64,000 nt of DNA from an uncultured Opitutia bacterium (GTDB lineage Bacteria; Verrucomicrobiota; Verrucomicrobiia; Opitutales; UBA953): NCBI GenBank assembly GCA_903855995.1, contig CAIOAN010000008.1, positions 124,001 to 188,000 of the forward strand. Direction: 5' to 3'. The translations under genes and the position numbers were made by a program. Under the pieces are notes generated by a model. The model was given only the letters and a program-made list of their open reading frames with translations. It did no database searches and was not told the DNA's origin. How positions within the stretch are numbered: position 1 is the stretch's first letter; each line of letters starts with the position of its first letter. Shown piece by piece: positions 1 to 64,000 of this stretch.

Positions 1-1253
1 TTACCCATCAGCACCATTTCGGAAAGCGGGCCGGAGTAATCGAAGTTCGATGACGCGGCGACGCCACCCTTACAGGCGCGAATCCAATCCTTCTCGTGAC
101 CCGAGGAATTCCCCGGGATGCGCGGGATGGTCTTCTCCATCTTCTTCGCGACCTCACGGAGGTCGGCGTTGAGGAGCCGGGGCTTTTCGCCATAGCAGCC
201 GCAGACGATCTTACCCTTGTCGCCGATGAAGTAACATCCGCCGTTAGAATCGCCGAAAGGCATGTCATCCTCGAGTTCATCGGGGCGCTGAGGCATGAGA
301 CCACCGTCCCACCACGTCATGGTCACCGGAGGCATTTCGCCACGGGCAGGGAATTTGAACCGGACGATGGAAGAACGAGGGTAGCACTCGTTCTTGCCGA
401 TCGTCTTCTTACCGAAGGTCTCGTAAACGGTGGAGACATTGCCTTCGACGCTTTCGGGGTAGCGAAGGTTGAGAGCCTGGAAGGCCGGATCGATAATGTG
501 GCAGCCCATGTCGCCGAGCGAGCCGGTGCCGAAATCGCACCAAGCGCGCCACTTGCCCGGGTGATAGGCAGCGTGGAACGGACGCAATTTCGCCGGACCA
601 CACCAAGCATTCCAATCCATGCCTTCAGGGGCTTTCTGCTCCTCGGTCGGACGATCCATCTCGAGGCTCTGGGGCCAGATTGGACGATTGGTCCAGGTGT
701 GCACTTCGCGGACCTTGCCGATGAGACCGGCGGCGATCCACTCGGTGACAAGGCGGATGCCTTCGCCAGAGTGACCCTGATTACCCATCTGGGTCACAAC
801 TTTGTATTTACGGGCGGTCTCGGTCAGAATGCGGGCCTCGAACACGGAGTGGGCGATCGGCTTCTGCACGTAGACGTTCTTGCCGCGGCGCATGCACTCC
901 ATCGCGATGTAGGCGTGCGAATGGTCGGGGGTGGCGATAATGACGGCGTCGATGTCTTTCTGCTCATCGAGCATTTTACGGAAGTCCGTGTAGAGCGCAG
1001 CCTTGGGCTGAGTCTTAATCGTGCCGGCGCAGCGCTTCAGGTCGAGATCGCACAGCGCGATGATGTTTTCATCCGCGGAGTTGCGGACATTACTACCCCC
1101 CACGCCGCCAAAACCAATCGCCGCGACATTCAGCTTCGCGTTCGGCGAAACCGTGCGGGCGGTGGAATTGAGCCAGGGACGGGTCACCGCGAAAGCGGCG
1201 GCCGCCATGCCGGTGTTACGAAGAAAGCTACGCCGATTTAGTTGGGGTGTCAT
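1..1253 (-). CDS. Gfo/Idh/MocA family oxidoreductase, Tat-exported (C-terminus cut by window edge)
   Basis: Reading the minus strand from an ATG at 1253 gives 417 codons with no stop before the window edge, so the C-terminus is missing. The N-terminus has a twin-arginine type signal (LNRRSFLRNTG, then a hydrophobic Ala-rich stretch), which predicts export of a folded, cofactor-loaded enzyme. It is followed by a Rossmann segment (AAIGFGGVGGSNVRN) and the ATPDHSHAY and GKNVYVQKPIAHS blocks of NAD(P)-dependent Gfo/Idh/MocA oxidoreductases. A later tract rich in Trp and Gly (about residues 200-240) fits the family's C-terminal substrate domain. These enzymes oxidise or reduce sugars and related polyols; the substrate cannot be read from sequence. 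The ATG has no Shine-Dalgarno but is directly preceded by CCC. The large plus-strand ORF over the same bases is an antisense shadow. Confidence 0.93.
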   Translation of the reverse strand, partial: MTPQLNRRSFLRNTGMAAAAFAVTRPWLNSTARTVSPNAKLNVAAIGFGGVGGSNVRNSADENIIALCDLDLKRCAGTIKTQPKAALYTDFRKMLDEQKDIDAVIIATPDHSHAYIAMECMRRGKNVYVQKPIAHSVFEARILTETARKYKVVTQMGNQGHSGEGIRLVTEWIAAGLIGKVREVHTWTNRPIWPQSLEMDRPTEEQKAPEGMDWNAWCGPAKLRPFHAAYHPGKWRAWCDFGTGSLGDMGCHIIDPAFQALNLRYPESVEGNVSTVYETFGKKTIGKNECYPRSSIVRFKFPARGEMPPVTMTWWDGGLMPQRPDELEDDMPFGDSNGGCYFIGDKGKIVCGCYGEKPRLLNADLREVAKKMEKTIPRIPGNSSGHEKDWIRACKGGVAASSNFDYSGPLSEMVLMG

Positions 1254-1590
1254 GGGTTGGGGTGAGGTTTAACTACGACCCCACGCCCCCCTCGCAAGTT
1301 CCATGCTCCAGACTGACAAAAGTAATCTTTGGTTCATTGCTCCACTTCCGATCGCTGTGCTTTAAACGACCCCGCCGGCACCCAATCCAGCCCGGTGCGG
1401 CGAAAGAACGCCTAGGCCCATTTAATGGCTTAATAGTCCGCCTGTGGGTAACTCCCGAGATTGCCGACCAGCACCACGCCTATCTCACTGTCTGAATGAA
1501 TCTTATGACATCAGCACTGGGTCGTTCTGGCTCACTTTCCTTTTGACTATGCTGTGAATAAGATGTTCATAAAGGAAACCAACGACCCTG
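1254..1590. other. Gene-free divergent intergenic region upstream of mreB
   Basis: This 337-base stretch lies between the divergently transcribed oxidoreductase and mreB and should hold both promoters. I see no credible coding sequence: the short ORFs have no family resemblance and no start signal. The only promoter-like string on the plus strand is TTGACT at 1543-1548 followed 18 bases later by TCATAA at 1567-1572. An AAAGGAA at 1571-1577 could be a distant ribosome binding site for mreB. No structured RNA or long inverted repeat was recognised. Confidence 0.6.
1543..1572 (+). promoter_or_regulatory. Possible mreB promoter (TTGACT-18-TCATAA)
   Basis: A good -35-like hexamer TTGACT is followed after 18 bases by a poor -10-like TCATAA, ending 18 bases before the mreB ATG. 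A similar TCATAA follows TTGAAA (19-base spacing) upstream of the PSD1 gene at 63315. The -10 match to the sigma-70 consensus is weak, so this is only a candidate. Confidence 0.25.
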
Positions 1591-2607
1591 ATGTTCAAGC
1601 GTTTCCCTGGGCTATTCACCCAAGCCATCGGCATCGACCTTGGCACGGCCAACACTCTCGTGTTCCTCAAGGACCGCGGCGTCGTCCTGCGCGAGCCCAG
1701 CGTGGTGGCGATTCGCACCAGCACCCGCAAGCCCATCGCCGTCGGTAATGAAGCCCGCATGATGCTCGGCCGCACCCCCGGGGACATTCAGGCACTTCGA
1801 CCCATGAAAGACGGCGTCATCGCCGACTTTGAAATCAGCGAGCACATGCTCCGCTACTTCATCGGGAAAGTCGCCCGCAAGTCGCTCTTCACCAATCTCA
1901 CCGTAGTCGTCGCCGTGCCCTACGGCATCACTGCCGTCGAAAAGCGCGCCGTCATGGATTCCGCCTACCGCGCCGGTGCCGATGACGTTCTTCTCATCCC
2001 CGAGCCCGTGGCTTCCGCCATCGGCGTCGGCCTGCCTGTCGAAGACCCCACCGGCTCTATGATCGTCGACATTGGCGGTGGCACGACCGAAGTCGCGGTC
2101 CTCTCGCTCGGCGGCATCGTCCACGCCCGCTCGATCCGCGTCGGCGGGGACGAATTTGATGCTTCGATCATCAAATATATCCGCAACTCCTACAACCTGA
2201 TCATCGGCGAACGCACTGCTGAAGAAATTAAGATTAAGATCGGCTCCGCGTACGCCCTCGAGCAGGAACTGACCTACGAAGTGAAAGGTCGCGACAACGT
2301 GACCGGCCTGCCCCGCCAGCTGCACCTGACATCCCAGGAAGTCCGCGAAGCCATGGCGGATAACATCAATCAGATCATTGAGGCGGTCAAAGGCTCCCTC
2401 GAGCGCATCCCGCCCGAACTCTCCGCCGACCTTGTAGACCGCGGCATTGTGCTGGCCGGCGGCGGAGCACTTATCCGCAAAATCGATCGTGCCATCTCAG
2501 AAGCCACCGGCCTCCCTGTCTTCGTGGCCGAAGACCCCCTCTGTGCCGTGGTCAACGGAACCGGCAAGATCCTGGCGAACTCCTCCCGCTGGAGCAGCCG
2601 CGACTAA
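1591..2607 (+). CDS. mreB: Rod shape-determining protein MreB
   Basis: Bacterial actin that polymerises under the inner membrane and guides lateral wall synthesis. The 338-residue protein is normal length and has the actin-fold nucleotide motifs in order: IDLGTANTLVF (phosphate 1, about residues 15-25), VDIGGGTTEVAV (phosphate 2, about 160) and LAGGGALIRKID (adenosine motif, about 288). The N-terminal KRFPGLFTQAIG resembles the membrane-contacting start of MreB proteins. The ATG at 1591 is chosen because the family core begins within a dozen residues. It is the first gene of an mreB-mreC-mreD-mrdA cluster on one strand. Its presence is a strong argument for Verrucomicrobiota over Planctomycetes. 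Confidence 0.97.
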   Translation: MFKRFPGLFTQAIGIDLGTANTLVFLKDRGVVLREPSVVAIRTSTRKPIAVGNEARMMLGRTPGDIQALRPMKDGVIADFEISEHMLRYFIGKVARKSLFTNLTVVVAVPYGITAVEKRAVMDSAYRAGADDVLLIPEPVASAIGVGLPVEDPTGSMIVDIGGGTTEVAVLSLGGIVHARSIRVGGDEFDASIIKYIRNSYNLIIGERTAEEIKIKIGSAYALEQELTYEVKGRDNVTGLPRQLHLTSQEVREAMADNINQIIEAVKGSLERIPPELSADLVDRGIVLAGGGALIRKIDRAISEATGLPVFVAEDPLCAVVNGTGKILANSSRWSSRD

Positions 2608-2627
2608 GCCGAGCGGGCTTCCCCGCC

Positions 2628-3503
2628 ATGGACCAGAATCGTCAAGGAGCCCGCGCTTCCTACATCGCCCTCACGATTTTCGTAGCGATCTGGATTCTGC
2701 TACCCAGCGCCGTACGACGCTTCAACCGCGAAGCCTTCTCCGAATTCCAGGCCCCCGCCCTGCACCTGGCCGGCAAAGGTCGCGATCTGGCTAAATTCTG
2801 GGAACTAAAAAGCCGAAGCAACGAGGAGATGGCCGCCGCCGGCCGAGACCTCGCCCGCATCAACGCGGCGCTCGAACTTAAATTAAAATCGATGGATGAC
2901 GTGCGTCGCGAAAACGTCCGCCTGCGCGATATCACCCGTTACAAGGACACGGCGGATTACCTCTCCGTGGTCGCACGCGTCGCCACCCGCGACAGCAGCT
3001 CCTGGTGGCAGCGCATCGTCATCCGCAAGGGCCGCAACGATGGCATTCGCCCCGGCTCTCCGGTCATCTTCGGCATCACCGTCGTCGGCCGCGTCACCGC
3101 AGTGCACCTCACGACCAGTGAAGTCGACCTCGTGACCAGCCCTAGTTTCCGCTGCACCGCCTACCTCGAAGGCGACGAACAAAACCGCATCGTTCTCGTG
3201 AACGGCATGGCCGGCAACTCGCTGGGTTCAGCCCGCGCCCGCATCAGCGTCATCCCTTACGACTACTTCCAACCCGCTGGTCAAACCACCCAAGTCTTCA
3301 CCACGGGCATGGGCGGCGTGTTTCCCAGCCGTCTGTTGCTCGGCACACTGGAAAGCGGCCCACTTTCCGCCAAGGAAGCAAACTTCAAGGAAGGTCAGCT
3401 GATTCCCGCCCGCGATCTTTACAACCTCCAGGAAGTCTCCGTCCTCGTGCCGCTTCATCAGACGCCCGGCGAAGCGCTGCTCCAGACGGACCAGCTGCAA
3501 TAA
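2628..3503 (+). CDS. mreC: Rod shape-determining protein MreC
   Basis: Periplasmic scaffold protein of the elongasome, linking MreB/MreD to PBP2. The 291-residue protein has one N-terminal membrane segment (about residues 10-27), then a charged, Ala/Leu-rich stretch compatible with a coiled coil (about 45-90), then the beta-rich MreC domain with the recognisable segments SSSWWQRIVIRKG, GSPVIFGITVVGRV and TTSEVDLVTSP. It starts 20 bases after mreB and ends 2 bases before mreD. The C-terminus is short and polar, without the long low-complexity tail of some homologues. Confidence 0.95.
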   Translation: MDQNRQGARASYIALTIFVAIWILLPSAVRRFNREAFSEFQAPALHLAGKGRDLAKFWELKSRSNEEMAAAGRDLARINAALELKLKSMDDVRRENVRLRDITRYKDTADYLSVVARVATRDSSSWWQRIVIRKGRNDGIRPGSPVIFGITVVGRVTAVHLTTSEVDLVTSPSFRCTAYLEGDEQNRIVLVNGMAGNSLGSARARISVIPYDYFQPAGQTTQVFTTGMGGVFPSRLLLGTLESGPLSAKEANFKEGQLIPARDLYNLQEVSVLVPLHQTPGEALLQTDQLQ

Positions 3504-3505
3504 CC

Positions 3506-4039
3506 ATGGGCTGGGCTTGGCTGATCCTCCTGCTCGCCACTTACCCGTGGCTGTTCGCGGCCGACCTGGCGTCAGACTTTACCGCTAGCTCGGGCCTGGT
3601 CATCTTCATCTCGGGGGCCTGCATCGTCGCGCCTTGTCGGCGTCTGCGGCGATGGCAATCCGTCCCCTTCGCCGCCTGCGTCGGCTTCCTCTTCGAGGCC
3701 CGTCGTCCGATCCCCGACGGCGCCCTTGCGTTATTTCTGGCCGGCGCGGCCATCTTCCTCACCTCTGATAAGCAATTGATCCGAAACACGCCACGCATGC
3801 TGCGCGCCGCGGCCGCCAGCAATGCCGCCGCCTGCCTCATCTGGTTCACCTTCGCCGCCGGCGCCGCCGGACAACTCGGCGGTGCAAAATTCTTCAGCTT
3901 CATTCCTCAGCTCATCATTCCCGTCGTCCTCGCCGCCGTGACCGGCGTGGTCATCTACATTCCAGTGTCCTTGGTCCAGAACGCCGCCATGGATCGCATG
4001 GGAATTCCGCCCGCCAGCGAGGGTCCTGAGTCGCCATGA
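3506..4039 (+). CDS. mreD: Probable MreD-type integral membrane protein
   Basis: A 177-residue, very hydrophobic protein with about five predicted membrane segments (around residues 3-20, 28-45, 70-85, 103-125 and 135-158). Sequence similarity within MreD is always low, so the call rests on size, topology and position: 2 bases after mreC, with its stop overlapping the PBP2 start in an ATGA, exactly where mreD sits in this operon. MreD would bridge MreC and the transpeptidase in the membrane. The C-terminal 15 residues are polar and Pro-rich. Confidence 0.8.
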   Translation: MGWAWLILLLATYPWLFAADLASDFTASSGLVIFISGACIVAPCRRLRRWQSVPFAACVGFLFEARRPIPDGALALFLAGAAIFLTSDKQLIRNTPRMLRAAAASNAAACLIWFTFAAGAAGQLGGAKFFSFIPQLIIPVVLAAVTGVVIYIPVSLVQNAAMDRMGIPPASEGPESP

Positions 4040-6150
4040 AAGATGTGCCCGACAACCGCGTCCTGCCGTCGACGCCCATCGAACGCCTGCGGCTGCATGC
4101 GGTATTCTTTTTCTTCTTTACGGGATTCATCTACGTGGCTTTCGGCCTCGGCTACCGTCAGCTACTCCAATCCAACGACCTCAAAGACCTCTCCGACACA
4201 CAGAGCCGACGCGTCATCCTGCGCCCCCCGGCCCGCGGACAAATCATCGATCGTAACGGCTACGTCTTGGTGGACAATCGCACCCGCTGGAGCGTCAAGG
4301 CCGACCTCGCCTCCCTGCAGAAAGAATTCCGGGCTGAATACTCGAAGAAGTATCAGGCTGAAAAGGCCCGCGAGCCGCTGCACATCGATCGTGAAAAACT
4401 CCTCGAAGACGCCAAGCGAGACGTACTGCAAGCCTGGCTCAACAAGGTGTGGTTCGTGATCGATGAAACAAACAAGACCAGTAAAACCTACAAGGCACCG
4501 CCTAGGCACGCTGGACTCAGCACGCCCAACGAACGCAACATCAACATTGAGGAGCTGCGCAAGCACCTGCGCGAACGCCGGCCGCTTCCATACACCCTCG
4601 TTTCCGACCTCGCCTTCCCCGGCACGGGACAAGCACTGACTCCGAACGAAGGCACCAAGTCTGTCGCCCGCTTCATCGAACAGTTCCCGGTGGATGGGCC
4701 CATTCGCCTCGATTCCGACATCATCCGCACTTACCCCCACGGAACCCTTGCCGCCCATGTGCTCGGGTACGTAAAAGACACCGATGAGCTGCCTCCCAAC
4801 GTCGATGAGATCGCAGATTTCAAATTCGAGAACCTACAGAAACTCCGTTACACGGGCAAGAAAGGCGCCACCGGCATCGAGAAGAGCTACGACAGCTCCT
4901 TGCGCGGCCTGAGCGGATGGGAGCTCTGGACCAAAACCTCGGCCGGTTACAATCAGACCCGCCTACAAGCCAGCGAATCCGAGCAAGGCTCGAACGTACC
5001 GCTGTCCCTCGATTACCGCATCCAGAAGGCCGCCGAGGATGCGCTGGCTAAGATTAAGGATTCGCAGGGCGCACTTCTACCCGGCGCCGCCGTGATGATC
5101 GATGTCAATACCGGCGAAATTCTCGCACTGGCCAGCCAGCCTAGCTTCGACCCAAACCGTCTGGCCGACCGGGTGAGCACCGCCTACTATCAGGAAGTAG
5201 AAAAAACGGGCGGCTGGCTTAATCGTTCGATTCAAGGACTCTACCCGCCAGGCTCTACGTTCAAGGTCATCACGGCGATCGCCGGCATGCGCAACAAAGT
5301 CGTCGACTGGGACGACATCCTCCAATGCGGCCCGAGTTACCGCATGGGCGGACGTGACTTCCCGGAGCACATTCCCGAAGGCTACGGCGACGTGAATCTG
5401 GAAGTGATGCTAGCCGTTTCGTGCAATGTCTGGAACTACCAAGTCGGCGAACGCCTTGGCATCGATCGACTCGCCCGGGAGGCGCGGAGATTCGGGTTAG
5501 ATGTGCCACTGCTGTCGAAGAGCGGTGATTCCGAGGACGGCGAGATGGGCGGTCGTTCGACCGAACTTCCCTCCCCCGCCTCCCGCGGTCTCGTCGTCCC
5601 GGACAGCGCCTACAAACTTCGCATCAATCAGGGCCCTTGGAATCCTGGCGACACTGCCAACACCGCCATCGGCCAAGGCTACCTGCTCACCTCACCCTTG
5701 CACATGGCGTGCGTCGCCGCCTCCATCGCCCGCGGCGAGACGCGCACGACGCCCACCATTATTCATGACCCCCGGCGCGATGGCCGACACCAGGGCGCTG
5801 AACCGATCGGACTTAATGACGCCCAGATGGCAGCCATGCGGGAAGGCATGCTGCGGTGCGTCGAAGAAGGCACCGCTAAGTCCGTCCGCATCCCCAAGCT
5901 TCCATACGCTGCCAAAACTGGCACAGCGGAATATTTCAAGAAAGGCGAGAAGGCGCATCTTGCCTGGATGATCGGCTACGCCCCCGCGGATAATCCGGCG
6001 GTAGCCTTCTGCGTCTTGGTCGAAGGCCAGTTCGATACCAGCACCTGGGGTGGAAAAACCGCCGGACCCGTCGCCAAGGAAATGCTGCAAGCGTGGGCCG
6101 ACACGGCCCGTGATCCTGCCGAGCAAGCGGTCGAGCCGGCCGCTCGTTAA
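4036..6150 (+). CDS. mrdA: Penicillin-binding protein 2 (elongation transpeptidase)
   Basis: Class B penicillin-binding protein that cross-links peptidoglycan during cell elongation with RodA and MreC. It is 704 residues, at the long end for PBP2. One N-terminal membrane anchor (about residues 20-40) is followed by a dimerisation domain (about 55-300, with RGQIIDRNG and KKGATGIEKSYD) and the transpeptidase domain. Its catalytic motifs are all present: S407-T-F-K410 (SxxK), S462-C-N464 (SxN) and K627-T-G. A charged insert around residues 105-160 enlarges the dimerisation region. The ATG overlaps the mreD stop by four bases, suggesting translational coupling. No rodA is seen next to it in this window. 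The stop overlaps the stop of the convergent L,D-transpeptidase. Confidence 0.96.
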   Translation: MKDVPDNRVLPSTPIERLRLHAVFFFFFTGFIYVAFGLGYRQLLQSNDLKDLSDTQSRRVILRPPARGQIIDRNGYVLVDNRTRWSVKADLASLQKEFRAEYSKKYQAEKAREPLHIDREKLLEDAKRDVLQAWLNKVWFVIDETNKTSKTYKAPPRHAGLSTPNERNINIEELRKHLRERRPLPYTLVSDLAFPGTGQALTPNEGTKSVARFIEQFPVDGPIRLDSDIIRTYPHGTLAAHVLGYVKDTDELPPNVDEIADFKFENLQKLRYTGKKGATGIEKSYDSSLRGLSGWELWTKTSAGYNQTRLQASESEQGSNVPLSLDYRIQKAAEDALAKIKDSQGALLPGAAVMIDVNTGEILALASQPSFDPNRLADRVSTAYYQEVEKTGGWLNRSIQGLYPPGSTFKVITAIAGMRNKVVDWDDILQCGPSYRMGGRDFPEHIPEGYGDVNLEVMLAVSCNVWNYQVGERLGIDRLAREARRFGLDVPLLSKSGDSEDGEMGGRSTELPSPASRGLVVPDSAYKLRINQGPWNPGDTANTAIGQGYLLTSPLHMACVAASIARGETRTTPTIIHDPRRDGRHQGAEPIGLNDAQMAAMREGMLRCVEEGTAKSVRIPKLPYAAKTGTAEYFKKGEKAHLAWMIGYAPADNPAVAFCVLVEGQFDTSTWGGKTAGPVAKEMLQAWADTARDPAEQAVEPAAR

Positions 6151-6707
6151 AGCCGAATCAGGACGGGGATGCCCACCTGGCTCTCGGAGAAAAGCCGGAT
6201 GACATCATGATCGGACAAGAGAACACAGCCATGACTGTTGGGCGTGCCCAACTTGTTGTGCTGATTGGTACCGTGAATATAGATGAAACGCGAACGCGTG
6301 TCGACCACCCTACCCTCGCCGTCCGTGCCTTTATTCTTCCCGGGTTCCATTCCGTCCAACCAAAGAATCCGTGAAGTGATGAGATTATCTTCGGGAGTCG
6401 GCCATTCGGTGGCAAGTTTGCCGGTCGCCTGACGGGCCTTGAAAACCATGCCGACCGGAGCATCGGCGCCGAGACATTCGCAGACTCGATGCAGACCCAA
6501 GGGAGTCTGTTGGGAAGCAAGGACACTCCCTACCCCTGCCCGCGCGGTGCTGATCGCATAGCAGGAGCAGGCTTCGCCTTGGAAATGCCATAGTTTTTGC
6601 TGGTCAACCGACACAACGATGCAATGTTCAGCGGCAGGCAAACCCAGCCCAGCCAGTCGGCTGGCAACCTCCTTCTTCAAACCTAACTCGAATTCAGAAC
6701 ATGGCAT
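6147..6707 (-). CDS. L,D-transpeptidase (YkuD domain)
   Basis: YkuD-fold enzyme that makes or edits 3-3 peptidoglycan cross-links, or attaches proteins to the wall, using a catalytic Cys. The signature is intact: IYIHGTN followed by TPNSHGCVLLSDHDV, in which the Cys of SHGC is the nucleophile. An N-terminal segment IVVSVDQQKLWHF matches the start of the YkuD domain. No signal peptide is evident, unusual for an enzyme expected outside the membrane. The chosen ATG at 6707 overlaps the asd start by seven bases; a longer in-frame start at 6761 would reach deeper into asd, and a TTG about 10 codons inside is a third option. Its stop overlaps that of mrdA. The family call is firm, the start is not. 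Confidence 0.87.
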   Translation of the reverse strand: MPCSEFELGLKKEVASRLAGLGLPAAEHCIVVSVDQQKLWHFQGEACSCYAISTARAGVGSVLASQQTPLGLHRVCECLGADAPVGMVFKARQATGKLATEWPTPEDNLITSRILWLDGMEPGKNKGTDGEGRVVDTRSRFIYIHGTNQHNKLGTPNSHGCVLLSDHDVIRLFSESQVGIPVLIRL

Positions 6708-7720
6708 ATCGCATCGGCATCGTGGGCGTAACGGGCGCAGTCGGTCAAGAACTGCTGACACTCATGGCCAAGCGGAACTTCCCCGTCGCCGAACTCCGCC
6801 CCCTGGCCTCCGCCCGCTCCGCCGGCACTAAGGTGACCTACGGCGGCCGCGAATGGACGGTCCAGGAAGCCAAGCCGGAAGCCTTTGAAGGGCTTGATTT
6901 CGCCGTCTTCAGCGCCGGCGGCTCGATCTCCCTGGCCCTCGCCCCCGAGGCCGTCAAACGCGGCTGCATCGTCATCGATAATAGCTCCGCTTTTCGGATG
7001 TTCCCGGAGGTTCCCCTCGTCGTGCCGGAAATCAACGCCCACCACCTCGCCAATCATAACGGCATTATTGCGAACCCGAACTGTTCTACGGCGATCGCAC
7101 TGATGGGTCTGTTCCCGCTACACCAAGCCTTCGGTCTCAAGAAATTCTTCGCCTCGACCTATCAAGCGGTCTCCGGCACCGGCGCGGAAGCCATGCGCGA
7201 ACTCGACGCCCAAGCCCGGGCTTGGGCCCGCGGCGAAAGCCTGCCTCCCAAGGTCTACCCGCACACGATCAATTTCAACCTGATCCCTCAGGTCGATTCC
7301 TTCCTCGAAGATGGTTACACCAAGGAAGAGATGAAGATGCTCAACGAAGGTCGCAAGATCATGGACCTGCCGAACCTCAAGGTCAGCACCACATGCGTCC
7401 GCGTTCCGGTCTTCCGTGCCCACTCGATCGCCATCAGCGCCGAATTCGAACGCCCCGTGGACATCGCAGTCGCCCGTAAGGCCATCAGTGCCTTCCCCGG
7501 TGCCGAACTCTGCGACGATCCGGCCAACAAGAAATACCCGATGCCCCTCGATTACGCCGGCAAAGAAAAGTGCGGCGTCGGGCGGATCCGTAAAGACACC
7601 CTCTTTGATAACGGCCTCTCTCTCTGGGTCTCTGGCGACCAGCTCTGGAAGGGTGCTGCCTTGAATGCGATCCAGATCGCAGAAGCGCTCCACGCCCAGG
7701 GCCGCCTCGCCCGCAAGTAA
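6701..7720 (+). CDS. asd: Aspartate-semialdehyde dehydrogenase
   Basis: NADPH-dependent enzyme that reduces beta-aspartyl phosphate to aspartate semialdehyde, the branch point to lysine/diaminopimelate, threonine and methionine. The 339-residue protein has the N-terminal GIVGVTGAVGQELL nucleotide-binding loop (residues 6-19), the catalytic Cys128 in NPNCST, and His241 in VPVFRAHS, as expected for the family. The GTGAEAM segment (about 159-165) lies near the substrate site. The diaminopimelate product fits its place beside wall-synthesis genes. rlmB follows after six bases, so the two are probably co-transcribed. Confidence 0.96.
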   Translation: MAYRIGIVGVTGAVGQELLTLMAKRNFPVAELRPLASARSAGTKVTYGGREWTVQEAKPEAFEGLDFAVFSAGGSISLALAPEAVKRGCIVIDNSSAFRMFPEVPLVVPEINAHHLANHNGIIANPNCSTAIALMGLFPLHQAFGLKKFFASTYQAVSGTGAEAMRELDAQARAWARGESLPPKVYPHTINFNLIPQVDSFLEDGYTKEEMKMLNEGRKIMDLPNLKVSTTCVRVPVFRAHSIAISAEFERPVDIAVARKAISAFPGAELCDDPANKKYPMPLDYAGKEKCGVGRIRKDTLFDNGLSLWVSGDQLWKGAALNAIQIAEALHAQGRLARK

Positions 7721-7726
7721 GACCTT

Positions 7727-8290
7727 ATGGCCCGGAGCAATGATCGCGCACCGCGCCACGCCGATCTCCATCGGCCCCTGAAACTCTACGACGAGGCGGA
7801 TATCCCCGCGCTGCTCAAGGACAAGAGCGACCCACTCATCCTCGTGTTGGACGGTGTCCAGGACCCGCACAACCTCGGCGCATGCCTGCGGAACGCCGAG
7901 TGCGCAGGCTGCACGTTCGTGATTATCACCCGAAAAAACTCCTCCCCCGTCACGGAGACCGTGCGCAAGGTGGCCGTCGGTGCCGCCGAATCGATGCCCA
8001 TCGTCCAGGCCAACAACCTGCGCAACGCCCTGGCTAAGCTCAAGGATGCGGGCGTCTGGCTCGCCGGCACCTCGGATCATAAGGCCAGCCAATCACTCTA
8101 CGCCTCTAAACTCAGCGGCCCGCTGGCGATCGTCCTGGGCGCGGAGGGCGACGGCATCCGCCATCTGACGGCTGAGACGTGTGACTTCCTCCTGCGCATC
8201 CCGATGCTCGGCACCGTCCCTTGCCTCAACGTCTCGGTCTCCGCTGGAGTGTGCCTTTTTGAGGCCGTGCGCCAACGCGGGCACCGCTAG
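7727..8290 (+). CDS. rlmB: 23S rRNA 2'-O-ribose methyltransferase, TrmH/SpoU (RlmB-like)
   Basis: SPOUT-class methyltransferase that uses S-adenosylmethionine to methylate a ribose 2'-OH in RNA. All three TrmH motifs are visible: DGVQDPHNLGACLRNA (motif 1, with the Asn and Arg), VLGAEGDGIR (motif 2) and IPMLGTVPCLNVSVSAG (motif 3, the knotted SAM site). At 187 residues it is shorter than full RlmB, because the N-terminal L30e-like RNA-binding domain is missing or reduced to about 25 residues. It could therefore act on the RlmB site (a G in 23S rRNA) or on another RNA; I favour RlmB from motif 3. It sits six bases after asd and directly upstream of two tRNA-Lys genes. Confidence 0.85.
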   Translation: MARSNDRAPRHADLHRPLKLYDEADIPALLKDKSDPLILVLDGVQDPHNLGACLRNAECAGCTFVIITRKNSSPVTETVRKVAVGAAESMPIVQANNLRNALAKLKDAGVWLAGTSDHKASQSLYASKLSGPLAIVLGAEGDGIRHLTAETCDFLLRIPMLGTVPCLNVSVSAGVCLFEAVRQRGHR

Positions 8291-8346
8291 GGTTCAATTT
8301 TTCTTTACCCACGCCGCCAGGCGTGTCGTAATCACTCCGTTCGGTT

Positions 8347-8418
8347 GGCCGGATAGCTCAATGGTAGAGCAGTTGACTTTTAATCAATTGGTTCCGGGTT
8401 CGAGTCCCGGTCCGGCCA
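8347..8418 (+). tRNA. tRNA-Lys (anticodon TTT)
   Basis: A complete 72-base cloverleaf can be folded: acceptor GGCCGGA/TCCGGCC, D arm GCTC/GAGC, anticodon arm GTTGA/TCAAT (with one G-T pair) around loop CTTTTAA, and T arm CCGGG/CCCGG with loop TTCGAGT. The anticodon is TTT, reading AAA and AAG. The CCA end is not encoded (A is followed by CT). It lies 56 bases after rlmB. Confidence 0.96.
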
Positions 8419-8522
8419 CTTTGAACAATGCATTTTAGAAGCCTTCGGGCGTGTACGTGAATTAAGTGCATTTGCTCTTGAAATTCCGTCCGCGTCTTGC
8501 ACTCATTCACATCCCGCTGTCT

Positions 8523-8597
<75 letters not shown>

Positions 8598-8610
8598 GCG
8601 GGAAACCTTT

Positions 8611-8934
8611 TTAGCCGCGCTTCCGGGCCCCCTGGAGGCGGCGGTAACGCTCCGCCATGTAGGCGGAATGACACGGACGGCAATAGCTGTGAAAACTGCC
8701 AGAGGCCCGCAGCCAATGGAACATCTGGACAGGCAGATCCTGGCCGCACTGCGCACAGCCGCGGGTATTCGTGGCCTGCCGGTTGCCGCGTGACGCCGTC
8801 CGCCGGCGGACCGTGGCACTGAGGCAGGGCCGGCAGAACGGGTGGATGGCCGCCGTGCCGGCGAGGCGGTGGAACTGTTCAAGAGGTTTGGCTTTCTGAC
8901 AGCAGCGGCACTTCTTCTTGGTGGAATCTTTCAT
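8611..8934 (-). CDS. Small protein with two CxxC...CxxC zinc-finger-like repeats
   Basis: A 107-residue basic protein of unknown function. It holds two copies of one pattern: KCRCCQKAKPLEQFH...FCRPCL (about residues 8-35) and GCAQCGQDLPVQMFH...YCRPCH (about 58-85), each with two CxxC pairs about 20 residues apart and an Arg-rich tail. This resembles the zinc-binding N-terminal region found in many HNH endonucleases and short phage/bacterial proteins, but no HNH domain is present. The ATG at 8934 is preferred over one 14 codons upstream because GGAG lies 9 bases before it, one of the few good ribosome sites in the window. It is convergent with the tRNA-Lys genes and lies downstream of glmS. 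Confidence 0.72.
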   Translation of the reverse strand: MKDSTKKKCRCCQKAKPLEQFHRLAGTAAIHPFCRPCLSATVRRRTASRGNRQATNTRGCAQCGQDLPVQMFHWLRASGSFHSYCRPCHSAYMAERYRRLQGARKRG

Positions 8935-9013
8935 GGTGATGGGACTCCAGCAAGGAGCCGACTTCAGCCCCTGCAACCGTAAGACCGTAAGGTATATTTC
9001 TAGTATGAAAGCC

Positions 9014-10852
9014 CTACTCGACCGTCACCGATTTCGCCAGGTTGCGCGGTTGATCGATGGCGCAACCACGCAAGCGAGCCACATGATAGGACAACAACTG
9101 CAGCGCCACCGCGGCCGGAATCGTGGCGACCAACGGATCGCAATCGGGAATTAGGATGAGGTCATCGGCCACGGCGGCCTTCGGCCCGCCCTCCGTGACC
9201 ACGGCGATGATGCGAGCACCGCGTGCCTTGCACTCTTCGGCGTTACTCAGGACTTTATCGACCACGGGCGATCGGTTGGCGAGCACGACGACCGGCGTGC
9301 CAGGCGTGAGCAAGGCGATGGGTCCGTGTTTAAGCTCCGCGGCATGGTACCCTTCCGCATGGATGTAGGAGATTTCCTTGAGTTTCAAGGCGCCCTCGAG
9401 CGCGACCGGATACATCGGGCCGCGGCCAAGGAAGAAGGCATGCTCATGCGCCACGAGTTGCTCGGCCACCTTTGCGATGGCATCGTTCTGGAGGAGCACT
9501 TTTTCGATCAGCTCAGGTAGACGCTGGATTTCCGCGGCCAAGTGCTGCCCGTGCTCGCGCGACAGTCGTCGCCCGCGGCCCAGTTTAAGCGCCATCAGCA
9601 AGAGGACGGCGACCTGACCGGTGAACGCCTTGGTGGAGGCGACGGAGATTTCCGGACCGGCATGCAGGTAAACACCGCGGCCAGCCTCCCGGGCGATGGT
9701 CGAACCGACGACATTGACCAAGCCGATGACCATGGCGCCCTTGTCCTTGGCTTCCCGCACGGCAGCCAAAGTATCGGCGGTCTCGCCGGACTGGGAGATG
9801 CCAATCACGAGATCACGGCCGTCGACCAAGGGATTACGGTAGCGGAATTCCGCAGCCTGCTGGACTTCTGCCGGAATTGCCGCCACGTCCTCGAAGGCGA
9901 AATCACCGACCATGCCGGCGTGCAGCGACGTACCGCAACCGACCATGACAATTCGATGCATCTCGTACATCTCCCGAGCAGAGGCGCTGATACCAGAAAG
10001 CACGGCCGTCCCGTTCAATACGTCGATGCGGCCGCGCAAGGCGTTGCGGACGGACTCAGGTTGCTCAAAGATTTCCTTGAGCATGAAATGCTCGAAGCCG
10101 CCCTTCTCCACGGCCGCCGATTCAAAGCCGAGCTGCGCCACGTCGCGATCGATGGGCGAATGATTCAAGTCGGTGATATCCACCGAATCCGCGGTCACGA
10201 GAGCCACGTCCCCGTCATCGAGATAGATCACCCGACGCGTGTGTGCGATGATCGCCGAGGCATCAGAGGAAACCAGACACTCCCCTTCACCGACACCGAT
10301 GACGAGCGGACTCCCTTTGCGAGCCGCCACGATCTTACCGGGCTCGTCCGCCGAGATCACCGCGATGCCATAAGCACCCTCCACCTGGCGGAGCGCTTGG
10401 ATCACAGCCTGACGTAGGTCGCCTTTGTAATATTCTCCGATGAGACGGGAAAGCGCTTCGGTGTCCGTCTCGGAATCAAACTTATGGCCCTTGGCTTCGA
10501 GCTTGGCCCGGATGAGGCGGTAATTCTCAATAATCCCATTATGCACCAAAGCGATACGCCGAGAGGCGTCCGCGTGAGGATGCGCATTGGCCTCGGTCGG
10601 CGCCCCGTGGGTCGCCCAACGGGTATGGGCAATACCTACCGTGCAGCCAGTTTGGCGGCTCTCGGGCCATTCCGCACGCACCTTGTCGGCCAGCCGGACC
10701 ACCTTGCCGACAGCCCGGGCGGTGAGGATCGCCTGACCCTCTTGCAGGGCAAGCCCAGCGGAATCATAACCGCGATATTCCAGGCGGCGGAGGCCGCTGA
10801 TCAGAATGGGAGCAGCCGAGGAACGGCCAACATATCCGACGATGCCGCACAT
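9014..10852 (-). CDS. glmS: Glutamine-fructose-6-phosphate aminotransferase (isomerizing)
   Basis: Makes glucosamine-6-phosphate from fructose-6-phosphate and glutamine, the first step towards UDP-GlcNAc. The 612-residue length is standard. The N-terminus MCGIVGYVG exposes the catalytic Cys after Met removal and starts the class II glutamine amidotransferase domain (about 1-240). Two SIS sugar-isomerase domains follow (about 290-430 and 460-600, with CGTSLHAG, ISQSGETADT and STKAFTGQ). The C-terminus CAIDQPRNLAKSVTVE is the conserved family ending. It is the last gene of a glmM-glmU-like-glmS operon, 3 bases after the preceding stop. No glmS ribozyme space exists upstream, so control must be at the glmM promoter or post-translational. 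Confidence 0.97.
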   Translation of the reverse strand: MCGIVGYVGRSSAAPILISGLRRLEYRGYDSAGLALQEGQAILTARAVGKVVRLADKVRAEWPESRQTGCTVGIAHTRWATHGAPTEANAHPHADASRRIALVHNGIIENYRLIRAKLEAKGHKFDSETDTEALSRLIGEYYKGDLRQAVIQALRQVEGAYGIAVISADEPGKIVAARKGSPLVIGVGEGECLVSSDASAIIAHTRRVIYLDDGDVALVTADSVDITDLNHSPIDRDVAQLGFESAAVEKGGFEHFMLKEIFEQPESVRNALRGRIDVLNGTAVLSGISASAREMYEMHRIVMVGCGTSLHAGMVGDFAFEDVAAIPAEVQQAAEFRYRNPLVDGRDLVIGISQSGETADTLAAVREAKDKGAMVIGLVNVVGSTIAREAGRGVYLHAGPEISVASTKAFTGQVAVLLLMALKLGRGRRLSREHGQHLAAEIQRLPELIEKVLLQNDAIAKVAEQLVAHEHAFFLGRGPMYPVALEGALKLKEISYIHAEGYHAAELKHGPIALLTPGTPVVVLANRSPVVDKVLSNAEECKARGARIIAVVTEGGPKAAVADDLILIPDCDPLVATIPAAVALQLLSYHVARLRGCAIDQPRNLAKSVTVE

Positions 10853-10855
10853 AAT

Positions 10856-11743
10856 TTAGGAATGGATATCCCGCTCGACGATGGCGCCGGGGCGAGTGGT
10901 TGCCCCGGGCCCGATCTTTCGCCCCGGGTAGAGGGAGGTGTTGATGCCGGTATGCACGCCGTCACCCAAGATGGCCCCGAATTTTCGACGCCCCGTGTCG
11001 ACCAATGCGTCGCCGACCAGGCTGCGGTGATTTTTGCCGTCATGCCGCAGGTTCGAAGTGACGGTGCCGGCTCCCAAGTTGACCTTTTGGCCGAGCACCG
11101 AATCCCCGACATAGGACAAATGCCCGACATTGGTGCCGTCCATGAGGATGGAATTCTTCAATTCCACCGACTGGCCGACATGACACCGGTTACCAATCGA
11201 GGTAGCCCCGCGGATATAACAATTCGGTCCGATCTTACAGTCTTCGCCAATCACCACGTCACCCTCGATGACCACCCCAGGCAAAATCTTCGTCCCTTTG
11301 CCGACCTGCAGCCGCCCATCGACGTAAAGTGAGGAATGGAAATCAGCCGCCCGGGTGTAGTTCTGCTTCTTAGCCAAAAAACGCTCATTTGCTAGGATGA
11401 GATCCCATGGATGGTTGATTAGGAAAGAACGGCCGGCCACGACATCCTCTCCTGTCGCACCGGCCCGAGCGATCATCACGGAACCATCCGCAGCGAGCAG
11501 TCTTCCAGCCTCCGGCTGCGCCATGAACGCAAAGACATCGTCCGGCTCAAGCCAAGCGGAAGAAGTCACGACGTAAGCATGGCCCGCAGAGGAGGAACTG
11601 GACTGGCTGTTAGCCGTATTCAAAACCTCACACTGATGCTGCCGTAAAGGCTGATTACCGATGGCAAGTTCCGCCAACGGGCGGGTCGTGAGCGCAGCCC
11701 AAGACGACGCCAACCCGACATCATTAAAGGTAAAAGTTGTCAT
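10856..11743 (-). CDS. Alternative GlmU-type protein: left-handed beta-helix N-acetyltransferase / putative UDP-GlcNAc diphosphorylase
   Basis: The 295-residue protein has a C-terminal left-handed beta-helix (about residues 140-290) with hexapeptide runs such as VIEGDVVIGEDCKIGPN and a conserved end block around GAILGDGVHTGINTS. The N-terminus has TRPLAELAIGNQPLRQ, which matches the start of the Bacteroidetes-type 'alternative GlmU' family (TIGR03991) and not classical GlmU: the LxxGxGTRM nucleotidyltransferase loop is absent. It starts in a TGATG overlap with glmM and is followed three bases later by glmS, so its role is almost certainly glucosamine-1-phosphate to UDP-GlcNAc. The N-domain is only about 130 residues, shorter than I recall for that family, so uridylyl transfer is not assured. 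Confidence 0.82.
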   Translation of the reverse strand: MTTFTFNDVGLASSWAALTTRPLAELAIGNQPLRQHQCEVLNTANSQSSSSSAGHAYVVTSSAWLEPDDVFAFMAQPEAGRLLAADGSVMIARAGATGEDVVAGRSFLINHPWDLILANERFLAKKQNYTRAADFHSSLYVDGRLQVGKGTKILPGVVIEGDVVIGEDCKIGPNCYIRGATSIGNRCHVGQSVELKNSILMDGTNVGHLSYVGDSVLGQKVNLGAGTVTSNLRHDGKNHRSLVGDALVDTGRRKFGAILGDGVHTGINTSLYPGRKIGPGATTRPGAIVERDIHS

Positions 11744-13098
11744 CAGATCTTGGCGAAATCATTCTCGATCGCCCGGCGGAAAGCCAGCGACCAGCGGTCG
11801 ACCTCGGCTTGCTCCTGGTGCTCAACCAAGATGCGCAGTTTACTTTCGGTCCCGGAATAGCGGATCAAATGTCGGCCAGCCGTCCCGAAGGCTGCGTCCG
11901 CCTTGCGGATTTCCTCCTGCAGGGAATCCAACTGAGCCAGCGGAACGCGCGAGCGTACCTTGAGATTGACTAGAGCTTGCGGATACTCGCGCATGCAGCT
12001 CGCCAGCTGGGCAATGGTCGCACCTTTGTTGCGCATGATGCGTAGGACCTGAAGGGCGCTCATGATACCATCCCCAGTCGTGGCATGATCGGCAAAAATC
12101 AGGTGGCCGGAGTTCTCGCCGCCGAAAGAGTAACCACCCTTGCGCAAGGCCTCGATCACGTAACGATCGCTGACCGCCGTAGTGACAACCCCGATCCCAG
12201 CTTTGCGCATGGCCTCATGCAAACCGAGATTGGACATCACCGTGCAGACCATCGCATCACCCTTGAGTTTACCTTCTTCCTTCAGCGCGAGCGCACAAAG
12301 GGCCAGGATTCGATCCCCGGAAATACTGGCTCCGGTGGCGTCCGTGAAAATCACCCGGTCGGCGTCCCCGTCGAGCGAGATACCGATATCGGCACCCTGC
12401 TCCCGGACGACCTTACCTGCGACCTCGGGATGCAAAGCGCCGAAACCGGCGTTGATATTCAGACCATCGGGGTCGACTCCCAATTTGATGACCTTGGCGC
12501 CGAGTTCCTTGAAAATAAGCGGAGCCAAGAGGTAACCGGCGCCATGCCCGCAATCGACGACGATCTTCATGCCATCCAGGTAGGCCTGACCTAGGCTCTG
12601 CTTCGCATATTCAATATAACGACCGCGCGCGTCATCGATACGATAGGCTTTGCCGATCTTGTCGCCGGTCACGCCATTGGCCTTCACGTCATACAGGACC
12701 TCCTGTTCGACCAGGGCCTCGAGCTCATCAGAAAGTTTGTAACCATCCGGACCGAAAATCTTCAGCCCGTTATCTTCGAAAGGATTGTGCGAGGCCGTGA
12801 GCATGATGCCCGCTCCGCAGCCCATCGACTTAGTCAGGTGGGCCACCGCCGGCGTCGGAATCGGCCCCACGAGAAAAACATCCATGCCGCTCGAGACCAA
12901 CCCGCTCGTGAGCGCCGTCTCCAACATATATCCAGAAATACGTGTGTCCTTGCCGATGATGACGCGGTTGTGATTGGCGCCGCTGGAGCGGAGAACCCGT
13001 GAGATCGCCTGCCCAATGCGTAATGCAATTTCCGGAGTAATCGGGTACTCATTAGCCCTGCCGCGGATGCCATCCGTACCGAAGAGTTTGGTAACCAT
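11743..13098 (-). CDS. glmM: Phosphoglucosamine mutase
   Basis: Converts glucosamine-6-phosphate to glucosamine-1-phosphate. The 451-residue protein has the phospho-serine loop TASHNP with catalytic Ser103, the metal-binding DGDADR block (about 240), the sugar-binding GGENSGH block (about 322-328) and a C-terminal RYSGTESKLRILVE phosphate-binding segment. The start KLFGTDGIRGRAN is typical for GlmM and separates it from general phosphomannomutases. It is the first gene of the operon and faces a 292-base gap to the divergent PSD1 gene. There, the bases 13209-13217 and 13248-13256 can pair as a loose stem (GCACCCTTT with AAAGGGTGC). Confidence 0.96.
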   Translation of the reverse strand: MVTKLFGTDGIRGRANEYPITPEIALRIGQAISRVLRSSGANHNRVIIGKDTRISGYMLETALTSGLVSSGMDVFLVGPIPTPAVAHLTKSMGCGAGIMLTASHNPFEDNGLKIFGPDGYKLSDELEALVEQEVLYDVKANGVTGDKIGKAYRIDDARGRYIEYAKQSLGQAYLDGMKIVVDCGHGAGYLLAPLIFKELGAKVIKLGVDPDGLNINAGFGALHPEVAGKVVREQGADIGISLDGDADRVIFTDATGASISGDRILALCALALKEEGKLKGDAMVCTVMSNLGLHEAMRKAGIGVVTTAVSDRYVIEALRKGGYSFGGENSGHLIFADHATTGDGIMSALQVLRIMRNKGATIAQLASCMREYPQALVNLKVRSRVPLAQLDSLQEEIRKADAAFGTAGRHLIRYSGTESKLRILVEHQEQAEVDRWSLAFRRAIENDFAKI

Positions 13099-13390
13099 GT
13101 CGTTATTGGGCCTTTATATTGGTTTTTGGCAACACTTAATGACTGATAACCATCCTTTATGACGGATATGACCAATTCGCTCATTACCGAGCTTAGGACG
13201 ATTGATAGGCACCCTTTTCCTTCAACTAAGCCCCATCGTTAAGACCGAAAGGGTGCGAGCGAGCAAATCGATGTCCCGCATGGTATCCAGGCCGGCAGAA
13301 TATTAGAATGAAAATGATTTAAGGCTAAGCCCTCAGGCTGGTTTCGCTGTTCGACAGGAACAGCACGGACAAGTTGAGTGTCATAACCCC

Positions 13391-16300
13391 ATGCGCATCC
13401 CCGCGTCTGCCCTTCTCCTCCTGCTGGCGGCCAACGCCGCGTCAGCTGCAGACACACCCGTGGATTTCAATCGCGAGGTCCGTCCGATTCTGTCGGATCG
13501 TTGTTTCGGCTGCCACGGACCCGACGCCAACAAAGGGCGCAAAGCCGGACTGCGTCTCGACGAAATCGAAGGTGCCACGAAGAAACTGAAGAGTGGTGAA
13601 ACCGCAGTCATCGCGGGCGACACCGATAAAAGCGCACTCGTTCATCGCATCCGCTCCAACGACCCCGAAGAGGTCATGCCGCCGCCCGACCTCCATCGCC
13701 CGTTGACCGCGGCTCAAAAAGACATCCTCGCGCGCTGGATTAAACAAGGCGCGAAATATGACCGACACTGGGCCTTCGTGAGCCCGCAGAGCCACCCGAC
13801 CCCCACCCTCCAGGACACCTCCTGGCCCAAGGATCCGATTGATCATTTCATCCTCAACAAAGCAAACCAGGCCGGCCTGAACATCACCGCCCCCGCCGAT
13901 CGCACCACCCTCCTCCGCAGAGCTTCGTTTGCCCTGACCGGACTCCCACCGACCCTCGCCGAGGTCGATGCCTTCTTGGCCGACCCTTCACCCGACGCCT
14001 ATGAAAAGCGCGTCGACGGCCTGCTTGCCTCTCCACGCTTCGGCGAACATCTCGCCGTCGGCTGGATGGATTTGTCGCGGTATGCTGACACCTGGGGCTA
14101 CACAGGCGATAAACCGATGTTCGCCTGGCCCTGGCGCGACTGGGTGCTCAATGCCTTTAATCATAATATGCCTTTCGATCAGTTCCTGACCGAACAGCTC
14201 GCGGGCGACCTGTTGCCTAACCCCACACAGGATCAGCGTGTGGCGACGGCCTATAATCGACTGCACCGCATGACCTTCGAAGGCGGCTCCATCGCCGAAG
14301 AATTCCGTCAAGACGGCATCAACGACCGGGTGATGACGGCGGGCTACGGTTTCATGGGCCTGACGCTGGAATGCTCGCGCTGCCACGACCACAAGTACGA
14401 CCCGATCTCCCAACGCGATTATTACTCGATGGCGGCGATGTTCGGCGACCAGAACGAGAACGGCCTGCTTTCCTTCCACGGCGAAGTCCCGCCGCCTTTC
14501 ATCCGGCTCTTCAAGACCGATGAAGATCGCAAAAAAGAAGGTGATCTGCGGACCGCCGTGCTCGCCGCCGAAAAAGCCTTGAGCCAAATCCCGCTCCCAG
14601 CGGCCGCGACCGAGGTTGCCGTGCCGGTGCCGGTCGCCCATTTCACCCTCGATGCGCTGACCAAAACCGGCGCCGATAACAGTATCGCCGGAGGTCAGCC
14701 CGCTAAATTCGAACGTCGTAGCTCGCCGGAAGACCTCAAACTTGTTCCTGGCATCAAGGGTCAGGCGGTGAAGTTCGATGGAGATGCCGGCTTCATCCTC
14801 CCGGAGTTCAAGCAACTCGGTCGGTTTGATCCGTTTACCTTTTCCGCCTTCGTGCGCCTAGGTGAAAAGAATGTCCGCGCCACGATTCTTCATGCCACGG
14901 GGTTTTACACCGGAGACGGTGACGCGACCGGCGTAGAACTGATTGTCGACCACGGGAAACTACGATGGAGCCTGATCCATCTCTGGCCCAACAGCGCCGT
15001 TTCGGTTCTAACTGATACCGAGATGCCGACAGACACCTGGCAACGCATCACGGTCACCTATGACGGGTCATCGCACGCCTCGGGATTACGCATCTACGTC
15101 GACGGACGAGAAACGAAGACCACCGTCCTGCGCGACACACTCAACGCGAAGCCGCGCGATAACGCCCTGGAGATCGGCTCCCGCTCCCGTGATGCCGGCT
15201 TCCGCAACGGTTCTCTCGACGAAGTCCAACTCTGGCGCAAGGCGCTGACCGCCGCCGAGGTGGCCGTGCTGCACGGAATCGACGGCCGCACCCTGCCTTC
15301 CTCGACCTTGGCAGAGCACGCCCGACTGAGAATGGATCCCGGCTACGCACAGGCCTGGGAGCGACTCCAGTTGGCCCAGCGCGCATTGGCGACACACCAA
15401 GAATCCGCCCCAGCGTTCTTTGCGATGGAGCATTCCGAGCTGGCGCCGAAAAGTTATGTCCTGACGCGCGGAGAATACGATAAGCCCGATTTGGCCAAAC
15501 CGTGCGAGCCCGGCGTACCGGCACGTATTTTCCCTTGGAATCCTTCCCTGCCCGCCAATCGCCTCGGCCTCGCCCGCTGGCTGACCGACCCCCGACACCC
15601 GCTGACCTCACGCGTCATGATCAATCGACTCTGGGCGCAGGTCTTCGGGGCCGGACTCGTCGCCACAAGCGAAAACCTCGGGATGCAGGGAGACCTGCCC
15701 TCCCATCCAGAATTACTCGACACCCTCGCCGTTGATTTCATCAAGAGTGACTGGAATACGAAGGCGATGCTTCGACGCATGGTGCTCAGCGCCACTTTCA
15801 GACAGTCTTCGACGCCGACCACCGACGCCCGCGAAAAGGATCCGGCTAACCGGTTGCTCGCGCGCGGCCCCGTGCTTCGCCTCACCGCTGAGATGATGCG
15901 CGACCAAGCCCTGCTCGCCGCAGGCATGCTCGTGGAAAAAGTCGGCGGAGAAAGCGTACAGGAATCCGCCAAGCGTCGCACCCTCTACACTTATCGCAAA
16001 CGCACGGCCCCTCCGGATAATATGTTGATTTTCGACGCTGGCTCTCGCGAAGTCTGCCAACCGAAGCGGCTTAACACCAACACCCCGCTGCAGGCTTTGG
16101 TCCTACTAAACAATCCAGGCTTCGTCGAGGCTGCCAAGAATCTCGCCACCCGCGTCAGCAAATCTTCCCCTGAACCAGCCGCTCAGATCACCCTGGCATT
16201 CCGACATATCTGCACCCGCGAGCCCCGCGCTGCCGAACTCGCGGCCCTCACCGAGCTCTACGCCTTCCAGAAAGCCAACCCGCCGCAGTTCTCGCCGCCG

Positions 16301-16465
16301 ACACCCGCCGAGCCCTCACCCAAGCCAGACCCCAAAGCCAAAAAAACTGCCGCCCAACCGCCTGTCTTGGTCTTGCCCAGAATGCCCGCCGACCCCTCTT
16401 TAGCGGCGCTCACCTTAGTCTGCTCGACCATCCTGGCGAGCGACGCCGCCGTCACCTCTCGCTGA
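13391..16465 (+). CDS. PSD1-type protein: PSCyt1 haem domain, DUF1549, LamG-like domain, DUF1553
   Basis: A 1024-residue exported protein of the family abundant in Planctomycetes and Verrucomicrobia. Order: signal peptide (1-19); planctomycete cytochrome c domain PSCyt1 with C38-x-x-C41-H42; DUF1549 (about 140-350, with a second ECSRCHDH motif near 335); a concanavalin-like LamG domain (about 415-625, with FTFSAFVRLGE and SLDEVQLW); and DUF1553 (about 690-940). A Pro/Lys-rich insert sits near 955-985. Function is not established; gene pairing with DUF1501 and sulfatase or glycan loci suggests a role in polysaccharide breakdown. The LamG domain suggests carbohydrate contact. DUF1501 follows after three bases. 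The ATG has CCCC before it and no Shine-Dalgarno. Confidence 0.93.
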   Translation: MRIPASALLLLLAANAASAADTPVDFNREVRPILSDRCFGCHGPDANKGRKAGLRLDEIEGATKKLKSGETAVIAGDTDKSALVHRIRSNDPEEVMPPPDLHRPLTAAQKDILARWIKQGAKYDRHWAFVSPQSHPTPTLQDTSWPKDPIDHFILNKANQAGLNITAPADRTTLLRRASFALTGLPPTLAEVDAFLADPSPDAYEKRVDGLLASPRFGEHLAVGWMDLSRYADTWGYTGDKPMFAWPWRDWVLNAFNHNMPFDQFLTEQLAGDLLPNPTQDQRVATAYNRLHRMTFEGGSIAEEFRQDGINDRVMTAGYGFMGLTLECSRCHDHKYDPISQRDYYSMAAMFGDQNENGLLSFHGEVPPPFIRLFKTDEDRKKEGDLRTAVLAAEKALSQIPLPAAATEVAVPVPVAHFTLDALTKTGADNSIAGGQPAKFERRSSPEDLKLVPGIKGQAVKFDGDAGFILPEFKQLGRFDPFTFSAFVRLGEKNVRATILHATGFYTGDGDATGVELIVDHGKLRWSLIHLWPNSAVSVLTDTEMPTDTWQRITVTYDGSSHASGLRIYVDGRETKTTVLRDTLNAKPRDNALEIGSRSRDAGFRNGSLDEVQLWRKALTAAEVAVLHGIDGRTLPSSTLAEHARLRMDPGYAQAWERLQLAQRALATHQESAPAFFAMEHSELAPKSYVLTRGEYDKPDLAKPCEPGVPARIFPWNPSLPANRLGLARWLTDPRHPLTSRVMINRLWAQVFGAGLVATSENLGMQGDLPSHPELLDTLAVDFIKSDWNTKAMLRRMVLSATFRQSSTPTTDAREKDPANRLLARGPVLRLTAEMMRDQALLAAGMLVEKVGGESVQESAKRRTLYTYRKRTAPPDNMLIFDAGSREVCQPKRLNTNTPLQALVLLNNPGFVEAAKNLATRVSKSSPEPAAQITLAFRHICTREPRAAELAALTELYAFQKANPPQFSPPTPAEPSPKPDPKAKKTAAQPPVLVLPRMPADPSLAALTLVCSTILASDAAVTSR

Positions 16466-16468
16466 ACC

Positions 16469-17905
16469 ATGCCCCCCGATAAGCCATCTTACGACGGACT
16501 GCTGCGCCCCACTCGCCGCCACTTCCTCGGCACCTCTGCACTCGGGCTCGGAGCCATGGCCATGCGCGGCATCATCGGCGACGCCCACGCTGCGCCGTTA
16601 CCCAAGGGCACCCATTTCCCGGCGAAGGCCAAGCGCGTCATCTACCTCTTCCAAGCCGGCGGCCCCTCTCACCTCGAGACATTCGACCCGAAGCCTCTCC
16701 TCCGAGAAAAGAATACCCAGCCGCTCCCAGATTCAGTTCGTCAAGGCCAGCGCCTGACGGGCATGAGCGGCTATCAGGCGACACTCCCCCTCGCGGGCTC
16801 CTTTGCCGATTTCAAGAAATACGGCCAGAGTGGCGTCGAATATAGCGACCTGCTCAGCCACACAGGCGAACTGGCCGACGATATCTGCGTCATTCGCTCG
16901 ATGCACACGGAGGCTATCAATCACGACCCGGCGATCACCTTCTTCTGCTCCGGCAATCAAGTCGCCGGCCGTCCCTCCATGGGGGCGTGGGCTTCCTATG
17001 GACTCGGCAGCATGAACGAGAATCTTCCAGCCTTCATCGTACTGGTCTCGCAGGACGCGACGAAGGACCAGCCGCTTTACTCACGACTCTGGGGCGCCGG
17101 CTTCCTGCCCTCCGAACATCAAGGTGTGCAGTTCAAGGCCGGCAAAGAACCCGTTCTCTACCTCACCAACCCCGAAGGCGTCTCGCCACACGCGCGACGC
17201 GGCATGCTTGATGCTCTCGGCAAACTTAATGCCGATCAAAGTGCCGCTGAACTCGACCCCGAGGTAGACGCCCGCTTGGCCCAGGCTGAGATGGCGTATC
17301 GCATGCAAACCAGCGTGCCGGAAGTCGCCGATCTTTCCAAGGAATCCCCCGCCACCCTGGCGATGTATGGAGAGAGCGTCAAAACCCCCGGGTCGTTCGC
17401 CGCGAATTGCCTGCAAGCCCGCCGCCTCATCGAGAAAGGCGTGCGCTTCGTCCAACTCTTCCATCAAGGCTGGGATCAGCACGGCGGCCTACCCAACGGC
17501 ATCAAACGCCAGTGCAAACAAACCGACCAGGCCTCCGCCGCCCTGATCAAAGATTTGAAACAACGCGGCTTGCTCGAAGACACGCTCGTCATCTGGGGCG
17601 GCGAATTCGGCCGCACTGCCTACAGCCAAGGCAAGATCACCAAAGACAACTATGGTCGCGATCATCACCCGCGTTGCTTCAGCGTCTGGATGGCCGGCGG
17701 TGGCGTCAAAGGCGGCCAGGCCTACGGCCAGACGGATGAGTTCGGCTATAATATCATCAAAGACCCCGTCCACGTGCACGACCTCCACGCCACGATGCAG
17801 CACTTACTCGGCGTCGACCACGAGCGGCAGACCTTCAAATTCCAAGGCCGTTATTACCGACTGACCGATGTGGCCGGCAACGTCGTCAAAGCGGTGATTG
17901 CCTAA
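16469..17905 (+). CDS. DUF1501 domain protein, Tat-exported
   Basis: A 478-residue protein with a twin-arginine signal (TRRHFLGTSALGLGA, residues 11-25) followed by the DUF1501 domain, an alkaline-phosphatase/sulfatase-like fold. Visible blocks include VIYLFQAGGPSHLETFDPKP, GVEYSDLLSHTGE, FVQLFHQGWDQHGGLPN, VIWGGEFGRT and GRDHHPRCFSVWMAGGGVKGG; the Asp/His residues here are the likely metal ligands. The enzymatic activity of the family is not known to me. It begins three bases after the PSD1 gene, the usual pairing, so the two products probably act together in the periplasm. A second such pair lies at 55521-60187. Confidence 0.93.
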   Translation: MPPDKPSYDGLLRPTRRHFLGTSALGLGAMAMRGIIGDAHAAPLPKGTHFPAKAKRVIYLFQAGGPSHLETFDPKPLLREKNTQPLPDSVRQGQRLTGMSGYQATLPLAGSFADFKKYGQSGVEYSDLLSHTGELADDICVIRSMHTEAINHDPAITFFCSGNQVAGRPSMGAWASYGLGSMNENLPAFIVLVSQDATKDQPLYSRLWGAGFLPSEHQGVQFKAGKEPVLYLTNPEGVSPHARRGMLDALGKLNADQSAAELDPEVDARLAQAEMAYRMQTSVPEVADLSKESPATLAMYGESVKTPGSFAANCLQARRLIEKGVRFVQLFHQGWDQHGGLPNGIKRQCKQTDQASAALIKDLKQRGLLEDTLVIWGGEFGRTAYSQGKITKDNYGRDHHPRCFSVWMAGGGVKGGQAYGQTDEFGYNIIKDPVHVHDLHATMQHLLGVDHERQTFKFQGRYYRLTDVAGNVVKAVIA

Positions 17906-17934
17906 AAGGTGCCGGTCCTACAGTAGTGGCGGCG

Positions 17935-19251
17935 ATGTCCTCCGCCACGCAGGCACCCGCTTCCGCCGTCGCCTCCCGCTCTTTCCGCTTTTATCTGGCG
18001 GCGATCGTCCTCGGCACGCTGGCTATCCAGATTCAGAACGTGGCCATCGCCTGGCAGGTCTTTCGTCTGACCAAAGACGAAGGGGCTAACGCCGCCCTGG
18101 CTCTCGGCGCCATCGGACTGGCCGAAGTAATCCCCTTCGTCAGCGCGGTGCTCTTTGCCGGACATGTGGCGGATACCAATAATCGTCGTCGTATCGCCAT
18201 TGGGGCCTTGGTCGCGATGACCACGCTTGGATTATTCCTCTTTCTGCCTGAGCACCTGAGCGCACGTTGGGCTCAGCTCACCGTTATCTACGGGGTGGTC
18301 ATCCTGGGCGGTCTAGCCCGCAGCTTCCTCACCACCGCCCGTCAGGCGATCATCGCTGAAATTCTTCCACGCGAACTCATCCCAGGCGGGGTCCGCTGGC
18401 GCAACACCCTCTTCGAACTCGCCTGCGTCATCGGTCCCGGTCTAGCCGGCCTGATGGTCTGGCTCGGGGAGAAGAACGGACTCACCCATGCGGAGAACGT
18501 GCCTTATACCGCGATGACAATCTGCTTCGTCGCTTCCCTCTGCCTTACCGTCGCGCTACGCACGACCCAGACGCTCCAGTCGCGCAACCCAGAGCCCATC
18601 TTTGTTAGTCTCCGTCAAGGCATCGACTTCATGCTGAGCCAACGCATCATGCTCGGCGCCTTCACGATGGACCTGTTCGCGGTGCTACTGGGCGGGGCGG
18701 TCGCGCTGTTGCCGATCTTCGCCGACATGCTGAAAGTCGGCGCCTTCGGCTTCGGCATGCTTCGTGCGGCCTCCTCGGTTGGCGCGGTGCTGATGTCGCT
18801 TTATCTCATTATTCGACCGCCGCTGAATCACGCTGGGCGCTCCCTCTACGGCTCCTTCGCCATCTTTGGAATTTGCACGATTGGCTTCGCGCTCTCGATC
18901 ACCCTCGCCACCACCCTGGGCCTGAGCCTCCACGCGGCCTTCATCTTCTCCTTCATCTTCCTGCTCTTCGCGGGCGCTGCCGATGCGGTGAACGTGATCA
19001 TCCGGCAGACGATCCTGCAGACGAGCGTCCCTCCCGAGATGATGGGCCGCGTCTCCGCGGTGACGGCCGTCTTCATCGGCTGCTCCAACGAACTGGGCAT
19101 GGCGGAATCCGGAGTGGCGGCCCGTCTCATGGGCACCGTCAACTCCGTGGTCTTTGGTGGCGTCGCGACCTTTGCTGTGATGGCCCTAACGCACTGGAAG
19201 TTCCCAGAAATCTGGAAGCTGAAGAAAGTCGGGCAAGAGCCTACGTCCTGA
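17935..19251 (+). CDS. MFS transporter (EntS/MFS_3-like)
   Basis: A 438-residue membrane protein with about twelve hydrophobic segments in two halves. The N-terminal half has the layout [16 protein letters not shown] and the loop VADTNNRRR after TM2, close to the DxxxRR motif A of major facilitator transporters, and resembles the EntS-type exporter subgroup (MFS_3). The C-terminal half carries [21 protein letters not shown], another subgroup hallmark. Substrate unknown; export of a small molecule or siderophore is typical of relatives, sugar uptake is possible from context. I chose the ATG at 17935; an in-frame GTG lies three codons upstream. It starts 29 bases after DUF1501 within a long same-strand gene run. 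Confidence 0.85.
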
Positions 19252-19303
19252 CCCGCTTGGGCTTGTGTCGGCCCCTTCAGGTGTTTCATATCGGGACACC
19301 CCT

Positions 19304-20269
19304 ATGAAGCTCCTCCGCCTCCTCCCCTGCCTGCTGGCCATCAGCCTGCTCGGCGCCGAACCCACCAAGAAAGTCGACTACGACTCCCAGTATGTCCTTG
19401 GCCCAGACTCTCAGGAAAAGGAAGGCGTGCCGAAGGGCATCGTCACGGAGTACGAGATGACCGACTCGAAGGCCTTCCCGGGCTTCGGTCGCAAGTGGGC
19501 CCTCTACGTCCCGAAACAATATGACGGTAAATCCGAAGCCTGCCTGATGATTTTTCAGGATGGTCTCGGCTACGCCGCGGCCAAGGGCCAATGGCGCGTG
19601 CCGACGGTTTTCGATAACCTGATCGCCCAGGGAAAGATGCCGGTAACGATCGCTCTGTTCATCAACCCAGGCTTCGCGCCCGACCCCAAGAAGCCGAACG
19701 CCAAGGACGCCAAGGGCAAGCCGCTCGGTAAGTCCAACCGTTCCTTCGAATACGATAACGTCACCGACCTCTATCCGAAGTTCCTCGTCGAAGAAATGAT
19801 TCCGCTCGCCGAATCCAAAGGCGTCAAGATTTCCAAAGACCCTCTCCGTCGCGGTATCGCCGGCTCCTCTTCCGGAGGCATCTGCGCCTTCAACGCCGCT
19901 TGGCAGCGTCCGGAGTCGTTCAGCAAGGTCTTCACGACCATCGGCAGCTTCACCAACATCCGCGGGGTGCTCAGCGCCCGTGAGCATGAAGCCAATCCGA
20001 AGCGCGCTCTCGAAAAGGGCGGCAACCTCTACCCGCAGATGATCCTCGATGCCCCGAAGAAGAATATTCGCATCTTCTCCCAGGACGGCTCCCATGACCT
20101 GAACAACGATTTCGGCGTCTGGCCGGAAGCCAACCAGGCCATGGCCGCGGCCTGGAAGGCCAAGGGTTATGACTACCAGTTTATCCTCGGCGAAGGCACC
20201 CACAACGGTCGCCACGGCGCCCAGCTGCTCCCGGAAGCGATGACTTGGCTCTGGCGCGACGTCCGCTAA
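19304..20269 (+). CDS. Exported alpha/beta-hydrolase esterase (enterochelin-esterase-like fold)
   Basis: A 321-residue protein with a signal peptide (about residues 1-18, ending LLGAE). It reads as an esterase of the IroE/Fes-like alpha/beta-hydrolase group: [20 protein letters not shown] near the start, the nucleophile elbow [13 protein letters not shown] (catalytic Ser in GSSSGG), an acidic [14 protein letters not shown] segment and a late His in [17 protein letters not shown]. Such exported esterases often deacylate decorated polysaccharides. The true start is the ATG at 19304; thirteen extra upstream codons are in frame but lie before the signal peptide. It is followed after four bases by DUF1080. 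Confidence 0.88.
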
Positions 20270-20273
20270 GCCG

Positions 20274-21128
20274 ATGCGCCTCGCGCTCCTACCTCTTCTC
20301 GCCTGCGCTTTGGCCCAGGCCGACCCAATGGCATTTCAACCATTGTTGGACGCCAAACTTACGCAATGGGAGAAGTGGCTGGGGCCGGTGCACCGCGCCT
20401 ACGAGGTCCCCGGCTATGTCCGCGGAGCGAAGGCCAAGGATGATCCGGTCCTCGGCCTCAATAACGATCCACTGAATGTCTTCTCCTCGCGTCAGATCGA
20501 CGGAGAATCGGTCCTTCACATCACAGGCCAGGTCTTCGGCGCCCTGACGACGCTGAAGTCATATAACAACTTCCACCTTAAGACCGAACAGCGCTGGGGG
20601 GAACAACGCTGGGAACCTCGCACGAAAACCGTGCGCGACAACGGCATCCTGATCTTCTGCGTCGGCGAACACGGTGCACAGGGGAAATACTGGAAGCGCA
20701 GCCAAGAACTCCAGGTCCAAGAAGGCGACATCGGTGATTGGTGGCCGCTCGTCGGTGCGCTCGTGGATTCCCCGCTCCGCACGGATGACCCGCTGAAGAA
20801 GCGCACCTACGACCCCAAGAGCCCGGTGACCACGGCCGACGCCCGCATCTGGCACGGTACGGATTATCACGAGAAGCCTTTTGGCGAATGGAACACCATC
20901 GAATGCTTCGCACTTAACGGCGACGCGGTCTTCCGCCTCAACGGAAAGACGGTCAACGTAATTCTCAACTCCCGTTATCGCGAGAAAGGTTCGATGGTCG
21001 ATATCCCGCTCAAAGCCGGCCAACTCCAAATCCAGTCCGAAGCCGCGGAATGCGAATACCGCCGAATGGAAATCCGCCTCCTGACCAGCTGGCCGGCCGA
21101 AATAGCCAAAGACCTCCCCTCTCGATGA
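20274..21128 (+). CDS. DUF1080 (3-keto-disaccharide hydrolase family) protein
   Basis: A 284-residue exported protein with a short signal peptide (MRLALLPLLACALAQA). The single domain resembles DUF1080/PF06439: SYNNFHLKTEQRWGE, then a GILIFCVGEHGA block and QELQVQEGDIGDWW, with a C-terminal LKAGQLQIQSEAAECEYRRMEIR. The fold is a jelly-roll; family members cleave 3-keto-glycosides. No second domain is attached, unlike the fused copy at 37988-41613. It begins four bases after the esterase and its stop overlaps the next start in ATGA. Together with the following sugar importer, it suggests extracellular trimming of an oxidised sugar before uptake (inference). Confidence 0.85.
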   Translation: MRLALLPLLACALAQADPMAFQPLLDAKLTQWEKWLGPVHRAYEVPGYVRGAKAKDDPVLGLNNDPLNVFSSRQIDGESVLHITGQVFGALTTLKSYNNFHLKTEQRWGEQRWEPRTKTVRDNGILIFCVGEHGAQGKYWKRSQELQVQEGDIGDWWPLVGALVDSPLRTDDPLKKRTYDPKSPVTTADARIWHGTDYHEKPFGEWNTIECFALNGDAVFRLNGKTVNVILNSRYREKGSMVDIPLKAGQLQIQSEAAECEYRRMEIRLLTSWPAEIAKDLPSR

Positions 21129-21607
21129 AACTATCCCCAATCCCGCTCACCCTTCAGCAACTAGTGGAGGCCCTGAACAAGGCGGATGGCCGCATCGTGC
21201 GCTTTGAACTCCCGACCACGACCCTGCTCAGCCCGCACGTGCACGTGACGGAGGTCGCACGCATCGACAAGAAGTTCGTCGACTGCGGCGGCACCCTGCG
21301 GACCGACTCAAGTTGTCGTCTCCAGATCTACCAGGCCGACGACACGGAACACCGGATTACGGCAGCGAAGTTTGCCCAGATTCTCGCCAAGGGCGCCGGT
21401 GTACTGGGTTCGACCAATCTTCCGGTCGAAGTGGAAGCCGAAGCCCCCTATCTCTCGGTCTTCCCGGTCATCGCCACTCGACTCGAGGAAAAGCAGATCG
21501 TGATCTCCCTAGGAATGCGCCACACGGCCTGTCTGGCCGAAGACGTCTGCTTCCCGGCCAATCTCCAGAACAAGTCAGCCTGCGCGCCCGGTTCGGGCTG
21601 CTGCTGA
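21125..21607 (+). CDS. DUF6428-like protein with Cys-rich C-terminus
   Basis: A 160-residue cytoplasmic-looking protein. The start LSPIPLTLQQLVEALNKADG and the block HVHVTEVARIDKKFVDCGG resemble the DUF6428 family. An RTDSSCRLQIYQADD segment follows, and it ends ACAPGSGCC, a four-Cys tail that could bind metal or form disulfides. Function unknown. The ATG at 21125 overlaps the DUF1080 stop by four bases; the upstream in-frame extension to 21050 only re-reads DUF1080 coding sequence. The sugar ABC transporter ATPase starts nine bases later, so this is likely a co-translated regulator or binding protein of that operon. Confidence 0.75.
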   Translation: MKLSPIPLTLQQLVEALNKADGRIVRFELPTTTLLSPHVHVTEVARIDKKFVDCGGTLRTDSSCRLQIYQADDTEHRITAAKFAQILAKGAGVLGSTNLPVEVEAEAPYLSVFPVIATRLEEKQIVISLGMRHTACLAEDVCFPANLQNKSACAPGSGCC

Positions 21608-21616
21608 TCCCTGCCG

Positions 21617-23092
21617 ATGCTCCGAGCCCTCGAACTGCGCAAGGACTTCGGAGGGCTCACTGTCTTGCATCCGGTGTCGGTCGACTTCCGGCCGGGCGAG
21701 GTTCATGCGCTGATGGGCGAGAACGGCGCCGGCAAATCCACGCTGATGAAAACCCTTGCAGGGCTCTATCGACCCGACGGCGGACACATCGAGTGGCGCG
21801 GCCAGCGCGCCGATTTCGCCTCACCCCACGACGCCTTGGTCACGGGCATCGCGATGATCCATCAGGAACTGATGCCCATCCCGGACCTCACGGTCGCGGA
21901 GAATATCACACTCGGGGCCGAACCCTGCAACCCCTTGGGCTTCATCGACCGCACTCGCCAGACCGAGCGTGCCCGCGAACTCCTCCGCGAACTCGAGGCC
22001 GACATCAACCCAAGCAGTCTGATGCGCTCGCTCACGGTCGCCCAGACACAGGTGGTCGAAATCGCCAAGGCCCTCGGACGCAACGCTGACGTCGTCCTGA
22101 TGGATGAACCAACCGCCGCGCTTTCCGACCATGAAGTCGCCGCGCTTTTCCGCGTCATCGGACGGCTGAAAGCCCGGGGGGTGACGGTCGTCTACACGAC
22201 CCATAAAATGGATGAGGTCTTCAAGGTGGCCGATCGCATCAGCGTCCTGCGCGATGGTCAACTCGTCGACACGGCCCCCGCCGATAAACTTTCTCCCGAA
22301 AAGCTGATCAGCCTGATGGTCGGCCGGGAACTCTCTGACATTTTCCCCACCCGGCTACCCCCTTCTACCGAAGTCGTCCTCGAAGCCGCCGACCTTACGC
22401 GCGAACCTTATTACAGAGGCATTAGCTTCACCTTGCATCGTGGTGAGATCCTCGCCTTCGCCGGGCTCATGGGCGCCGGCCGTACCGAAATCGTCAGTGC
22501 GCTCTACGGGCTCCAGCCAGCAGACGCCGGCCAGATTAAACGTTCCGGCGAAATCGTCCGCATCATGTCACCCAGCGACGCTATCGCGCTGGGTATCGGC
22601 ATGGTCACGGAAGACCGTAAAGGGCTCGGCCTTATCCCCGCCCTCTCCGTGCGCGAAAATATTTCGCTCTCCGCCCTACCCTCGCTTTCACGAGGTCCCT
22701 TGCTCGACCACGCCCGCGAACTTTCGACTGCCCGAGACCAGATGGCGGCCTTTTCCGTAAAAGCCAGCGGCCCCGAACAACCCATCCAACAGCTCAGCGG
22801 CGGCAACCAACAGAAAGCGCTGCTTGCCCGATGCCTGCTCAATCAGCCCGATATTATCATCTTGGACGAACCGACCCGCGGCATCGACATTGGCGCCAAA
22901 GCGGAAATCTACGCCGCCATCCAGGAACTCACCCGACAAGGCAAAGCCATCCTCCTCGTTTCCTCGGAACTCCCCGAAGTCATCGCCCTCGCACACCGCA
23001 TCATCGTCCTGCGCCTAGGCGACACATCCGCGGTACTGGACGCCGCCACGACCAACCAGGAAGCGGTGCTCCGCTTCGCCATGCCCCTTTAA
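21617..23092 (+). CDS. Sugar ABC transporter ATP-binding protein (RbsA/MglA type)
   Basis: A 491-residue double ATPase of the carbohydrate-uptake class 2 (CUT2) type. The first half has an intact Walker A GENGAGKSTL (about residues 35-44) and Walker B VVLMDEPTAAL (about 157-167). The second half has the degenerate P-loop GLMGAGRTEI, the signature LSGGNQQKALLAR and the Walker B IILDEPTRGIDIGAK. This asymmetry is normal for RbsA. It energises import of a monosaccharide such as ribose, galactose, xylose or rhamnose; the substrate cannot be told. The permease begins five bases after its stop and the binding protein follows. Confidence 0.95.
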   Translation: MLRALELRKDFGGLTVLHPVSVDFRPGEVHALMGENGAGKSTLMKTLAGLYRPDGGHIEWRGQRADFASPHDALVTGIAMIHQELMPIPDLTVAENITLGAEPCNPLGFIDRTRQTERARELLRELEADINPSSLMRSLTVAQTQVVEIAKALGRNADVVLMDEPTAALSDHEVAALFRVIGRLKARGVTVVYTTHKMDEVFKVADRISVLRDGQLVDTAPADKLSPEKLISLMVGRELSDIFPTRLPPSTEVVLEAADLTREPYYRGISFTLHRGEILAFAGLMGAGRTEIVSALYGLQPADAGQIKRSGEIVRIMSPSDAIALGIGMVTEDRKGLGLIPALSVRENISLSALPSLSRGPLLDHARELSTARDQMAAFSVKASGPEQPIQQLSGGNQQKALLARCLLNQPDIIILDEPTRGIDIGAKAEIYAAIQELTRQGKAILLVSSELPEVIALAHRIIVLRLGDTSAVLDAATTNQEAVLRFAMPL

Positions 23093-23097
23093 TCCCC

Positions 23098-24027
23098 ATG
23101 CTCGACCGCAACCTGCTCCATCGCTTCGGCATACTCATCGTCATCCTCCTCATCGGACTGGGTCTCTCCGTCTGCACCGAGACCTTCCTAAGCCTCTCCA
23201 ACCTAACGAACGTCGCCCGCCAAATCTCCATCAACGGCATCCTCGCCGTGGGCGTGACATTCGTCCTGCTGACCGCTGGCGTGGACCTTTCGTTAGGCTC
23301 CGTGGTCGCCCTCAGCGGCGTGGCCTGTGCGAGCTTCGCTCACCCCGGCGACCACACGGTGGCGTTACCCATCGCCATGGGTTTGCTGACGGGCGCCGCC
23401 TGCGGGCTGACCAACGGGATGCTCGTGACCCGCGGCGCCGTGGCTCCCTTCATCGTCACCTTGGGCATGATGACCGTAGCGCGCGGGCTGGCCTTGATCG
23501 CCAGCGGCGGACGACCGGTATCCAACATGTCTCCGGAGCTGACCAACCTCGCTGGCGACTTCCTGGGCCTTCCCATTCCGCTGCTTTGCTTCGCCGGAGT
23601 TACGCTGCTGGCCTGGCTCTTCCTGCGTCACTTCCGACTCGGACGTTACATCTACGCCATCGGCGGCAACGAAAACGCCGCCCGCGCCGCTGGCATCTCG
23701 GTCGCTAACGTCAAACTCTTCGCTTACACCCTCTGCGGCGTGCTCGCCGGCCTGGCGGGGGTGGTCCTCGCCGCCCGCACCACCACCGGCCAGCCCAACG
23801 CCGGTGTCGCCTACGAACTAGATGCTATCGCCGCAGTCGTCATTGGCGGCACCAGCCTAGCGGGTGGGGTCGGCACCATCACCGGCACCATCCTGGGCGT
23901 ACTACTCATTGGCGAAATCAACAACGGATTGGATCTCCTCAGTGTTTCCTCATATTATCAGGCCGTTATCAAGGGTGTCATCATCGTGGGTGCGGTTTGG
24001 CTCGACCGTCGGCAGTCTCGTTCCTAA
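23098..24027 (+). CDS. Sugar ABC transporter permease (RbsC type)
   Basis: A 309-residue membrane protein with about ten hydrophobic segments. Family blocks are clear: LTAGVDLSLGSVVALSGV, VTRGAVAPFIVTLGMMT, AIGGNENAARAAGISV (the EAA-like coupling loop of CUT2 permeases), and VIGGTSLAGGVGTITGT. The start is the ATG at 23098, five bases after the ATPase stop and preceded by CCC; the longer in-frame ORF to 22831 is an artefact inside the ATPase gene. One RbsC-like permease would form a homodimer with the RbsA-like double ATPase. Confidence 0.95.
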   Translation: MLDRNLLHRFGILIVILLIGLGLSVCTETFLSLSNLTNVARQISINGILAVGVTFVLLTAGVDLSLGSVVALSGVACASFAHPGDHTVALPIAMGLLTGAACGLTNGMLVTRGAVAPFIVTLGMMTVARGLALIASGGRPVSNMSPELTNLAGDFLGLPIPLLCFAGVTLLAWLFLRHFRLGRYIYAIGGNENAARAAGISVANVKLFAYTLCGVLAGLAGVVLAARTTTGQPNAGVAYELDAIAAVVIGGTSLAGGVGTITGTILGVLLIGEINNGLDLLSVSSYYQAVIKGVIIVGAVWLDRRQSRS

Positions 24028-24036
24028 GCCTTGGAC

Positions 24037-24993
24037 ATGCGTCTTACCCCTCGCTCTGTCGCAGGCGCCCTGTTGGTTGCCTGCTCCCTACTCGCCCTCG
24101 TCGGCGGGCTTTCTGGCTGCAAGAAATCCGACCCCCGCAAGGCCGGCGAGATCTTCATCGGCTTCTCTTCCCGTGACCTCTCGGCGGAATACACCGCCAA
24201 ACTTTCTGAAGCCGTCGTGGAATACGCCAAGACGAAACCCGGCGTGCGCCTCGTGATGGTCGACGCCCAGTCCGATGCTCAGAAGCAGATCAGTCAGGTG
24301 GAGAATTTCATCTCTCAGAAGGTCGATGTGATCATCCTGAATCCCTGCGAACTTGAAGCCAGCACCCCGGCGGTCGATCGCGCCAAGGCCGCGGGCATCC
24401 CGATTGTGCTTGTGAACCAGGTCACTAAATCCGCCGGCGACGCCTACATCGGTTCGAATGATGTCGACGCTGGCCATATCGCCATGGAAGCCGTGGCCAG
24501 GAAACTCGGCGGTCAGGGCGGCGTGCTGATGATCCACGGCATCATGGGCACCTCCGCCCAGTTGCAAAGGGAGGCCGGGGCGCGCGAAGTTTTTGCCAAA
24601 TACCCGGGCCTTAAACTCGTCGACCACCAGACCGCCTCATGGGACCGTGCGAAGGCGATGGCCCTGACCGAAAACTGGATCCAAGCCCATAAGGGAAAAT
24701 TCCAGGCGGTCTTCGCCCATAACGATGAGATGGCCATGGGCGCCCTCCTCGCCCTCGAACGCGCCGGCATAAAGAAGGACGTCTATGTCATCGGCATCGA
24801 CGCCATCGCCCAGGCTCTTTCAGCCGTGAAAGAAGGACGCCTGGACGCCACGGTCTTCCAGGATGCCGTCGGCCAGGGCAAAGGCTCGGTCGATGCCGCT
24901 CTCCTGCTCGCCCGCAAGCAGCCCTGCCCTAAAGAAAACCTGATCCCCTTCCGGCTCGTCACCCGTGACAACCTCTCCGAATTCCTCAAATAA
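24037..24993 (+). CDS. Sugar ABC transporter substrate-binding lipoprotein (RbsB type)
   Basis: A 318-residue periplasmic binding protein of the LacI/RbsB fold. The N-terminus is a lipoprotein signal: hydrophobic core ending LVGGLSGC, with Cys as the probable lipidated residue, so it is likely membrane-tethered. Family features include IGFSSRDLSAEYTAKLSEAV, the QKVDVIILNPCE region, YIGSNDVDAG and AVFAHNDEMAMGALLALE. I chose the ATG at 24037; a TTG two codons upstream is in frame. It is the last component of the importer and is followed one base later by the NIPSNAP gene. Confidence 0.93.
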   Translation: MRLTPRSVAGALLVACSLLALVGGLSGCKKSDPRKAGEIFIGFSSRDLSAEYTAKLSEAVVEYAKTKPGVRLVMVDAQSDAQKQISQVENFISQKVDVIILNPCELEASTPAVDRAKAAGIPIVLVNQVTKSAGDAYIGSNDVDAGHIAMEAVARKLGGQGGVLMIHGIMGTSAQLQREAGAREVFAKYPGLKLVDHQTASWDRAKAMALTENWIQAHKGKFQAVFAHNDEMAMGALLALERAGIKKDVYVIGIDAIAQALSAVKEGRLDATVFQDAVGQGKGSVDAALLLARKQPCPKENLIPFRLVTRDNLSEFLK

Positions 24994-24994
24994 C

Positions 24995-25780
24995 ATGAAA
25001 ACCCTCCTCGCCCTCCTCGCCTTCGGCATGCTCTCGGCTTCCGCCAGCGCCGCCGAACCAGCCGACAACCGTCTCTTTGAGATGCGCGTCTACTACGCCA
25101 AGCCCGGCAAGCTCGATGCGCTCAACGCCCGCTTCCGCGACCACACCCTCAAGCTCTTCGCCAAGCACGGCATGACGAGCCTCGGCTATTTCGTCCCGGT
25201 CGACAACAAGGAGAACAAGCTCGTCTACTTCCTCGCATTTCCGGATCGCGCCGCCCACGACGCCTCATGGAAGGCTTTCGGCGCGGATCCGGATTGGAAG
25301 GCTGCCGCCAAGGAATCCGAGAAAGACGGCAAGCTCATCGACCACATCGAGAACGCCTTCCTCACCGCCACCGAGTATTCGGCCCTCGCCCAAGCCAAGA
25401 ACTACGGCGTCGGCGTCTTCGAACTCCGCACCTACACCACCGAAGCCGGCCGCCTGCCTGACCTGAACGCCCGCTTCCGCGACCACACCCTCAAGCTCTT
25501 CGAGAAGCACGGCATGACCAACGTGACCTACTGGAATCTCGCCGCCGACCAGAAGGGCGCAAAAAACACCTACGCCGCCGGCAACACGCTCATCTACCTC
25601 CTCACCCACAAATCCGAAGCCGCCGCCAAGGCTAGCTTCGACGCCTTCCGCGCCGACCCGATCTGGATCGCCGCCAAGGAAGCCTCTGAAAAGAAGGCCG
25701 GAGGCTCGCTGACCATCGCGCAGCCCAACGGCGTGAAGTCGGAGTTCCTCATCCCCGTCGACTACTCCCCGGTCAAGTAA
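24995..25780 (+). CDS. Exported NIPSNAP protein with two tandem domains
   Basis: A 261-residue protein with a signal peptide (about residues 1-20, ending SASASAA). Two NIPSNAP (ferredoxin-like, dimeric alpha-beta barrel) domains follow: FEMRVYYAKPGKLDALNARFRDHTLKLF (split here as FEMRVYYAKPGK and LNARFRDHTLKLF) from about residue 25, and FELRTYTTEAGR with the same LNARFRDHTLKLF from about 145. The two copies are nearly identical at DNA level over 56 bases (25121-25176 and 25463-25518). Function of the family is unsettled. The ATG is one base after the binding-protein stop, so it belongs to the sugar import operon, which ends at the terminator 20 bases downstream. Confidence 0.88.
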   Translation: MKTLLALLAFGMLSASASAAEPADNRLFEMRVYYAKPGKLDALNARFRDHTLKLFAKHGMTSLGYFVPVDNKENKLVYFLAFPDRAAHDASWKAFGADPDWKAAAKESEKDGKLIDHIENAFLTATEYSALAQAKNYGVGVFELRTYTTEAGRLPDLNARFRDHTLKLFEKHGMTNVTYWNLAADQKGAKNTYAAGNTLIYLLTHKSEAAAKASFDAFRADPIWIAAKEASEKKAGGSLTIAQPNGVKSEFLIPVDYSPVK

Positions 25781-25800
25781 CCCGACTAGTGGGTCAACAA

Positions 25801-25827
25801 AAGGACGGCACCATCGCCGTCCTTTTT
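25801..25827 (+). terminator. Rho-independent terminator after the NIPSNAP gene
   Basis: A perfect nine-pair stem AAGGACGGC (25801-25809) with GCCGTCCTT (25816-25824) around the loop ACCATC, continued by a run of T (five in all, 25823-25827). It ends the ten-gene plus-strand run that begins at 13391. Confidence 0.9.
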
Positions 25828-25837
25828 GTGCCTGCAC

Positions 25838-25914
25838 GAGGTAGGGACATCACCACGTGATGTCCTAATGCCTAGACACCCCACTAGGACAGCACGTGGT
25901 GCTGTCCCTACCTC
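25838..25914. repeat. REP-like doublet of inverted hairpins
   Basis: Two 33-base arms, 25838-25870 and 25882-25914, are inverted copies with 30 of 33 positions equal. Each arm folds by itself: GGACATCAC-CAC-GTGATGTCC on the left and GGACAGCAC-GTG-GTGCTGTCC on the right (plus-strand reading). The two arms differ by a T-A to G-C exchange at paired positions, which keeps both stems perfect. It lies between two convergent genes and its last two bases enter the stop codon of the oxidoreductase at 25913. The structure matches REP/BIME elements mobilised by RAYT transposases; no such transposase is in the window. Confidence 0.75.
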
Positions 25915-27178
25915 AAGCTCGACCCGGAATCGGCGGAACTTCGGCGGGTAGCTTGACGTTGCCGGTTTCGAAATCCTTGGGGCTCGGGGTGAACTTGAAG
26001 TTATAGTGGGCGGAGTTTTCGTTGGTCAGCAGGTCGGCGAAACGCACGAGCTCGCCCGTGTAGGCAGAGATGCGGCCCATGATGACGGTCAGAGTCGTCT
26101 CAGCGATACGCCGGGCGTCGTTGAGCGGCTGGCCGCTGAAGGCGCTGCGGATGAGATCCACGTGCTCCTGGACCATGGAGTCATCGGTATCCAGCTTGAT
26201 GTCCGGTACGGTAATGCCGTTCTTGGAAAATACCTTGCCGCCGCCGAAACAGGAACCCTCGGCGCCGGTGAAGAACTCACCCACGTGACCCGTCGTGCCC
26301 GTGATCTGGCGGCACTGGCTGTGGATATGCACGGCATCGCCGTAATCATAATCAACGCTGAAGAAGTCGAACATGTTACCGGTCTCGCGCCGCGCCCGGC
26401 CGCCGAAACCCAGGGCGCTCACCGGCGTCCGTCCGAGGAACCAATTGGCGACGTCGATATTATGAATATGTTGCTCGACGATATGGTCGCCGGAGAGTTC
26501 GACGAAATTGAGCCAGTTATGGTTCATATAGGATGCGTCGGATTCGCCCGAACCCCGACGTTTGAGCCAAGGCACCGTGCCGTTCCACTGGACGATCCCA
26601 CCCCGAATAGCGCCAATCGCACCCGCATCAATCAAAGCCTTGTTCTTCAAGTAAGAGGCGGCGTGCCGGCGTTGCGTACCGGCAACCACGGCCAGGCCCT
26701 TCGCCTTGGCCTTCTCGCCGGTGGCGATGATGGAGCGGGCGCCGACGGGATCGACGGCGACCGGCTTCTCAATGAAGCAGTGCTTGCCGGCATCGATGGC
26801 GGCGGCGAAATGCACCGGGCGGAATGCCGGCGGGGTCGCCATGAGCACGAAGGTGCAATCCGTGGCCATCACCTTCTGATAGGCATCATAACCCGAGAAA
26901 AGTTTGGGGGCGGGAAGTTTGTAAACCTGTCCGAGTTTCTGGACCTTGTCTTCAAAGGCATCTCCTAGGGCGACGACTTCCGGCTCGATGCCGAGAATCT
27001 TGCACGCCGCGATGAACTGCCCGAGGGCGCCCGTACCGCGACCACCGCAACCGATGAGGGCTACCTTGATCTTTGTCGGCAGTGAATTGGCGCTTAGGAC
27101 GGCGGGGGCCGCGGCTAAAGCGAGGCCGCTCAGGGCCATGGTGGATACGAAATCTCGACGCGGGATGGGGTGTTCCAT
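25913..27178 (-). CDS. Gfo/Idh/MocA family oxidoreductase, Tat-exported
   Basis: A 421-residue NAD(P)-dependent sugar oxidoreductase homologue. The signal is of twin-arginine type (HPIPRRDFVSTMALSGLALA), then VALIGCGGRGTGALGQF is the dinucleotide-binding loop (about residues 38-54). MATPPAFRPVHFAAAIDAGKH and CFIEKPVAVDP give the catalytic EKP block, and a Tat-exported subgroup segment MNHNWLNFVELSGDHIVEQHIHNIDVANW (cited in parts: SGDHIVEQHIHNID) carries the His-rich active-site strand. The true start is the ATG at 27178, CC-preceded; the longer ORF adds 25 unlikely residues. It faces the ClC gene divergently across 56 bases. Confidence 0.93.
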   Translation of the reverse strand: MEHPIPRRDFVSTMALSGLALAAAPAVLSANSLPTKIKVALIGCGGRGTGALGQFIAACKILGIEPEVVALGDAFEDKVQKLGQVYKLPAPKLFSGYDAYQKVMATDCTFVLMATPPAFRPVHFAAAIDAGKHCFIEKPVAVDPVGARSIIATGEKAKAKGLAVVAGTQRRHAASYLKNKALIDAGAIGAIRGGIVQWNGTVPWLKRRGSGESDASYMNHNWLNFVELSGDHIVEQHIHNIDVANWFLGRTPVSALGFGGRARRETGNMFDFFSVDYDYGDAVHIHSQCRQITGTTGHVGEFFTGAEGSCFGGGKVFSKNGITVPDIKLDTDDSMVQEHVDLIRSAFSGQPLNDARRIAETTLTVIMGRISAYTGELVRFADLLTNENSAHYNFKFTPSPKDFETGNVKLPAEVPPIPGRA

Positions 27179-27234
27179 GGTTTGAGATTGTGACCGATGC
27201 CGACGGGTCTCAAAGGTTTTCTCACCCCCCCACG

Positions 27235-28401
27235 ATGTCTGCCCTGACCCCAAAAAACGCCCTTCGCTGGCTAGGCCTCATCGTGGGGGTGTCATTGGCG
27301 GTCGGTGCCGCCGGGGCGGGCTTCCTCTCCGCTCTCACCTGGGTCTCCGATCAATTCAATCGGCACCACGAGCTGCTCTACGCCCTGCCCTTCCTCGGCC
27401 TTCTGATGGTCTGGATCTATGGCGTCCCCGCCAAGGCCTCTGCCGGCGGCGTGAAAGCCTTGATAGCGCAAATCCAGACTCCGGCCGCCCCTTTGCCCGC
27501 CTCGATGGCTCCGGCGATCGTCGGCACGACTCTCCTATCGCACCTCGGCGGCGCCTCTGTCGGCCGCGAAGGCACCGCGCTCCAGATGGGCGGGGCACTC
27601 GCCGACCAGTTCTCCCGCTGGTGCACCCTCGACGAACAGGAACATCGCACGCTGTTGCTCTGCGGCGTCTCGGCCGGCTTCGCGGCCGTTTTCGGAACGC
27701 CCATCGCCGCCGCAGTGTTTGCCCTCGAGTTCGTCGGTCGACGCAGCTGGCAGATAGTCCCCTGCCTCGCCACAGGCTTCCTCGCCGATTTGGCCGGTCG
27801 GAACCTCTTCCACGTCAAGCACGCTAATTACCTCCTCCCGTTGCCGGCCGAATTCTCGCTGGGTGGCGTCGGCAGTGCTCTGGCCCTCGGCCTCGCGTGC
27901 GGACTGATCGCCAAGTTTTATCTCTTCCTGCATCGACGCAATACCGCGGCCAAGCCCCTCCCGAATCCCTACGGACGCATCCTCTTCGGCGGAGTGCTTT
28001 TCGTCATCCTTGTACAGTTCGGACACCTCTACGACTTCACCGGACTGGGCTTGAGCGTGATCAGCGAATCTTTTCTCGAACCCATCCCTCCGGTCGTCTT
28101 TGCGATCAAGTTCCTGCTCACATTCCTCTGCGTCAGCTACGGTTTCCGCGGCGGCGAGGTCACCCCGCTCTTTTTCGTTGGAGTCACGCTGGGTAGCGCC
28201 GCGGGCGCCGTGCTCAGCCTACCGCTCAGCATCTGCGCCGCCCTCGGCTTCGTCGGCGTCTTCGCCGGCGCCGGCGCGGTGCCCATCGCCTGCGCCGTCA
28301 TGGCCTGCGAACTCTTCGGCATCTCGATCGGCGGCTACGCCCTGGTCACCTGCGCCGTCAGCTGGCTGATCGCCGGACGCAAGGGGCTGTATTCGGAATA
28401 A
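27235..28401 (+). CDS. ClC-family anion channel/antiporter (possibly CLC-F-like)
   Basis: A 388-residue membrane protein with about ten hydrophobic segments. The ClC motif with the gating glutamate is present as SVGREGTALQMGG, and the helix-N region as FAGAGAVPIACAVMACELFG. The usual selectivity loop GSGIP is not present: the matching stretch reads KASAGGVKAL. GREGTA rather than GREGP, and GFRGGEVTPLFFVGVTLG, recall the fluoride/proton antiporter branch (CLC-F), but I cannot confirm that by alignment. I looked for a fluoride riboswitch in the 56-base upstream gap and did not see one. The start at 27235 begins the hydrophobic domain; 54 upstream codons in the same frame are antisense to the oxidoreductase. 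Confidence 0.85.
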   Translation: MSALTPKNALRWLGLIVGVSLAVGAAGAGFLSALTWVSDQFNRHHELLYALPFLGLLMVWIYGVPAKASAGGVKALIAQIQTPAAPLPASMAPAIVGTTLLSHLGGASVGREGTALQMGGALADQFSRWCTLDEQEHRTLLLCGVSAGFAAVFGTPIAAAVFALEFVGRRSWQIVPCLATGFLADLAGRNLFHVKHANYLLPLPAEFSLGGVGSALALGLACGLIAKFYLFLHRRNTAAKPLPNPYGRILFGGVLFVILVQFGHLYDFTGLGLSVISESFLEPIPPVVFAIKFLLTFLCVSYGFRGGEVTPLFFVGVTLGSAAGAVLSLPLSICAALGFVGVFAGAGAVPIACAVMACELFGISIGGYALVTCAVSWLIAGRKGLYSE

Positions 28402-28447
28402 CCCCACCCTCGCGACCGGTCTGAGAGGTTGGGATTCGAAGTCATCT

Positions 28448-28744
28448 TCAGACGGTGAAGTCGAAGACCATCACGCGCTCGAGGTTCGGGACGACGATCA
28501 GCTTCACGCGTTCGTGCTCGGGGTGCGGGAGATAGCGGTCGCGGTTCTTCGGAGTGTCAAAGGTCATAACGAAGCCATGGGTGAAGCCGTCATTGAGGCC
28601 TTCCCCGCTCTGGTAGACGCCGTGCTGCATGGACAGCAGCCCGGGAATCTTTCCGACCATGCCGCGCATCTCGGCGAAGCAGGTGTCAATCTGGGCCGGG
28701 GTGACACCCTGCTTGAAGACGAAAGTTCCGTAGTGGTAGACCAT
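28448..28744 (-). CDS. Dabb (stress-responsive alpha/beta barrel) domain protein
   Basis: A 98-residue single-domain protein. It starts MVYHYGTFVFKQGVTPAQID and has IPGLLSMQHGVYQS, THGFVMTFDTPKNRDRYLPHPEHERV and a C-terminal RVMVFDFTV, the pattern of Dabb ferredoxin-like dimers, in which His and Tyr line a small pocket. Function is unknown here; relatives range from polyketide cyclases to stress proteins. The ATG at 28744 is preceded by CCC; a longer start at 28783 adds thirteen residues without resemblance. It lies downstream of the giant ThuA gene on the same strand, 57 bases away. Confidence 0.88.
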   Translation of the reverse strand: MVYHYGTFVFKQGVTPAQIDTCFAEMRGMVGKIPGLLSMQHGVYQSGEGLNDGFTHGFVMTFDTPKNRDRYLPHPEHERVKLIVVPNLERVMVFDFTV

Positions 28745-28801
28745 GGGATTAGGGAGCAAGGTGACAGGGGGACGCGGTGACAAGGGGGCGAAACATGAAA
28801 C

Positions 28802-31800
28802 TTACTTCTGCGAGACCCAAGTGAGCGCGTTAAGGAGGAGCTGCTTGTAGGCTGGATGATTGTGGGACTTCTCGTCGTGACCGAGGGCGATGCAGACGAT
28901 GCGGGTCTTGGGGTCGCGGACGATCCAGACGGAAGGCAAGATATCCGAGGCGCCGGGTTTAGGCGTCTGGCGCGGAATGGTGCCAAGGACCTCCACCGCA
29001 TCAGCGCGGGTGAGTTCAACGTTATAGCTTTCGTCGTTGATGATGAATTCACCGGGGACGCCCTTCATGATCGGGTGATCAGGCTTGGTCACGGTGAACT
29101 TAAAATCGCTATGGCCATGGCCACGCGAACCGCCGGCTACGAAACGTTCGTTGTAGGCTGGGACGTCGCCCCAGTTATACCAAACCCCAGCATGCAGGAT
29201 GACGATGCCCTTGCCAGCATCGGCATGGGCCGCGAGGGCCTTTTGGAACTCGGGCGAGCCATACTGCTTGTGATTACCAGAGAAGACCAGGAGATCGGCC
29301 TGCGGCAACAAGGCGAGGGCTTCGGCGCCATTGGGCGTTGCGGCGACATCATAGCCCGCGACCCTGATGGTGACGGCATCCGTACCGAGGAAGAATTTCG
29401 GGAAGTTATGCGAGCTTCCCGCGCCGGCTACGAGAATACGAAGGACACCCTGCTTACGCTCACCAAACTTCTGCCCAGTTGGCAGGGTCGTCTTGGGGCT
29501 ATCCGGACCGGCCGGCTCTTCCTTCTGCACCTTGGCCGCGGAGAATGCCTTGGCTGCACCCGGGGTATTGGCCGGACCTCCGACCTCCACCGTGATAGCG
29601 ACGGTCGTCGGGGCGATCTGACTGGCGGGACTTGTCAGCACGAGCTTTTCAATGATCTCAGAGCCCTCGACTGGGATAACAAGTGTGCGGACGTGGTGAC
29701 GCTTCGTGAGCCCGCGGGCGGTCTTGGATCCAGGGACATCAGCGTCGTCGGGATTGTAGTCGGCGAATTGCTGTCCACCGCTGAGGACCACCGTCTGCTT
29801 GCGGCCGCTGAGGAAGACAATGTCGACCGTCATGGCAACGGCGGGATGACCACCCCAGCCGCCCACGGCGCCGAGCATATGAACGCGAGATGCCGCTAGG
29901 CCAACGGGGATCTCGACCTTACTGACGAAAGACTGGGAGTAGACCTTCGAAGGCCCGCCCTTCAGCACCAAGATATTATTACCGTCCTTCACCTTGAGCG
30001 GATCGAGCACGGTGAACGGCACGTCATTGGCCGTGACCTGTCCGAAACTTACGAAAGGCAAATTATCGCCCTTGGCCTCCCTGGAGGCATAGAGACCGCC
30101 ACGGGAATCCGCGTTCACCACCGGCGTCAGGTCCAGCAGGTGATAACGACCGACGGTGGTCGCCACCCCCGTGGCAGCGGTCGAACGGATATAGGCGATA
30201 AGATTACGCAGGCCCTCTACCCCAAGGGCTTCAAAGCCCTCCGGCATGAGCGAGGTTTCCACGCGCTGCCGAGAAGCGATATCGCCGATCTTAACCTCAA
30301 TCGTGATGCCCGCCGGCTGCTTGAGCTTGAGGACGGCGGTGTTCTCGCTGCCGATCAGCGCGGAATACTGAGTGCCATCCTTGAGCTTGATATTCCAGGT
30401 GCGATGCTCGTCGTCGACCATGCGACTCGGGTCGATGATATGCATGAGCAGTTCGGCCACGGGGTGCGAACCGATGCCAGCGAGATTCGGACCGAAATCA
30501 TATCCGACGTCACCGAGGCGGTGACAGGTGCTGCAGACCGTCGCAAAAAGTTCCTTACCCTTGGCGATATCGCCGGGCTTCTCCACGTCGGGACGGAGTT
30601 TATTGATGATGTCATCCTTACCCTTGCTGCCGCCCCCACTGAGCTTGGCCAACACAGTTTGCGCATGTTTGCTAACCGAGGCGTCGGGGTGGAGAGTCAG
30701 CTGGGACATCTGCAGCGGGCCGAGTTGCATGGAGGAAATTGCCTTGGCTTCCAACGCACCCACCACCAGGTCAGCCCACTCGGGACGCGTCATCAACGCG
30801 CCGTAAGCGGACTTACGGACGGTGCCCGCGGACTTGATGAAGCCGGTCACCAGCAACTTGCCAGCTGCCATTTCACCCGTGTTCGACAGTGCCTCAACGG
30901 CGGCCAAACCCACGGCCTCCGAGGATTCCTTGACCAACAGACCGCCGATCGCAGGCAGCACCTGGGCGTCATAGCGGCGAAGCGAAACAACGGTCGGGAT
31001 GACCGCGGCTCCATCCGGCGCAGCGATTCGTCCGAGAAGTTCCTTCACGATGACCGTGAGTTCCGACTTCAATTCGTCGCCCTGGACCCAAGCAGCCGCG
31101 AGCTGGGCCGCCACGACCGCAACCTCGCGATCCTTCGAAGCCAGCAACTGGCCCAAAACACTCAACGCGGCCGCACGATCAACAGGAGCCACGGCCTTAC
31201 GGTCCGCCAATTCTCGAAGGATGATTTTGGCGACACCGATATTACGTGCCGACACGGCGGCCTGGATGACGGTCAGGTTGGCGGAAGGATTATTCGCACC
31301 GGCCAGACTAGCCGTCAGTCCGCGCACAAATTCCGGCGAGGGAGACGCCTCCGCACCCATCATCACGACGAGGGCAGCAGATGGGTTAGCGGAAATGGCG
31401 GCCGAAGCGGCGGCCTTGGACCAATCATCCGTGAAGGACGCTTCGGCGGAAATCAGGAACGCACCGACATCGGCGGCGACCGGAGCGGCCCCGATGGAGC
31501 GCAACGACGCAAGACGCACGCGGGCGTCGGCATCAGCAAAGGCGGCCTTATAAGCGGCCAGCGGGAGGGCAATCTTACCGGCTTCCGAAACCAGGAAGGC
31601 GTTCTTGCGCACGCCAGCTGACCGATCGGTGGCGGCAACGGTCAACTGATCGGCCGTGAGCGCACCCAGACGCTGCAACGCCCAGAGGGCCTGAATGCGG
31701 GCTTCGGGCATACCATCGCCGGCGGCCAGAGCGGCCAGCAACGGCTTGGCGGAGGCCTGCGTCGACCCGTCGCGATCCAGGAGGACACGAATGGCATTGA

Positions 31801-33886
31801 AACGGACCACCTTGCTGGGGTGGCTGAACGCGGCCACGAGACCGGCAGTATCAGCCTTGGCCAGATCAGGGTGCGCGAAGGCCGGAGCGGAATCGTGCTG
31901 GATACGGTAGATGCGACCGAAGTAGTGCTCGCGATCCGGACGCACCGAGGCGCCGGACTTGCTGTGTTGCGGACCACGGGTGTCGTTATGCGCAACAACC
32001 GGGGTATAGAAATCGAGAATATACATCGCGCCATCGGGACCGAAGCTCATGTCGACCGGACAGAACCAGTGATCCATGGAACGCAGCCATTCCTGGTTAT
32101 CCAGCAGCACTTCGCCGACGAAGGCCGGGCCGCTGAGCGACATCTTCTCATGGTGGATGATATCGAGAATGGGTTCCGACATGAAGACCGTGCCGTTATA
32201 TTCCTTAGGCCAGGCGCCGCCTTCATAGACCGCCGCACCGCAGGCGGAGGAATAATGACCGACCTGGTCGATCTGCATCAGGGGTGCGCGGTCAGGCATG
32301 TCGGCGCGGGCGACCGGACGACCCGGGTTGACCGAGGCGAAGGCCTTGGCCTTGTTGCCAGGCGCCCGGGCGAGAATATACTCTGGCAGCACGACATGCT
32401 GGATCGGATTACCGTTGGTGGCCTTGCCATGGAAGAGCTCCATGTCGCTGGTGACCTCGTTACCGAAGCTGTTGCCCCCCTGGGATGCCACCTGCTCGAT
32501 CGCCGAGCCATCGGGCTTGAAGCGGAAGGTACCCGAACTGATGTGGGCCATCACCACGCCCGTCTGCCCGTTCGTGGCGTCGCCGCCACCGCCGTCGGAG
32601 GCGTAGATCCAGCCGTCGGGAGCGACGATGAAGTGGTTCGGCACGAAGTGCGTGTCGCCGGTGCGGAGACCGCCGTAGAGCACGACCTCCTTGTCAGCCT
32701 TGCCGTCGCCATCGGTGTCGCGAAGCCAGACGATCTTCTCGTTGGCCACGGCGATGACGCCATCCTTCCAGAAACAGAAGCCCGTCACGAGCTCCAGACC
32801 TTCATGGAAGATCTGCTTCTGGTCGAAGACCCCGTCGTTCTTACTGGAAATAAGAATGCTGATCTTGTCGCGGGCGGGACGGTCGTAGTTACCCGGAACG
32901 AGCACCCCGCCCTCTTTCCAATCTTCGGCGTTCAAGGAGCGACGGCCATTAGGATACTCCGGGGTCTCGGCGACCCACAGGCGACCGCGGTCATCCCACT
33001 GCTGGGCGATGGGCTTGTTGATCAGCGGTTCAGCGGCGAGCACCGAGGCCTTAAAGCCGGGCTGAAGTTTAAACTGGGCGATGGCATCTTTGCCCCGGAG
33101 CGGGCCGCCCACAGGATAACGCAGCTGGGCGAGATCTTCAGGGCGGACCAACTCATTCACCTCGGTGCGCTTCGCCGACCAAGCGAGACCACGGGCGATG
33201 AAGGCACGGAAGGACCCATGCGAAAGCGTCGCGTTTTCGGCGCCCGCCAGGATGACCACCGCACGGTGATCCGCGGCCTCATAGGCCCACATCTGCGGCT
33301 CGATGTCATAAACGGAAGCGCGCCCTTCCTGTTCCTTCACGTTCTTCTTGCGGCTATTGACGATCTTTGGGGTGAACGCCGAAGCGAGCACCAGGATCTT
33401 CTCATTCAAGGCGAGATCGTAAGGGGTCTCCTCATCGATATCAAAAGTGGAGGCCGACAGCGTGATCGGATGGGCGTCGGTGCGCACCGCCAGCAGCATC
33501 TTATTGCGGAACTTCTGACTGTCGGCGGTCCAAGCGCCACCGAGCACCGACTTACCCCAATCCGCATTGCCGGCGGCCACCGCGCCGCGAACAGCGACGA
33601 TGCCGCCCCCGTGCCGAGCGAAGTCCGCCAGGGCTTTCTGACCTTCCGCGGCCATCGGGACAAACTTCGAACCATGCAGAAGCACGGCGTCGACATCCTT
33701 TAAGGCGGCCGACGAAACCTGATTCGCGGCGGTCACCTTGGCACCCGACTGCTGCAGGGGCGCGACCAACAGCGCGGTGGCCGCGGGGTCATCGCTGACC
33801 ACGAGCACGCGAAGCGGGGCGGCCGACATGCATACAGAGACCAAGGCAAGGAGACATGGCACGAAACGGCTGAAACGGGGTAGCAT
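28802..33886 (-). CDS. Giant exported protein: ThuA, beta-propeller dehydrogenase, HEAT repeats, haem domain, ThuA
   Basis: A 1694-residue protein with a signal peptide (about 1-22). Order of domains: ThuA-like glutamine-amidotransferase fold (about 25-255, LRVLVVSDDPAA, AVRGAVAAG); PVC membrane-bound dehydrogenase type propeller (TIGR02604-like, about 290-690, with RLWVAETPEYPNG and VPNHFIVAPDGWIYASDGGG); Ala-rich HEAT-like repeats (about 720-1060); a TIGR02603 haem-binding domain with CSTCH (about residue 1117); a beta-rich linker (about 1260-1450); and a second ThuA domain (about 1480-1690, GAGSSHNFPKFF, HAGVWYNWGDV). The start ATG at 33886 begins the signal peptide. An AraC regulator lies 98 bases upstream on the same strand. 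A periplasmic sugar-oxidising role with electron transfer through the haem is inference. Confidence 0.92.
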   Translation of the reverse strand: MLPRFSRFVPCLLALVSVCMSAAPLRVLVVSDDPAATALLVAPLQQSGAKVTAANQVSSAALKDVDAVLLHGSKFVPMAAEGQKALADFARHGGGIVAVRGAVAAGNADWGKSVLGGAWTADSQKFRNKMLLAVRTDAHPITLSASTFDIDEETPYDLALNEKILVLASAFTPKIVNSRKKNVKEQEGRASVYDIEPQMWAYEAADHRAVVILAGAENATLSHGSFRAFIARGLAWSAKRTEVNELVRPEDLAQLRYPVGGPLRGKDAIAQFKLQPGFKASVLAAEPLINKPIAQQWDDRGRLWVAETPEYPNGRRSLNAEDWKEGGVLVPGNYDRPARDKISILISSKNDGVFDQKQIFHEGLELVTGFCFWKDGVIAVANEKIVWLRDTDGDGKADKEVVLYGGLRTGDTHFVPNHFIVAPDGWIYASDGGGGDATNGQTGVVMAHISSGTFRFKPDGSAIEQVASQGGNSFGNEVTSDMELFHGKATNGNPIQHVVLPEYILARAPGNKAKAFASVNPGRPVARADMPDRAPLMQIDQVGHYSSACGAAVYEGGAWPKEYNGTVFMSEPILDIIHHEKMSLSGPAFVGEVLLDNQEWLRSMDHWFCPVDMSFGPDGAMYILDFYTPVVAHNDTRGPQHSKSGASVRPDREHYFGRIYRIQHDSAPAFAHPDLAKADTAGLVAAFSHPSKVVRFNAIRVLLDRDGSTQASAKPLLAALAAGDGMPEARIQALWALQRLGALTADQLTVAATDRSAGVRKNAFLVSEAGKIALPLAAYKAAFADADARVRLASLRSIGAAPVAADVGAFLISAEASFTDDWSKAAASAAISANPSAALVVMMGAEASPSPEFVRGLTASLAGANNPSANLTVIQAAVSARNIGVAKIILRELADRKAVAPVDRAAALSVLGQLLASKDREVAVVAAQLAAAWVQGDELKSELTVIVKELLGRIAAPDGAAVIPTVVSLRRYDAQVLPAIGGLLVKESSEAVGLAAVEALSNTGEMAAGKLLVTGFIKSAGTVRKSAYGALMTRPEWADLVVGALEAKAISSMQLGPLQMSQLTLHPDASVSKHAQTVLAKLSGGGSKGKDDIINKLRPDVEKPGDIAKGKELFATVCSTCHRLGDVGYDFGPNLAGIGSHPVAELLMHIIDPSRMVDDEHRTWNIKLKDGTQYSALIGSENTAVLKLKQPAGITIEVKIGDIASRQRVETSLMPEGFEALGVEGLRNLIAYIRSTAATGVATTVGRYHLLDLTPVVNADSRGGLYASREAKGDNLPFVSFGQVTANDVPFTVLDPLKVKDGNNILVLKGGPSKVYSQSFVSKVEIPVGLAASRVHMLGAVGGWGGHPAVAMTVDIVFLSGRKQTVVLSGGQQFADYNPDDADVPGSKTARGLTKRHHVRTLVIPVEGSEIIEKLVLTSPASQIAPTTVAITVEVGGPANTPGAAKAFSAAKVQKEEPAGPDSPKTTLPTGQKFGERKQGVLRILVAGAGSSHNFPKFFLGTDAVTIRVAGYDVAATPNGAEALALLPQADLLVFSGNHKQYGSPEFQKALAAHADAGKGIVILHAGVWYNWGDVPAYNERFVAGGSRGHGHSDFKFTVTKPDHPIMKGVPGEFIINDESYNVELTRADAVEVLGTIPRQTPKPGASDILPSVWIVRDPKTRIVCIALGHDEKSHNHPAYKQLLLNALTWVSQK

Positions 33887-33984
33887 GGGCTCATCCAAAC
33901 CCTTCGGCCGAATACCTACAACATTTAGTGCTACCCCAGGCCGCAACCGGACTACTTTTAAACGCACATTTTGACCCAGAAAGC

Positions 33985-34908
33985 CTACTCCTGAGCGCCC
34001 GACGCGGCCCCGGAACGGAAATGCGAGGGCGCGTGCCCGGTGCACTTCTTAAAAGCCGAAGAGAAACTGTTGCCATTGGCGAACCCCACCTCTCGGGCGA
34101 TCGCGGCCATCTTCTCGTCGGACTCACTGATCAAGCGAATCGCCTGCTGAATTCGCAGGTGGGTCAGATGATTCATCGGCGATCGGCCGATCTCCTTCAG
34201 ACATAGGCGGCGGAGATGTTCAAAGCTGAGTCCCGATTCCTTCGACAACGCCTTGGTATCCCACGGTGCCGCCAAGCGCGCATGCACGACATCCCAAAGT
34301 TTCTGCACACGGGCATCACCACGGAAGCTGCCGGCGAAGCTGCGCACATAATCATAGGCCAGTTCAATCCACTGATGGTTGCGACGCGAGACCCCTGCCC
34401 CCTTGAGTTCGGCGATTAGGCCGGTGATCGCCGACCGCAAAGGCTCGGCGTCAAAATCCGCCAGCACCGGCGAACTGGACCGAAAGATGGTATTGGAACG
34501 GACGCCGCCGCCGAAACGGATCCAGCAGAAATCCCAACGCTTGCTCAGGCCGATTCGAAAAGAATTACGGATACCCGCTGGCTGCAAACACGCCTGCCCG
34601 GCCGAAATCGTTCGCCAGCGCCCGTCGACCAGCACCTGCCCCTGCCCACCCAGACAGGCCATGAAAAAAGCCCCGCTCTGATTGGCACGGACGACCTCAT
34701 AAGGTGCCAGCATCTCCGCCACCCCTAGGTGGGCGATTTCAAAGAGGCCCAGCTCCTTGCAACGGACCCCCGACAACACCCACGGACGGGCGTCCTTATA
34801 TTCCGAGGCGACGACGATTTTCCGCCGGGAACGGGGGTTCTCGATGTCAGTTTCAGGATGACGGAGTTGCGTCTCGCTGTAATGATTTAAATCGCTCTTC
34901 CGGGACAC
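33985..34908 (-). CDS. AraC-family transcriptional regulator
   Basis: A 307-residue regulator. An N-terminal cupin-like sensing half (about residues 50-170, with GLFEIAHLGVAEMLAPYEVVR reduced here to FEIAHLGVAEM, and QACLQPAGIRNSFRIG) is followed by a C-terminal double helix-turn-helix (about 205-300): ALSKESGLSFEHLRRLCLKE and IAREVGFANGNSFSSAFKK, ending in the conserved TGHAPSHFR. The start is a GTG at 34908 with AAAGG close before it; no better start is in frame nearby. It is divergent from the PEP-hydrolase-like gene (59 bases apart) and upstream of the ThuA giant gene, so it may control either or both. Confidence 0.9.
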   Translation of the reverse strand: MSRKSDLNHYSETQLRHPETDIENPRSRRKIVVASEYKDARPWVLSGVRCKELGLFEIAHLGVAEMLAPYEVVRANQSGAFFMACLGGQGQVLVDGRWRTISAGQACLQPAGIRNSFRIGLSKRWDFCWIRFGGGVRSNTIFRSSSPVLADFDAEPLRSAITGLIAELKGAGVSRRNHQWIELAYDYVRSFAGSFRGDARVQKLWDVVHARLAAPWDTKALSKESGLSFEHLRRLCLKEIGRSPMNHLTHLRIQQAIRLISESDEKMAAIAREVGFANGNSFSSAFKKCTGHAPSHFRSGAASGAQE

Positions 34909-34967
34909 ACCCTTTGCATAAGGCCAACTCCTCGTAGCGCAATCCCCACCCTTTCATATTTACACCC

Positions 34968-35840
34968 ATGCCCAACCCCTGGACCGGAAAAGGTAACCCC
35001 TACACCCGCCTCGAAGTCATCGCCCGCCTCCGCGACACGATGGCCAAAGGCCTGCCGATCATCGCCGCCGGCGCCGGCACGGGCATCAGCGCCAAGTTCA
35101 TCGAACGCGGCGGCGCCGACCTGGTGATCGTCTATAACTCCGGCCGCTTCCGCATGGCCGGCCACGGTTCCACCGCGGGCATGATGGCCTACGGTGATGC
35201 CAACGCGGTCGCGATGGAGATCGGCGAATACGAAGTCCTGCCCGTCGTCGAAGAGATTCCCGTGATCTGCGGCGTCCACGCCACCGACCCCCGCCGCCGC
35301 ATGTGGCACTGGCTCGGCAAGGTGAAGGACATGGGCTTCTCAGGCATCAATAATTTCCCGACCCACACAATCATCGACGGCAAGTTCCGCCAGATCCTCG
35401 AAGAGACTGGGATGAGCGTGCAAAAAGAATTCGAGACCGTCGCCCTCGCTCGCAAGATGGACATGTTCACCATCGTCTACGTCGGCTCCCCCGAAGAAGC
35501 CAAGAAGATGGCCGAATCTGGCGCCGACGTCATCATCGCGCACGTCGGCACCACGGTCGGAGGCTCCATCGGCGTGACCAACGCCACGATGAGCCTGGCC
35601 GAAGCCGCCAAGATTACCCAAGGCATCATCGATGCCGCCAAATCCGTCCGCAAGGACCTCATCTTCCTCAGCCACGGCGGCCCAATCAACACGCCGGAAG
35701 ATGCCGCCTTCATCAATGAGCACACCGATACCGATGGGTTCGTCGGGGCTTCGAGCCTCGAACGGATGGCAGTCGAGCAGTCCCTCACCCAGCTCACGCA
35801 GCGCTTCAAGCAGATCCCGGTGAAGCGCAAGTTCTTCTGA
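34968..35840 (+). CDS. Phosphoenolpyruvate-hydrolase-like TIM-barrel protein
   Basis: A 290-residue TIM-barrel protein of the PEP hydrolase/PF09370 type. Visible barrel strands and loops include LPIIAAGAGTGISAKFIERGGADL, split as AAGAGTGISA and GGADLVIVYNSGRFRM, EEIPVICGVHATDP, GFSGINNFPTHTIIDG, and GADVIIAHVGTTVGGSIG near the C-terminal phosphate-binding end. The natural substrate is not known. It is followed after four bases by a Tm-1-like UPF0261 protein; the two domains occur fused in plant Tm-1-type proteins, which argues that they form one complex. The ATG is CCC-preceded. AraC is divergent upstream. Confidence 0.9.
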   Translation: MPNPWTGKGNPYTRLEVIARLRDTMAKGLPIIAAGAGTGISAKFIERGGADLVIVYNSGRFRMAGHGSTAGMMAYGDANAVAMEIGEYEVLPVVEEIPVICGVHATDPRRRMWHWLGKVKDMGFSGINNFPTHTIIDGKFRQILEETGMSVQKEFETVALARKMDMFTIVYVGSPEEAKKMAESGADVIIAHVGTTVGGSIGVTNATMSLAEAAKITQGIIDAAKSVRKDLIFLSHGGPINTPEDAAFINEHTDTDGFVGASSLERMAVEQSLTQLTQRFKQIPVKRKFF

Positions 35841-35844
35841 GCCC

Positions 35845-37050
35845 ATGGCCACGATCGCAGTTCTCGGCACGCTTGATTCCAAGGGCGAAGAACATGCCTT
35901 CGTGACGGCGTTAATCCAACGCTTTGGCTACGACACCCTGCTGATCGATGTTGGCACGGGCGGACCCGCCTCCATCCAGCCCGACATCACCCGCGAACAG
36001 GTTGCCGAGGCCATCGGGCTCGACCTCGCTTCGCTAATGGCGAAGAAAGATCGTGGCGCATGCGTGGTCGCGATGACTCAGGCCGCGCCGGCCCTCGTCT
36101 CGAAGCTGGCCTCGGACGGACGGATCCACGGTATCATCTCACTTGGCGGCGGCGGCGGCACCGCCATCGGCACCGCTGCGATGCGCGCCCTCCCCCTCGG
36201 TTTCCCGAAGCTGATGGTCTCGACCCTCGCCGCCGGCAACGTCGCCCCTTACCTCGGCACAAAGGATATCACAATGATGCCCAGCATCGCCGATGTCGCC
36301 GGTCTCAACCGCCTCTCCCGGGTGATCTTCACCCGGGCTGCCGGTGCCATCTGCGGGATGGTCGGAGCAGAACCGGAAGTCGGCGCCGCCAAACCCCTCA
36401 TTGTCGCCAGCCAGTTCGGCAACACCACCACGTGTGTCACCGAGGCCAAGAAGGTCCTCGAAGCCGCCGGCTACGAAGTCCTGGTCTTCGCCGCCACGGG
36501 CACCGGCGGACGCATCATGGAATCCGTCATTGAGAGCGGCATCGTCGCTGGCGTGCTCGACATCACGACCACCGAATGGGCCGATGAGCTCGTGGGCGGC
36601 AATCTTAACGCCGGCCCGACCCGCATGGATGCAGCCGCGAAGGCGAACGTCCCCGTGGTCGTCGCCCCGGGTTGCCTCGACATGGTGAATTTTGGCGAAC
36701 GTGCCACGGTCCCGGCCAGGTTTGAAGGACGTAAATTCTACATCCATAATCCGCAGATCACGCTGATGCGCACGACAGTCGACGAATGCCGTCAGCTGGG
36801 CGAGATCATCGCCAAGAAGGCCAACGCCTACCAGGCGGGTACGGCGATCATGATCCCTAAGAAGGCGATCTCGATCATCAGCGCCGAAGGCCAGCCCTTC
36901 CACGACTCGGCGGCCGATAAGGCTCTTTTCGATGCCCTGCAGTCAACCGCCCAGGTACCGGTGCAGGAATTCGACCTCGCGATCAACGACCGGGAGTTCG
37001 CCCAAGCGTGCGCCTATAAGTTGATCGAGTTGATCGGTTGTCGCTCGTGA
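35845..37050 (+). CDS. Tm-1-like ATP-binding domain (UPF0261) protein
   Basis: A 401-residue cytoplasmic protein of the UPF0261 family. It starts TIAVLGTLDSKGEEHAFV, has a Gly-rich ISLGGGGGTAIGTAAM loop (about residues 94-108), KLMVSTLAAGNVAPYLGTKDI (shown in part), MMPSIADVAGLNRL, and VFAATGTGGRIMESVIESG (about 214-232). These are the hallmark blocks of the Tm-1-like family, which binds ATP; the reaction is undefined. It sits between the TIM-barrel partner (four bases upstream) and a DMT transporter whose GTG start overlaps its stop, so the three make one operon, perhaps for handling an unusual metabolite. Confidence 0.92.
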   Translation: MATIAVLGTLDSKGEEHAFVTALIQRFGYDTLLIDVGTGGPASIQPDITREQVAEAIGLDLASLMAKKDRGACVVAMTQAAPALVSKLASDGRIHGIISLGGGGGTAIGTAAMRALPLGFPKLMVSTLAAGNVAPYLGTKDITMMPSIADVAGLNRLSRVIFTRAAGAICGMVGAEPEVGAAKPLIVASQFGNTTTCVTEAKKVLEAAGYEVLVFAATGTGGRIMESVIESGIVAGVLDITTTEWADELVGGNLNAGPTRMDAAAKANVPVVVAPGCLDMVNFGERATVPARFEGRKFYIHNPQITLMRTTVDECRQLGEIIAKKANAYQAGTAIMIPKKAISIISAEGQPFHDSAADKALFDALQSTAQVPVQEFDLAINDREFAQACAYKLIELIGCRS

Positions 37051-37931
37051 ACGAAATCCGCACGCAACGGCTGGCCTATGCGGCCATGCTCTTCAATATC
37101 ATCGCATGGGGTATGTCGTGGGTGAGCGTCCGGACGGTCCTGGCCGAGTTGGACGCTGGACAGGTGGGTGCATTACGCTACCTCGTCGCCTCCGCCGTCA
37201 TGCTACCCGTCTGGCTCTGGCGCGGCCGCCCGCTGCCAGCCCGATCCGATCTGGGGCTCGTGGCCCTACTCGGCCTGTTCGGATTCTGCTTCTATAACCT
37301 TGGCATCAACTTCGGAGAGAAGACCGTGGACGCCGGCACGGGCTCCTTACTGATTTCGTTTCAGCCGATTCTCGTCGTCATCATCGGTGTGTTACTCAGG
37401 CGCGAAACCGTCAGCCTGATCGCATGGATCGGCATCCTCATCTCGATGGCCGGGGTGATCATGACCGCCATCGGCGGCTCGGTCGGACTGACGCTGAACC
37501 TCGGGACAATCCTAATCCTCGGTGCTGCCCTCTCCTCGGCGATCCAGACCTTGATCAACAAGGCGCTCACCCGACGTTACTCAGCCTTGGACGTGACGAC
37601 ATGGGCCATCTGGATCGGGACGCTCGGTCTCCTCCCCTTCTCGCATGACCTTCCCGAGGCGGCGCGCCACCTCTCGACAAACGGACTGCTCCATCTGATC
37701 TTCCTCGGCATCGTACCTGCCGCGCTCTGTTACACCATCTTCGCCTGGGTGCTCACGCAGGTGCCCATCGCGACGGCGATGAGCGCGGTCTACGCCATCC
37801 CGGTGTTCTCCCTCATCTTTGGCTGGTCGATGCTCGGTGAAGAGCCGGCAACCCTGACGCTCATCGGCGGAGCAGTGACGATCGTCGGCGTGGCCTGGGT
37901 GCAGCTCCTGACACGCAAGGAGAAACCCTGA
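37047..37931 (+). CDS. EamA/DMT-superfamily transporter
   Basis: A 294-residue membrane protein with ten hydrophobic segments forming two EamA repeats (about residues 8-140 and 150-285). Typical blocks are LFNIIAWGMSWVSVR, LGINFGEKTVDAGTGSLLISF (in part) and PIATAMSAVYAIPVFSLIFG. These drug/metabolite transporters move small solutes, often outward. I chose the GTG at 37047, which overlaps the UPF0261 stop in GTGA, over a TTG three codons upstream. The operon position suggests it carries the substrate or product of the two preceding proteins. Confidence 0.88.
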   Translation: MNEIRTQRLAYAAMLFNIIAWGMSWVSVRTVLAELDAGQVGALRYLVASAVMLPVWLWRGRPLPARSDLGLVALLGLFGFCFYNLGINFGEKTVDAGTGSLLISFQPILVVIIGVLLRRETVSLIAWIGILISMAGVIMTAIGGSVGLTLNLGTILILGAALSSAIQTLINKALTRRYSALDVTTWAIWIGTLGLLPFSHDLPEAARHLSTNGLLHLIFLGIVPAALCYTIFAWVLTQVPIATAMSAVYAIPVFSLIFGWSMLGEEPATLTLIGGAVTIVGVAWVQLLTRKEKP

Positions 37932-37948
37932 GGAGGTATCTTTCTCAT

Positions 37949-37981
37949 GCCCTCTGGGCCTCTGAGCCTCCGTGCCTCCAG
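37949..37981. repeat. Short degenerate tandem repeat (GCCTCxxx, four units)
   Basis: Between convergent genes lie four consecutive units beginning GCC-C/T: GCCCTCTGG, GCCTCTGA, GCCTCCGT, GCCTCCAG, then a run of seven T. It is an intergenic low-complexity element with a period of eight. It may also help termination, but no strong hairpin is evident. Confidence 0.5.
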
Positions 37982-37987
37982 TTTTTT

Positions 37988-40900
37988 TCACTTCCCCAGC
38001 TCCGCCGCCGTCCACGGCGCGGTTCGACCGTTGGTCGCTTCGCGCACGGCTTTGACTTCATCGGGCTTCACGGCCGCAGCCTTGTTGCCAAAGGCGCTGC
38101 GAACATAGGTCAGCACATCGGCGAGCTGCTGGTCGTCCAAGCCCATGGGCGGCATCGGCACGAGGCCGTAATCCTTGCCGACAACCTGCGTCGGCCCAGC
38201 GAGCCCGTGCATGACGATCCGAATCAGACGCTTTGCGTCGCCGGCGACCCATTCGCTCCCAGCCAGCGGAGGATAGACGCCTGCCAGACCCTGGCCGGCG
38301 GCTTGATGGCAATTGAGACACAACCCCTCATAGATGGTCTGGCCCGGCGAGACAACGGCGGGGCCGCTGCTGATAACTTTCTTAAGATAGGCGGCCTGCG
38401 GGGCCGGCAATTCTGCGGCGAGCTGGCCGGCGGTGGGCTGCAAATGCCGCACCGTCTGCTTCAAAGCGTATTCGAGAAACTTATCCGTCGGACTATTGAG
38501 GGCCGACAGGGCTGAGCGCAACGAATCCTGGCCGCCGACATGACTCAGGGCCACGACAGCCTCCAAGCGTACGCGTGGCTGCGGGTCGGCCATGGCCTTG
38601 GCCAGACGGGCCTGCGCATCAGGCAGACGATCCGCCCATTCTCCCACCACGCGAGCGGCGTAGGCACGCACCCGGAAATCTGCCGAAGCCTGCAGATGAT
38701 CGAGCAAGGCGGGGCGCACGGCCGCGTGCGACTGCAAGACGCCCATGACCTCGAGAAACTCGAGTTCGGAATGAGCCCTGGTAATAAACGCATCCGCAGC
38801 GGCGACGACTTTGTCCGTCGGGCGATAGAACAGCAGTCGGCGGGCCTGATAACGCGTCCAGCGTTCGGGCGAACCGAGCTGGGCGAAGAGTTGCGCTTCG
38901 GTCATCGCCACAAGAACCGGCTGCTTGACGACAGGCAAACCCTTGGCGGTGATACGCCAGATGCGACCGTGCGAACGATCGCGACGGGGGTCAGCATAAC
39001 TTGCCTGATAATGTCCGATGACGGCGTTGAACCAATCGCACACGTAAAGCGCACCGTCAGGGCCCACGGAAACATCGACGGGGCGGAACGCCTTGCTGCT
39101 GGAAACAATTGGACTGGCAATGCGCTCGGTCTTAAAGCCTGAGCCATCGTCCACGAAGCGGTGCAAATCGAGGGTGTTGCCGTAATAGCCGCCGATGAGG
39201 GCCGCGCCTTGGAGTTCAGGCGGCATGGCCTTGGTGCCGACGATTTCGATGGAATTAGACTTCAAGGGAGAATCAAAGAGCGAATGTGTCCCGGCGTATT
39301 CATCCGGCGTCTCAATGGCACCAAGACCCGGGAGGCTGTAATAGCCTGCGACGCGGTCACCACTCTTGTGGAACGGCTGGAAATAATCGTCGAACGCGAC
39401 GCCCCAGCAGTTATGCCCGGCCTTACCATACTGGAAGAATGACTGGAGGCGCTGGTTCTTGTAATCATAGCGCAGCAGCCCCGACTTAGGCAGGCTGACG
39501 ATACCACGCGGCGTCTCGACGCGCGTGATGGCGTGCAATCCTTGGCTCATCCACAGCGTGCCATCAGGACCGTGGCTGATCGAATTGACCAGTTGGTGGG
39601 TGTCACCGACGCCGAAGCCGGACATCAAAACAGTCCGTTCATCCGCTTTTCCGTCGCCATCCTTATCCGTCAAGAGCAGGAGGCGGTCAAAATCACAGAC
39701 GAGCACGGAGAGCGAGCCCGCTTTCTCTTCGAGAGGCTCCACGCCTTGAACCATCGTCAAGCCCTCGGCAAAACGAATCGAGCGGTCGGCGCGGCCGACG
39801 CCTTGGGTATCTTCAAGGCGCAGAATATAATCATGAGGTTTCACGCCAGGTACGGCCTGCGGATAGGTCGGTGAACAACAGACGTAGAGACGCCCCTGGG
39901 CATCCCAGGAAATCTGGGTGGGTTTGGCCACCCCGAGGGCTTCGTCGGCGTAGAGATTGACCTCGAAGCCATCGGCAACCTTGAAAGTGGCCTGCTCCTC
40001 GGCGGCAGACATGACCTTCTCAGTGCTCACCGTCGGTCCGGCCTGCGGCGGGGGCGGCGTTGAGGCACGCCCTTGGGCCAGCTCCAAGATATGCGCGTCC
40101 CAGGCGGCGACGAGGGGCTTATAAGCTTCGAAATTCTGCTGCAGCGAAGGCGTGGGACCGAAACCCTTACCGTAGTTCTGCGAGACGCGGTCGCCATAGA
40201 CGAAAGACCAATTGGCCGGCCGCCAGCAATCCGCCCAGAGACGATTCTTCTCGACGATGGCGGGGCGCAATTTCGCCGAGAGCTCCAGATTATCAACCCG
40301 ACCGAGGGTCTTGGCGCACTGTTGGCCGACCGCGGAAAGTCCTTCGGCGGAAAGGTGAAGTCCGTCGACCGAAAACTCGGAGCGCGTGACGACGGTCAAA
40401 TCAACGTAAGGTAATCCGCGGAGTTTCGCAATTTCAGCGACGGCGGCGACGTAGTCGGCCAGATCTTTGCGGCGGGCAGGAGTGGTGAGGTCGGGTGAGC
40501 GGCTCGAGGGCATGAAGCCGGCGGGAGACAGCAGTGCGATTCGCGGCGTGTGCCGACTGAGCTCGTCAAGTAGTCGATGGTAGTCGGATTTAAACTTAGC
40601 CAAACCCGCCTGGCCCTCGAGCGCTTCGGCCTGACCGAACTGCAGGAACAACGTCGTCGCTCCTACTGATTCCAACTGCCCCTTCCAGGGGCCGAAATTG
40701 AGGTCGCGCCACTGATCGTGCACCGTGTCCGCCTCCCAAGCCATGGAACGAAAACGAGGGTTCTTCGCGGCGAAAGCCGCCGTGAGACGAGATTCGATCT
40801 CTCCCGACTTCGCCTCGCGCACCAGGTTTTCTTGGCCGATAAAGACCACGACCTCATCTTGATTGAGGTCAAAGTTGCCATCCTTGAAAGCCGTGGGCGG

Positions 40901-41197
40901 CGCCCAGGCCGACTTCATCTCACCGAACCGAGTCATGACGGCTTCCTTCGTGGTAATCGGAAGGTCGTTCAGCGGGTCGATGGTGAGATTGCGAAAATAT
41001 ACCTGGGCCTTGTTGTTACCATGGATCTGCAGCCCGATGAGACCATAGGCGTCGTCAATCGCCGGATCCGTCTCCGTGTAATCCAAGGTGGCCTTTCCGT
41101 TCAGCTTGATGGTGATACGGGGTCCTTCGGCGCGGACTTCATAGGTGTTCCATTCGCCGACTTTCTCCAGGGTCTTGATTTCGGCTTCATCCTTCAC
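37988..41197 (-). CDS. DUF1080 C-terminal part / SGNH hydrolase / beta-propeller / HEAT / cytochrome c protein (downstream part of frameshifted gene)
   Basis: A 1069-codon frame beginning at a GTG that overlaps the upstream stop. Its first 65 residues finish the DUF1080 domain begun in 41194-41613 (GEWNTYEVRAEGPRITIKLNG is the family's middle; cited only to locate it: EVRAEGPRITIKLNG). Then come an SGNH/GDSL esterase-like domain (about 80-330, VVFIGQENLV, GLHLSAEGLSAVG as the His/Asp block), a PVC dehydrogenase propeller (about 405-740), HEAT-like repeats (about 760-920) and a C-terminal class I cytochrome c with CLNCH near 957 and a PMPPMGLDDQQLADVLTYV end. The domain split shows that this and the next entry are one gene with a single-base shift. 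Read as one, it would be about 1200 residues with a signal peptide. Confidence 0.85.
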   Translation of the reverse strand: MKDEAEIKTLEKVGEWNTYEVRAEGPRITIKLNGKATLDYTETDPAIDDAYGLIGLQIHGNNKAQVYFRNLTIDPLNDLPITTKEAVMTRFGEMKSAWAPPTAFKDGNFDLNQDEVVVFIGQENLVREAKSGEIESRLTAAFAAKNPRFRSMAWEADTVHDQWRDLNFGPWKGQLESVGATTLFLQFGQAEALEGQAGLAKFKSDYHRLLDELSRHTPRIALLSPAGFMPSSRSPDLTTPARRKDLADYVAAVAEIAKLRGLPYVDLTVVTRSEFSVDGLHLSAEGLSAVGQQCAKTLGRVDNLELSAKLRPAIVEKNRLWADCWRPANWSFVYGDRVSQNYGKGFGPTPSLQQNFEAYKPLVAAWDAHILELAQGRASTPPPPQAGPTVSTEKVMSAAEEQATFKVADGFEVNLYADEALGVAKPTQISWDAQGRLYVCCSPTYPQAVPGVKPHDYILRLEDTQGVGRADRSIRFAEGLTMVQGVEPLEEKAGSLSVLVCDFDRLLLLTDKDGDGKADERTVLMSGFGVGDTHQLVNSISHGPDGTLWMSQGLHAITRVETPRGIVSLPKSGLLRYDYKNQRLQSFFQYGKAGHNCWGVAFDDYFQPFHKSGDRVAGYYSLPGLGAIETPDEYAGTHSLFDSPLKSNSIEIVGTKAMPPELQGAALIGGYYGNTLDLHRFVDDGSGFKTERIASPIVSSSKAFRPVDVSVGPDGALYVCDWFNAVIGHYQASYADPRRDRSHGRIWRITAKGLPVVKQPVLVAMTEAQLFAQLGSPERWTRYQARRLLFYRPTDKVVAAADAFITRAHSELEFLEVMGVLQSHAAVRPALLDHLQASADFRVRAYAARVVGEWADRLPDAQARLAKAMADPQPRVRLEAVVALSHVGGQDSLRSALSALNSPTDKFLEYALKQTVRHLQPTAGQLAAELPAPQAAYLKKVISSGPAVVSPGQTIYEGLCLNCHQAAGQGLAGVYPPLAGSEWVAGDAKRLIRIVMHGLAGPTQVVGKDYGLVPMPPMGLDDQQLADVLTYVRSAFGNKAAAVKPDEVKAVREATNGRTAPWTAAELGK

Positions 41198-41613
41198 GCC
41201 GTAGGCACCGACCCGGCGCCGGCACGGGCGAGGAAACGCTTACGCCGCGATTCATCATACAGACAGCCGGTGTGACCGGCGCCAATGTCCGCCTGATAAC
41301 CCGACATTTCATTCTCAGGCTTCGTCATCCGCACGCTGCGGAATTGTACGCCCGAGTTCACGAAACCTTCGGTGCCGACCAACTTATACTCCACCTTGAG
41401 GTGGAAGTTATAAAAAGTTCGTTTGGTGGTCAGAAATTCATTGCGCGGATTGCCAGCCATGGAACCGCCGACGATGACGCCATCCTCCACGCGCCAGACC
41501 TTGGGATCCCCTTCCCAGCCACTAAGCGTCTTGCCGTCAAAGAGCGAAACCGGCGCCGCCAGGAGGCCGATGACTCCTGTAAACAGAGAAAGAATAAGGG
41601 GGAATCGCTTCAT
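41194..41613 (-). CDS. Signal peptide and N-terminal DUF1080 part of the frameshifted multidomain gene
   Basis: A 139-codon frame with a signal peptide (MKRFPLILSLFTGVIGLLA) and the first half of a DUF1080 domain: LFDGKTLSGWEGDPKVWRVED, TFYNFHLKVEYKL, GVQFRSVRM, YQADIGAGHTGCLYDESRRK (shown in parts). It stops mid-domain at 41194 after nonsense residues, while the rest of the domain continues in the next frame. The shift lies close to the perfect palindrome CCGGCGCCGG at 41213-41222. No slippery heptamer of the X XXY YYZ kind is there, so a one-base loss (real mutation or assembly error) is more likely than programmed frameshifting. Confidence 0.82.
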   Translation of the reverse strand: MKRFPLILSLFTGVIGLLAAPVSLFDGKTLSGWEGDPKVWRVEDGVIVGGSMAGNPRNEFLTTKRTFYNFHLKVEYKLVGTEGFVNSGVQFRSVRMTKPENEMSGYQADIGAGHTGCLYDESRRKRFLARAGAGSVPTA

Positions 41614-41829
41614 GAGGATAAGCGTTAGGCAATCCAGCCGCGGAATTGTTCCAACCCAAAAGGTCCCCGTTCGCCAGAGGGTGAATGCCAGGCAGGGACG
41701 CGACTACATCACACCCAAGGTCACGACGTCGTCGTAATCCACCCAACGGCCACCCTGTGGCGGCTGTTGGACACAAAATGACCGAAGGCTTTTTCCACCT
41801 CCGGCCTGCATGACCTCGTGCCCTCGACT

Positions 41830-42504
41830 TTACGCCAGCCCCAGATGCTTCAAGGCTTCAGGCGTCGGGCCGTCGAAGTTAAGCGTCGGGCGATTGCCTA
41901 CGTATCCGACATCCTTCATCCCCTGCGGGGTGGTGTAATAACCGCTGGCAGCCAGGGAACGGAAGCGTCCGAAGAAGTTCTGGTGAGCCTTGAATTCCTT
42001 CTTCACTGGGGTCTTTCCGCAAATGTCATCCGCAATCTGGCATTTCTGCGCTTCGGAAAGTTCGGTGAATTTTTTCTGAAAACGCTTCGTGGACTCCGCA
42101 TCAATCCAATCCAGCCCTTCGGTGATCACGGGCTTGTCGGCGGCGCAGTTCTCATAGGGAGCGCTAATCCATTCATCGATGAAGTCCTGCACGCCCAGCT
42201 GGGAGGCCGGCTTGTCGTTCGCGGGGTCGTCTGACGGGAGGATGAGATCGATCAGGGCGATGGCCGCGATGCGCTGGGTGGGCGTCAGCGTCAGCGACCA
42301 GAGTTCACCGGCGACATATTGCTTGTTCAACACCGGGTCGGTGCCGATGAGCTTACCCGCGCCTTCGATCGGCTTGGCGCCGGGCTCCTTGGGAGCGCCG
42401 AGGACACTGTCCGTGACCGCGGCGGCGGCAACGGCCGCACCGAGCCATTTGATCGCCTGACGGCGGTCCATACGCTGCATGGATGAGGAGGAAGAATTTT
42501 CCAT
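41830..42504 (-). CDS. Gluconate 2-dehydrogenase subunit 3-like protein, Tat-exported
   Basis: A 224-residue small subunit of a membrane-type sugar oxidoreductase. The N-terminus is a twin-arginine signal (MDRRQAIKWLGAAVAAAAV). The mature part has LTPTQRIAAIALIDLILPSDDP and FIDEWISAP, the pattern of gluconate_2-dh3 (PF13618). In known enzymes this subunit carries the cofactor-bearing GMC subunit across the membrane by Tat. It directly follows the GMC gene's partner position: the GMC start is upstream and its stop is 12 bases from this gene's start on the same strand, this gene being transcribed after it? In fact the order on the minus strand is GMC (44292-42517) then this gene. No separate cytochrome c subunit gene is adjacent. 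Confidence 0.88.
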   Translation of the reverse strand: MENSSSSSMQRMDRRQAIKWLGAAVAAAAVTDSVLGAPKEPGAKPIEGAGKLIGTDPVLNKQYVAGELWSLTLTPTQRIAAIALIDLILPSDDPANDKPASQLGVQDFIDEWISAPYENCAADKPVITEGLDWIDAESTKRFQKKFTELSEAQKCQIADDICGKTPVKKEFKAHQNFFGRFRSLAASGYYTTPQGMKDVGYVGNRPTLNFDGPTPEALKHLGLA

Positions 42505-42516
42505 GTTCGTTCGTGA

Positions 42517-44292
42517 TTAGATATTACCCTTGCGCATCTCTTCGATGAGATGATCGCTAGCGCGCCAAGCGAGTGCCATGATGGTGAGCGTGGGGTTCTT
42601 GTCGGCGTTGCTACAGAAGGCCGAACCGTCATTGAGGAGCAGGTTGGGCACATCCCAGCACTGGTTCCACTGATTGGTGACGGAGGTGCGTTTATCAGGA
42701 CCCATGATGCCGCCGCCGACTTCATGGATGATCGAACCCGGGGCCTCGATGGCGTCTTCCCGGTTCTTGCTCATCTTGCCCGGCTTGCCACCGATCGCTT
42801 CGATGATCATGTGGAAGGTCTGCTCCATGTGCTCGGCCTGCTTGAGTTCGTGGTCGGACCACTTCCAGTGGAAGCGCAGGACGGGGATGCCCCACTTGTC
42901 TTTGGCGGACGGATCCAGATCACAGAAAGAATCCTTATTCGGAATCATTTCGCCGCGACCGGAGAAGCCGATACCCGCGCCGTATTTCTGACGAACCTCT
43001 TCCTTATAGCTCTTGCCATAGCCGGGGCTGGCGCCGCCAGTACCGAGACCAGGCATGCGACGGCCGGTGCCGAATTCGATGTGATAACCGCGGGCGAAAC
43101 CAAGTTTGCTCGATTCCTTATAAAGCCACCAGGGGATGTAGACGTGCGTACCAGCCCCTTCTTCATTATGGACCGGCAGATTCTCGAACGCCGGGACGCT
43201 GCCACCGAGACGGCCCCCCACGGTATCCATAATATATTTGCCGACCAGGCCTGAGGAGTTGGCGACGCCATGCGGGAAGCGGGTGGATTTGGAGTTGAGC
43301 AGGATGCGGGCGGTCTCACCCGAGCTCGCGGCGAGAATCACTGCGCGACCCTTCACGGCACGTTCCTGTCCGGTGACCTTGTCGATATAGATGACACCAT
43401 TGGCCTTGCCGTCGGTGCCGACCGTCACTTCGCGCGCATGGGCGTTGCAGAGAATGTCGAGATTACCTGTCGCGAGCGCTGGCGGCAGATGCACGGTCGT
43501 CGACTGATAGTTGGCCTTGATGGCGCAACCACGGCCGCAATCAGTGGCCCAGAAGCAAGCCGCGCGGGCCTGCATGGCTTCGGCAAGGATGCGCTGAGCC
43601 TTGGCGTTGTTCGGGTGCAGGCGTTTCGGGAAATTGATGTGATCCTGGCGAGTGCTGAGCACCGCGCGATGGATCGGAATCACCGGCAGGCCGAACTTCG
43701 CGATGTGCTTCTTGACGTACAGTTCGCCGGCGCGGGCCTTGGGCGGAGGCAACAGCGTGCCATTCGGAGAATCAGGAGTATTCTCAAGGCCTTCATTGGA
43801 ACCATAGACGCCCACGAGCATCTCGACCTTATCGTAATAAGGAGCGACGTCCTCGTAGCCGATCGGCCAGTCAAAGCCCAGACCGTCGCGGGAATAAGGC
43901 TTGAAGTCGTAGGGACCGTTGCGGAGAGAGATGCGCCCCCAGTGATTGGTGCGGCCGCCCAGCATGCGTGGGCGCCACCACTTGAAGTGGGTCTTAGGGT
44001 CTTCGGAGGCCTGGGTGTATGGCTCGTTCGGCACCTCCCAGCCGCCGTCGACGGTCGCGTCCGCAAAACCGAAGGGCTTCTGCCGCGTCGACATGCCGCG
44101 GAGAGGCATCTGACTCGGAGTCTGGAACATGGGGGTCTCGGTGACGGGGTCGTAGTTGCGGCCAGCCTCGAGCATGAGCACCTTCACGCCGTTCATGGTG
44201 AGGGTGTAGGCGGACTGGCCGCCGCCGGCGCCGGAACCGACGACGATCACGTCGTAGGTCGGCTGAAGGTCTTTCTCGGTGATGATGGGCAT
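42517..44292 (-). CDS. GMC-family FAD oxidoreductase
   Basis: A 591-residue flavoprotein of the glucose-methanol-choline family. The N-terminus has the FAD-binding VIVVGSGAGGGQSAYTL (about residues 12-28), then GRTNHWGRISLR, CGRGCAIKANYQSTTVHL (a Cys-rich stretch seen in GMC enzymes paired with gluconate-3 subunits) and ILAASSGETARILLNS. The C-terminus has HEVGGGIMGPD and the NPTLTIMALAWRASD block with the catalytic His/Asn region. No signal peptide, which fits export as a hitch-hiker on the Tat-signalled subunit encoded 12 bases downstream. Relatives oxidise sugars at C2 or C3; glucoside 3-dehydrogenases have this two-subunit form. Confidence 0.93.
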   Translation of the reverse strand: MPIITEKDLQPTYDVIVVGSGAGGGQSAYTLTMNGVKVLMLEAGRNYDPVTETPMFQTPSQMPLRGMSTRQKPFGFADATVDGGWEVPNEPYTQASEDPKTHFKWWRPRMLGGRTNHWGRISLRNGPYDFKPYSRDGLGFDWPIGYEDVAPYYDKVEMLVGVYGSNEGLENTPDSPNGTLLPPPKARAGELYVKKHIAKFGLPVIPIHRAVLSTRQDHINFPKRLHPNNAKAQRILAEAMQARAACFWATDCGRGCAIKANYQSTTVHLPPALATGNLDILCNAHAREVTVGTDGKANGVIYIDKVTGQERAVKGRAVILAASSGETARILLNSKSTRFPHGVANSSGLVGKYIMDTVGGRLGGSVPAFENLPVHNEEGAGTHVYIPWWLYKESSKLGFARGYHIEFGTGRRMPGLGTGGASPGYGKSYKEEVRQKYGAGIGFSGRGEMIPNKDSFCDLDPSAKDKWGIPVLRFHWKWSDHELKQAEHMEQTFHMIIEAIGGKPGKMSKNREDAIEAPGSIIHEVGGGIMGPDKRTSVTNQWNQCWDVPNLLLNDGSAFCSNADKNPTLTIMALAWRASDHLIEEMRKGNI

Positions 44293-44305
44293 GGGTGTGC
44301 TAAAA

Positions 44306-46318
44306 TTAGCGAGCGGAGCTGAAGCGCCAGGCATCGTTGAAGAAACCGGCGGCCTCGACCTTGCCAGGATTCTGCGTGTCGGGCGCGGTGTTGAGATCCA
44401 CCACCGCCCAATCGGGCAGCTTGGCGATCTGACGGGCGTTATTCAAATAATCGTATTCGCGGTAGGTGAAGCCACTGTTGATCACGACGTAGCGGGTCGG
44501 GTTGAGTGGATTAGGATAGATGAGTACCGGAGCGTGATCGCCAGCAGCATAGGTCTTACCGTCGACGACGAGCTTCTCAGCCGTCCAGGTGATGGGCAGT
44601 TTGGCGACAATCTTCGCGAGCACGGCATTGCTCTGAGGGTCACCCCAGAGAATCAGGTTATTCTTGGCGATATCCTCGTCCTTAACGTCGGCATCCTTCT
44701 TCACCGGCGCGAGGCCGCGGAACTGCCGGCGCCATTCACCGGTGGCGTGATCCATCTCGGACTTAACCCAACCGCCGACCTTCGCGTTGAGCGGATGACC
44801 GGTCGGAGTCACGAAAAGGAAGGCGTCCATAAACGCGTCGTCAATCGGACCGGAGAGACCATGCTTCTTGGCGACCACGGATTCATCGAGCCCCTGAGAG
44901 AGGACCCACTTGCCGTTCTGGCGGGCAAACTGAGCGACCCAGGAGCGCTCGGAAGTGGCGCGCACGGCTTCCACATCCTGACCATCGATCTTGACCACGG
45001 TCTTCTCGCGCAGGGACTGCGGAGCGAAACCGGCGGGCATGTCGAGAGTCAAGGCGGTGATATTCTTGGTCTGGACGACGACCGTACGGTCATCGACGAC
45101 CTTGGCGTCGACGCGGGCTTGCTGCCAGTGGTTCTCCAGGCGATCGACCTGCACCCAGTGCATGCGATTGTAACGGAGGAAATAGGTCACGAAACTGACC
45201 TCCTTCGGCATGCGATTGCGGCCGGCGGAAGCGATAATGTTGAGGCGACGCTCGATTTCAGCCAGCGAATCCGGGTGCAGACGGTGGGCGGTTTTCGGCC
45301 CGATGATGTGCGTCAGCTCGATGTTCTCCTTGGCGAGATAACGTGCCATGATGTCCGCAGCCTGCTTCTGGCCGTCGATTTCACCGCTGTAGGCGATCGT
45401 CGGGGCGTTGGTGAAATTAGCGGCAACGTCGGTCGCGTTATACCAAGCCCACAGCGTCTTCTGCCAGGCCGGGATGCGGCTGACTTCTTCAGACTGGAAA
45501 ACTTTCAGGAACTCCGGGGTTTCGGAGAAACCGGCGCCAGGATTGATCGCACACCAGCGATCGGTGTAGTGGGCGCCGAACTGCCAGACCGCGGCTCCAC
45601 CCATGCTGAAGCCACGGATGAAGAGACGGTCATCGTCGATGTTGTAGCTCTTGCGGGCGTGGGCGTAGGCCTCCCAGAGGTCGACTTCGCCGGCGAATTT
45701 ATTGGCGCAGCAATAGCGACCGTAGAGATGGAGCACGAGGCGGTTCGTCGCCGGCAGCTGGCCGACGTTCTTGCGGCGGTCGCCGAGGAAGGAAAGTTCG
45801 GAAAGGGTTTCGCCGCGGCCGTGACACCAGAAGTCCAGGCGCATCAATGACCCCGAGTAGTTCTCTGGAATCACCATGCCATAAGGCTGCACCGAGCCAT
45901 CGATTTTTGACTTATAACCACGCACCACCAAGCCGGTCTGTTTCGTCCAAGGGGTCTCCCCTTTCAGGAAAGACTCCGCGCGACCCTTGCCTTCAGCGAT
46001 CAGGTCATGGGCGGTCTTGAATTCACCCTTGTTGAAATATTCATTGTAGCGACCGGCCCAATCGACCGCCTTGTGGAAGATCTCGATGTCGGCCAAGAAC
46101 TCCTCGAGGCGTGGGTTCTTCGCCTGTGCCTTCGCCGCAGCATCAATGGCGACACGGAGTTCGGTCAGCTCCTTGGCCAGGGAAACCTTATCGACCTCCG
46201 GCAGGGCCACCGCCTTGTCGGTCGGCGGGATTGGCCGGACAGCCGCAGGGATGTTATCTTTCGGGCCGTCGGCCAGTGCGGTCGCGGCAAAAAGAGAAAG
46301 AAGCAGGAGGGAGCGCAT
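44306..46318 (-). CDS. Exported alpha/beta hydrolase (prolyl-oligopeptidase-like)
   Basis: A 670-residue protein with a signal peptide (MRSLLLLSLFAATALA). An N-terminal helical region (about 30-130) leads into an alpha/beta-hydrolase domain with the nucleophile elbow RGFSMGGAAVWQFG (Ser about 265), a Gly/Arg oxyanion segment WCHGRGETLSEL and a late His in GPKTAHRLHPDS. The C-terminal half (about 390-670) is beta-rich without a family I can name. It is probably an esterase or peptidase on extracellular substrates. It is the first gene of the minus-strand run that continues with GMC 13 bases later, so it likely belongs to the same operon. Confidence 0.86.
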   Translation of the reverse strand: MRSLLLLSLFAATALADGPKDNIPAAVRPIPPTDKAVALPEVDKVSLAKELTELRVAIDAAAKAQAKNPRLEEFLADIEIFHKAVDWAGRYNEYFNKGEFKTAHDLIAEGKGRAESFLKGETPWTKQTGLVVRGYKSKIDGSVQPYGMVIPENYSGSLMRLDFWCHGRGETLSELSFLGDRRKNVGQLPATNRLVLHLYGRYCCANKFAGEVDLWEAYAHARKSYNIDDDRLFIRGFSMGGAAVWQFGAHYTDRWCAINPGAGFSETPEFLKVFQSEEVSRIPAWQKTLWAWYNATDVAANFTNAPTIAYSGEIDGQKQAADIMARYLAKENIELTHIIGPKTAHRLHPDSLAEIERRLNIIASAGRNRMPKEVSFVTYFLRYNRMHWVQVDRLENHWQQARVDAKVVDDRTVVVQTKNITALTLDMPAGFAPQSLREKTVVKIDGQDVEAVRATSERSWVAQFARQNGKWVLSQGLDESVVAKKHGLSGPIDDAFMDAFLFVTPTGHPLNAKVGGWVKSEMDHATGEWRRQFRGLAPVKKDADVKDEDIAKNNLILWGDPQSNAVLAKIVAKLPITWTAEKLVVDGKTYAAGDHAPVLIYPNPLNPTRYVVINSGFTYREYDYLNNARQIAKLPDWAVVDLNTAPDTQNPGKVEAAGFFNDAWRFSSAR

Positions 46319-46489
46319 GTCGGGAGTTAAAGCGAAGAAGCCTACGGGCAGGCCGTTTGGGGTACCCACAGGTCTAGACTACGACCCAGCCGACCGACAA
46401 GTGTTCCTTCTATCAAGATAACGACACGAATGGGCCCGGGCGGCCATTTTCCTCGCCTCCGCCCTTCCCCTTCCTCACATCTCCGGGCA

Positions 46490-48301
46490 ATGGCCCTACT
46501 CAGTCTCCTCGACGTCTATGTCAGCTTCGGCGGCCCTCCCGTGCTGGACCACCTGAATCTCCAGATCGAGGAAGGTGAACGCGTCTGTCTGCTCGGCCGT
46601 AATGGCGCCGGCAAGACCACCCTCATGCGCATCGCCGCGGGCGAGTCCGCCCCCGATACGGGTTCCGTCACGATCCCTGATGGCGTCTGCATCGCCCGCC
46701 TGACCCAGGAGATCCCCGAGAGCCTGCCCGGCAACGTCCGGGATATCGTGACCTCAGGCCTCCGCGCCGATGACCATTCTGAAGATTGGGAAAAAGACCT
46801 CCGGGTCGACGACCTGATCGCCCGCCTCGGCCTACCCGAGGACCGTGAGTTTAACGACCTCTCTGGCGGCCTCAAACGGCGCTGCCTCCTCGCCAAGGCC
46901 TTGGCCGCGAAGCCAGGCCTGCTGTTGCTCGACGAGCCGACCAATCACATGGACCTCGATTCGATCCTGTGGATGGAAGAGTTCCTCCTTGAACAGAAAA
47001 TCCCGCTGCTCTTCGTCACGCACGACCGCGCCTTCCTGCGCCGCATGGCTAACCGCATCATCGAGCTCGATCGCGGCAAGCTCGCGAGCTGGTCCTGCGA
47101 CTACGACACCTATCTTGTCCGTAAAGAAGAACTCTTCGTCGCCGAAGAACGCCAGCGCGCCGCGTTCGATAAGAAGCTCGGACAGGAAGAAGCCTGGTCC
47201 CGCCGCAGCCCGGGCGCTCGTCGCACGAAGTCCAACGCCCGCATGGAAGCCCTCGTGAAGATGCGCGCCCAACGCGGTGCGTTGCGCTCCATCGCCGGTT
47301 CCGCAAAAATGGAAATCAGCGAAGCCGAACGCTCCGGTGTCCGTGTGGTCGAAGCCGAGAACATCGCCTTCGCCTACCCAGGAGGCACGCCCCTCATCCG
47401 GGACTTTAGCCTCGTCCTTAACCGTGGCGATAAGGTTGGCCTCATTGGCCCTAATGGCGCCGGCAAGACCACGCTGGTCAAGATGCTCCTCGGCCAGCTG
47501 GCCCCGACCTCCGGCGTCCTAAAGTTCGGCACGAAGATGGAAGTGATCTACTTCGACCAGATGCGCGAACAAATCGACGACGACAAGACGGTCGCCGAGA
47601 ACCTCGCTGGAGACAGCGATACGGTCACGGTCCAGGGTCGCTCGCGCCACGTCATCAGCTACCTGCAGGATTTCCTCTTCGACCCCTCTCGCGCCCGCTC
47701 CAAGGCCAAGGTGCTCTCGGGCGGTGAACGTAACCGCCTGCTCCTCGCCCGTCTCTTCACCAAGCCGGCCAACGTGCTGGTGCTCGACGAACCGACCAAT
47801 GACCTCGACGCCGAGACCCTCGACGTCCTTGAGGACATCCTCGTGGATTACGCCGGCACGCTGATCATGGTCTCCCACGATCGCGCCTTCCTCGACAACG
47901 TCGTCACCAGCACGCTTGTCTTCGAAGGCGACGGCGTCGTCACCGAACACGCCGGCGGCTACACCGATTGGCGCAATGAGCTTGCCCGTATCGCCGTGGC
48001 CAAGCGCACCGCCACCGTCGGGACCGGCACTAAGCCCGTCACAGCGAAGTCGACCGCCGCCGCGCAGCCTGGCGCCAAGCTCAACAACAAGGAGCGCAAG
48101 GAACTCGAGACCCTCCCCAGCAAGATCGAGCAGCTCGAAGCCGAACAGGCTCAGTTCACCGTGCAGCTGGGCGACCCTGAGATTTATAAAGATGGTGGCA
48201 CGAAGGCAGCGGCGCTCCAGAAGCGCCTCCATGCCGCCGAAGTTGAGCATGCCGAAGCCCTGGCACGCTGGATGGACCTCGACGCCCGCAAGGACGCCTA
48301 A
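46490..48301 (+). CDS. ABC-F family ATPase (Uup-like)
   Basis: A 603-residue cytosolic protein with two ABC ATPase domains and no membrane segment. Domain 1: Walker A GRNGAGKTTL (about 37-46), signature LSGGLKRRCLLAKAL, Walker B LLLDEPTNHMD. Domain 2: GPNGAGKTTLVKML (about 340), LSGGERNRLLLARLF, VLVLDEPTNDLDAETL. A linker of ABC-F type (about 240-300) and a C-terminal Glu/Lys-rich tail (about 535-603) that looks coiled-coil match Uup. ABC-F proteins act on ribosomes or on DNA-repair intermediates. I chose the ATG at 46490; a start at 46430 adds 20 residues before the domain. It is divergent from the alpha/beta hydrolase gene. Confidence 0.93.
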   Translation: MALLSLLDVYVSFGGPPVLDHLNLQIEEGERVCLLGRNGAGKTTLMRIAAGESAPDTGSVTIPDGVCIARLTQEIPESLPGNVRDIVTSGLRADDHSEDWEKDLRVDDLIARLGLPEDREFNDLSGGLKRRCLLAKALAAKPGLLLLDEPTNHMDLDSILWMEEFLLEQKIPLLFVTHDRAFLRRMANRIIELDRGKLASWSCDYDTYLVRKEELFVAEERQRAAFDKKLGQEEAWSRRSPGARRTKSNARMEALVKMRAQRGALRSIAGSAKMEISEAERSGVRVVEAENIAFAYPGGTPLIRDFSLVLNRGDKVGLIGPNGAGKTTLVKMLLGQLAPTSGVLKFGTKMEVIYFDQMREQIDDDKTVAENLAGDSDTVTVQGRSRHVISYLQDFLFDPSRARSKAKVLSGGERNRLLLARLFTKPANVLVLDEPTNDLDAETLDVLEDILVDYAGTLIMVSHDRAFLDNVVTSTLVFEGDGVVTEHAGGYTDWRNELARIAVAKRTATVGTGTKPVTAKSTAAAQPGAKLNNKERKELETLPSKIEQLEAEQAQFTVQLGDPEIYKDGGTKAAALQKRLHAAEVEHAEALARWMDLDARKDA

Positions 48302-48410
48302 GGCCAAGGTCGCGGCGGTGAGGGCGGAGAAGTGATTTACGCCGTTTTTAAGATAAAGACTGTCGTTATCGGAAGTTGCCTGTCCGGGCGGGCTCGCCAT
48401 TATCATCAAT

Positions 48411-48434
48411 ATTAGCCAGCAAACATTGGTTAAT
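48411..48434. promoter_or_regulatory. Possible operator: inverted repeat upstream of the XylR-type regulator
   Basis: ATTAGCCA (48411-48418) and TGGTTAAT (48427-48434) are inverted copies with one mismatch, separated by eight bases. The site is 94 bases before the regulator's ATG in an AT-rich stretch of an otherwise GC-rich intergenic region, compatible with autoregulation. Support is only positional. Confidence 0.3.
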
Positions 48435-48527
48435 AAGACTAATAAAGCCTTGCAAAACCACCCGTTCAGACTGGCCCGTGATTGTGCCGATTTATACGGC
48501 AACGGCTAAGCTTCACCGCGGATCATC

Positions 48528-49679
48528 ATGAAACGCCCACGCAACGTGCTGCTCGCCCTCGGATGGTATGATCACCGCCTGCTGCAGGGCATCGCAACGT
48601 ACGCTTCTGAGCACCGCTGGCACCTGGCCTCTCACAGCATCATCCACGAGAAGGTGATTCCGTGGGGCTGGGAGGGCGACGGCATCCTCGCATGGCTTGG
48701 CGCCGGCGACGACCTGGCGGACTTCGTGCTCAAGGCGAAGAAGCCCACGGTCGACTTCTCGCTGCGCCGCCGGGCCACGCCTTTCGCCCACGTCGTCCAG
48801 GATCACGTGAAAACCGGCGAGATGGTCGCCGATCATTTCATTGAGCGCGGCATGACTCGCTTCTGCTTCTTCAGCGACACCGAGAACTGGTCGCAGGTCG
48901 AACGAGGCGAAGCCTTCAAAGCCGCCTTGAAGCGCCGAGGACTAGAGTGCGAACACCTGCGGTGGGATCGCGCCGATAAACGTGAGGCTGCGACGGAACA
49001 ATGGTCCCGCCGACGAACCTGGTTGATGACCCGCCTCCGCGAGGCCCCCAAGCCACTGGCGGTCTTCGCCGCCAACGGTACCCTGGCCGTCGAGGTCCGC
49101 GAACTGTGCGAAGAAGCCGGCCTGCACGTCCCCACCCAAGTGGCGATCGTCGGTATCGACGACTACCTCCTTTCAGTCGGAGCAATCAAGAAATACGTCT
49201 CCGGTGTCGATACGAACCTCGAAGAACAAGGCTATCGCGGTGCCGAACTGCTCGACCGGCTGATGCGCGGCGAGAAAGCCCCGACCGAACCCGTGCGCAT
49301 CCAGCCGGCAGCCGTCATCACCCGCATGAGTAGCGATGTGCTTGCCACTGGTCATGATGGCGTCATTCGGGCTCTGCATCACATTACTGATCACTTTGCC
49401 GGCCCGCTGGGCGTCAAGGAACTCGCCGCCGTGGCGCACATGTCCGAACGCGGCCTGCGCCAAGCCTTCGTGAAACACATCGGCTGCACCCCGGGTGACC
49501 GCCTGCGCACCGTACGCATCGATTCCGCCAAGCGGTTGCTGGCCGGTTCGTCGGAAAAAATCGAATCGGTCTCCCATCGCTGCGGCTACCCGAATCTCAA
49601 TTCATTCTTCGCCGCCTTCCGACGCACCGAAAACATGACCCCGGCCGAATACCGCCGGATCATGCGCTTCCGCAGCTGA
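48528..49679 (+). CDS. XylR-type transcriptional regulator (periplasmic-binding-like sensor plus AraC HTH)
   Basis: A 383-residue regulator. The N-terminal two thirds (about 5-275) have the LacI/RbsB sugar-sensing fold: VLLALGWYDHRLLQGIATYA, HFIERGMTRFCFFS, ALFVFAANGTLAVEVREL-like stretch (AVFAANGTLAVEV) and VAIVGIDDYLLSVGA. The last 100 residues are an AraC double helix-turn-helix: GVKELAAVAHMSERGLRQAF and VSHRCGYPNLNSFFAAFRR, ending with TPAEYRR. This architecture is that of E. coli XylR, which senses a pentose. No xylose genes are near, so the ligand is open. Adjacent genes are ABC-F upstream and, convergent, a DUF6797 protein. Confidence 0.92.
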   Translation: MKRPRNVLLALGWYDHRLLQGIATYASEHRWHLASHSIIHEKVIPWGWEGDGILAWLGAGDDLADFVLKAKKPTVDFSLRRRATPFAHVVQDHVKTGEMVADHFIERGMTRFCFFSDTENWSQVERGEAFKAALKRRGLECEHLRWDRADKREAATEQWSRRRTWLMTRLREAPKPLAVFAANGTLAVEVRELCEEAGLHVPTQVAIVGIDDYLLSVGAIKKYVSGVDTNLEEQGYRGAELLDRLMRGEKAPTEPVRIQPAAVITRMSSDVLATGHDGVIRALHHITDHFAGPLGVKELAAVAHMSERGLRQAFVKHIGCTPGDRLRTVRIDSAKRLLAGSSEKIESVSHRCGYPNLNSFFAAFRRTENMTPAEYRRIMRFRS

Positions 49680-49688
49680 GCCGCGAAA

Positions 49689-51950
49689 TCACTCGGGCAG
49701 GACGTGGATGGTGTTCACGATCTGGCCGCGCAGTTCGGCCCCGTCGGCCGACTTAAGCTCATACTTAATGAGCATCTGCATGGCGGGGCGGAGATCAGGA
49801 ATTTCGAGAAAAACAGACCGGCCGTCGGCCGAGACATCCACGGATTTGACGGCTAACGGGTCGTGCTTGCGCTCCGACATCTGCTCCTTGCTGAACTCAG
49901 GCTTGCCGTCCTTCCCGACGTCCGCCGCCGAAACCTTCTTCACGAGCGTCGAAATATCAGGCGAGCCATAAGCCGATGACCAGACGTAGTTCCAGACTTC
50001 GACATTCCAATTGGCGGCGTCGTGGGCAAGCTTGGCGTCCAACGCAGAAGCAAACTCGATGCGTAAGCCTTTCGCGCTGGCCTGGAGATTCATGGGCATG
50101 CGGACGGCTTCACCCGTATAACGCACGCGCTGAAAGCAGCCGTTCTGGGTGGCTGTGGTCTGCCAGCCACGAAGACCGGTGACGTAGAGCTGTCCGTCCT
50201 TGGGATTAAAACGGGCACGCATGGCGCCACTGCCGAAATCGACATTGAAGCGCGCCACCCCGCCCTGCATCTGGGGCTGACCGTTCAAAGTCACTTCCTG
50301 CGGAAGCACACCGAACAACGAACAGGTGCCGTAACTGAGATGGAGCAGACGATTCTTCCATGGACCGAACTTATCGGAGGTCACCCAGACCTGGCCGCCA
50401 CTGGAGTTGTCGACATCCTTGGGGAACCAGCACAGGGGCCGATCATAGTCGGTCGGCTCAGCTGCCCGATGCGCAAGCGGTGGCACGCCGTAGAAGCCAC
50501 CCTGCTTGATCCAGTTAAGGCGGCAGACGGGCGTCCAGGTGCCCTCGTTATCACCGGTGGTGACCTGACCTGTCGGGCTGATGCCGATGCCGTTGGGTGC
50601 GCGGAAGCCCGTGGCGATGACTTCAAACTTTTTGCCGTCGGGCGAGACCTTGAAGAGTGCGCCATGATGCTCGCAAATTTCGTCAAAACCGCGGCCACCC
50701 TTGCGGACCGGCCCGGCCTTGATGAAGTAAAAATTACCGGCGGGGTCCGTCTGCAGATCAAAGACGAACTCATGAAAACTCTTCGTGACCATCACGTCGA
50801 AATTGAACGCCTCATACGTATCGCACTCGCCGTCCCCGTCGGCGTCGCGCAACTTCCAAATACCATCCCGGCAAGTGACGTAGATCTCACCCTTCACGAC
50901 CTTAAGGCCGAGCGGATGATAAAGGCCGCTGGCAAAACGGCGCCAGGTCACACGCTCGAGCTTATCATCGATACCCGAGGCGATGAAGACGTCGCCGTGG
51001 AACGTGCAAATCACTGCGCGCCCGTCGGGCAGGAAATCAAAGGCCGACGTGAACATCGGCGCCTTCCAGGGATTGGACTCGGGGAGCTTGATCTTATCGG
51101 TCACGTAGGGCTCGTTTGACTTAGTCGAAAGCTCGCCTGCGGTCTCCACGGTCTCGACCCAGATGCGCTTCGCGACCTTGAGCAGCCTGGAGGGAAGTTC
51201 CGTATCCAGCGACGAGGGCAGCGGCACGCCGACGGGAAGATAGGCGATACGGAGCGTGGTTGTGGTTTCGGCCGCCGCGACACGGGCAACGGCATGCCCG
51301 TCGAGCTGATCGACCTTGCTCGCACCGATCGTGACGATGCGGGCGGCATCGGCAGACTTTCCGAGCATCACCGTCATGCCCTTCGGGGAAGGTGCGACCT
51401 CAAGCGTACGGACGACGAACTGGACCTCATTGGCCGTGACGACTTCCGCGGTCTCATCGACCCGGATGCCGCCGACTTCCCACTGCACGACGACTTGGCG
51501 GCCGGCGTTATGAAAACCCTTGAAGCGCGCCTTACTGGCCGGGAACGGTCCAAAACCTTTACGAGGTGAAAGCGCCGATGCGGACGCATCGGATTCAAAG
51601 CCAGCAAAATCACCCGTGACAAAAATCGTCTCACCTAAGGCGGTCGGATAATCGCCGCGGGACATCAGATTCATCTCCGACGTGAAGCGGCCGAACCACG
51701 CACCAATCGGGCGGCAAAGGTCGAGGTCATAGGCGATACCCTTCTTGCCATCATCGCCCAGCCGGATCGCCAACCCTTTCAGCCCGGTAGAATCAATCGT
51801 GCCATCCTTCTGCTTGCCGACACCGACCGTCCCCAGGATCCACGGCCCGGGAGCCTCAGCTACGACCGCCGGCGGCTTCTTAACGGTCTTCTTGGTCTGA
51901 CCAAAAAGCAGGCCAACCGATAAAAACAAGGCGACGAGGGGTGTACGCAT
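49689..51950 (-). CDS. DUF6797-type exported beta-propeller protein
   Basis: A 753-residue protein with a signal peptide (MRTPLVALFLSVGLLFG). The N-terminal region (about 40-250) resembles DUF6797 (GLKGLAIRLGDDGKKGIAYDLD in part, RGDYPTALGETIFVTGDF). A six-bladed propeller of the PVC dehydrogenase/sorbosone-dehydrogenase kind follows (about 270-610, with FLPDGRAVICTFHGDVF, FRAPNGIGISPTGQVTTGDNEG in part, and LLHLSYGTCSLFGVLP). The C-terminal 120 residues are beta-rich. There is no CxxCH, unlike the neighbouring propeller proteins. The start at 51950 is CCCC-preceded; two in-frame starts upstream would precede the signal peptide. Confidence 0.86.
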   Translation of the reverse strand: MRTPLVALFLSVGLLFGQTKKTVKKPPAVVAEAPGPWILGTVGVGKQKDGTIDSTGLKGLAIRLGDDGKKGIAYDLDLCRPIGAWFGRFTSEMNLMSRGDYPTALGETIFVTGDFAGFESDASASALSPRKGFGPFPASKARFKGFHNAGRQVVVQWEVGGIRVDETAEVVTANEVQFVVRTLEVAPSPKGMTVMLGKSADAARIVTIGASKVDQLDGHAVARVAAAETTTTLRIAYLPVGVPLPSSLDTELPSRLLKVAKRIWVETVETAGELSTKSNEPYVTDKIKLPESNPWKAPMFTSAFDFLPDGRAVICTFHGDVFIASGIDDKLERVTWRRFASGLYHPLGLKVVKGEIYVTCRDGIWKLRDADGDGECDTYEAFNFDVMVTKSFHEFVFDLQTDPAGNFYFIKAGPVRKGGRGFDEICEHHGALFKVSPDGKKFEVIATGFRAPNGIGISPTGQVTTGDNEGTWTPVCRLNWIKQGGFYGVPPLAHRAAEPTDYDRPLCWFPKDVDNSSGGQVWVTSDKFGPWKNRLLHLSYGTCSLFGVLPQEVTLNGQPQMQGGVARFNVDFGSGAMRARFNPKDGQLYVTGLRGWQTTATQNGCFQRVRYTGEAVRMPMNLQASAKGLRIEFASALDAKLAHDAANWNVEVWNYVWSSAYGSPDISTLVKKVSAADVGKDGKPEFSKEQMSERKHDPLAVKSVDVSADGRSVFLEIPDLRPAMQMLIKYELKSADGAELRGQIVNTIHVLPE

Positions 51951-52000
51951 GGGGATGGCCTGATTCATAGGGACAAGCACAGGGTCAGGGACAGAACAAA

Positions 52001-52056
52001 GTATGGGGTTGGACCGCTTCCGACTGATATCGCACGGAAGCGGCCTGACCCCATAC
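52001..52056. repeat. Large imperfect palindrome (22-base arms)
   Basis: Arms 52001-52022 and 52035-52056 match as inverted copies at 19 of 22 positions around a 12-base loop (starts GTATGGGGT, ends ACCCCATAC). It lies upstream of the DUF6797 gene and downstream of the NPCBM/propeller gene, both on the minus strand. It has no T-run, so it is more like a REP/MITE-type element than a simple terminator. Confidence 0.65.
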
Positions 52057-52057
52057 C

Positions 52058-52093
52058 AACAAGGGCCGGAGTCCGCAGACCCCGACCCTTGTT
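52058..52093. repeat. Second hairpin directly beside the palindrome
   Basis: Arms 52058-52073 and 52078-52093 pair at 14 of 16 positions (AACAAGGG at one end, CCCTTGTT at the other) around the tetraloop CGCA. It is one base from the preceding palindrome, giving two strong stem-loops in tandem. The outer CCCTTGTT string recurs at 52127-52134. Confidence 0.6.
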
Positions 52094-52139
52094 ATCCAGG
52101 TCAACTGGCCAACCCGCCAGCTCGTCCCCTTGTTCAACC

Positions 52140-55100
52140 TTAGAGACTCTTCAAGTAGGCGACCAAGTCGGCGACCGTCTGATCCGTCAGTCCCATCTGA
52201 GATGGGTAGAACATCAGCGAGCGATCCAATTGCTTCATCTCCTTGACGCGCGACTTCGGAATCGTCTGCACTTCGCCGCCCATGCACTTAATCATCACAG
52301 GATCAGCATTGGAGAGCATGATACCGCAGATGACCATGCCATCCTTGAGCGTGATGCGCGTGCCTTCGAAGCCATGCGAGATGTTTGCCGAGGGCTGGGC
52401 GATATTCAGGATGACCGTCTCCGCGGACTGCTGCTTGGCATAGGTCGTGAGCTCCGGGCCGAAATCGACCCCGTTGCCGGCGATGTGGTGACACGCGTAG
52501 CAGACCGCCACGGCGGCTTTGCCGCGGGCCGCATCACCCTTCAATGCGGCGATGGTCTCGACGGAAGACAACGGCTTGACGCCGGATGCCTCAGGCTGGA
52601 CGTCATACGGCACGAGTTTCACCTTCTCCGGGTCATAGAGCCCGCGGGTCTTCATGATTTTCTCGATGCCATAGGCCTTCCAATCATTGCCCTTGCGGTT
52701 CATCAGCCACCAGTTGGCGAGATCCTTCAGCGCAAAGTTCTTGTCGAGGGCGAGCTCGACCATCGCACCCGCCGCCTCGGCGCTCTTGGTGAAAGCAAGC
52801 GTCGTTACCATCAGTTTGGCATCGGCTTCGGAAAGCTTCCCCGAGACCAGCCGTGCGCGCACTCCGGCGACGGACTCAGGCGCATGCAGGCGCCAGGTGA
52901 GCTTGGCAAAAGCTTCGCTCCAACTTTCAGGAGACGACCCCATTGCCTTGGCGACAGCGGCGTAGACTTCGTCTTCACGATCGATGGAGCCCAGACCGAT
53001 GGCCTCGAGATAGGCACGGTCCTTGCCGTCGTACTGTTGGGCGATCTTCACGAGCAAAGCCACCGCTTCAGGGGTCTTGAAATCACGCAGCGAGAGGGCA
53101 ACCTCCCGGCGAACCGCCGAAGAGGCATCCTCGGCATGTGCCTTGGCCAGGGCAAAGACCTCGCGATTCGCGGCGCGCAAGGCGCGATAAGCGACGAGAC
53201 GACGGGCGTCATCCTTTGACTTCAACTGCTCACGCACGACAGCTTCGCCCTTGGGGCCGAGCTGCGCGAGCAACCAGAGCGCACGCGAGGATACGTAAGG
53301 ATTAGCGTCGGCAAGCAAGGCGGCGACGTCATCCACCACTTTGTCCCCTTGAGCCTTGAGGCGATGAAAACCACCAGCGCGCACATTCTGTGCCGGACTC
53401 TTGAGGGCGGCGAGCTGACCTGCCACCGTGGAGAGATCAATCTTCGGCATGACCGATTTAAAACCCTTCGGGGCGATGCGATAAATCGTGCCGGAAGCAC
53501 GATTGTCGCGGGTGGCATGACCGCCCACGCCGGGATCGAACCAATCGGCCACGTAGATGGCGCCATCCGGACCCACGGTGACATCGGATGGACGGAACAT
53601 CGTCTTCAGTACGCCGGTGGCCTTGCCGCCGAGGAAGTCGGAGCCAGCCCATTCCTTCTCCTTGTTGGAGGTGAAGAAATCAAAGCGTTCGAGTTTCACG
53701 CCGGCACCGTCAGGCTTCGGGAAATATCCAAAGACGACGTTCTTACCGGCCTCACAGGCGAGCAGCATGCCGTTCCATTTGTCGCCCAGCGCGCCGTTCT
53801 CATAGAAGGCGACCCCGGTCGGGGAGCCTCCGCCGTACACATCGCCGGCGGGCATGGTGGTCGGGTCTTCCTGTCGCCATTCGGCGGTCGGGGTGTCCTG
53901 GCCAGGGCGCTTGTCCGCACCCCAGGAGCGCTTGCCATCAAGGGAGGCGAAGCCGGCGTTACCGCCTTCCATGATCAAAGAGACGCGGCAAGCGGGCGGA
54001 TCATCATTGTCACTCTGATACATGTCGCCGAACGAATTCTGGACCTGCTCGAAGCTGTTACGGTAATTATGACCGACGATCTTCAGGTCGGAGCCGTCGC
54101 CGTTCATACGCACGGAGAAGCCGCCGACCCAGACATTGCCGTCGTCACTCCGCCGACCGGCGATATCCTGCAGCATGTAGGGGCTGCCCATGTAGAAGTG
54201 GCGACCGGTCTTATCGACGAAGTTGGCGCCCGTGTTACCTTGGTTGAAATTCCACCGCCCATCCGGACCGACCGTCACGCTATGGAGACTGTGGTCGTGT
54301 TGCCGGCCGTTGAAACCCGTGAGCAGAACTTCGCGCTTGTCGACGGCAGGATCAAAGACCCCGTCGCGGTTCACGTCGGTGTAGACAATGAGATCAGGCG
54401 GCATTGAGACGACGATTTTGCCGTCGATGTGAGCCACGCCGAGCGGGGCTTCGAGATTCGTATCTTGGACGAAGACCGTGACCCGGTCGGCCTTACCCGC
54501 GCCGGTGGTATCTTCCAGGGTCACGATGCGGTCGCCTTCCTTGCGGCGGCCTTTCTTGCCGCGATAGTTGACACCTTCCGCCACATACATGCGTCCGCGC
54601 TCATCAAAATCGATATTGGTCGGATTGAAAATCTGCGGCGAAGTCGCCCACACCGTGACTTCAAAACCTTCGGGGACCGTGAAGAGTTCGGGCGGGACGA
54701 GCGTGGGGCCGGAATCGAAATCGACCAGCTTCAGGTTCCCCGGCGCCTCGGTGTAGATCAGAAAACGCACGTCGGCGCTGGAGGGCTTATTATTACGAAT
54801 CGCCCCGCCGTCATCAATGGCGACCTGGGCACGAAAACCGACGACACCGGCCGGTAGGTCATAGCCGATGACGGAGTTGGCATGCGTGCCGATGCCTTTC
54901 GCGAAAGTCTTTCCGGCGACCACCAACGGACCCTTATTGTGATTCTTGCCGATATTGACCGAACCCGTGGCGGCCTCCGCCCACTTCCACTTCAGCGTCG
55001 TCAGGTCCTTCGTCGAACCGTCCGCCATGACCAGCACCGGGTCGAGCCAATCAGACCAATCACAAGCCTGATCACCCAGGTCGTTCACGACCAAGTAGAG

Positions 55101-55265
55101 CTCCTTGGCCCCCTTTAGATCAGCCGTGAGTTCCACCAGCCGCACCTTGTCGCGTGCGTGGAGGTCGGCGGTCTGCGCGAGCGGCTTCGGCGCCGCGAAG
55201 GCGGAGAAGTTTAGGGACAAAGCGGCCAGCAGCGGCAGCCAGCGGAGAGACGGCATATTTTTCAT
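52140..55265 (-). CDS. Exported NPCBM / PVC dehydrogenase propeller / HEAT / haem-binding protein
   Basis: A 1041-residue protein. After a signal peptide (about 1-25) comes an NPCBM-like carbohydrate-binding domain (about 30-175: LYLVVNDLGDQACDW, GKTFAKGIGTHANSVIGYDL). A PVC membrane-bound dehydrogenase propeller (TIGR02604 type, about 190-600: PEGFEVTVWATSPQ, NIDFDERGRMYVAEGVNYRG) is followed by HEAT-like repeats (about 610-880) and a TIGR02603 haem domain with CYACHH (about 920) and LKDGMVICGIMLSNAD. It would bind a glycan in the periplasm and pass electrons to a c-type haem; the reaction is inferred from domains only. The start may be the ATG at 55265 or another three codons later. Confidence 0.92.
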   Translation of the reverse strand: MKNMPSLRWLPLLAALSLNFSAFAAPKPLAQTADLHARDKVRLVELTADLKGAKELYLVVNDLGDQACDWSDWLDPVLVMADGSTKDLTTLKWKWAEAATGSVNIGKNHNKGPLVVAGKTFAKGIGTHANSVIGYDLPAGVVGFRAQVAIDDGGAIRNNKPSSADVRFLIYTEAPGNLKLVDFDSGPTLVPPELFTVPEGFEVTVWATSPQIFNPTNIDFDERGRMYVAEGVNYRGKKGRRKEGDRIVTLEDTTGAGKADRVTVFVQDTNLEAPLGVAHIDGKIVVSMPPDLIVYTDVNRDGVFDPAVDKREVLLTGFNGRQHDHSLHSVTVGPDGRWNFNQGNTGANFVDKTGRHFYMGSPYMLQDIAGRRSDDGNVWVGGFSVRMNGDGSDLKIVGHNYRNSFEQVQNSFGDMYQSDNDDPPACRVSLIMEGGNAGFASLDGKRSWGADKRPGQDTPTAEWRQEDPTTMPAGDVYGGGSPTGVAFYENGALGDKWNGMLLACEAGKNVVFGYFPKPDGAGVKLERFDFFTSNKEKEWAGSDFLGGKATGVLKTMFRPSDVTVGPDGAIYVADWFDPGVGGHATRDNRASGTIYRIAPKGFKSVMPKIDLSTVAGQLAALKSPAQNVRAGGFHRLKAQGDKVVDDVAALLADANPYVSSRALWLLAQLGPKGEAVVREQLKSKDDARRLVAYRALRAANREVFALAKAHAEDASSAVRREVALSLRDFKTPEAVALLVKIAQQYDGKDRAYLEAIGLGSIDREDEVYAAVAKAMGSSPESWSEAFAKLTWRLHAPESVAGVRARLVSGKLSEADAKLMVTTLAFTKSAEAAGAMVELALDKNFALKDLANWWLMNRKGNDWKAYGIEKIMKTRGLYDPEKVKLVPYDVQPEASGVKPLSSVETIAALKGDAARGKAAVAVCYACHHIAGNGVDFGPELTTYAKQQSAETVILNIAQPSANISHGFEGTRITLKDGMVICGIMLSNADPVMIKCMGGEVQTIPKSRVKEMKQLDRSLMFYPSQMGLTDQTVADLVAYLKSL

Positions 55266-55520
55266 AAGAAAGGGGTCGGGGTTCATAGACACCGCAAGCG
55301 CCCGGAGGTTCAACGCCAAAGCACCCAAAGTATGCCCGAAATGAACAAACCTAAAGGGCCCGCGACCGAATGGCCGCGCCCCTAAAACTTGCAGATGGCC
55401 TTAAGGTCGTGATTGATTTCTGGCAGTCGCGCTTAAATGTGGAGTGGCGGCTTTACATCCCCATGACGCCCAGCACCTTTTAGGAACTTAGGGCACCCTG
55501 CCCTGTCCTACTTTCTGCCC

Positions 55521-58500
55521 ATGCATTTCCGGTCCATCTTTGGCCTCATCTTCGCCGCCACCCTGACCCAGGCGGCCGAAGTGACGTCGCCTGCTCCCAC
55601 GGCTGCGCAGCTCGAATTCTTTGAAAAAGAAGTACGCCCGGTCCTTGCCGAAAATTGTTACAAGTGCCACGGCCCCAAGAAACAGAAATCCGGACTGCGG
55701 CTCGATTCACGCGAACTGATTCTCAAGGGCGGCGAAGTCGGCCCCGTGGTCGTCACCGGAAAGCCTGAAACCAGCCGGCTCATCCTTGCGATCAATCACA
55801 CGAAGGCGAAGGACGTGGAGCCCATGCCGAGCGCCGATGAAAAGATTCCCGACAAGGCGATCGCCGCGCTGACAGAATGGGTGCGCATGGGCCTCCCCTG
55901 GCCAGCTGAAGCCTCGCCGCTCGCCCACGACCCCCGTAATCACTGGGCGTTCCAACCAGTCAAAACCCCGACCGTCCCCACAATCAAGGCCAGCAGTCGC
56001 GTCCGCCAGCCCATCGATCAATTCGTGTTAGCCAAACTGGAGGCCAGCGGGCTCTCGCTTGCTCCTGACGCCCCGCGCGAAGTCTTGGCGCGACGCCTTT
56101 ACCTTGCGCTTGTCGGGTACAATCCTTCCGACGCCGAAGTCGCCGCCTATGTCGCCGACAAGGATGCCGCGGCCACCGAGAAACTCGTGGACCGACTCAT
56201 GGGAGACGCCGCCTTTGGCGAACGCTGGGCACGCCACTGGCTCGATGTAGCCCGTTACTCCGACACCAAAGGCTATGTCTTCGTCGAAGAGCGGCGCTAC
56301 CCCTACGCCTACACCTACCGCGATTGGGTCGTGAAGGCCTTCAATCAGGACACCCCTTACAACCAGTTCCTCCGCCTGCAGATCGCGGCCGATAAAATCG
56401 TACAAGGCGAAGACAACCGCGACCTCGCTGCGATGGGCTTCCTGACGCTAGGACGCCGCTTCCTCAACAGCGTGCCCGAGATCATCGATGATCGCATCGA
56501 CGTCGTCATGCGCGGCACCCAGGGCCTTACCATGGCGTGTGCCCGCTGCCACGACCACAAGTTCGACCCGATTCCCACGGCCGAATACTACTCGCTCTAC
56601 TCCATTTTCAACTCGAGCGAGGAACCCAAGCAGCCGCCGGCGCTCAAGCCCTTCACGCGCACCAAAGAAACCGAGGAGTTCGAAGCCGAACTCGCCGTCC
56701 GGCAGAAGAAGCACGACGACTTCGTCGCCAGCCGACGGGAGAATTCCTTCACCGCCGCGAAGACCGCCGACTACCTGACCCTGCTGCTCCGGGCTGTCAA
56801 AGAACCCGATTTCAATTTCACCCAGGAAGCCAAGCGTACGAATCTCTACCCGACCATCCTGACCGGCTGGCAGCGCGTACTTAAGGCACGCCTGAAGCCG
56901 GAAGATGTCGCTTGGGGCGCGTGGTTCCAACTGAAAGACGTACCCGACGACCAGTTCGTCGGCCGCCTCAACGCCTTGCTGGCCAAACCTGAGGCCTTCA
57001 AAGACACGCTCCTGCGCGCCGAAATCCAGAAGAAGGCACCGAAGAAATTCACCGAACTGACGACCTGCTTCGCCAACGTGCTCGCCGAGGCGCACAAGCC
57101 GGACCAAACCGCCGCGGAATACAAACCGTGGCGCGACCTGTTCGAAAACCCGACCGGCCCGACATCCGTCACCGCCGAATCCTTGATCCCCGGCTACAAC
57201 GTCGCCGATCGTAACACGCGGAGCAAACTTGAGATCGAGGTCGTGAGCTACAAGGCGACCAGCCCGAAGAGCCCGCCCCATGCGATGGTGATGAATGACA
57301 AGGCCAAGCCTGTCCAAGGTTTCATCTTCCTCCGCGGCAGCGCCAGTCGCCCCGGCAAGAACGTCGCCCGCCAATTCCTCGCGATCCTGTCCGACGGCAA
57401 GCCGCAGGAATTCAAGAACGGTAGCGGTCGCCTGGAATTCGCCGATGCGATCGCCAGCAAGACCAACCCGCTCACCGCCCGCGTGATGGTCAATCGCGTC
57501 TGGACGGAACTCATCGGCCAGCCACTCGTCGAAACCCCGAGCGATTTCGGCGTGCGCACCGCGCCCCCCAAGAACCCGGAACTGCTCGATCACCTCGCTT
57601 CGGGCTTCATGGCCCAGAACTGGTCGATGAAAAAACTCATCCGCACGGTCGTCCTTTCCAGTACCTTCCAGCAGAGCTCCGACTTCAATGCGGCCGCATT
57701 CGCCAAGGACCCGGAAAACTCCCTTAATTGGAAAGCCAACCGTCGCCGGCTTGATTTCGAGGCCATGCGCGACAGCATGCTGCGCGTCGCCGGGCGTCTC
57801 GACGCCACGAAGATCGGAGGACAGCCGTTTGATCTCGTCGCCGACTTCTCCACCCCGCGCCGGACGATCTACGGCTTTATCGATCGACAGAACCTGCCGC
57901 CCTTCTTTCGGACGTTCGATTTCGCCAATCCCGACTACCACGTCCCGAAGCGTAACCAAACCACCACCCCTCAGCAGGCGCTCTGGATGCTGAACCACCC
58001 GTTCGCCCGCACCGCCTCCGACGCCCTTGCGGCGAAAGCGATGACCCAACCTAACGATGAGGCCAAGGTGAGAGCGCTTTACGCCGCCGTGCTCGCCCGC
58101 GAACCGAAGCCCGAAGAAGTCAAACTGGCCGTGGCTTACATCCATGATGCTGACCAGGCACCCGTGCCCTCCCACTGGGAAAACGGCACGGGCGGATGGA
58201 ACCCCGAGACGAAGCAGCTCAAGTTCACCGCCATGACCTTCCGAAACAAGGAACGCGTCTCGCCCCAGGATAAGATGCCCAACGCCCAGTTCGGACATGC
58301 ATTCCTCACCAACAACGGTGGCCACCCGGGAGACACCTGGGACACCGGGGTGACCCGACGTTGGTCCTCGGGCGGAGGCGGCCGCTTCCGCGTCGAAAGC
58401 ACATTGGAAGTAGCCAGTAAAGCCAGTGACGGCGTCCGCGGTCGCATCGTCAGCAACCTCCGCGGCGTCCTCAAGGAAGTCGTCGTGGCGGGCGGCAGCT

Positions 58501-58745
58501 CCGCCTTGCTTGTCCTGAAGGATATCGTGTTAGCGCCGGGCGAGACCCTGGACTTCATTGCCGACAACTACATCGGCTCCAACAGCGACAGCTTCAAATG
58601 GAGCCCGGTAATCAAAGATTTCAAAAGCCTGGAGGTCATCGCCTCGGCCTCCGCCGATTTTAACAAGAAATTCGAGCCGCAATCCTCATGGTCCGCGCTC
58701 GCCCAGATTCTTCTTGAAAGCAACGAATTCATCTTCGCCGACTAA
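55521..58745 (+). CDS. PSD1-type protein: PSCyt1 haem domain, DUF1549, DUF1553, with C-terminal insert
   Basis: A 1074-residue exported protein of the PSD1 group. Signal peptide (1-19), PSCyt1 with C46-Y-K-C49-H50, DUF1549 (about 165-370, second motif ACARCHDHKFDP), and DUF1553 (about 620-880, RVMVNRVWTELIGQPL, NQTTTPQQALWMLN). It has no LamG domain; instead, about 190 residues (about 880-1070) are inserted before the usual ending WSALAQILLESNEFIF, with VTRRWSSGGGGRFRVES and LAPGETLDFIADNY, a beta-sandwich-like stretch. The stop shares one base with the DUF1501 start (TAATG). Divergent from the NPCBM/propeller gene across 255 bases in which I recognise no motif. Confidence 0.93.
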   Translation: MHFRSIFGLIFAATLTQAAEVTSPAPTAAQLEFFEKEVRPVLAENCYKCHGPKKQKSGLRLDSRELILKGGEVGPVVVTGKPETSRLILAINHTKAKDVEPMPSADEKIPDKAIAALTEWVRMGLPWPAEASPLAHDPRNHWAFQPVKTPTVPTIKASSRVRQPIDQFVLAKLEASGLSLAPDAPREVLARRLYLALVGYNPSDAEVAAYVADKDAAATEKLVDRLMGDAAFGERWARHWLDVARYSDTKGYVFVEERRYPYAYTYRDWVVKAFNQDTPYNQFLRLQIAADKIVQGEDNRDLAAMGFLTLGRRFLNSVPEIIDDRIDVVMRGTQGLTMACARCHDHKFDPIPTAEYYSLYSIFNSSEEPKQPPALKPFTRTKETEEFEAELAVRQKKHDDFVASRRENSFTAAKTADYLTLLLRAVKEPDFNFTQEAKRTNLYPTILTGWQRVLKARLKPEDVAWGAWFQLKDVPDDQFVGRLNALLAKPEAFKDTLLRAEIQKKAPKKFTELTTCFANVLAEAHKPDQTAAEYKPWRDLFENPTGPTSVTAESLIPGYNVADRNTRSKLEIEVVSYKATSPKSPPHAMVMNDKAKPVQGFIFLRGSASRPGKNVARQFLAILSDGKPQEFKNGSGRLEFADAIASKTNPLTARVMVNRVWTELIGQPLVETPSDFGVRTAPPKNPELLDHLASGFMAQNWSMKKLIRTVVLSSTFQQSSDFNAAAFAKDPENSLNWKANRRRLDFEAMRDSMLRVAGRLDATKIGGQPFDLVADFSTPRRTIYGFIDRQNLPPFFRTFDFANPDYHVPKRNQTTTPQQALWMLNHPFARTASDALAAKAMTQPNDEAKVRALYAAVLAREPKPEEVKLAVAYIHDADQAPVPSHWENGTGGWNPETKQLKFTAMTFRNKERVSPQDKMPNAQFGHAFLTNNGGHPGDTWDTGVTRRWSSGGGGRFRVESTLEVASKASDGVRGRIVSNLRGVLKEVVVAGGSSALLVLKDIVLAPGETLDFIADNYIGSNSDSFKWSPVIKDFKSLEVIASASADFNKKFEPQSSWSALAQILLESNEFIFAD

Positions 58746-60187
58746 TGCATCACATCGACTCCGTCTCTTCGCTCGGTTCACGCCGAGAATTCCTCCGCCG
58801 CTGCGGCATGGGTATCGGCGGGCTGGCGATGGCCTCCCTCCTCCAACAGGAACTACAGGGCGCCCAGATCAACGTGGATCCAATGCATCCCCTGGCGCCA
58901 CGGAAACCGCCGCTCTCCTTCAAGGCTAAGCGCGTCATCCACATCTTCGCCAATGGCGGGGCGTCCCAGGTAGACACTTTTGACCGCAAGGTCAGCCTCG
59001 ACAAATACCACGGCCAGAAACTTCCTGGCGATTATGTCGCAACCGAACGCAAGACCGGCGCCGCCTTCCGCTCGCCGTTCACCTGGAAGCGTTACGGCAA
59101 GAGCGGCCTCGAAGTCAGTGAACTTTTCGCCAAAACCGCCGAACATGCCGACGACCTCTGCGTCATTCGCTCCATGAAGGCCGACGTGCCGAATCATGAA
59201 CCTTCCCTGCTGCTCATGAACTGCGGGGAGGCTCGCCAAATTCGCCCTTCCCTGGGCTCGTGGGTCACCTACGGACTGGGCACTGAGAACGAGAATCTGC
59301 CTGGCTTCATGACGCTCTGCCCTGGCGGCTTCCCTATTCAAGAGACCCAGAACTGGCAGTGCGGCTTCCTGCCTGGCGTCTACCAGGGCAACTATGTCGA
59401 CACCGCCAAACGTAATGTCGATGAACTGATTGAGAATATCCGCAACCACGGCCTCTCACGGCCAGCCCAGCGCAAACAGCTCGACCTGCTCGCCAAACTC
59501 AACGCCGCCCACCAGGCCACCCGCCCGATGGACGCCGCGCTCGAGGCCCGCGCGCAGTCCTTTGAAATGGCCTACCGCATGCAACTCGAAGCCACCGACG
59601 CCTTCGACATCGGCCGCGAATCCGAGAAGACCCGGGAAATGTACGGCGACACGACCCTCGGACGCCAGTTCCTCATCGCTCGACGCCTCGCCGAACGCGG
59701 CGTGCGCTTCATCCAACTCTGGCACGGTGCCGGTCAACCTTGGGATAGCCATGATGATTTGGAAAAGAATCACAAACGTCTGGCCCTCGAAGCCGATCAG
59801 CCGATCGCCGCGCTGCTCGCCGACCTGAAGCGACTCGGCATGCTGGAAGAAACCCTCGTCATCTGGGGCGGTGAATTTGGCCGCACGCCGACCGTGGAAC
59901 TTCCGACCCCGGGCTCCAACCAAGGCAAGATCAACGGTCGCGACCACAACAGCCACGGCTTCACAATGTGGATGGCCGGCGGCGGCGTCAAAGCCGGCAC
60001 GATTTACGGCGAGAGCGACGAGTTCGGCTTCAAGGCGGCCAAAGATGTCGTCCACGTGCATGACCTGCATGCCACGATTCTTCGCCTCCTGGGCTTCAAT
60101 CACGAAGAGTTCACCTTCCGCAACGCCGGCCGCGATTACCGCCTCACCGACGTCCATGGCAACATCGTCAAGGGGCTTATCGCCTGA
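58745..60187 (+). CDS. DUF1501 domain protein, Tat-exported
   Basis: A 480-residue partner of the preceding PSD1 protein. The signal has GSRREFLRRCGMGIGGLAMA (twin Arg at the start, residues about 10-30). DUF1501 blocks: VIHIFANGGASQVDTFDRK, SGLEVSELFAKTAEH, VRFIQLWHGAGQPWDSHDDL in part, VIWGGEFGRTPTVE and GRDHNSHGFTMWMAGGGVK. The layout equals that of the copy at 16469, but the two are clearly diverged. Its TGA overlaps the next ATG (TGATG), so PSD1, DUF1501 and the esterase are translationally coupled. Confidence 0.93.
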   Translation: MHHIDSVSSLGSRREFLRRCGMGIGGLAMASLLQQELQGAQINVDPMHPLAPRKPPLSFKAKRVIHIFANGGASQVDTFDRKVSLDKYHGQKLPGDYVATERKTGAAFRSPFTWKRYGKSGLEVSELFAKTAEHADDLCVIRSMKADVPNHEPSLLLMNCGEARQIRPSLGSWVTYGLGTENENLPGFMTLCPGGFPIQETQNWQCGFLPGVYQGNYVDTAKRNVDELIENIRNHGLSRPAQRKQLDLLAKLNAAHQATRPMDAALEARAQSFEMAYRMQLEATDAFDIGRESEKTREMYGDTTLGRQFLIARRLAERGVRFIQLWHGAGQPWDSHDDLEKNHKRLALEADQPIAALLADLKRLGMLEETLVIWGGEFGRTPTVELPTPGSNQGKINGRDHNSHGFTMWMAGGGVKAGTIYGESDEFGFKAAKDVVHVHDLHATILRLLGFNHEEFTFRNAGRDYRLTDVHGNIVKGLIA

Positions 60188-61029
60188 TGCGCCTGCTCCT
60201 CCTGCTCCTGCCGCTGGTCGCGCTGGCCGAAGGCTCGGCTAACAAGACAACGAAAGACATCCCCTACAAGGACGACGTCGTCTCCCAGACCCCCTACGAA
60301 ATCGAACGTTGCAAGCTCGACCTGACCGTCCCCGCCGGCGCCAAAGGCTTTCCGACGTTTGTCTGGTTCTACGGCGGCGGCCTGAAGAACGGCGATAAGG
60401 ACATGCGCTCCGAATACAGCGCCGAGATCCGCGAGAGCCTCGCCCAAGGTGGCGTCGCCGTCGTGACACCCAACTACCGACTCAGCCCCAAGGCGCACTA
60501 CCCGGCCTACGTGGATGACGCCGCCGCCGCCTTTGCATGGACGGTGAAGCACATCGCCGAACACGGCGGCGATTCGCATAAGGTATTCATCGGGGGGCAC
60601 TCCGCCGGCGGCTACCTCGCCCTCCTCGTCGGCTTCGACCCGCAGCGCCTGAAACCGCACGGCCTGACGCTCGGCTCCGTGGCGGGCATCGCACAGGTCA
60701 GCGGCCAGGTCTTCACCCATTTCACCGTCCGCGAAGAACGCGGACAGCCGAAATACGGCATCACCTCGGACGAAGCCGCCCCCTGCTTCTACGTCCGCAA
60801 GGCCCTGCCGCCGGTGCTTACGATCTATGCGCAGAACGACATGATCAGCCGCGCCGAGGAGAACCAGTTCTTCGTGGCGAATCTGAAAGCCGTCGGCCAC
60901 ACCGAGAACTACTCCCTGCGCGTCAATGATCGCGACCATGCGAGCGTCGGACACAACATCCGCAACCTCGACGACCCGGCACGGCTCGCGATCCTGAACT
61001 TCATCGCGAAGCAGTCCGCCAGTCGCTGA
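60187..61029 (+). CDS. Exported alpha/beta-hydrolase (carboxylesterase / acetyl-esterase type)
   Basis: A 280-residue protein with a signal peptide (MRLLLLLLPLVALAEG). The oxyanion-hole strand reads FVWFYGGGLKNGDK, with a Tyr-Gly-Gly-Gly in place of the His-Gly-Gly-Gly of hormone-sensitive-lipase relatives. The nucleophile elbow is FIGGHSAGGYLALL (Ser in GHSAGG, about 137), the acid is in YAQNDMI and the His in NDRDHASVGHN. It would remove acyl groups from a substrate outside the cytoplasm. It is coupled to DUF1501 by a one-base overlap, which strengthens the view that the PSD1/DUF1501 pair processes an esterified glycan. Confidence 0.9.
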   Translation: MRLLLLLLPLVALAEGSANKTTKDIPYKDDVVSQTPYEIERCKLDLTVPAGAKGFPTFVWFYGGGLKNGDKDMRSEYSAEIRESLAQGGVAVVTPNYRLSPKAHYPAYVDDAAAAFAWTVKHIAEHGGDSHKVFIGGHSAGGYLALLVGFDPQRLKPHGLTLGSVAGIAQVSGQVFTHFTVREERGQPKYGITSDEAAPCFYVRKALPPVLTIYAQNDMISRAEENQFFVANLKAVGHTENYSLRVNDRDHASVGHNIRNLDDPARLAILNFIAKQSASR

Positions 61030-61054
61030 ACGACGACCCCTCCTGCCGACCTAT

Positions 61055-61073
61055 TGTCCGATCCAGACGGACA
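61055..61073 (+). other. Small stem-loop after the esterase gene
   Basis: TGTCCG (61055-61060) and CGGACA (61068-61073) form a six-pair stem with a seven-base loop, 26 bases after the esterase stop. No T-run follows. It may be a weak terminator or mRNA end. Confidence 0.35.
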
Positions 61074-61162
61074 TGGCACGACCCCGCCCCACCGCCGCCC
61101 CTTGGCCCCTGTTATCGCCTAGCCGCTAACCGCCAGCCGCTAATACCTTTTTTCAATTCCCC

Positions 61163-63253
61163 ATGCTCCTCCGCTTATCTCTCCTCTGCCTCTTTGCCCT
61201 ACGCCTGAGCGCGGCCGAGACTTATGATGTCGTCGTCTATGGCGGCACCTCCGCGGGCGTCATCGCCGCCGTCCAAGCCAAGAAAATGGGGAAATCCGTT
61301 GTCATCGTCGGCCCGGACAAGCATCTCGGCGGACTGACCAGCGGAGGGCTCGGCTACACGGACAGCGGAGATAAATCCGTCATCGGTGGACTTTCCCGCA
61401 ACTTCTACCACCGCGTCTGGCAATACTATCAGAAGCCGGAAACCTGGGTACACCAGAAGCGCGACGAATTCGGCAACAAAGGCCAGGGCACCGTGGCGAT
61501 GGATCAGGCCGAACGCACCATGTGGATCTTTGAACCGAGCATCGCCGAGAAAGTCTTTGAAGACTTCGTGAAGGAATTCTCGATTCCCGTACTGCGCGAC
61601 GAATGGCTTGATCGCGCCAAGGGAGTGACGATGGCGAACGGTCACATCAAGGAGATCCGCATGCTCTCGGGGAAGAGCTTCGCGGGCAAGATGTTCATCG
61701 ATGCCACCTATGAAGGCGACCTCATGGCCAGTGCCGGAGTATCCTATCACGTCGGCCGCGAAGCCAACGCCGAGTTCGACGAGAAGCACAACGGGTCACA
61801 GGTCGGCGTCCTACACCATCGCCACCATTTCGGCGTACTCAAGTCGCCCATCGACCCCTACGTGATTCCCGGTGACCCCAAGAGCGGCGTCATCGCCCGC
61901 GTCACGCCCATCACCCCTGCGCCGAAGGGCGAAGCCGATCATCGCGTCCAAGCTTATTGCTTCCGCATGTGTCTCACAAACGTCCCCGAGAACCGCGTGC
62001 CGTTCACGGCCCCGGCTGGCTACGATCCGAAGCAATATGAAGTGCTCGCCCGCGCCTATGCGGCTGGCTGGAAAGAGACTTTTGGAAAATTCGACCTGAT
62101 TCCCAACGGCAAGACCGATACGAACAACCACGGCGGCTTCTCTTTCGATAATATCGGCTACAACTACGACTACCCCGAAGCCAGTTACGAACGTCGCCAG
62201 GAGATCATCAAGGAACACGAGACCTATCAGAAGGGCCTGCTCTACTTCATCTGCACGGATCCACGCGTCCCGGCCGAAGTCCGCGAGAAGATGCACACCT
62301 GGGGCCTTCCCAAGGATGAATTCAAAGACAACGGCAACTGGTCGCACCAAATCTACGTCCGCGAAGCCCGCCGCATGATGGGTGCCTTTGTGATGTCCGA
62401 GAACGAACTCACCAAGGTGAAGCCGACCCCGGAGTCGGTCGGCATGGGGTCCTACATGATCGACTCGCACAACACCCAGCGCTACATCACCCCCGAAGGT
62501 GCCGTGCAGAACGAAGGCGACATCGGCGTGTCGCCGCGTGGCCCTTACGAGATCGCCTATGGCTCACTCGTCCCCCCAAAAGGACAGGCGACCAACCTGC
62601 TCGTGCCCGTCGCCTGCAGCGCGACGCATATCGCTTACGGCTCGATCCGCATGGAGCCCGTCTTCATGATCCTCGGTCAGTCCGCCGCCACAGCCGCCGC
62701 GATGGCAATCGATGGCAAGATCACTATCCAGGACGTGCCCTACGCTGACCTCAAGGCCCGACTCCTTGCCGACGGCCAAGTTCTCAGCAAGCCGGTCGAC
62801 CTTTCGAAATACCCGGCGGAGTCGGATGACCACTCGGCCTCGCCTCGCCCTCCCGGCATCACGGTCGATGACTCCAATGCCAAACTTACGGGCGATTGGA
62901 CCGAAAGCCAGGCCGGCAAAGGCTTCATCGGAGAAGGCTACCGCCATGACAGCAAAGGCACGAAGGGGCCGATGTCCGCCACCTTCTCCACCAGGCTCAC
63001 CAAAGCCGGCAAGTACGAGGTCTTCCTCACGATTATCCCCAACACCAATCGGGCCACCAATGCCAAGGTACGCATCGTCCATGCCGGCGGCCAGACCGAC
63101 CGTGTGGTGAACCTCTCCAAAGGACCCGCCGATCGACTCGTCTCACTGGGCACCTATGAATTTACCGATACGGCAGACGCTCAAGTCATCTTCAGCAACG
63201 AGGGGGCCAACGGCTATGTCGTCATCGACGCGGCAAACTGGCAGGCCCGCTAA
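61163..63253 (+). CDS. Exported FAD-dependent oxidoreductase with C-terminal golvesin/xanthan-lyase-CBD-like domain
   Basis: A 696-residue protein with a signal peptide (about 1-18). The FAD-binding start is DVVVYGGTSAGVIAAVQAKKMG (about residues 22-43, shown in part) followed by GPDKHLGGLTSGGLGYTD, the pattern of FAD_oxidored (PF12831). Further FAD contacts are IDATYEGDLMASAGV and the late QSAATAAAMAI. The last 130 residues (about 565-696) begin ITVDDSNAKLTGDWTES and end NGYVVIDAANWQAR, a beta-sandwich like the golvesin or xanthan lyase carbohydrate-binding domain. It may oxidise a glycan or an associated alcohol. The ATG is CCC-preceded; the gap of 133 bases to the esterase suggests its own promoter. 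Confidence 0.91.
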   Translation: MLLRLSLLCLFALRLSAAETYDVVVYGGTSAGVIAAVQAKKMGKSVVIVGPDKHLGGLTSGGLGYTDSGDKSVIGGLSRNFYHRVWQYYQKPETWVHQKRDEFGNKGQGTVAMDQAERTMWIFEPSIAEKVFEDFVKEFSIPVLRDEWLDRAKGVTMANGHIKEIRMLSGKSFAGKMFIDATYEGDLMASAGVSYHVGREANAEFDEKHNGSQVGVLHHRHHFGVLKSPIDPYVIPGDPKSGVIARVTPITPAPKGEADHRVQAYCFRMCLTNVPENRVPFTAPAGYDPKQYEVLARAYAAGWKETFGKFDLIPNGKTDTNNHGGFSFDNIGYNYDYPEASYERRQEIIKEHETYQKGLLYFICTDPRVPAEVREKMHTWGLPKDEFKDNGNWSHQIYVREARRMMGAFVMSENELTKVKPTPESVGMGSYMIDSHNTQRYITPEGAVQNEGDIGVSPRGPYEIAYGSLVPPKGQATNLLVPVACSATHIAYGSIRMEPVFMILGQSAATAAAMAIDGKITIQDVPYADLKARLLADGQVLSKPVDLSKYPAESDDHSASPRPPGITVDDSNAKLTGDWTESQAGKGFIGEGYRHDSKGTKGPMSATFSTRLTKAGKYEVFLTIIPNTNRATNAKVRIVHAGGQTDRVVNLSKGPADRLVSLGTYEFTDTADAQVIFSNEGANGYVVIDAANWQAR

Positions 63254-63314
63254 GGCCTTTTCCTAGAAATCCATTGAAACCCACGGGGTGCAGGGTTGTC
63301 ATAAAGCCCTCCCC

Positions 63315-64000
63315 ATGCGCGTTCTGCCTTTAGTCGCCCCTTTGGTTTTCGCCGGCCTCCTCGGAGCCGCCGAATCCGCTGACACGGTTCGCTTCAATCG
63401 CGACATCCGTCCGATCATGTCGGACACTTGCTTCCACTGTCACGGCTTCGATGCGAAATCCCGCAAAGGCAAACTTCGCCTCGATGTGCGAGACGAAGCC
63501 CTCAAGGCGGGCAAAAGCGGCGCCATCGCCATCGTTCCCGGCAAACCCGAGGAAAGTGAGATTATTAAGCGCATCTTCACCGCCGACGCCGATGACGTGA
63601 TGCCGAACAAGGAGTCCCACAAGACCCTCACGGCCGCCCAGAAGGAACTCTTCCGCCGCTGGGTCGCCCAAGGCGCCGCCTACGAACCGCATTGGGCCTA
63701 CAAGCCGCTCGAAGCCCCCGTCGTCCCCGCCCTGCCCGCCGGAGGCAAGAACCCGATCGATGCTTTCATCGGCGTGAAGCTCGCCGAGAAGAACATCACC
63801 CCTTCCGCGGAAGCCCCGAAGGAACGCCTGCTTCGCCGCGTCGCGCTTGACCTAACCGGACTGCCGCCCACGCCCGCCGAGACCGCCGCCTTCCTGGCCG
63901 ACAACTCTACCGACGCTTATGAGAAGCAGGTCGATCGCCTGCTGGCCTCCCCCCGCTTCGGTGAACGCATGGCGGTCTGGTGGCTGGATATCGCCCGTTT
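63315..64000 (+). CDS. PSD1-type protein, PSCyt1 and start of DUF1549 (cut by window edge)
   Basis: The first 228 residues of a third PSD1-type protein, open to the window end. Signal peptide (about 1-19), PSCyt1 haem motif C39-F-H-C42-H43, then a linker PHWAYKPLEAPVVP and the DUF1549 start NPIDAFIGVKLAEKN, RRVALDLTGLPPTPAE and LASPRFGERMAVWWLDIARF, as in the other two copies. A DUF1501 gene probably follows outside the window. Upstream, TTGAAA (63274-63279) and TCATAA (63299-63304) are a weak promoter candidate. Confidence 0.92.
   Translation, partial: MRVLPLVAPLVFAGLLGAAESADTVRFNRDIRPIMSDTCFHCHGFDAKSRKGKLRLDVRDEALKAGKSGAIAIVPGKPEESEIIKRIFTADADDVMPNKESHKTLTAAQKELFRRWVAQGAAYEPHWAYKPLEAPVVPALPAGGKNPIDAFIGVKLAEKNITPSAEAPKERLLRRVALDLTGLPPTPAETAAFLADNSTDAYEKQVDRLLASPRFGERMAVWWLDIAR

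Follow-up and report, generated by a model that had tools for sequence, protein, structure and literature searches.

The window, a stretch of 64,000 nucleotides from an uncultured Opitutia bacterium whose genome assembly (G000) comprises 2.66 Mb on 13 contigs and is 97% complete, harbors two convergent genes that enclose a pair of inverted hairpins. A NIPSNAP-domain gene (24965–25780, plus strand) lies upstream and faces a GFO/IDH/MocA-type oxidoreductase gene (25913–27253, minus strand). The gap between them contains an intrinsic-terminator-like hairpin (25799–25826, fold z −5.5) and, separate from it, the paired hairpins at 25838–25914. This agrees with the preliminary description, which had placed the element between convergent genes right after a terminator. 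The element itself is intergenic, and its right arm is in immediate contact with the oxidoreductase stop codon (TGA-GGTAG), the TGA at 25913–25915 overlapping its outer edge.

The left REP unit (25838–25865, plus strand) consists of GAG, a GTAG tag (25841–25844), and the hairpin GGACATCAC-cac-GTGATGTCC (25845–25865), and represents a T-A variant arm. A 21-nt spacer (25866–25886) separates it from the inverted right unit (25887–25914, minus strand), in which the hairpin GGACAGCAC-cac-GTGCTGTCC (25887–25907), the consensus G-C arm, is joined to a GTAG tag (25908–25911) and GAG. On the forward strand the right unit reads GGACAGCAC-gtg-GTGCTGTCC-CTACCTC and the left one starts with GAGGTAG, and both tags thus point outward. 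Two inverted 33-base arms, each folding into a nine-pair hairpin, had been described before, and indeed the arms (25838–25870 and 25882–25914, 33 nt each) are 91% complementary and each forms a 9-bp hairpin with a 3-nt loop (left, −8.6 kcal/mol, z −4.5; right, −9.9 kcal/mol, z −3.8). The reported exchange of a T-A for a G-C pair was likewise recovered, with T25850-A25860 in the left arm against G25892-C25902 (plus-strand letters) in the right arm, leaving both stems perfect. Alternatively, the whole of 25838–25914 can fold into one long hairpin (−30.8 kcal/mol, z −9.9; equaled in stability by none of 200 shuffled sequences), which is mismatched at the positions where the arms differ. Folding of the element as RNA gave z-scores of −8.7 to −9.4. 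Against Rfam, the element matched long-hairpin microRNA models alone, all with scores under the gathering threshold, and an Rfam RNA family was therefore rejected.

A dispersed family of GTAG-tagged REPs

A BLAST search within G000 returned 59 matches at about 35 places, the matches outnumbering the places because the core is palindromic and many places match on both strands. Pattern searching for the tagged 25-mer with up to two mismatches revealed 33 copies, 15 of which carry the right-arm 25-mer exactly, while the reversed control 25-mer had no match in the same search, placing the element far beyond chance. Uniqueness in the genome had been named in advance as the result that would speak against a REP doublet; with 33 copies found, this reading stands. 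A chance inverted repeat was rejected on the basis of the dispersed copies, the control search, and the fold statistics. The wider proposal, either a chance repeat or just two terminators in tandem, could draw on the position directly after a terminator, but it is vanishingly improbable, as the dispersed copies also share a conserved GTAG tag and the hairpins are not followed by a T-run.

Within the genus, the REP family was detected by pattern search in 32 of 37 genomes; the same search was negative for all 20 genomes that represent other families of the order. The named relatives are uncultured Opitutae/Opitutales MAGs. Its features resemble those of the GTAG REP superfamily, which includes the Opitutus terrae families GTAG-17, -19, and -20 and is reported as abundant in that species (Di Nocera et al. 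2013, PMC3733652). Shared traits are a palindrome of 20–40 bp with an unpaired GTAG at one end, a stem within the range of 6–13 bp, a 3-nt loop that conforms to CMA, complementary alternatives at stem residues, dimers in head-head arrangement, and a position downstream of genes; the phylum, Verrucomicrobiota, is also the same. GTAG REPs are dispersed and repeated, usually with more than 100 copies per genome; the window family, counted by itself, is clearly repeated but stays under that number, and compared by described features rather than consensus letters it differs from the O. terrae families in its 33 copies, most of them, as in the family at large, singletons.

In its inverted REPs, short spacer, predicted long hairpin or two-hairpin clover, compensatory changes, and collapsed single palindromes (seen here in genome G002), the element also resembles a REPIN (PMC3116915). 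Unlike REPINs, doublets are a small minority in this genus: a census of 57 genomes with one tight-doublet pattern (spacer 12–42) yielded seven doublets compared with some 650 tagged copies. Since tight doublets are rare and most copies single, the doublet is not the predominant replicating form of the family, and the element is REPIN-like in shape and at most a putative replicating unit. It shares the inverted REP pair with E. coli BIMEs, whose REP arrays have conserved linker motifs; no mosaic or array was found at the site, and no shared linker. Of the earlier designation "REP doublets (BIMEs)", the doublet was thus retained, whereas REPIN or GTAG head-head heterodimer fits better than BIME.

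Several further GTAG families were seen at the loci examined. GGGCAGCACcgc, GGTCAGCACtgc, and other families occur in G000, where their RAYT was not detected, and G000:C2:161893-161966 is a hybrid head-head doublet of the present family and the GGTCAGCACtgc family, with a spacer of 21 nt as in the window element.

RAYT transposases and their REP families

A RAYT transposase had been predicted elsewhere in the genome. Four G000 genes match NF047646, the model for REP-associated tyrosine transposases, and three of these are short and flanked by REPs of the families GGATGCGATgac (C7), GGATGACCGgcc (C13), and GGCTGACCAccct (C10). The prediction thus held for the presence of RAYTs, but no RAYT of G000 is flanked by the window REP family, an arrangement found in congeners only. 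As a side observation, this one 2.7-Mb genome carries three different REP-wrapped RAYTs, each with its own GTAG family (G000:C10:43099, C13:144499, and C7:324565). A long Y1_Tnp-like gene of 323 aa at C13:102364 was rejected as driver because it has no REP flanks. The protein type encoded there (G000:C13:102364-102774; 310–323 aa, Y1 transposase-like N-terminal part, no flanking REPs) is common in the genus.

In G004, G009, G011, and G016, two inverted copies of the window REP enclose a RAYT gene encoding approximately 160 aa, and the downstream copy closely follows the RAYT stop codon; the G016 gene is located at C3:76228-76716. The RAYT of G035 has an intact window-family REP upstream and a downstream copy with a degenerate tag. 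These five cognate RAYTs form one clade (support 99/96), and the RAYT association typical of GTAG REPs was accordingly found in five congeners and not in G000. The HUH motif (HLH) and a candidate catalytic tyrosine are conserved in the RAYTs, as in E. coli TnpAREP (PDB 4ER8), to which sequence identity is low. Together with similarity to REP-associated tyrosine transposases, these features mark the proteins as RAYTs; the cognate clade matches NF047646 with E-values of about 1e-18 to 1e-21 and 68–77 bits, below the curated cut-off of 80, and the C7 RAYT of G000 exceeds this cut-off. By description, the single gene flanked by inverted REPs resembles groups 2 and 3 of Corneloup et al. 2021 (PMC8266576), and the perfect-palindrome REPs resemble group 3.

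Across 37 RAYTs of the genus, RAYT clade and flanking REP family pair one to one: the flanking REP labels require only 13 changes on the tree, the lowest number attainable, compared with a mean of 27.6 for shuffled labels (0/200 as low). Sister clades carry related hairpins, with GGGCAGCACcgc adjoining the cognate clade, followed by GGTCAGCACtgc. Two further loci deserve mention as observations in their own right. In G029:C21, a window-family REP copy is located directly upstream of the own REP of a sister-clade (GGGCAGCACcgc) RAYT, a possible nested insertion. The contig CALQLO010000040.1, which bears the name Akkermansia muciniphila in its title, encodes a RAYT of the cognate clade, a clade observed elsewhere in Opitutae MAGs only, and is probably a mislabelled bin. 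The viral contigs searched contained no cognate RAYT, and viral carriage was rejected.

The cognate RAYT was not found in G000: the best match there shares 46% identity with the cognate clade and lies between REPs of a different family, and the profile score gap is 313 bits, compared with at most 212. The window-family copies in G000 hence look orphaned. The gene could still sit in the 2–3% that the assembly lacks or where a contig ends, and REP-flanked genes are typical causes of broken assemblies. Genomes with a cognate RAYT contain 14.8 REP copies per Mb compared with 8.7 in those without (P=0.005), and their fraction of exact copies is 0.69 compared with 0.45 (P=0.017), both for draft genomes with kinship ignored. 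In E. coli, genomes without a RAYT likewise have fewer REPINs (PMC8049555). That the G000 copies are still mobile through a non-cognate RAYT, with the 46% identical protein at C7:324496 as best candidate, would be in line with the 15 exact copies among 33 and with the persistence of the family in 27 genomes for which no cognate RAYT was detected. We consider this very unlikely, given that each RAYT clade has flanking REPs of a separate family, that copy density and exact-copy fraction are lower without the cognate RAYT, and that RAYTs are specific for loop and stem in SELEX experiments (PMC8266576).

The orthologous site in related genomes

Using the NIPSNAP gene as an anchor, we located the orthologous sites in related genomes. 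Genomes G003, G014, and G015 have a NIPSNAP-oxidoreductase gap of 59–84 nt with the terminator hairpin and without a REP, and G017 and others also lack a REP at this site; many congeners do without the element here. A doublet with a T-A left arm and a G-C-type right arm is present in G000, G007, and G011, while G013 and G024 have kept the T-A left arm alone. In G002 (C83), the site holds a single palindrome with a GTAG tag on both ends, as expected for a doublet collapsed by deletion between the arms; collapse of this kind to a single palindrome has been mentioned by Bertels and Rainey (PMC3116915). In the NIPSNAP gene tree the REP carriers are not recovered as a clade, so that loss or exchange between species would have to be assumed, and one ancestral insertion would require that the element was lost several times or that species recombined with each other.

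A search of 38 genomes revealed the T-A arm in five species and at this orthologous site only, which indicates a local, inherited pair swap and led us to reject the T-A arm as an amplified REP subfamily. The remaining row of this search was a G.A-mismatched copy in G000 at C11:53491 (GGACAGCAC/GTGATGTCC). The main rival explanation for the origin of the pair change needs no selection: quasipalindrome template switching during replication may have copied one point change onto the other half of the hairpin. The mismatched copy in the same genome is of the type expected as its intermediate, the change is local to one site, and template switching is an accepted source of paired hairpin changes (PMC8794818), and we give this origin a little less than an even chance.

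REP copies at gene ends

The hairpins frequently lie at gene ends. Of 26 copies examined, nine have a long same-strand open frame whose stop lies at −4 to +7 nt relative to the GTAG side; in five of these nine, the stop codon is the TAG of GTAG itself. On the opposite side of the hairpin, none of the 26 copies has the end of a long frame within this distance. The frames stopped by the TAG comprise those of an aldose epimerase, a PfkB kinase, a dicarboxylate symporter, an AMP-binding enzyme, and one without assignment. Pfam searches indicated that six of the nine frames are coding (five strong family matches and the window oxidoreductase); of the remaining three, one gave a weak match below the cut-off and two gave none. 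Judged by open frames rather than annotation, nine of the 26 copies are not crossed by any open frame of 300 nt or longer, and many abut stop codons.

These positions, the contact with the oxidoreductase stop codon, and the RNA fold z-scores could be taken to mean that the element is mainly a functional RNA, a 3′ untranslated hairpin that stabilizes or ends the oxidoreductase transcript and whose REP origin is incidental. This appears unlikely, as a separate terminator is already there, even at REP-less sites, many congeners lack the element, the hairpin is linked to a family of transposases, and a location mainly downstream of genes has already been reported for REPs (Di Nocera et al. 2013, PMC3733652).

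Unequal arms of tight doublets

Among doublets with spacers of 20–25 nt, five of six are compensated heterodimers, in which GGACGGCAC or GGACATCAC is set against GGACAGCAC. As those of G007 and G035 look orthologous, this corresponds to about four independent heterodimers compared with one homodimer; GGACGGCAC/GGACAGCAC doublets recur, at about three loci. In a hand count of five fully listed genomes, 7 of 143 copies were compensated at these positions, and given this frequency the chance of at least four heterodimers in five is about 4e-4, for about five independent loci only. The spacers of the doublets share only their first bases. While the arm difference costs a single hairpin 1.3 kcal/mol (−9.9 versus −8.6), it weakens the long hairpin by 8.2 kcal/mol, as replacing the T-A arm with a consensus arm lowers the latter from −30.8 to −39.0 kcal/mol.

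In line with these observations, Di Nocera et al. (PMC3733652) described a preference for heterodimers and suggested an escape from hairpin nucleases, and Bertels and Rainey (PMC3116915) suggested the less stable clover form as the one recognized by the RAYT. Inverted REP doublets may thus be filtered or selected for a compensated arm difference, by which the arms stay perfect RAYT targets and the long hairpin is weakened, a tentative proposal to which we assign a rather low probability. If true, the pair swap inherited in five species would represent adaptive compensation within a mobile DNA element rather than within an RNA gene. Template switching alone leaves the prevalence of unequal arms in tight doublets unexplained, and if it took place from one arm of a doublet to the other, the arms would come to match. 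The two are compatible, since template switching could make the pair change and selection could keep it.

Discussion

The window element is very probably a head-head doublet (REPIN) of a GTAG-tagged family that was inserted by a RAYT, with the cognate RAYT since lost and the pair difference kept. We observed the inverted tagged hairpins, their repetition, the REP-RAYT-REP arrangement in congeners, empty sites, and the pairing of RAYT clades with REP families. From these we infer insertion by the RAYT, its loss from the lineage, and selection for unequal arms. The inserting enzyme would be an IS200/IS605-like HUH tyrosine transposase of the RAYT clade paired with GGACAGCACcacGTGCTGTCC, which presumably nicks single-stranded REP DNA at the tag. 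In an ancestor, the enzyme would have moved the doublet to its present place, with the NIPSNAP terminator on one side and the end of the neighboring gene on the other. With subsequent loss of the cognate RAYT in this lineage, the G000 copies would be fossil or only cross-mobilized. The T-A/G-C difference would have arisen at this locus and may have been retained because the small hairpins stay perfect while the competing long two-arm hairpin weakens; unweakened, the latter might be unstable in replication or poorly recognized.

GTAG REPs in Verrucomicrobia, the preference for heterodimers, and the pairing of REPs with RAYTs are known from the literature. What is new is the window REP family with its cognate RAYT clade, together with the history of the compensated pair at this locus. 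Our analysis adds a verrucomicrobial genus with about a dozen RAYT clades, each with its own REP hairpin, which offers natural material for studying how stem and loop are read by RAYTs. At this one locus, one can further ask whether selection or template switching is the source of compensatory changes in DNA hairpins, and the locus bears on why REP doublets prefer unequal arms.
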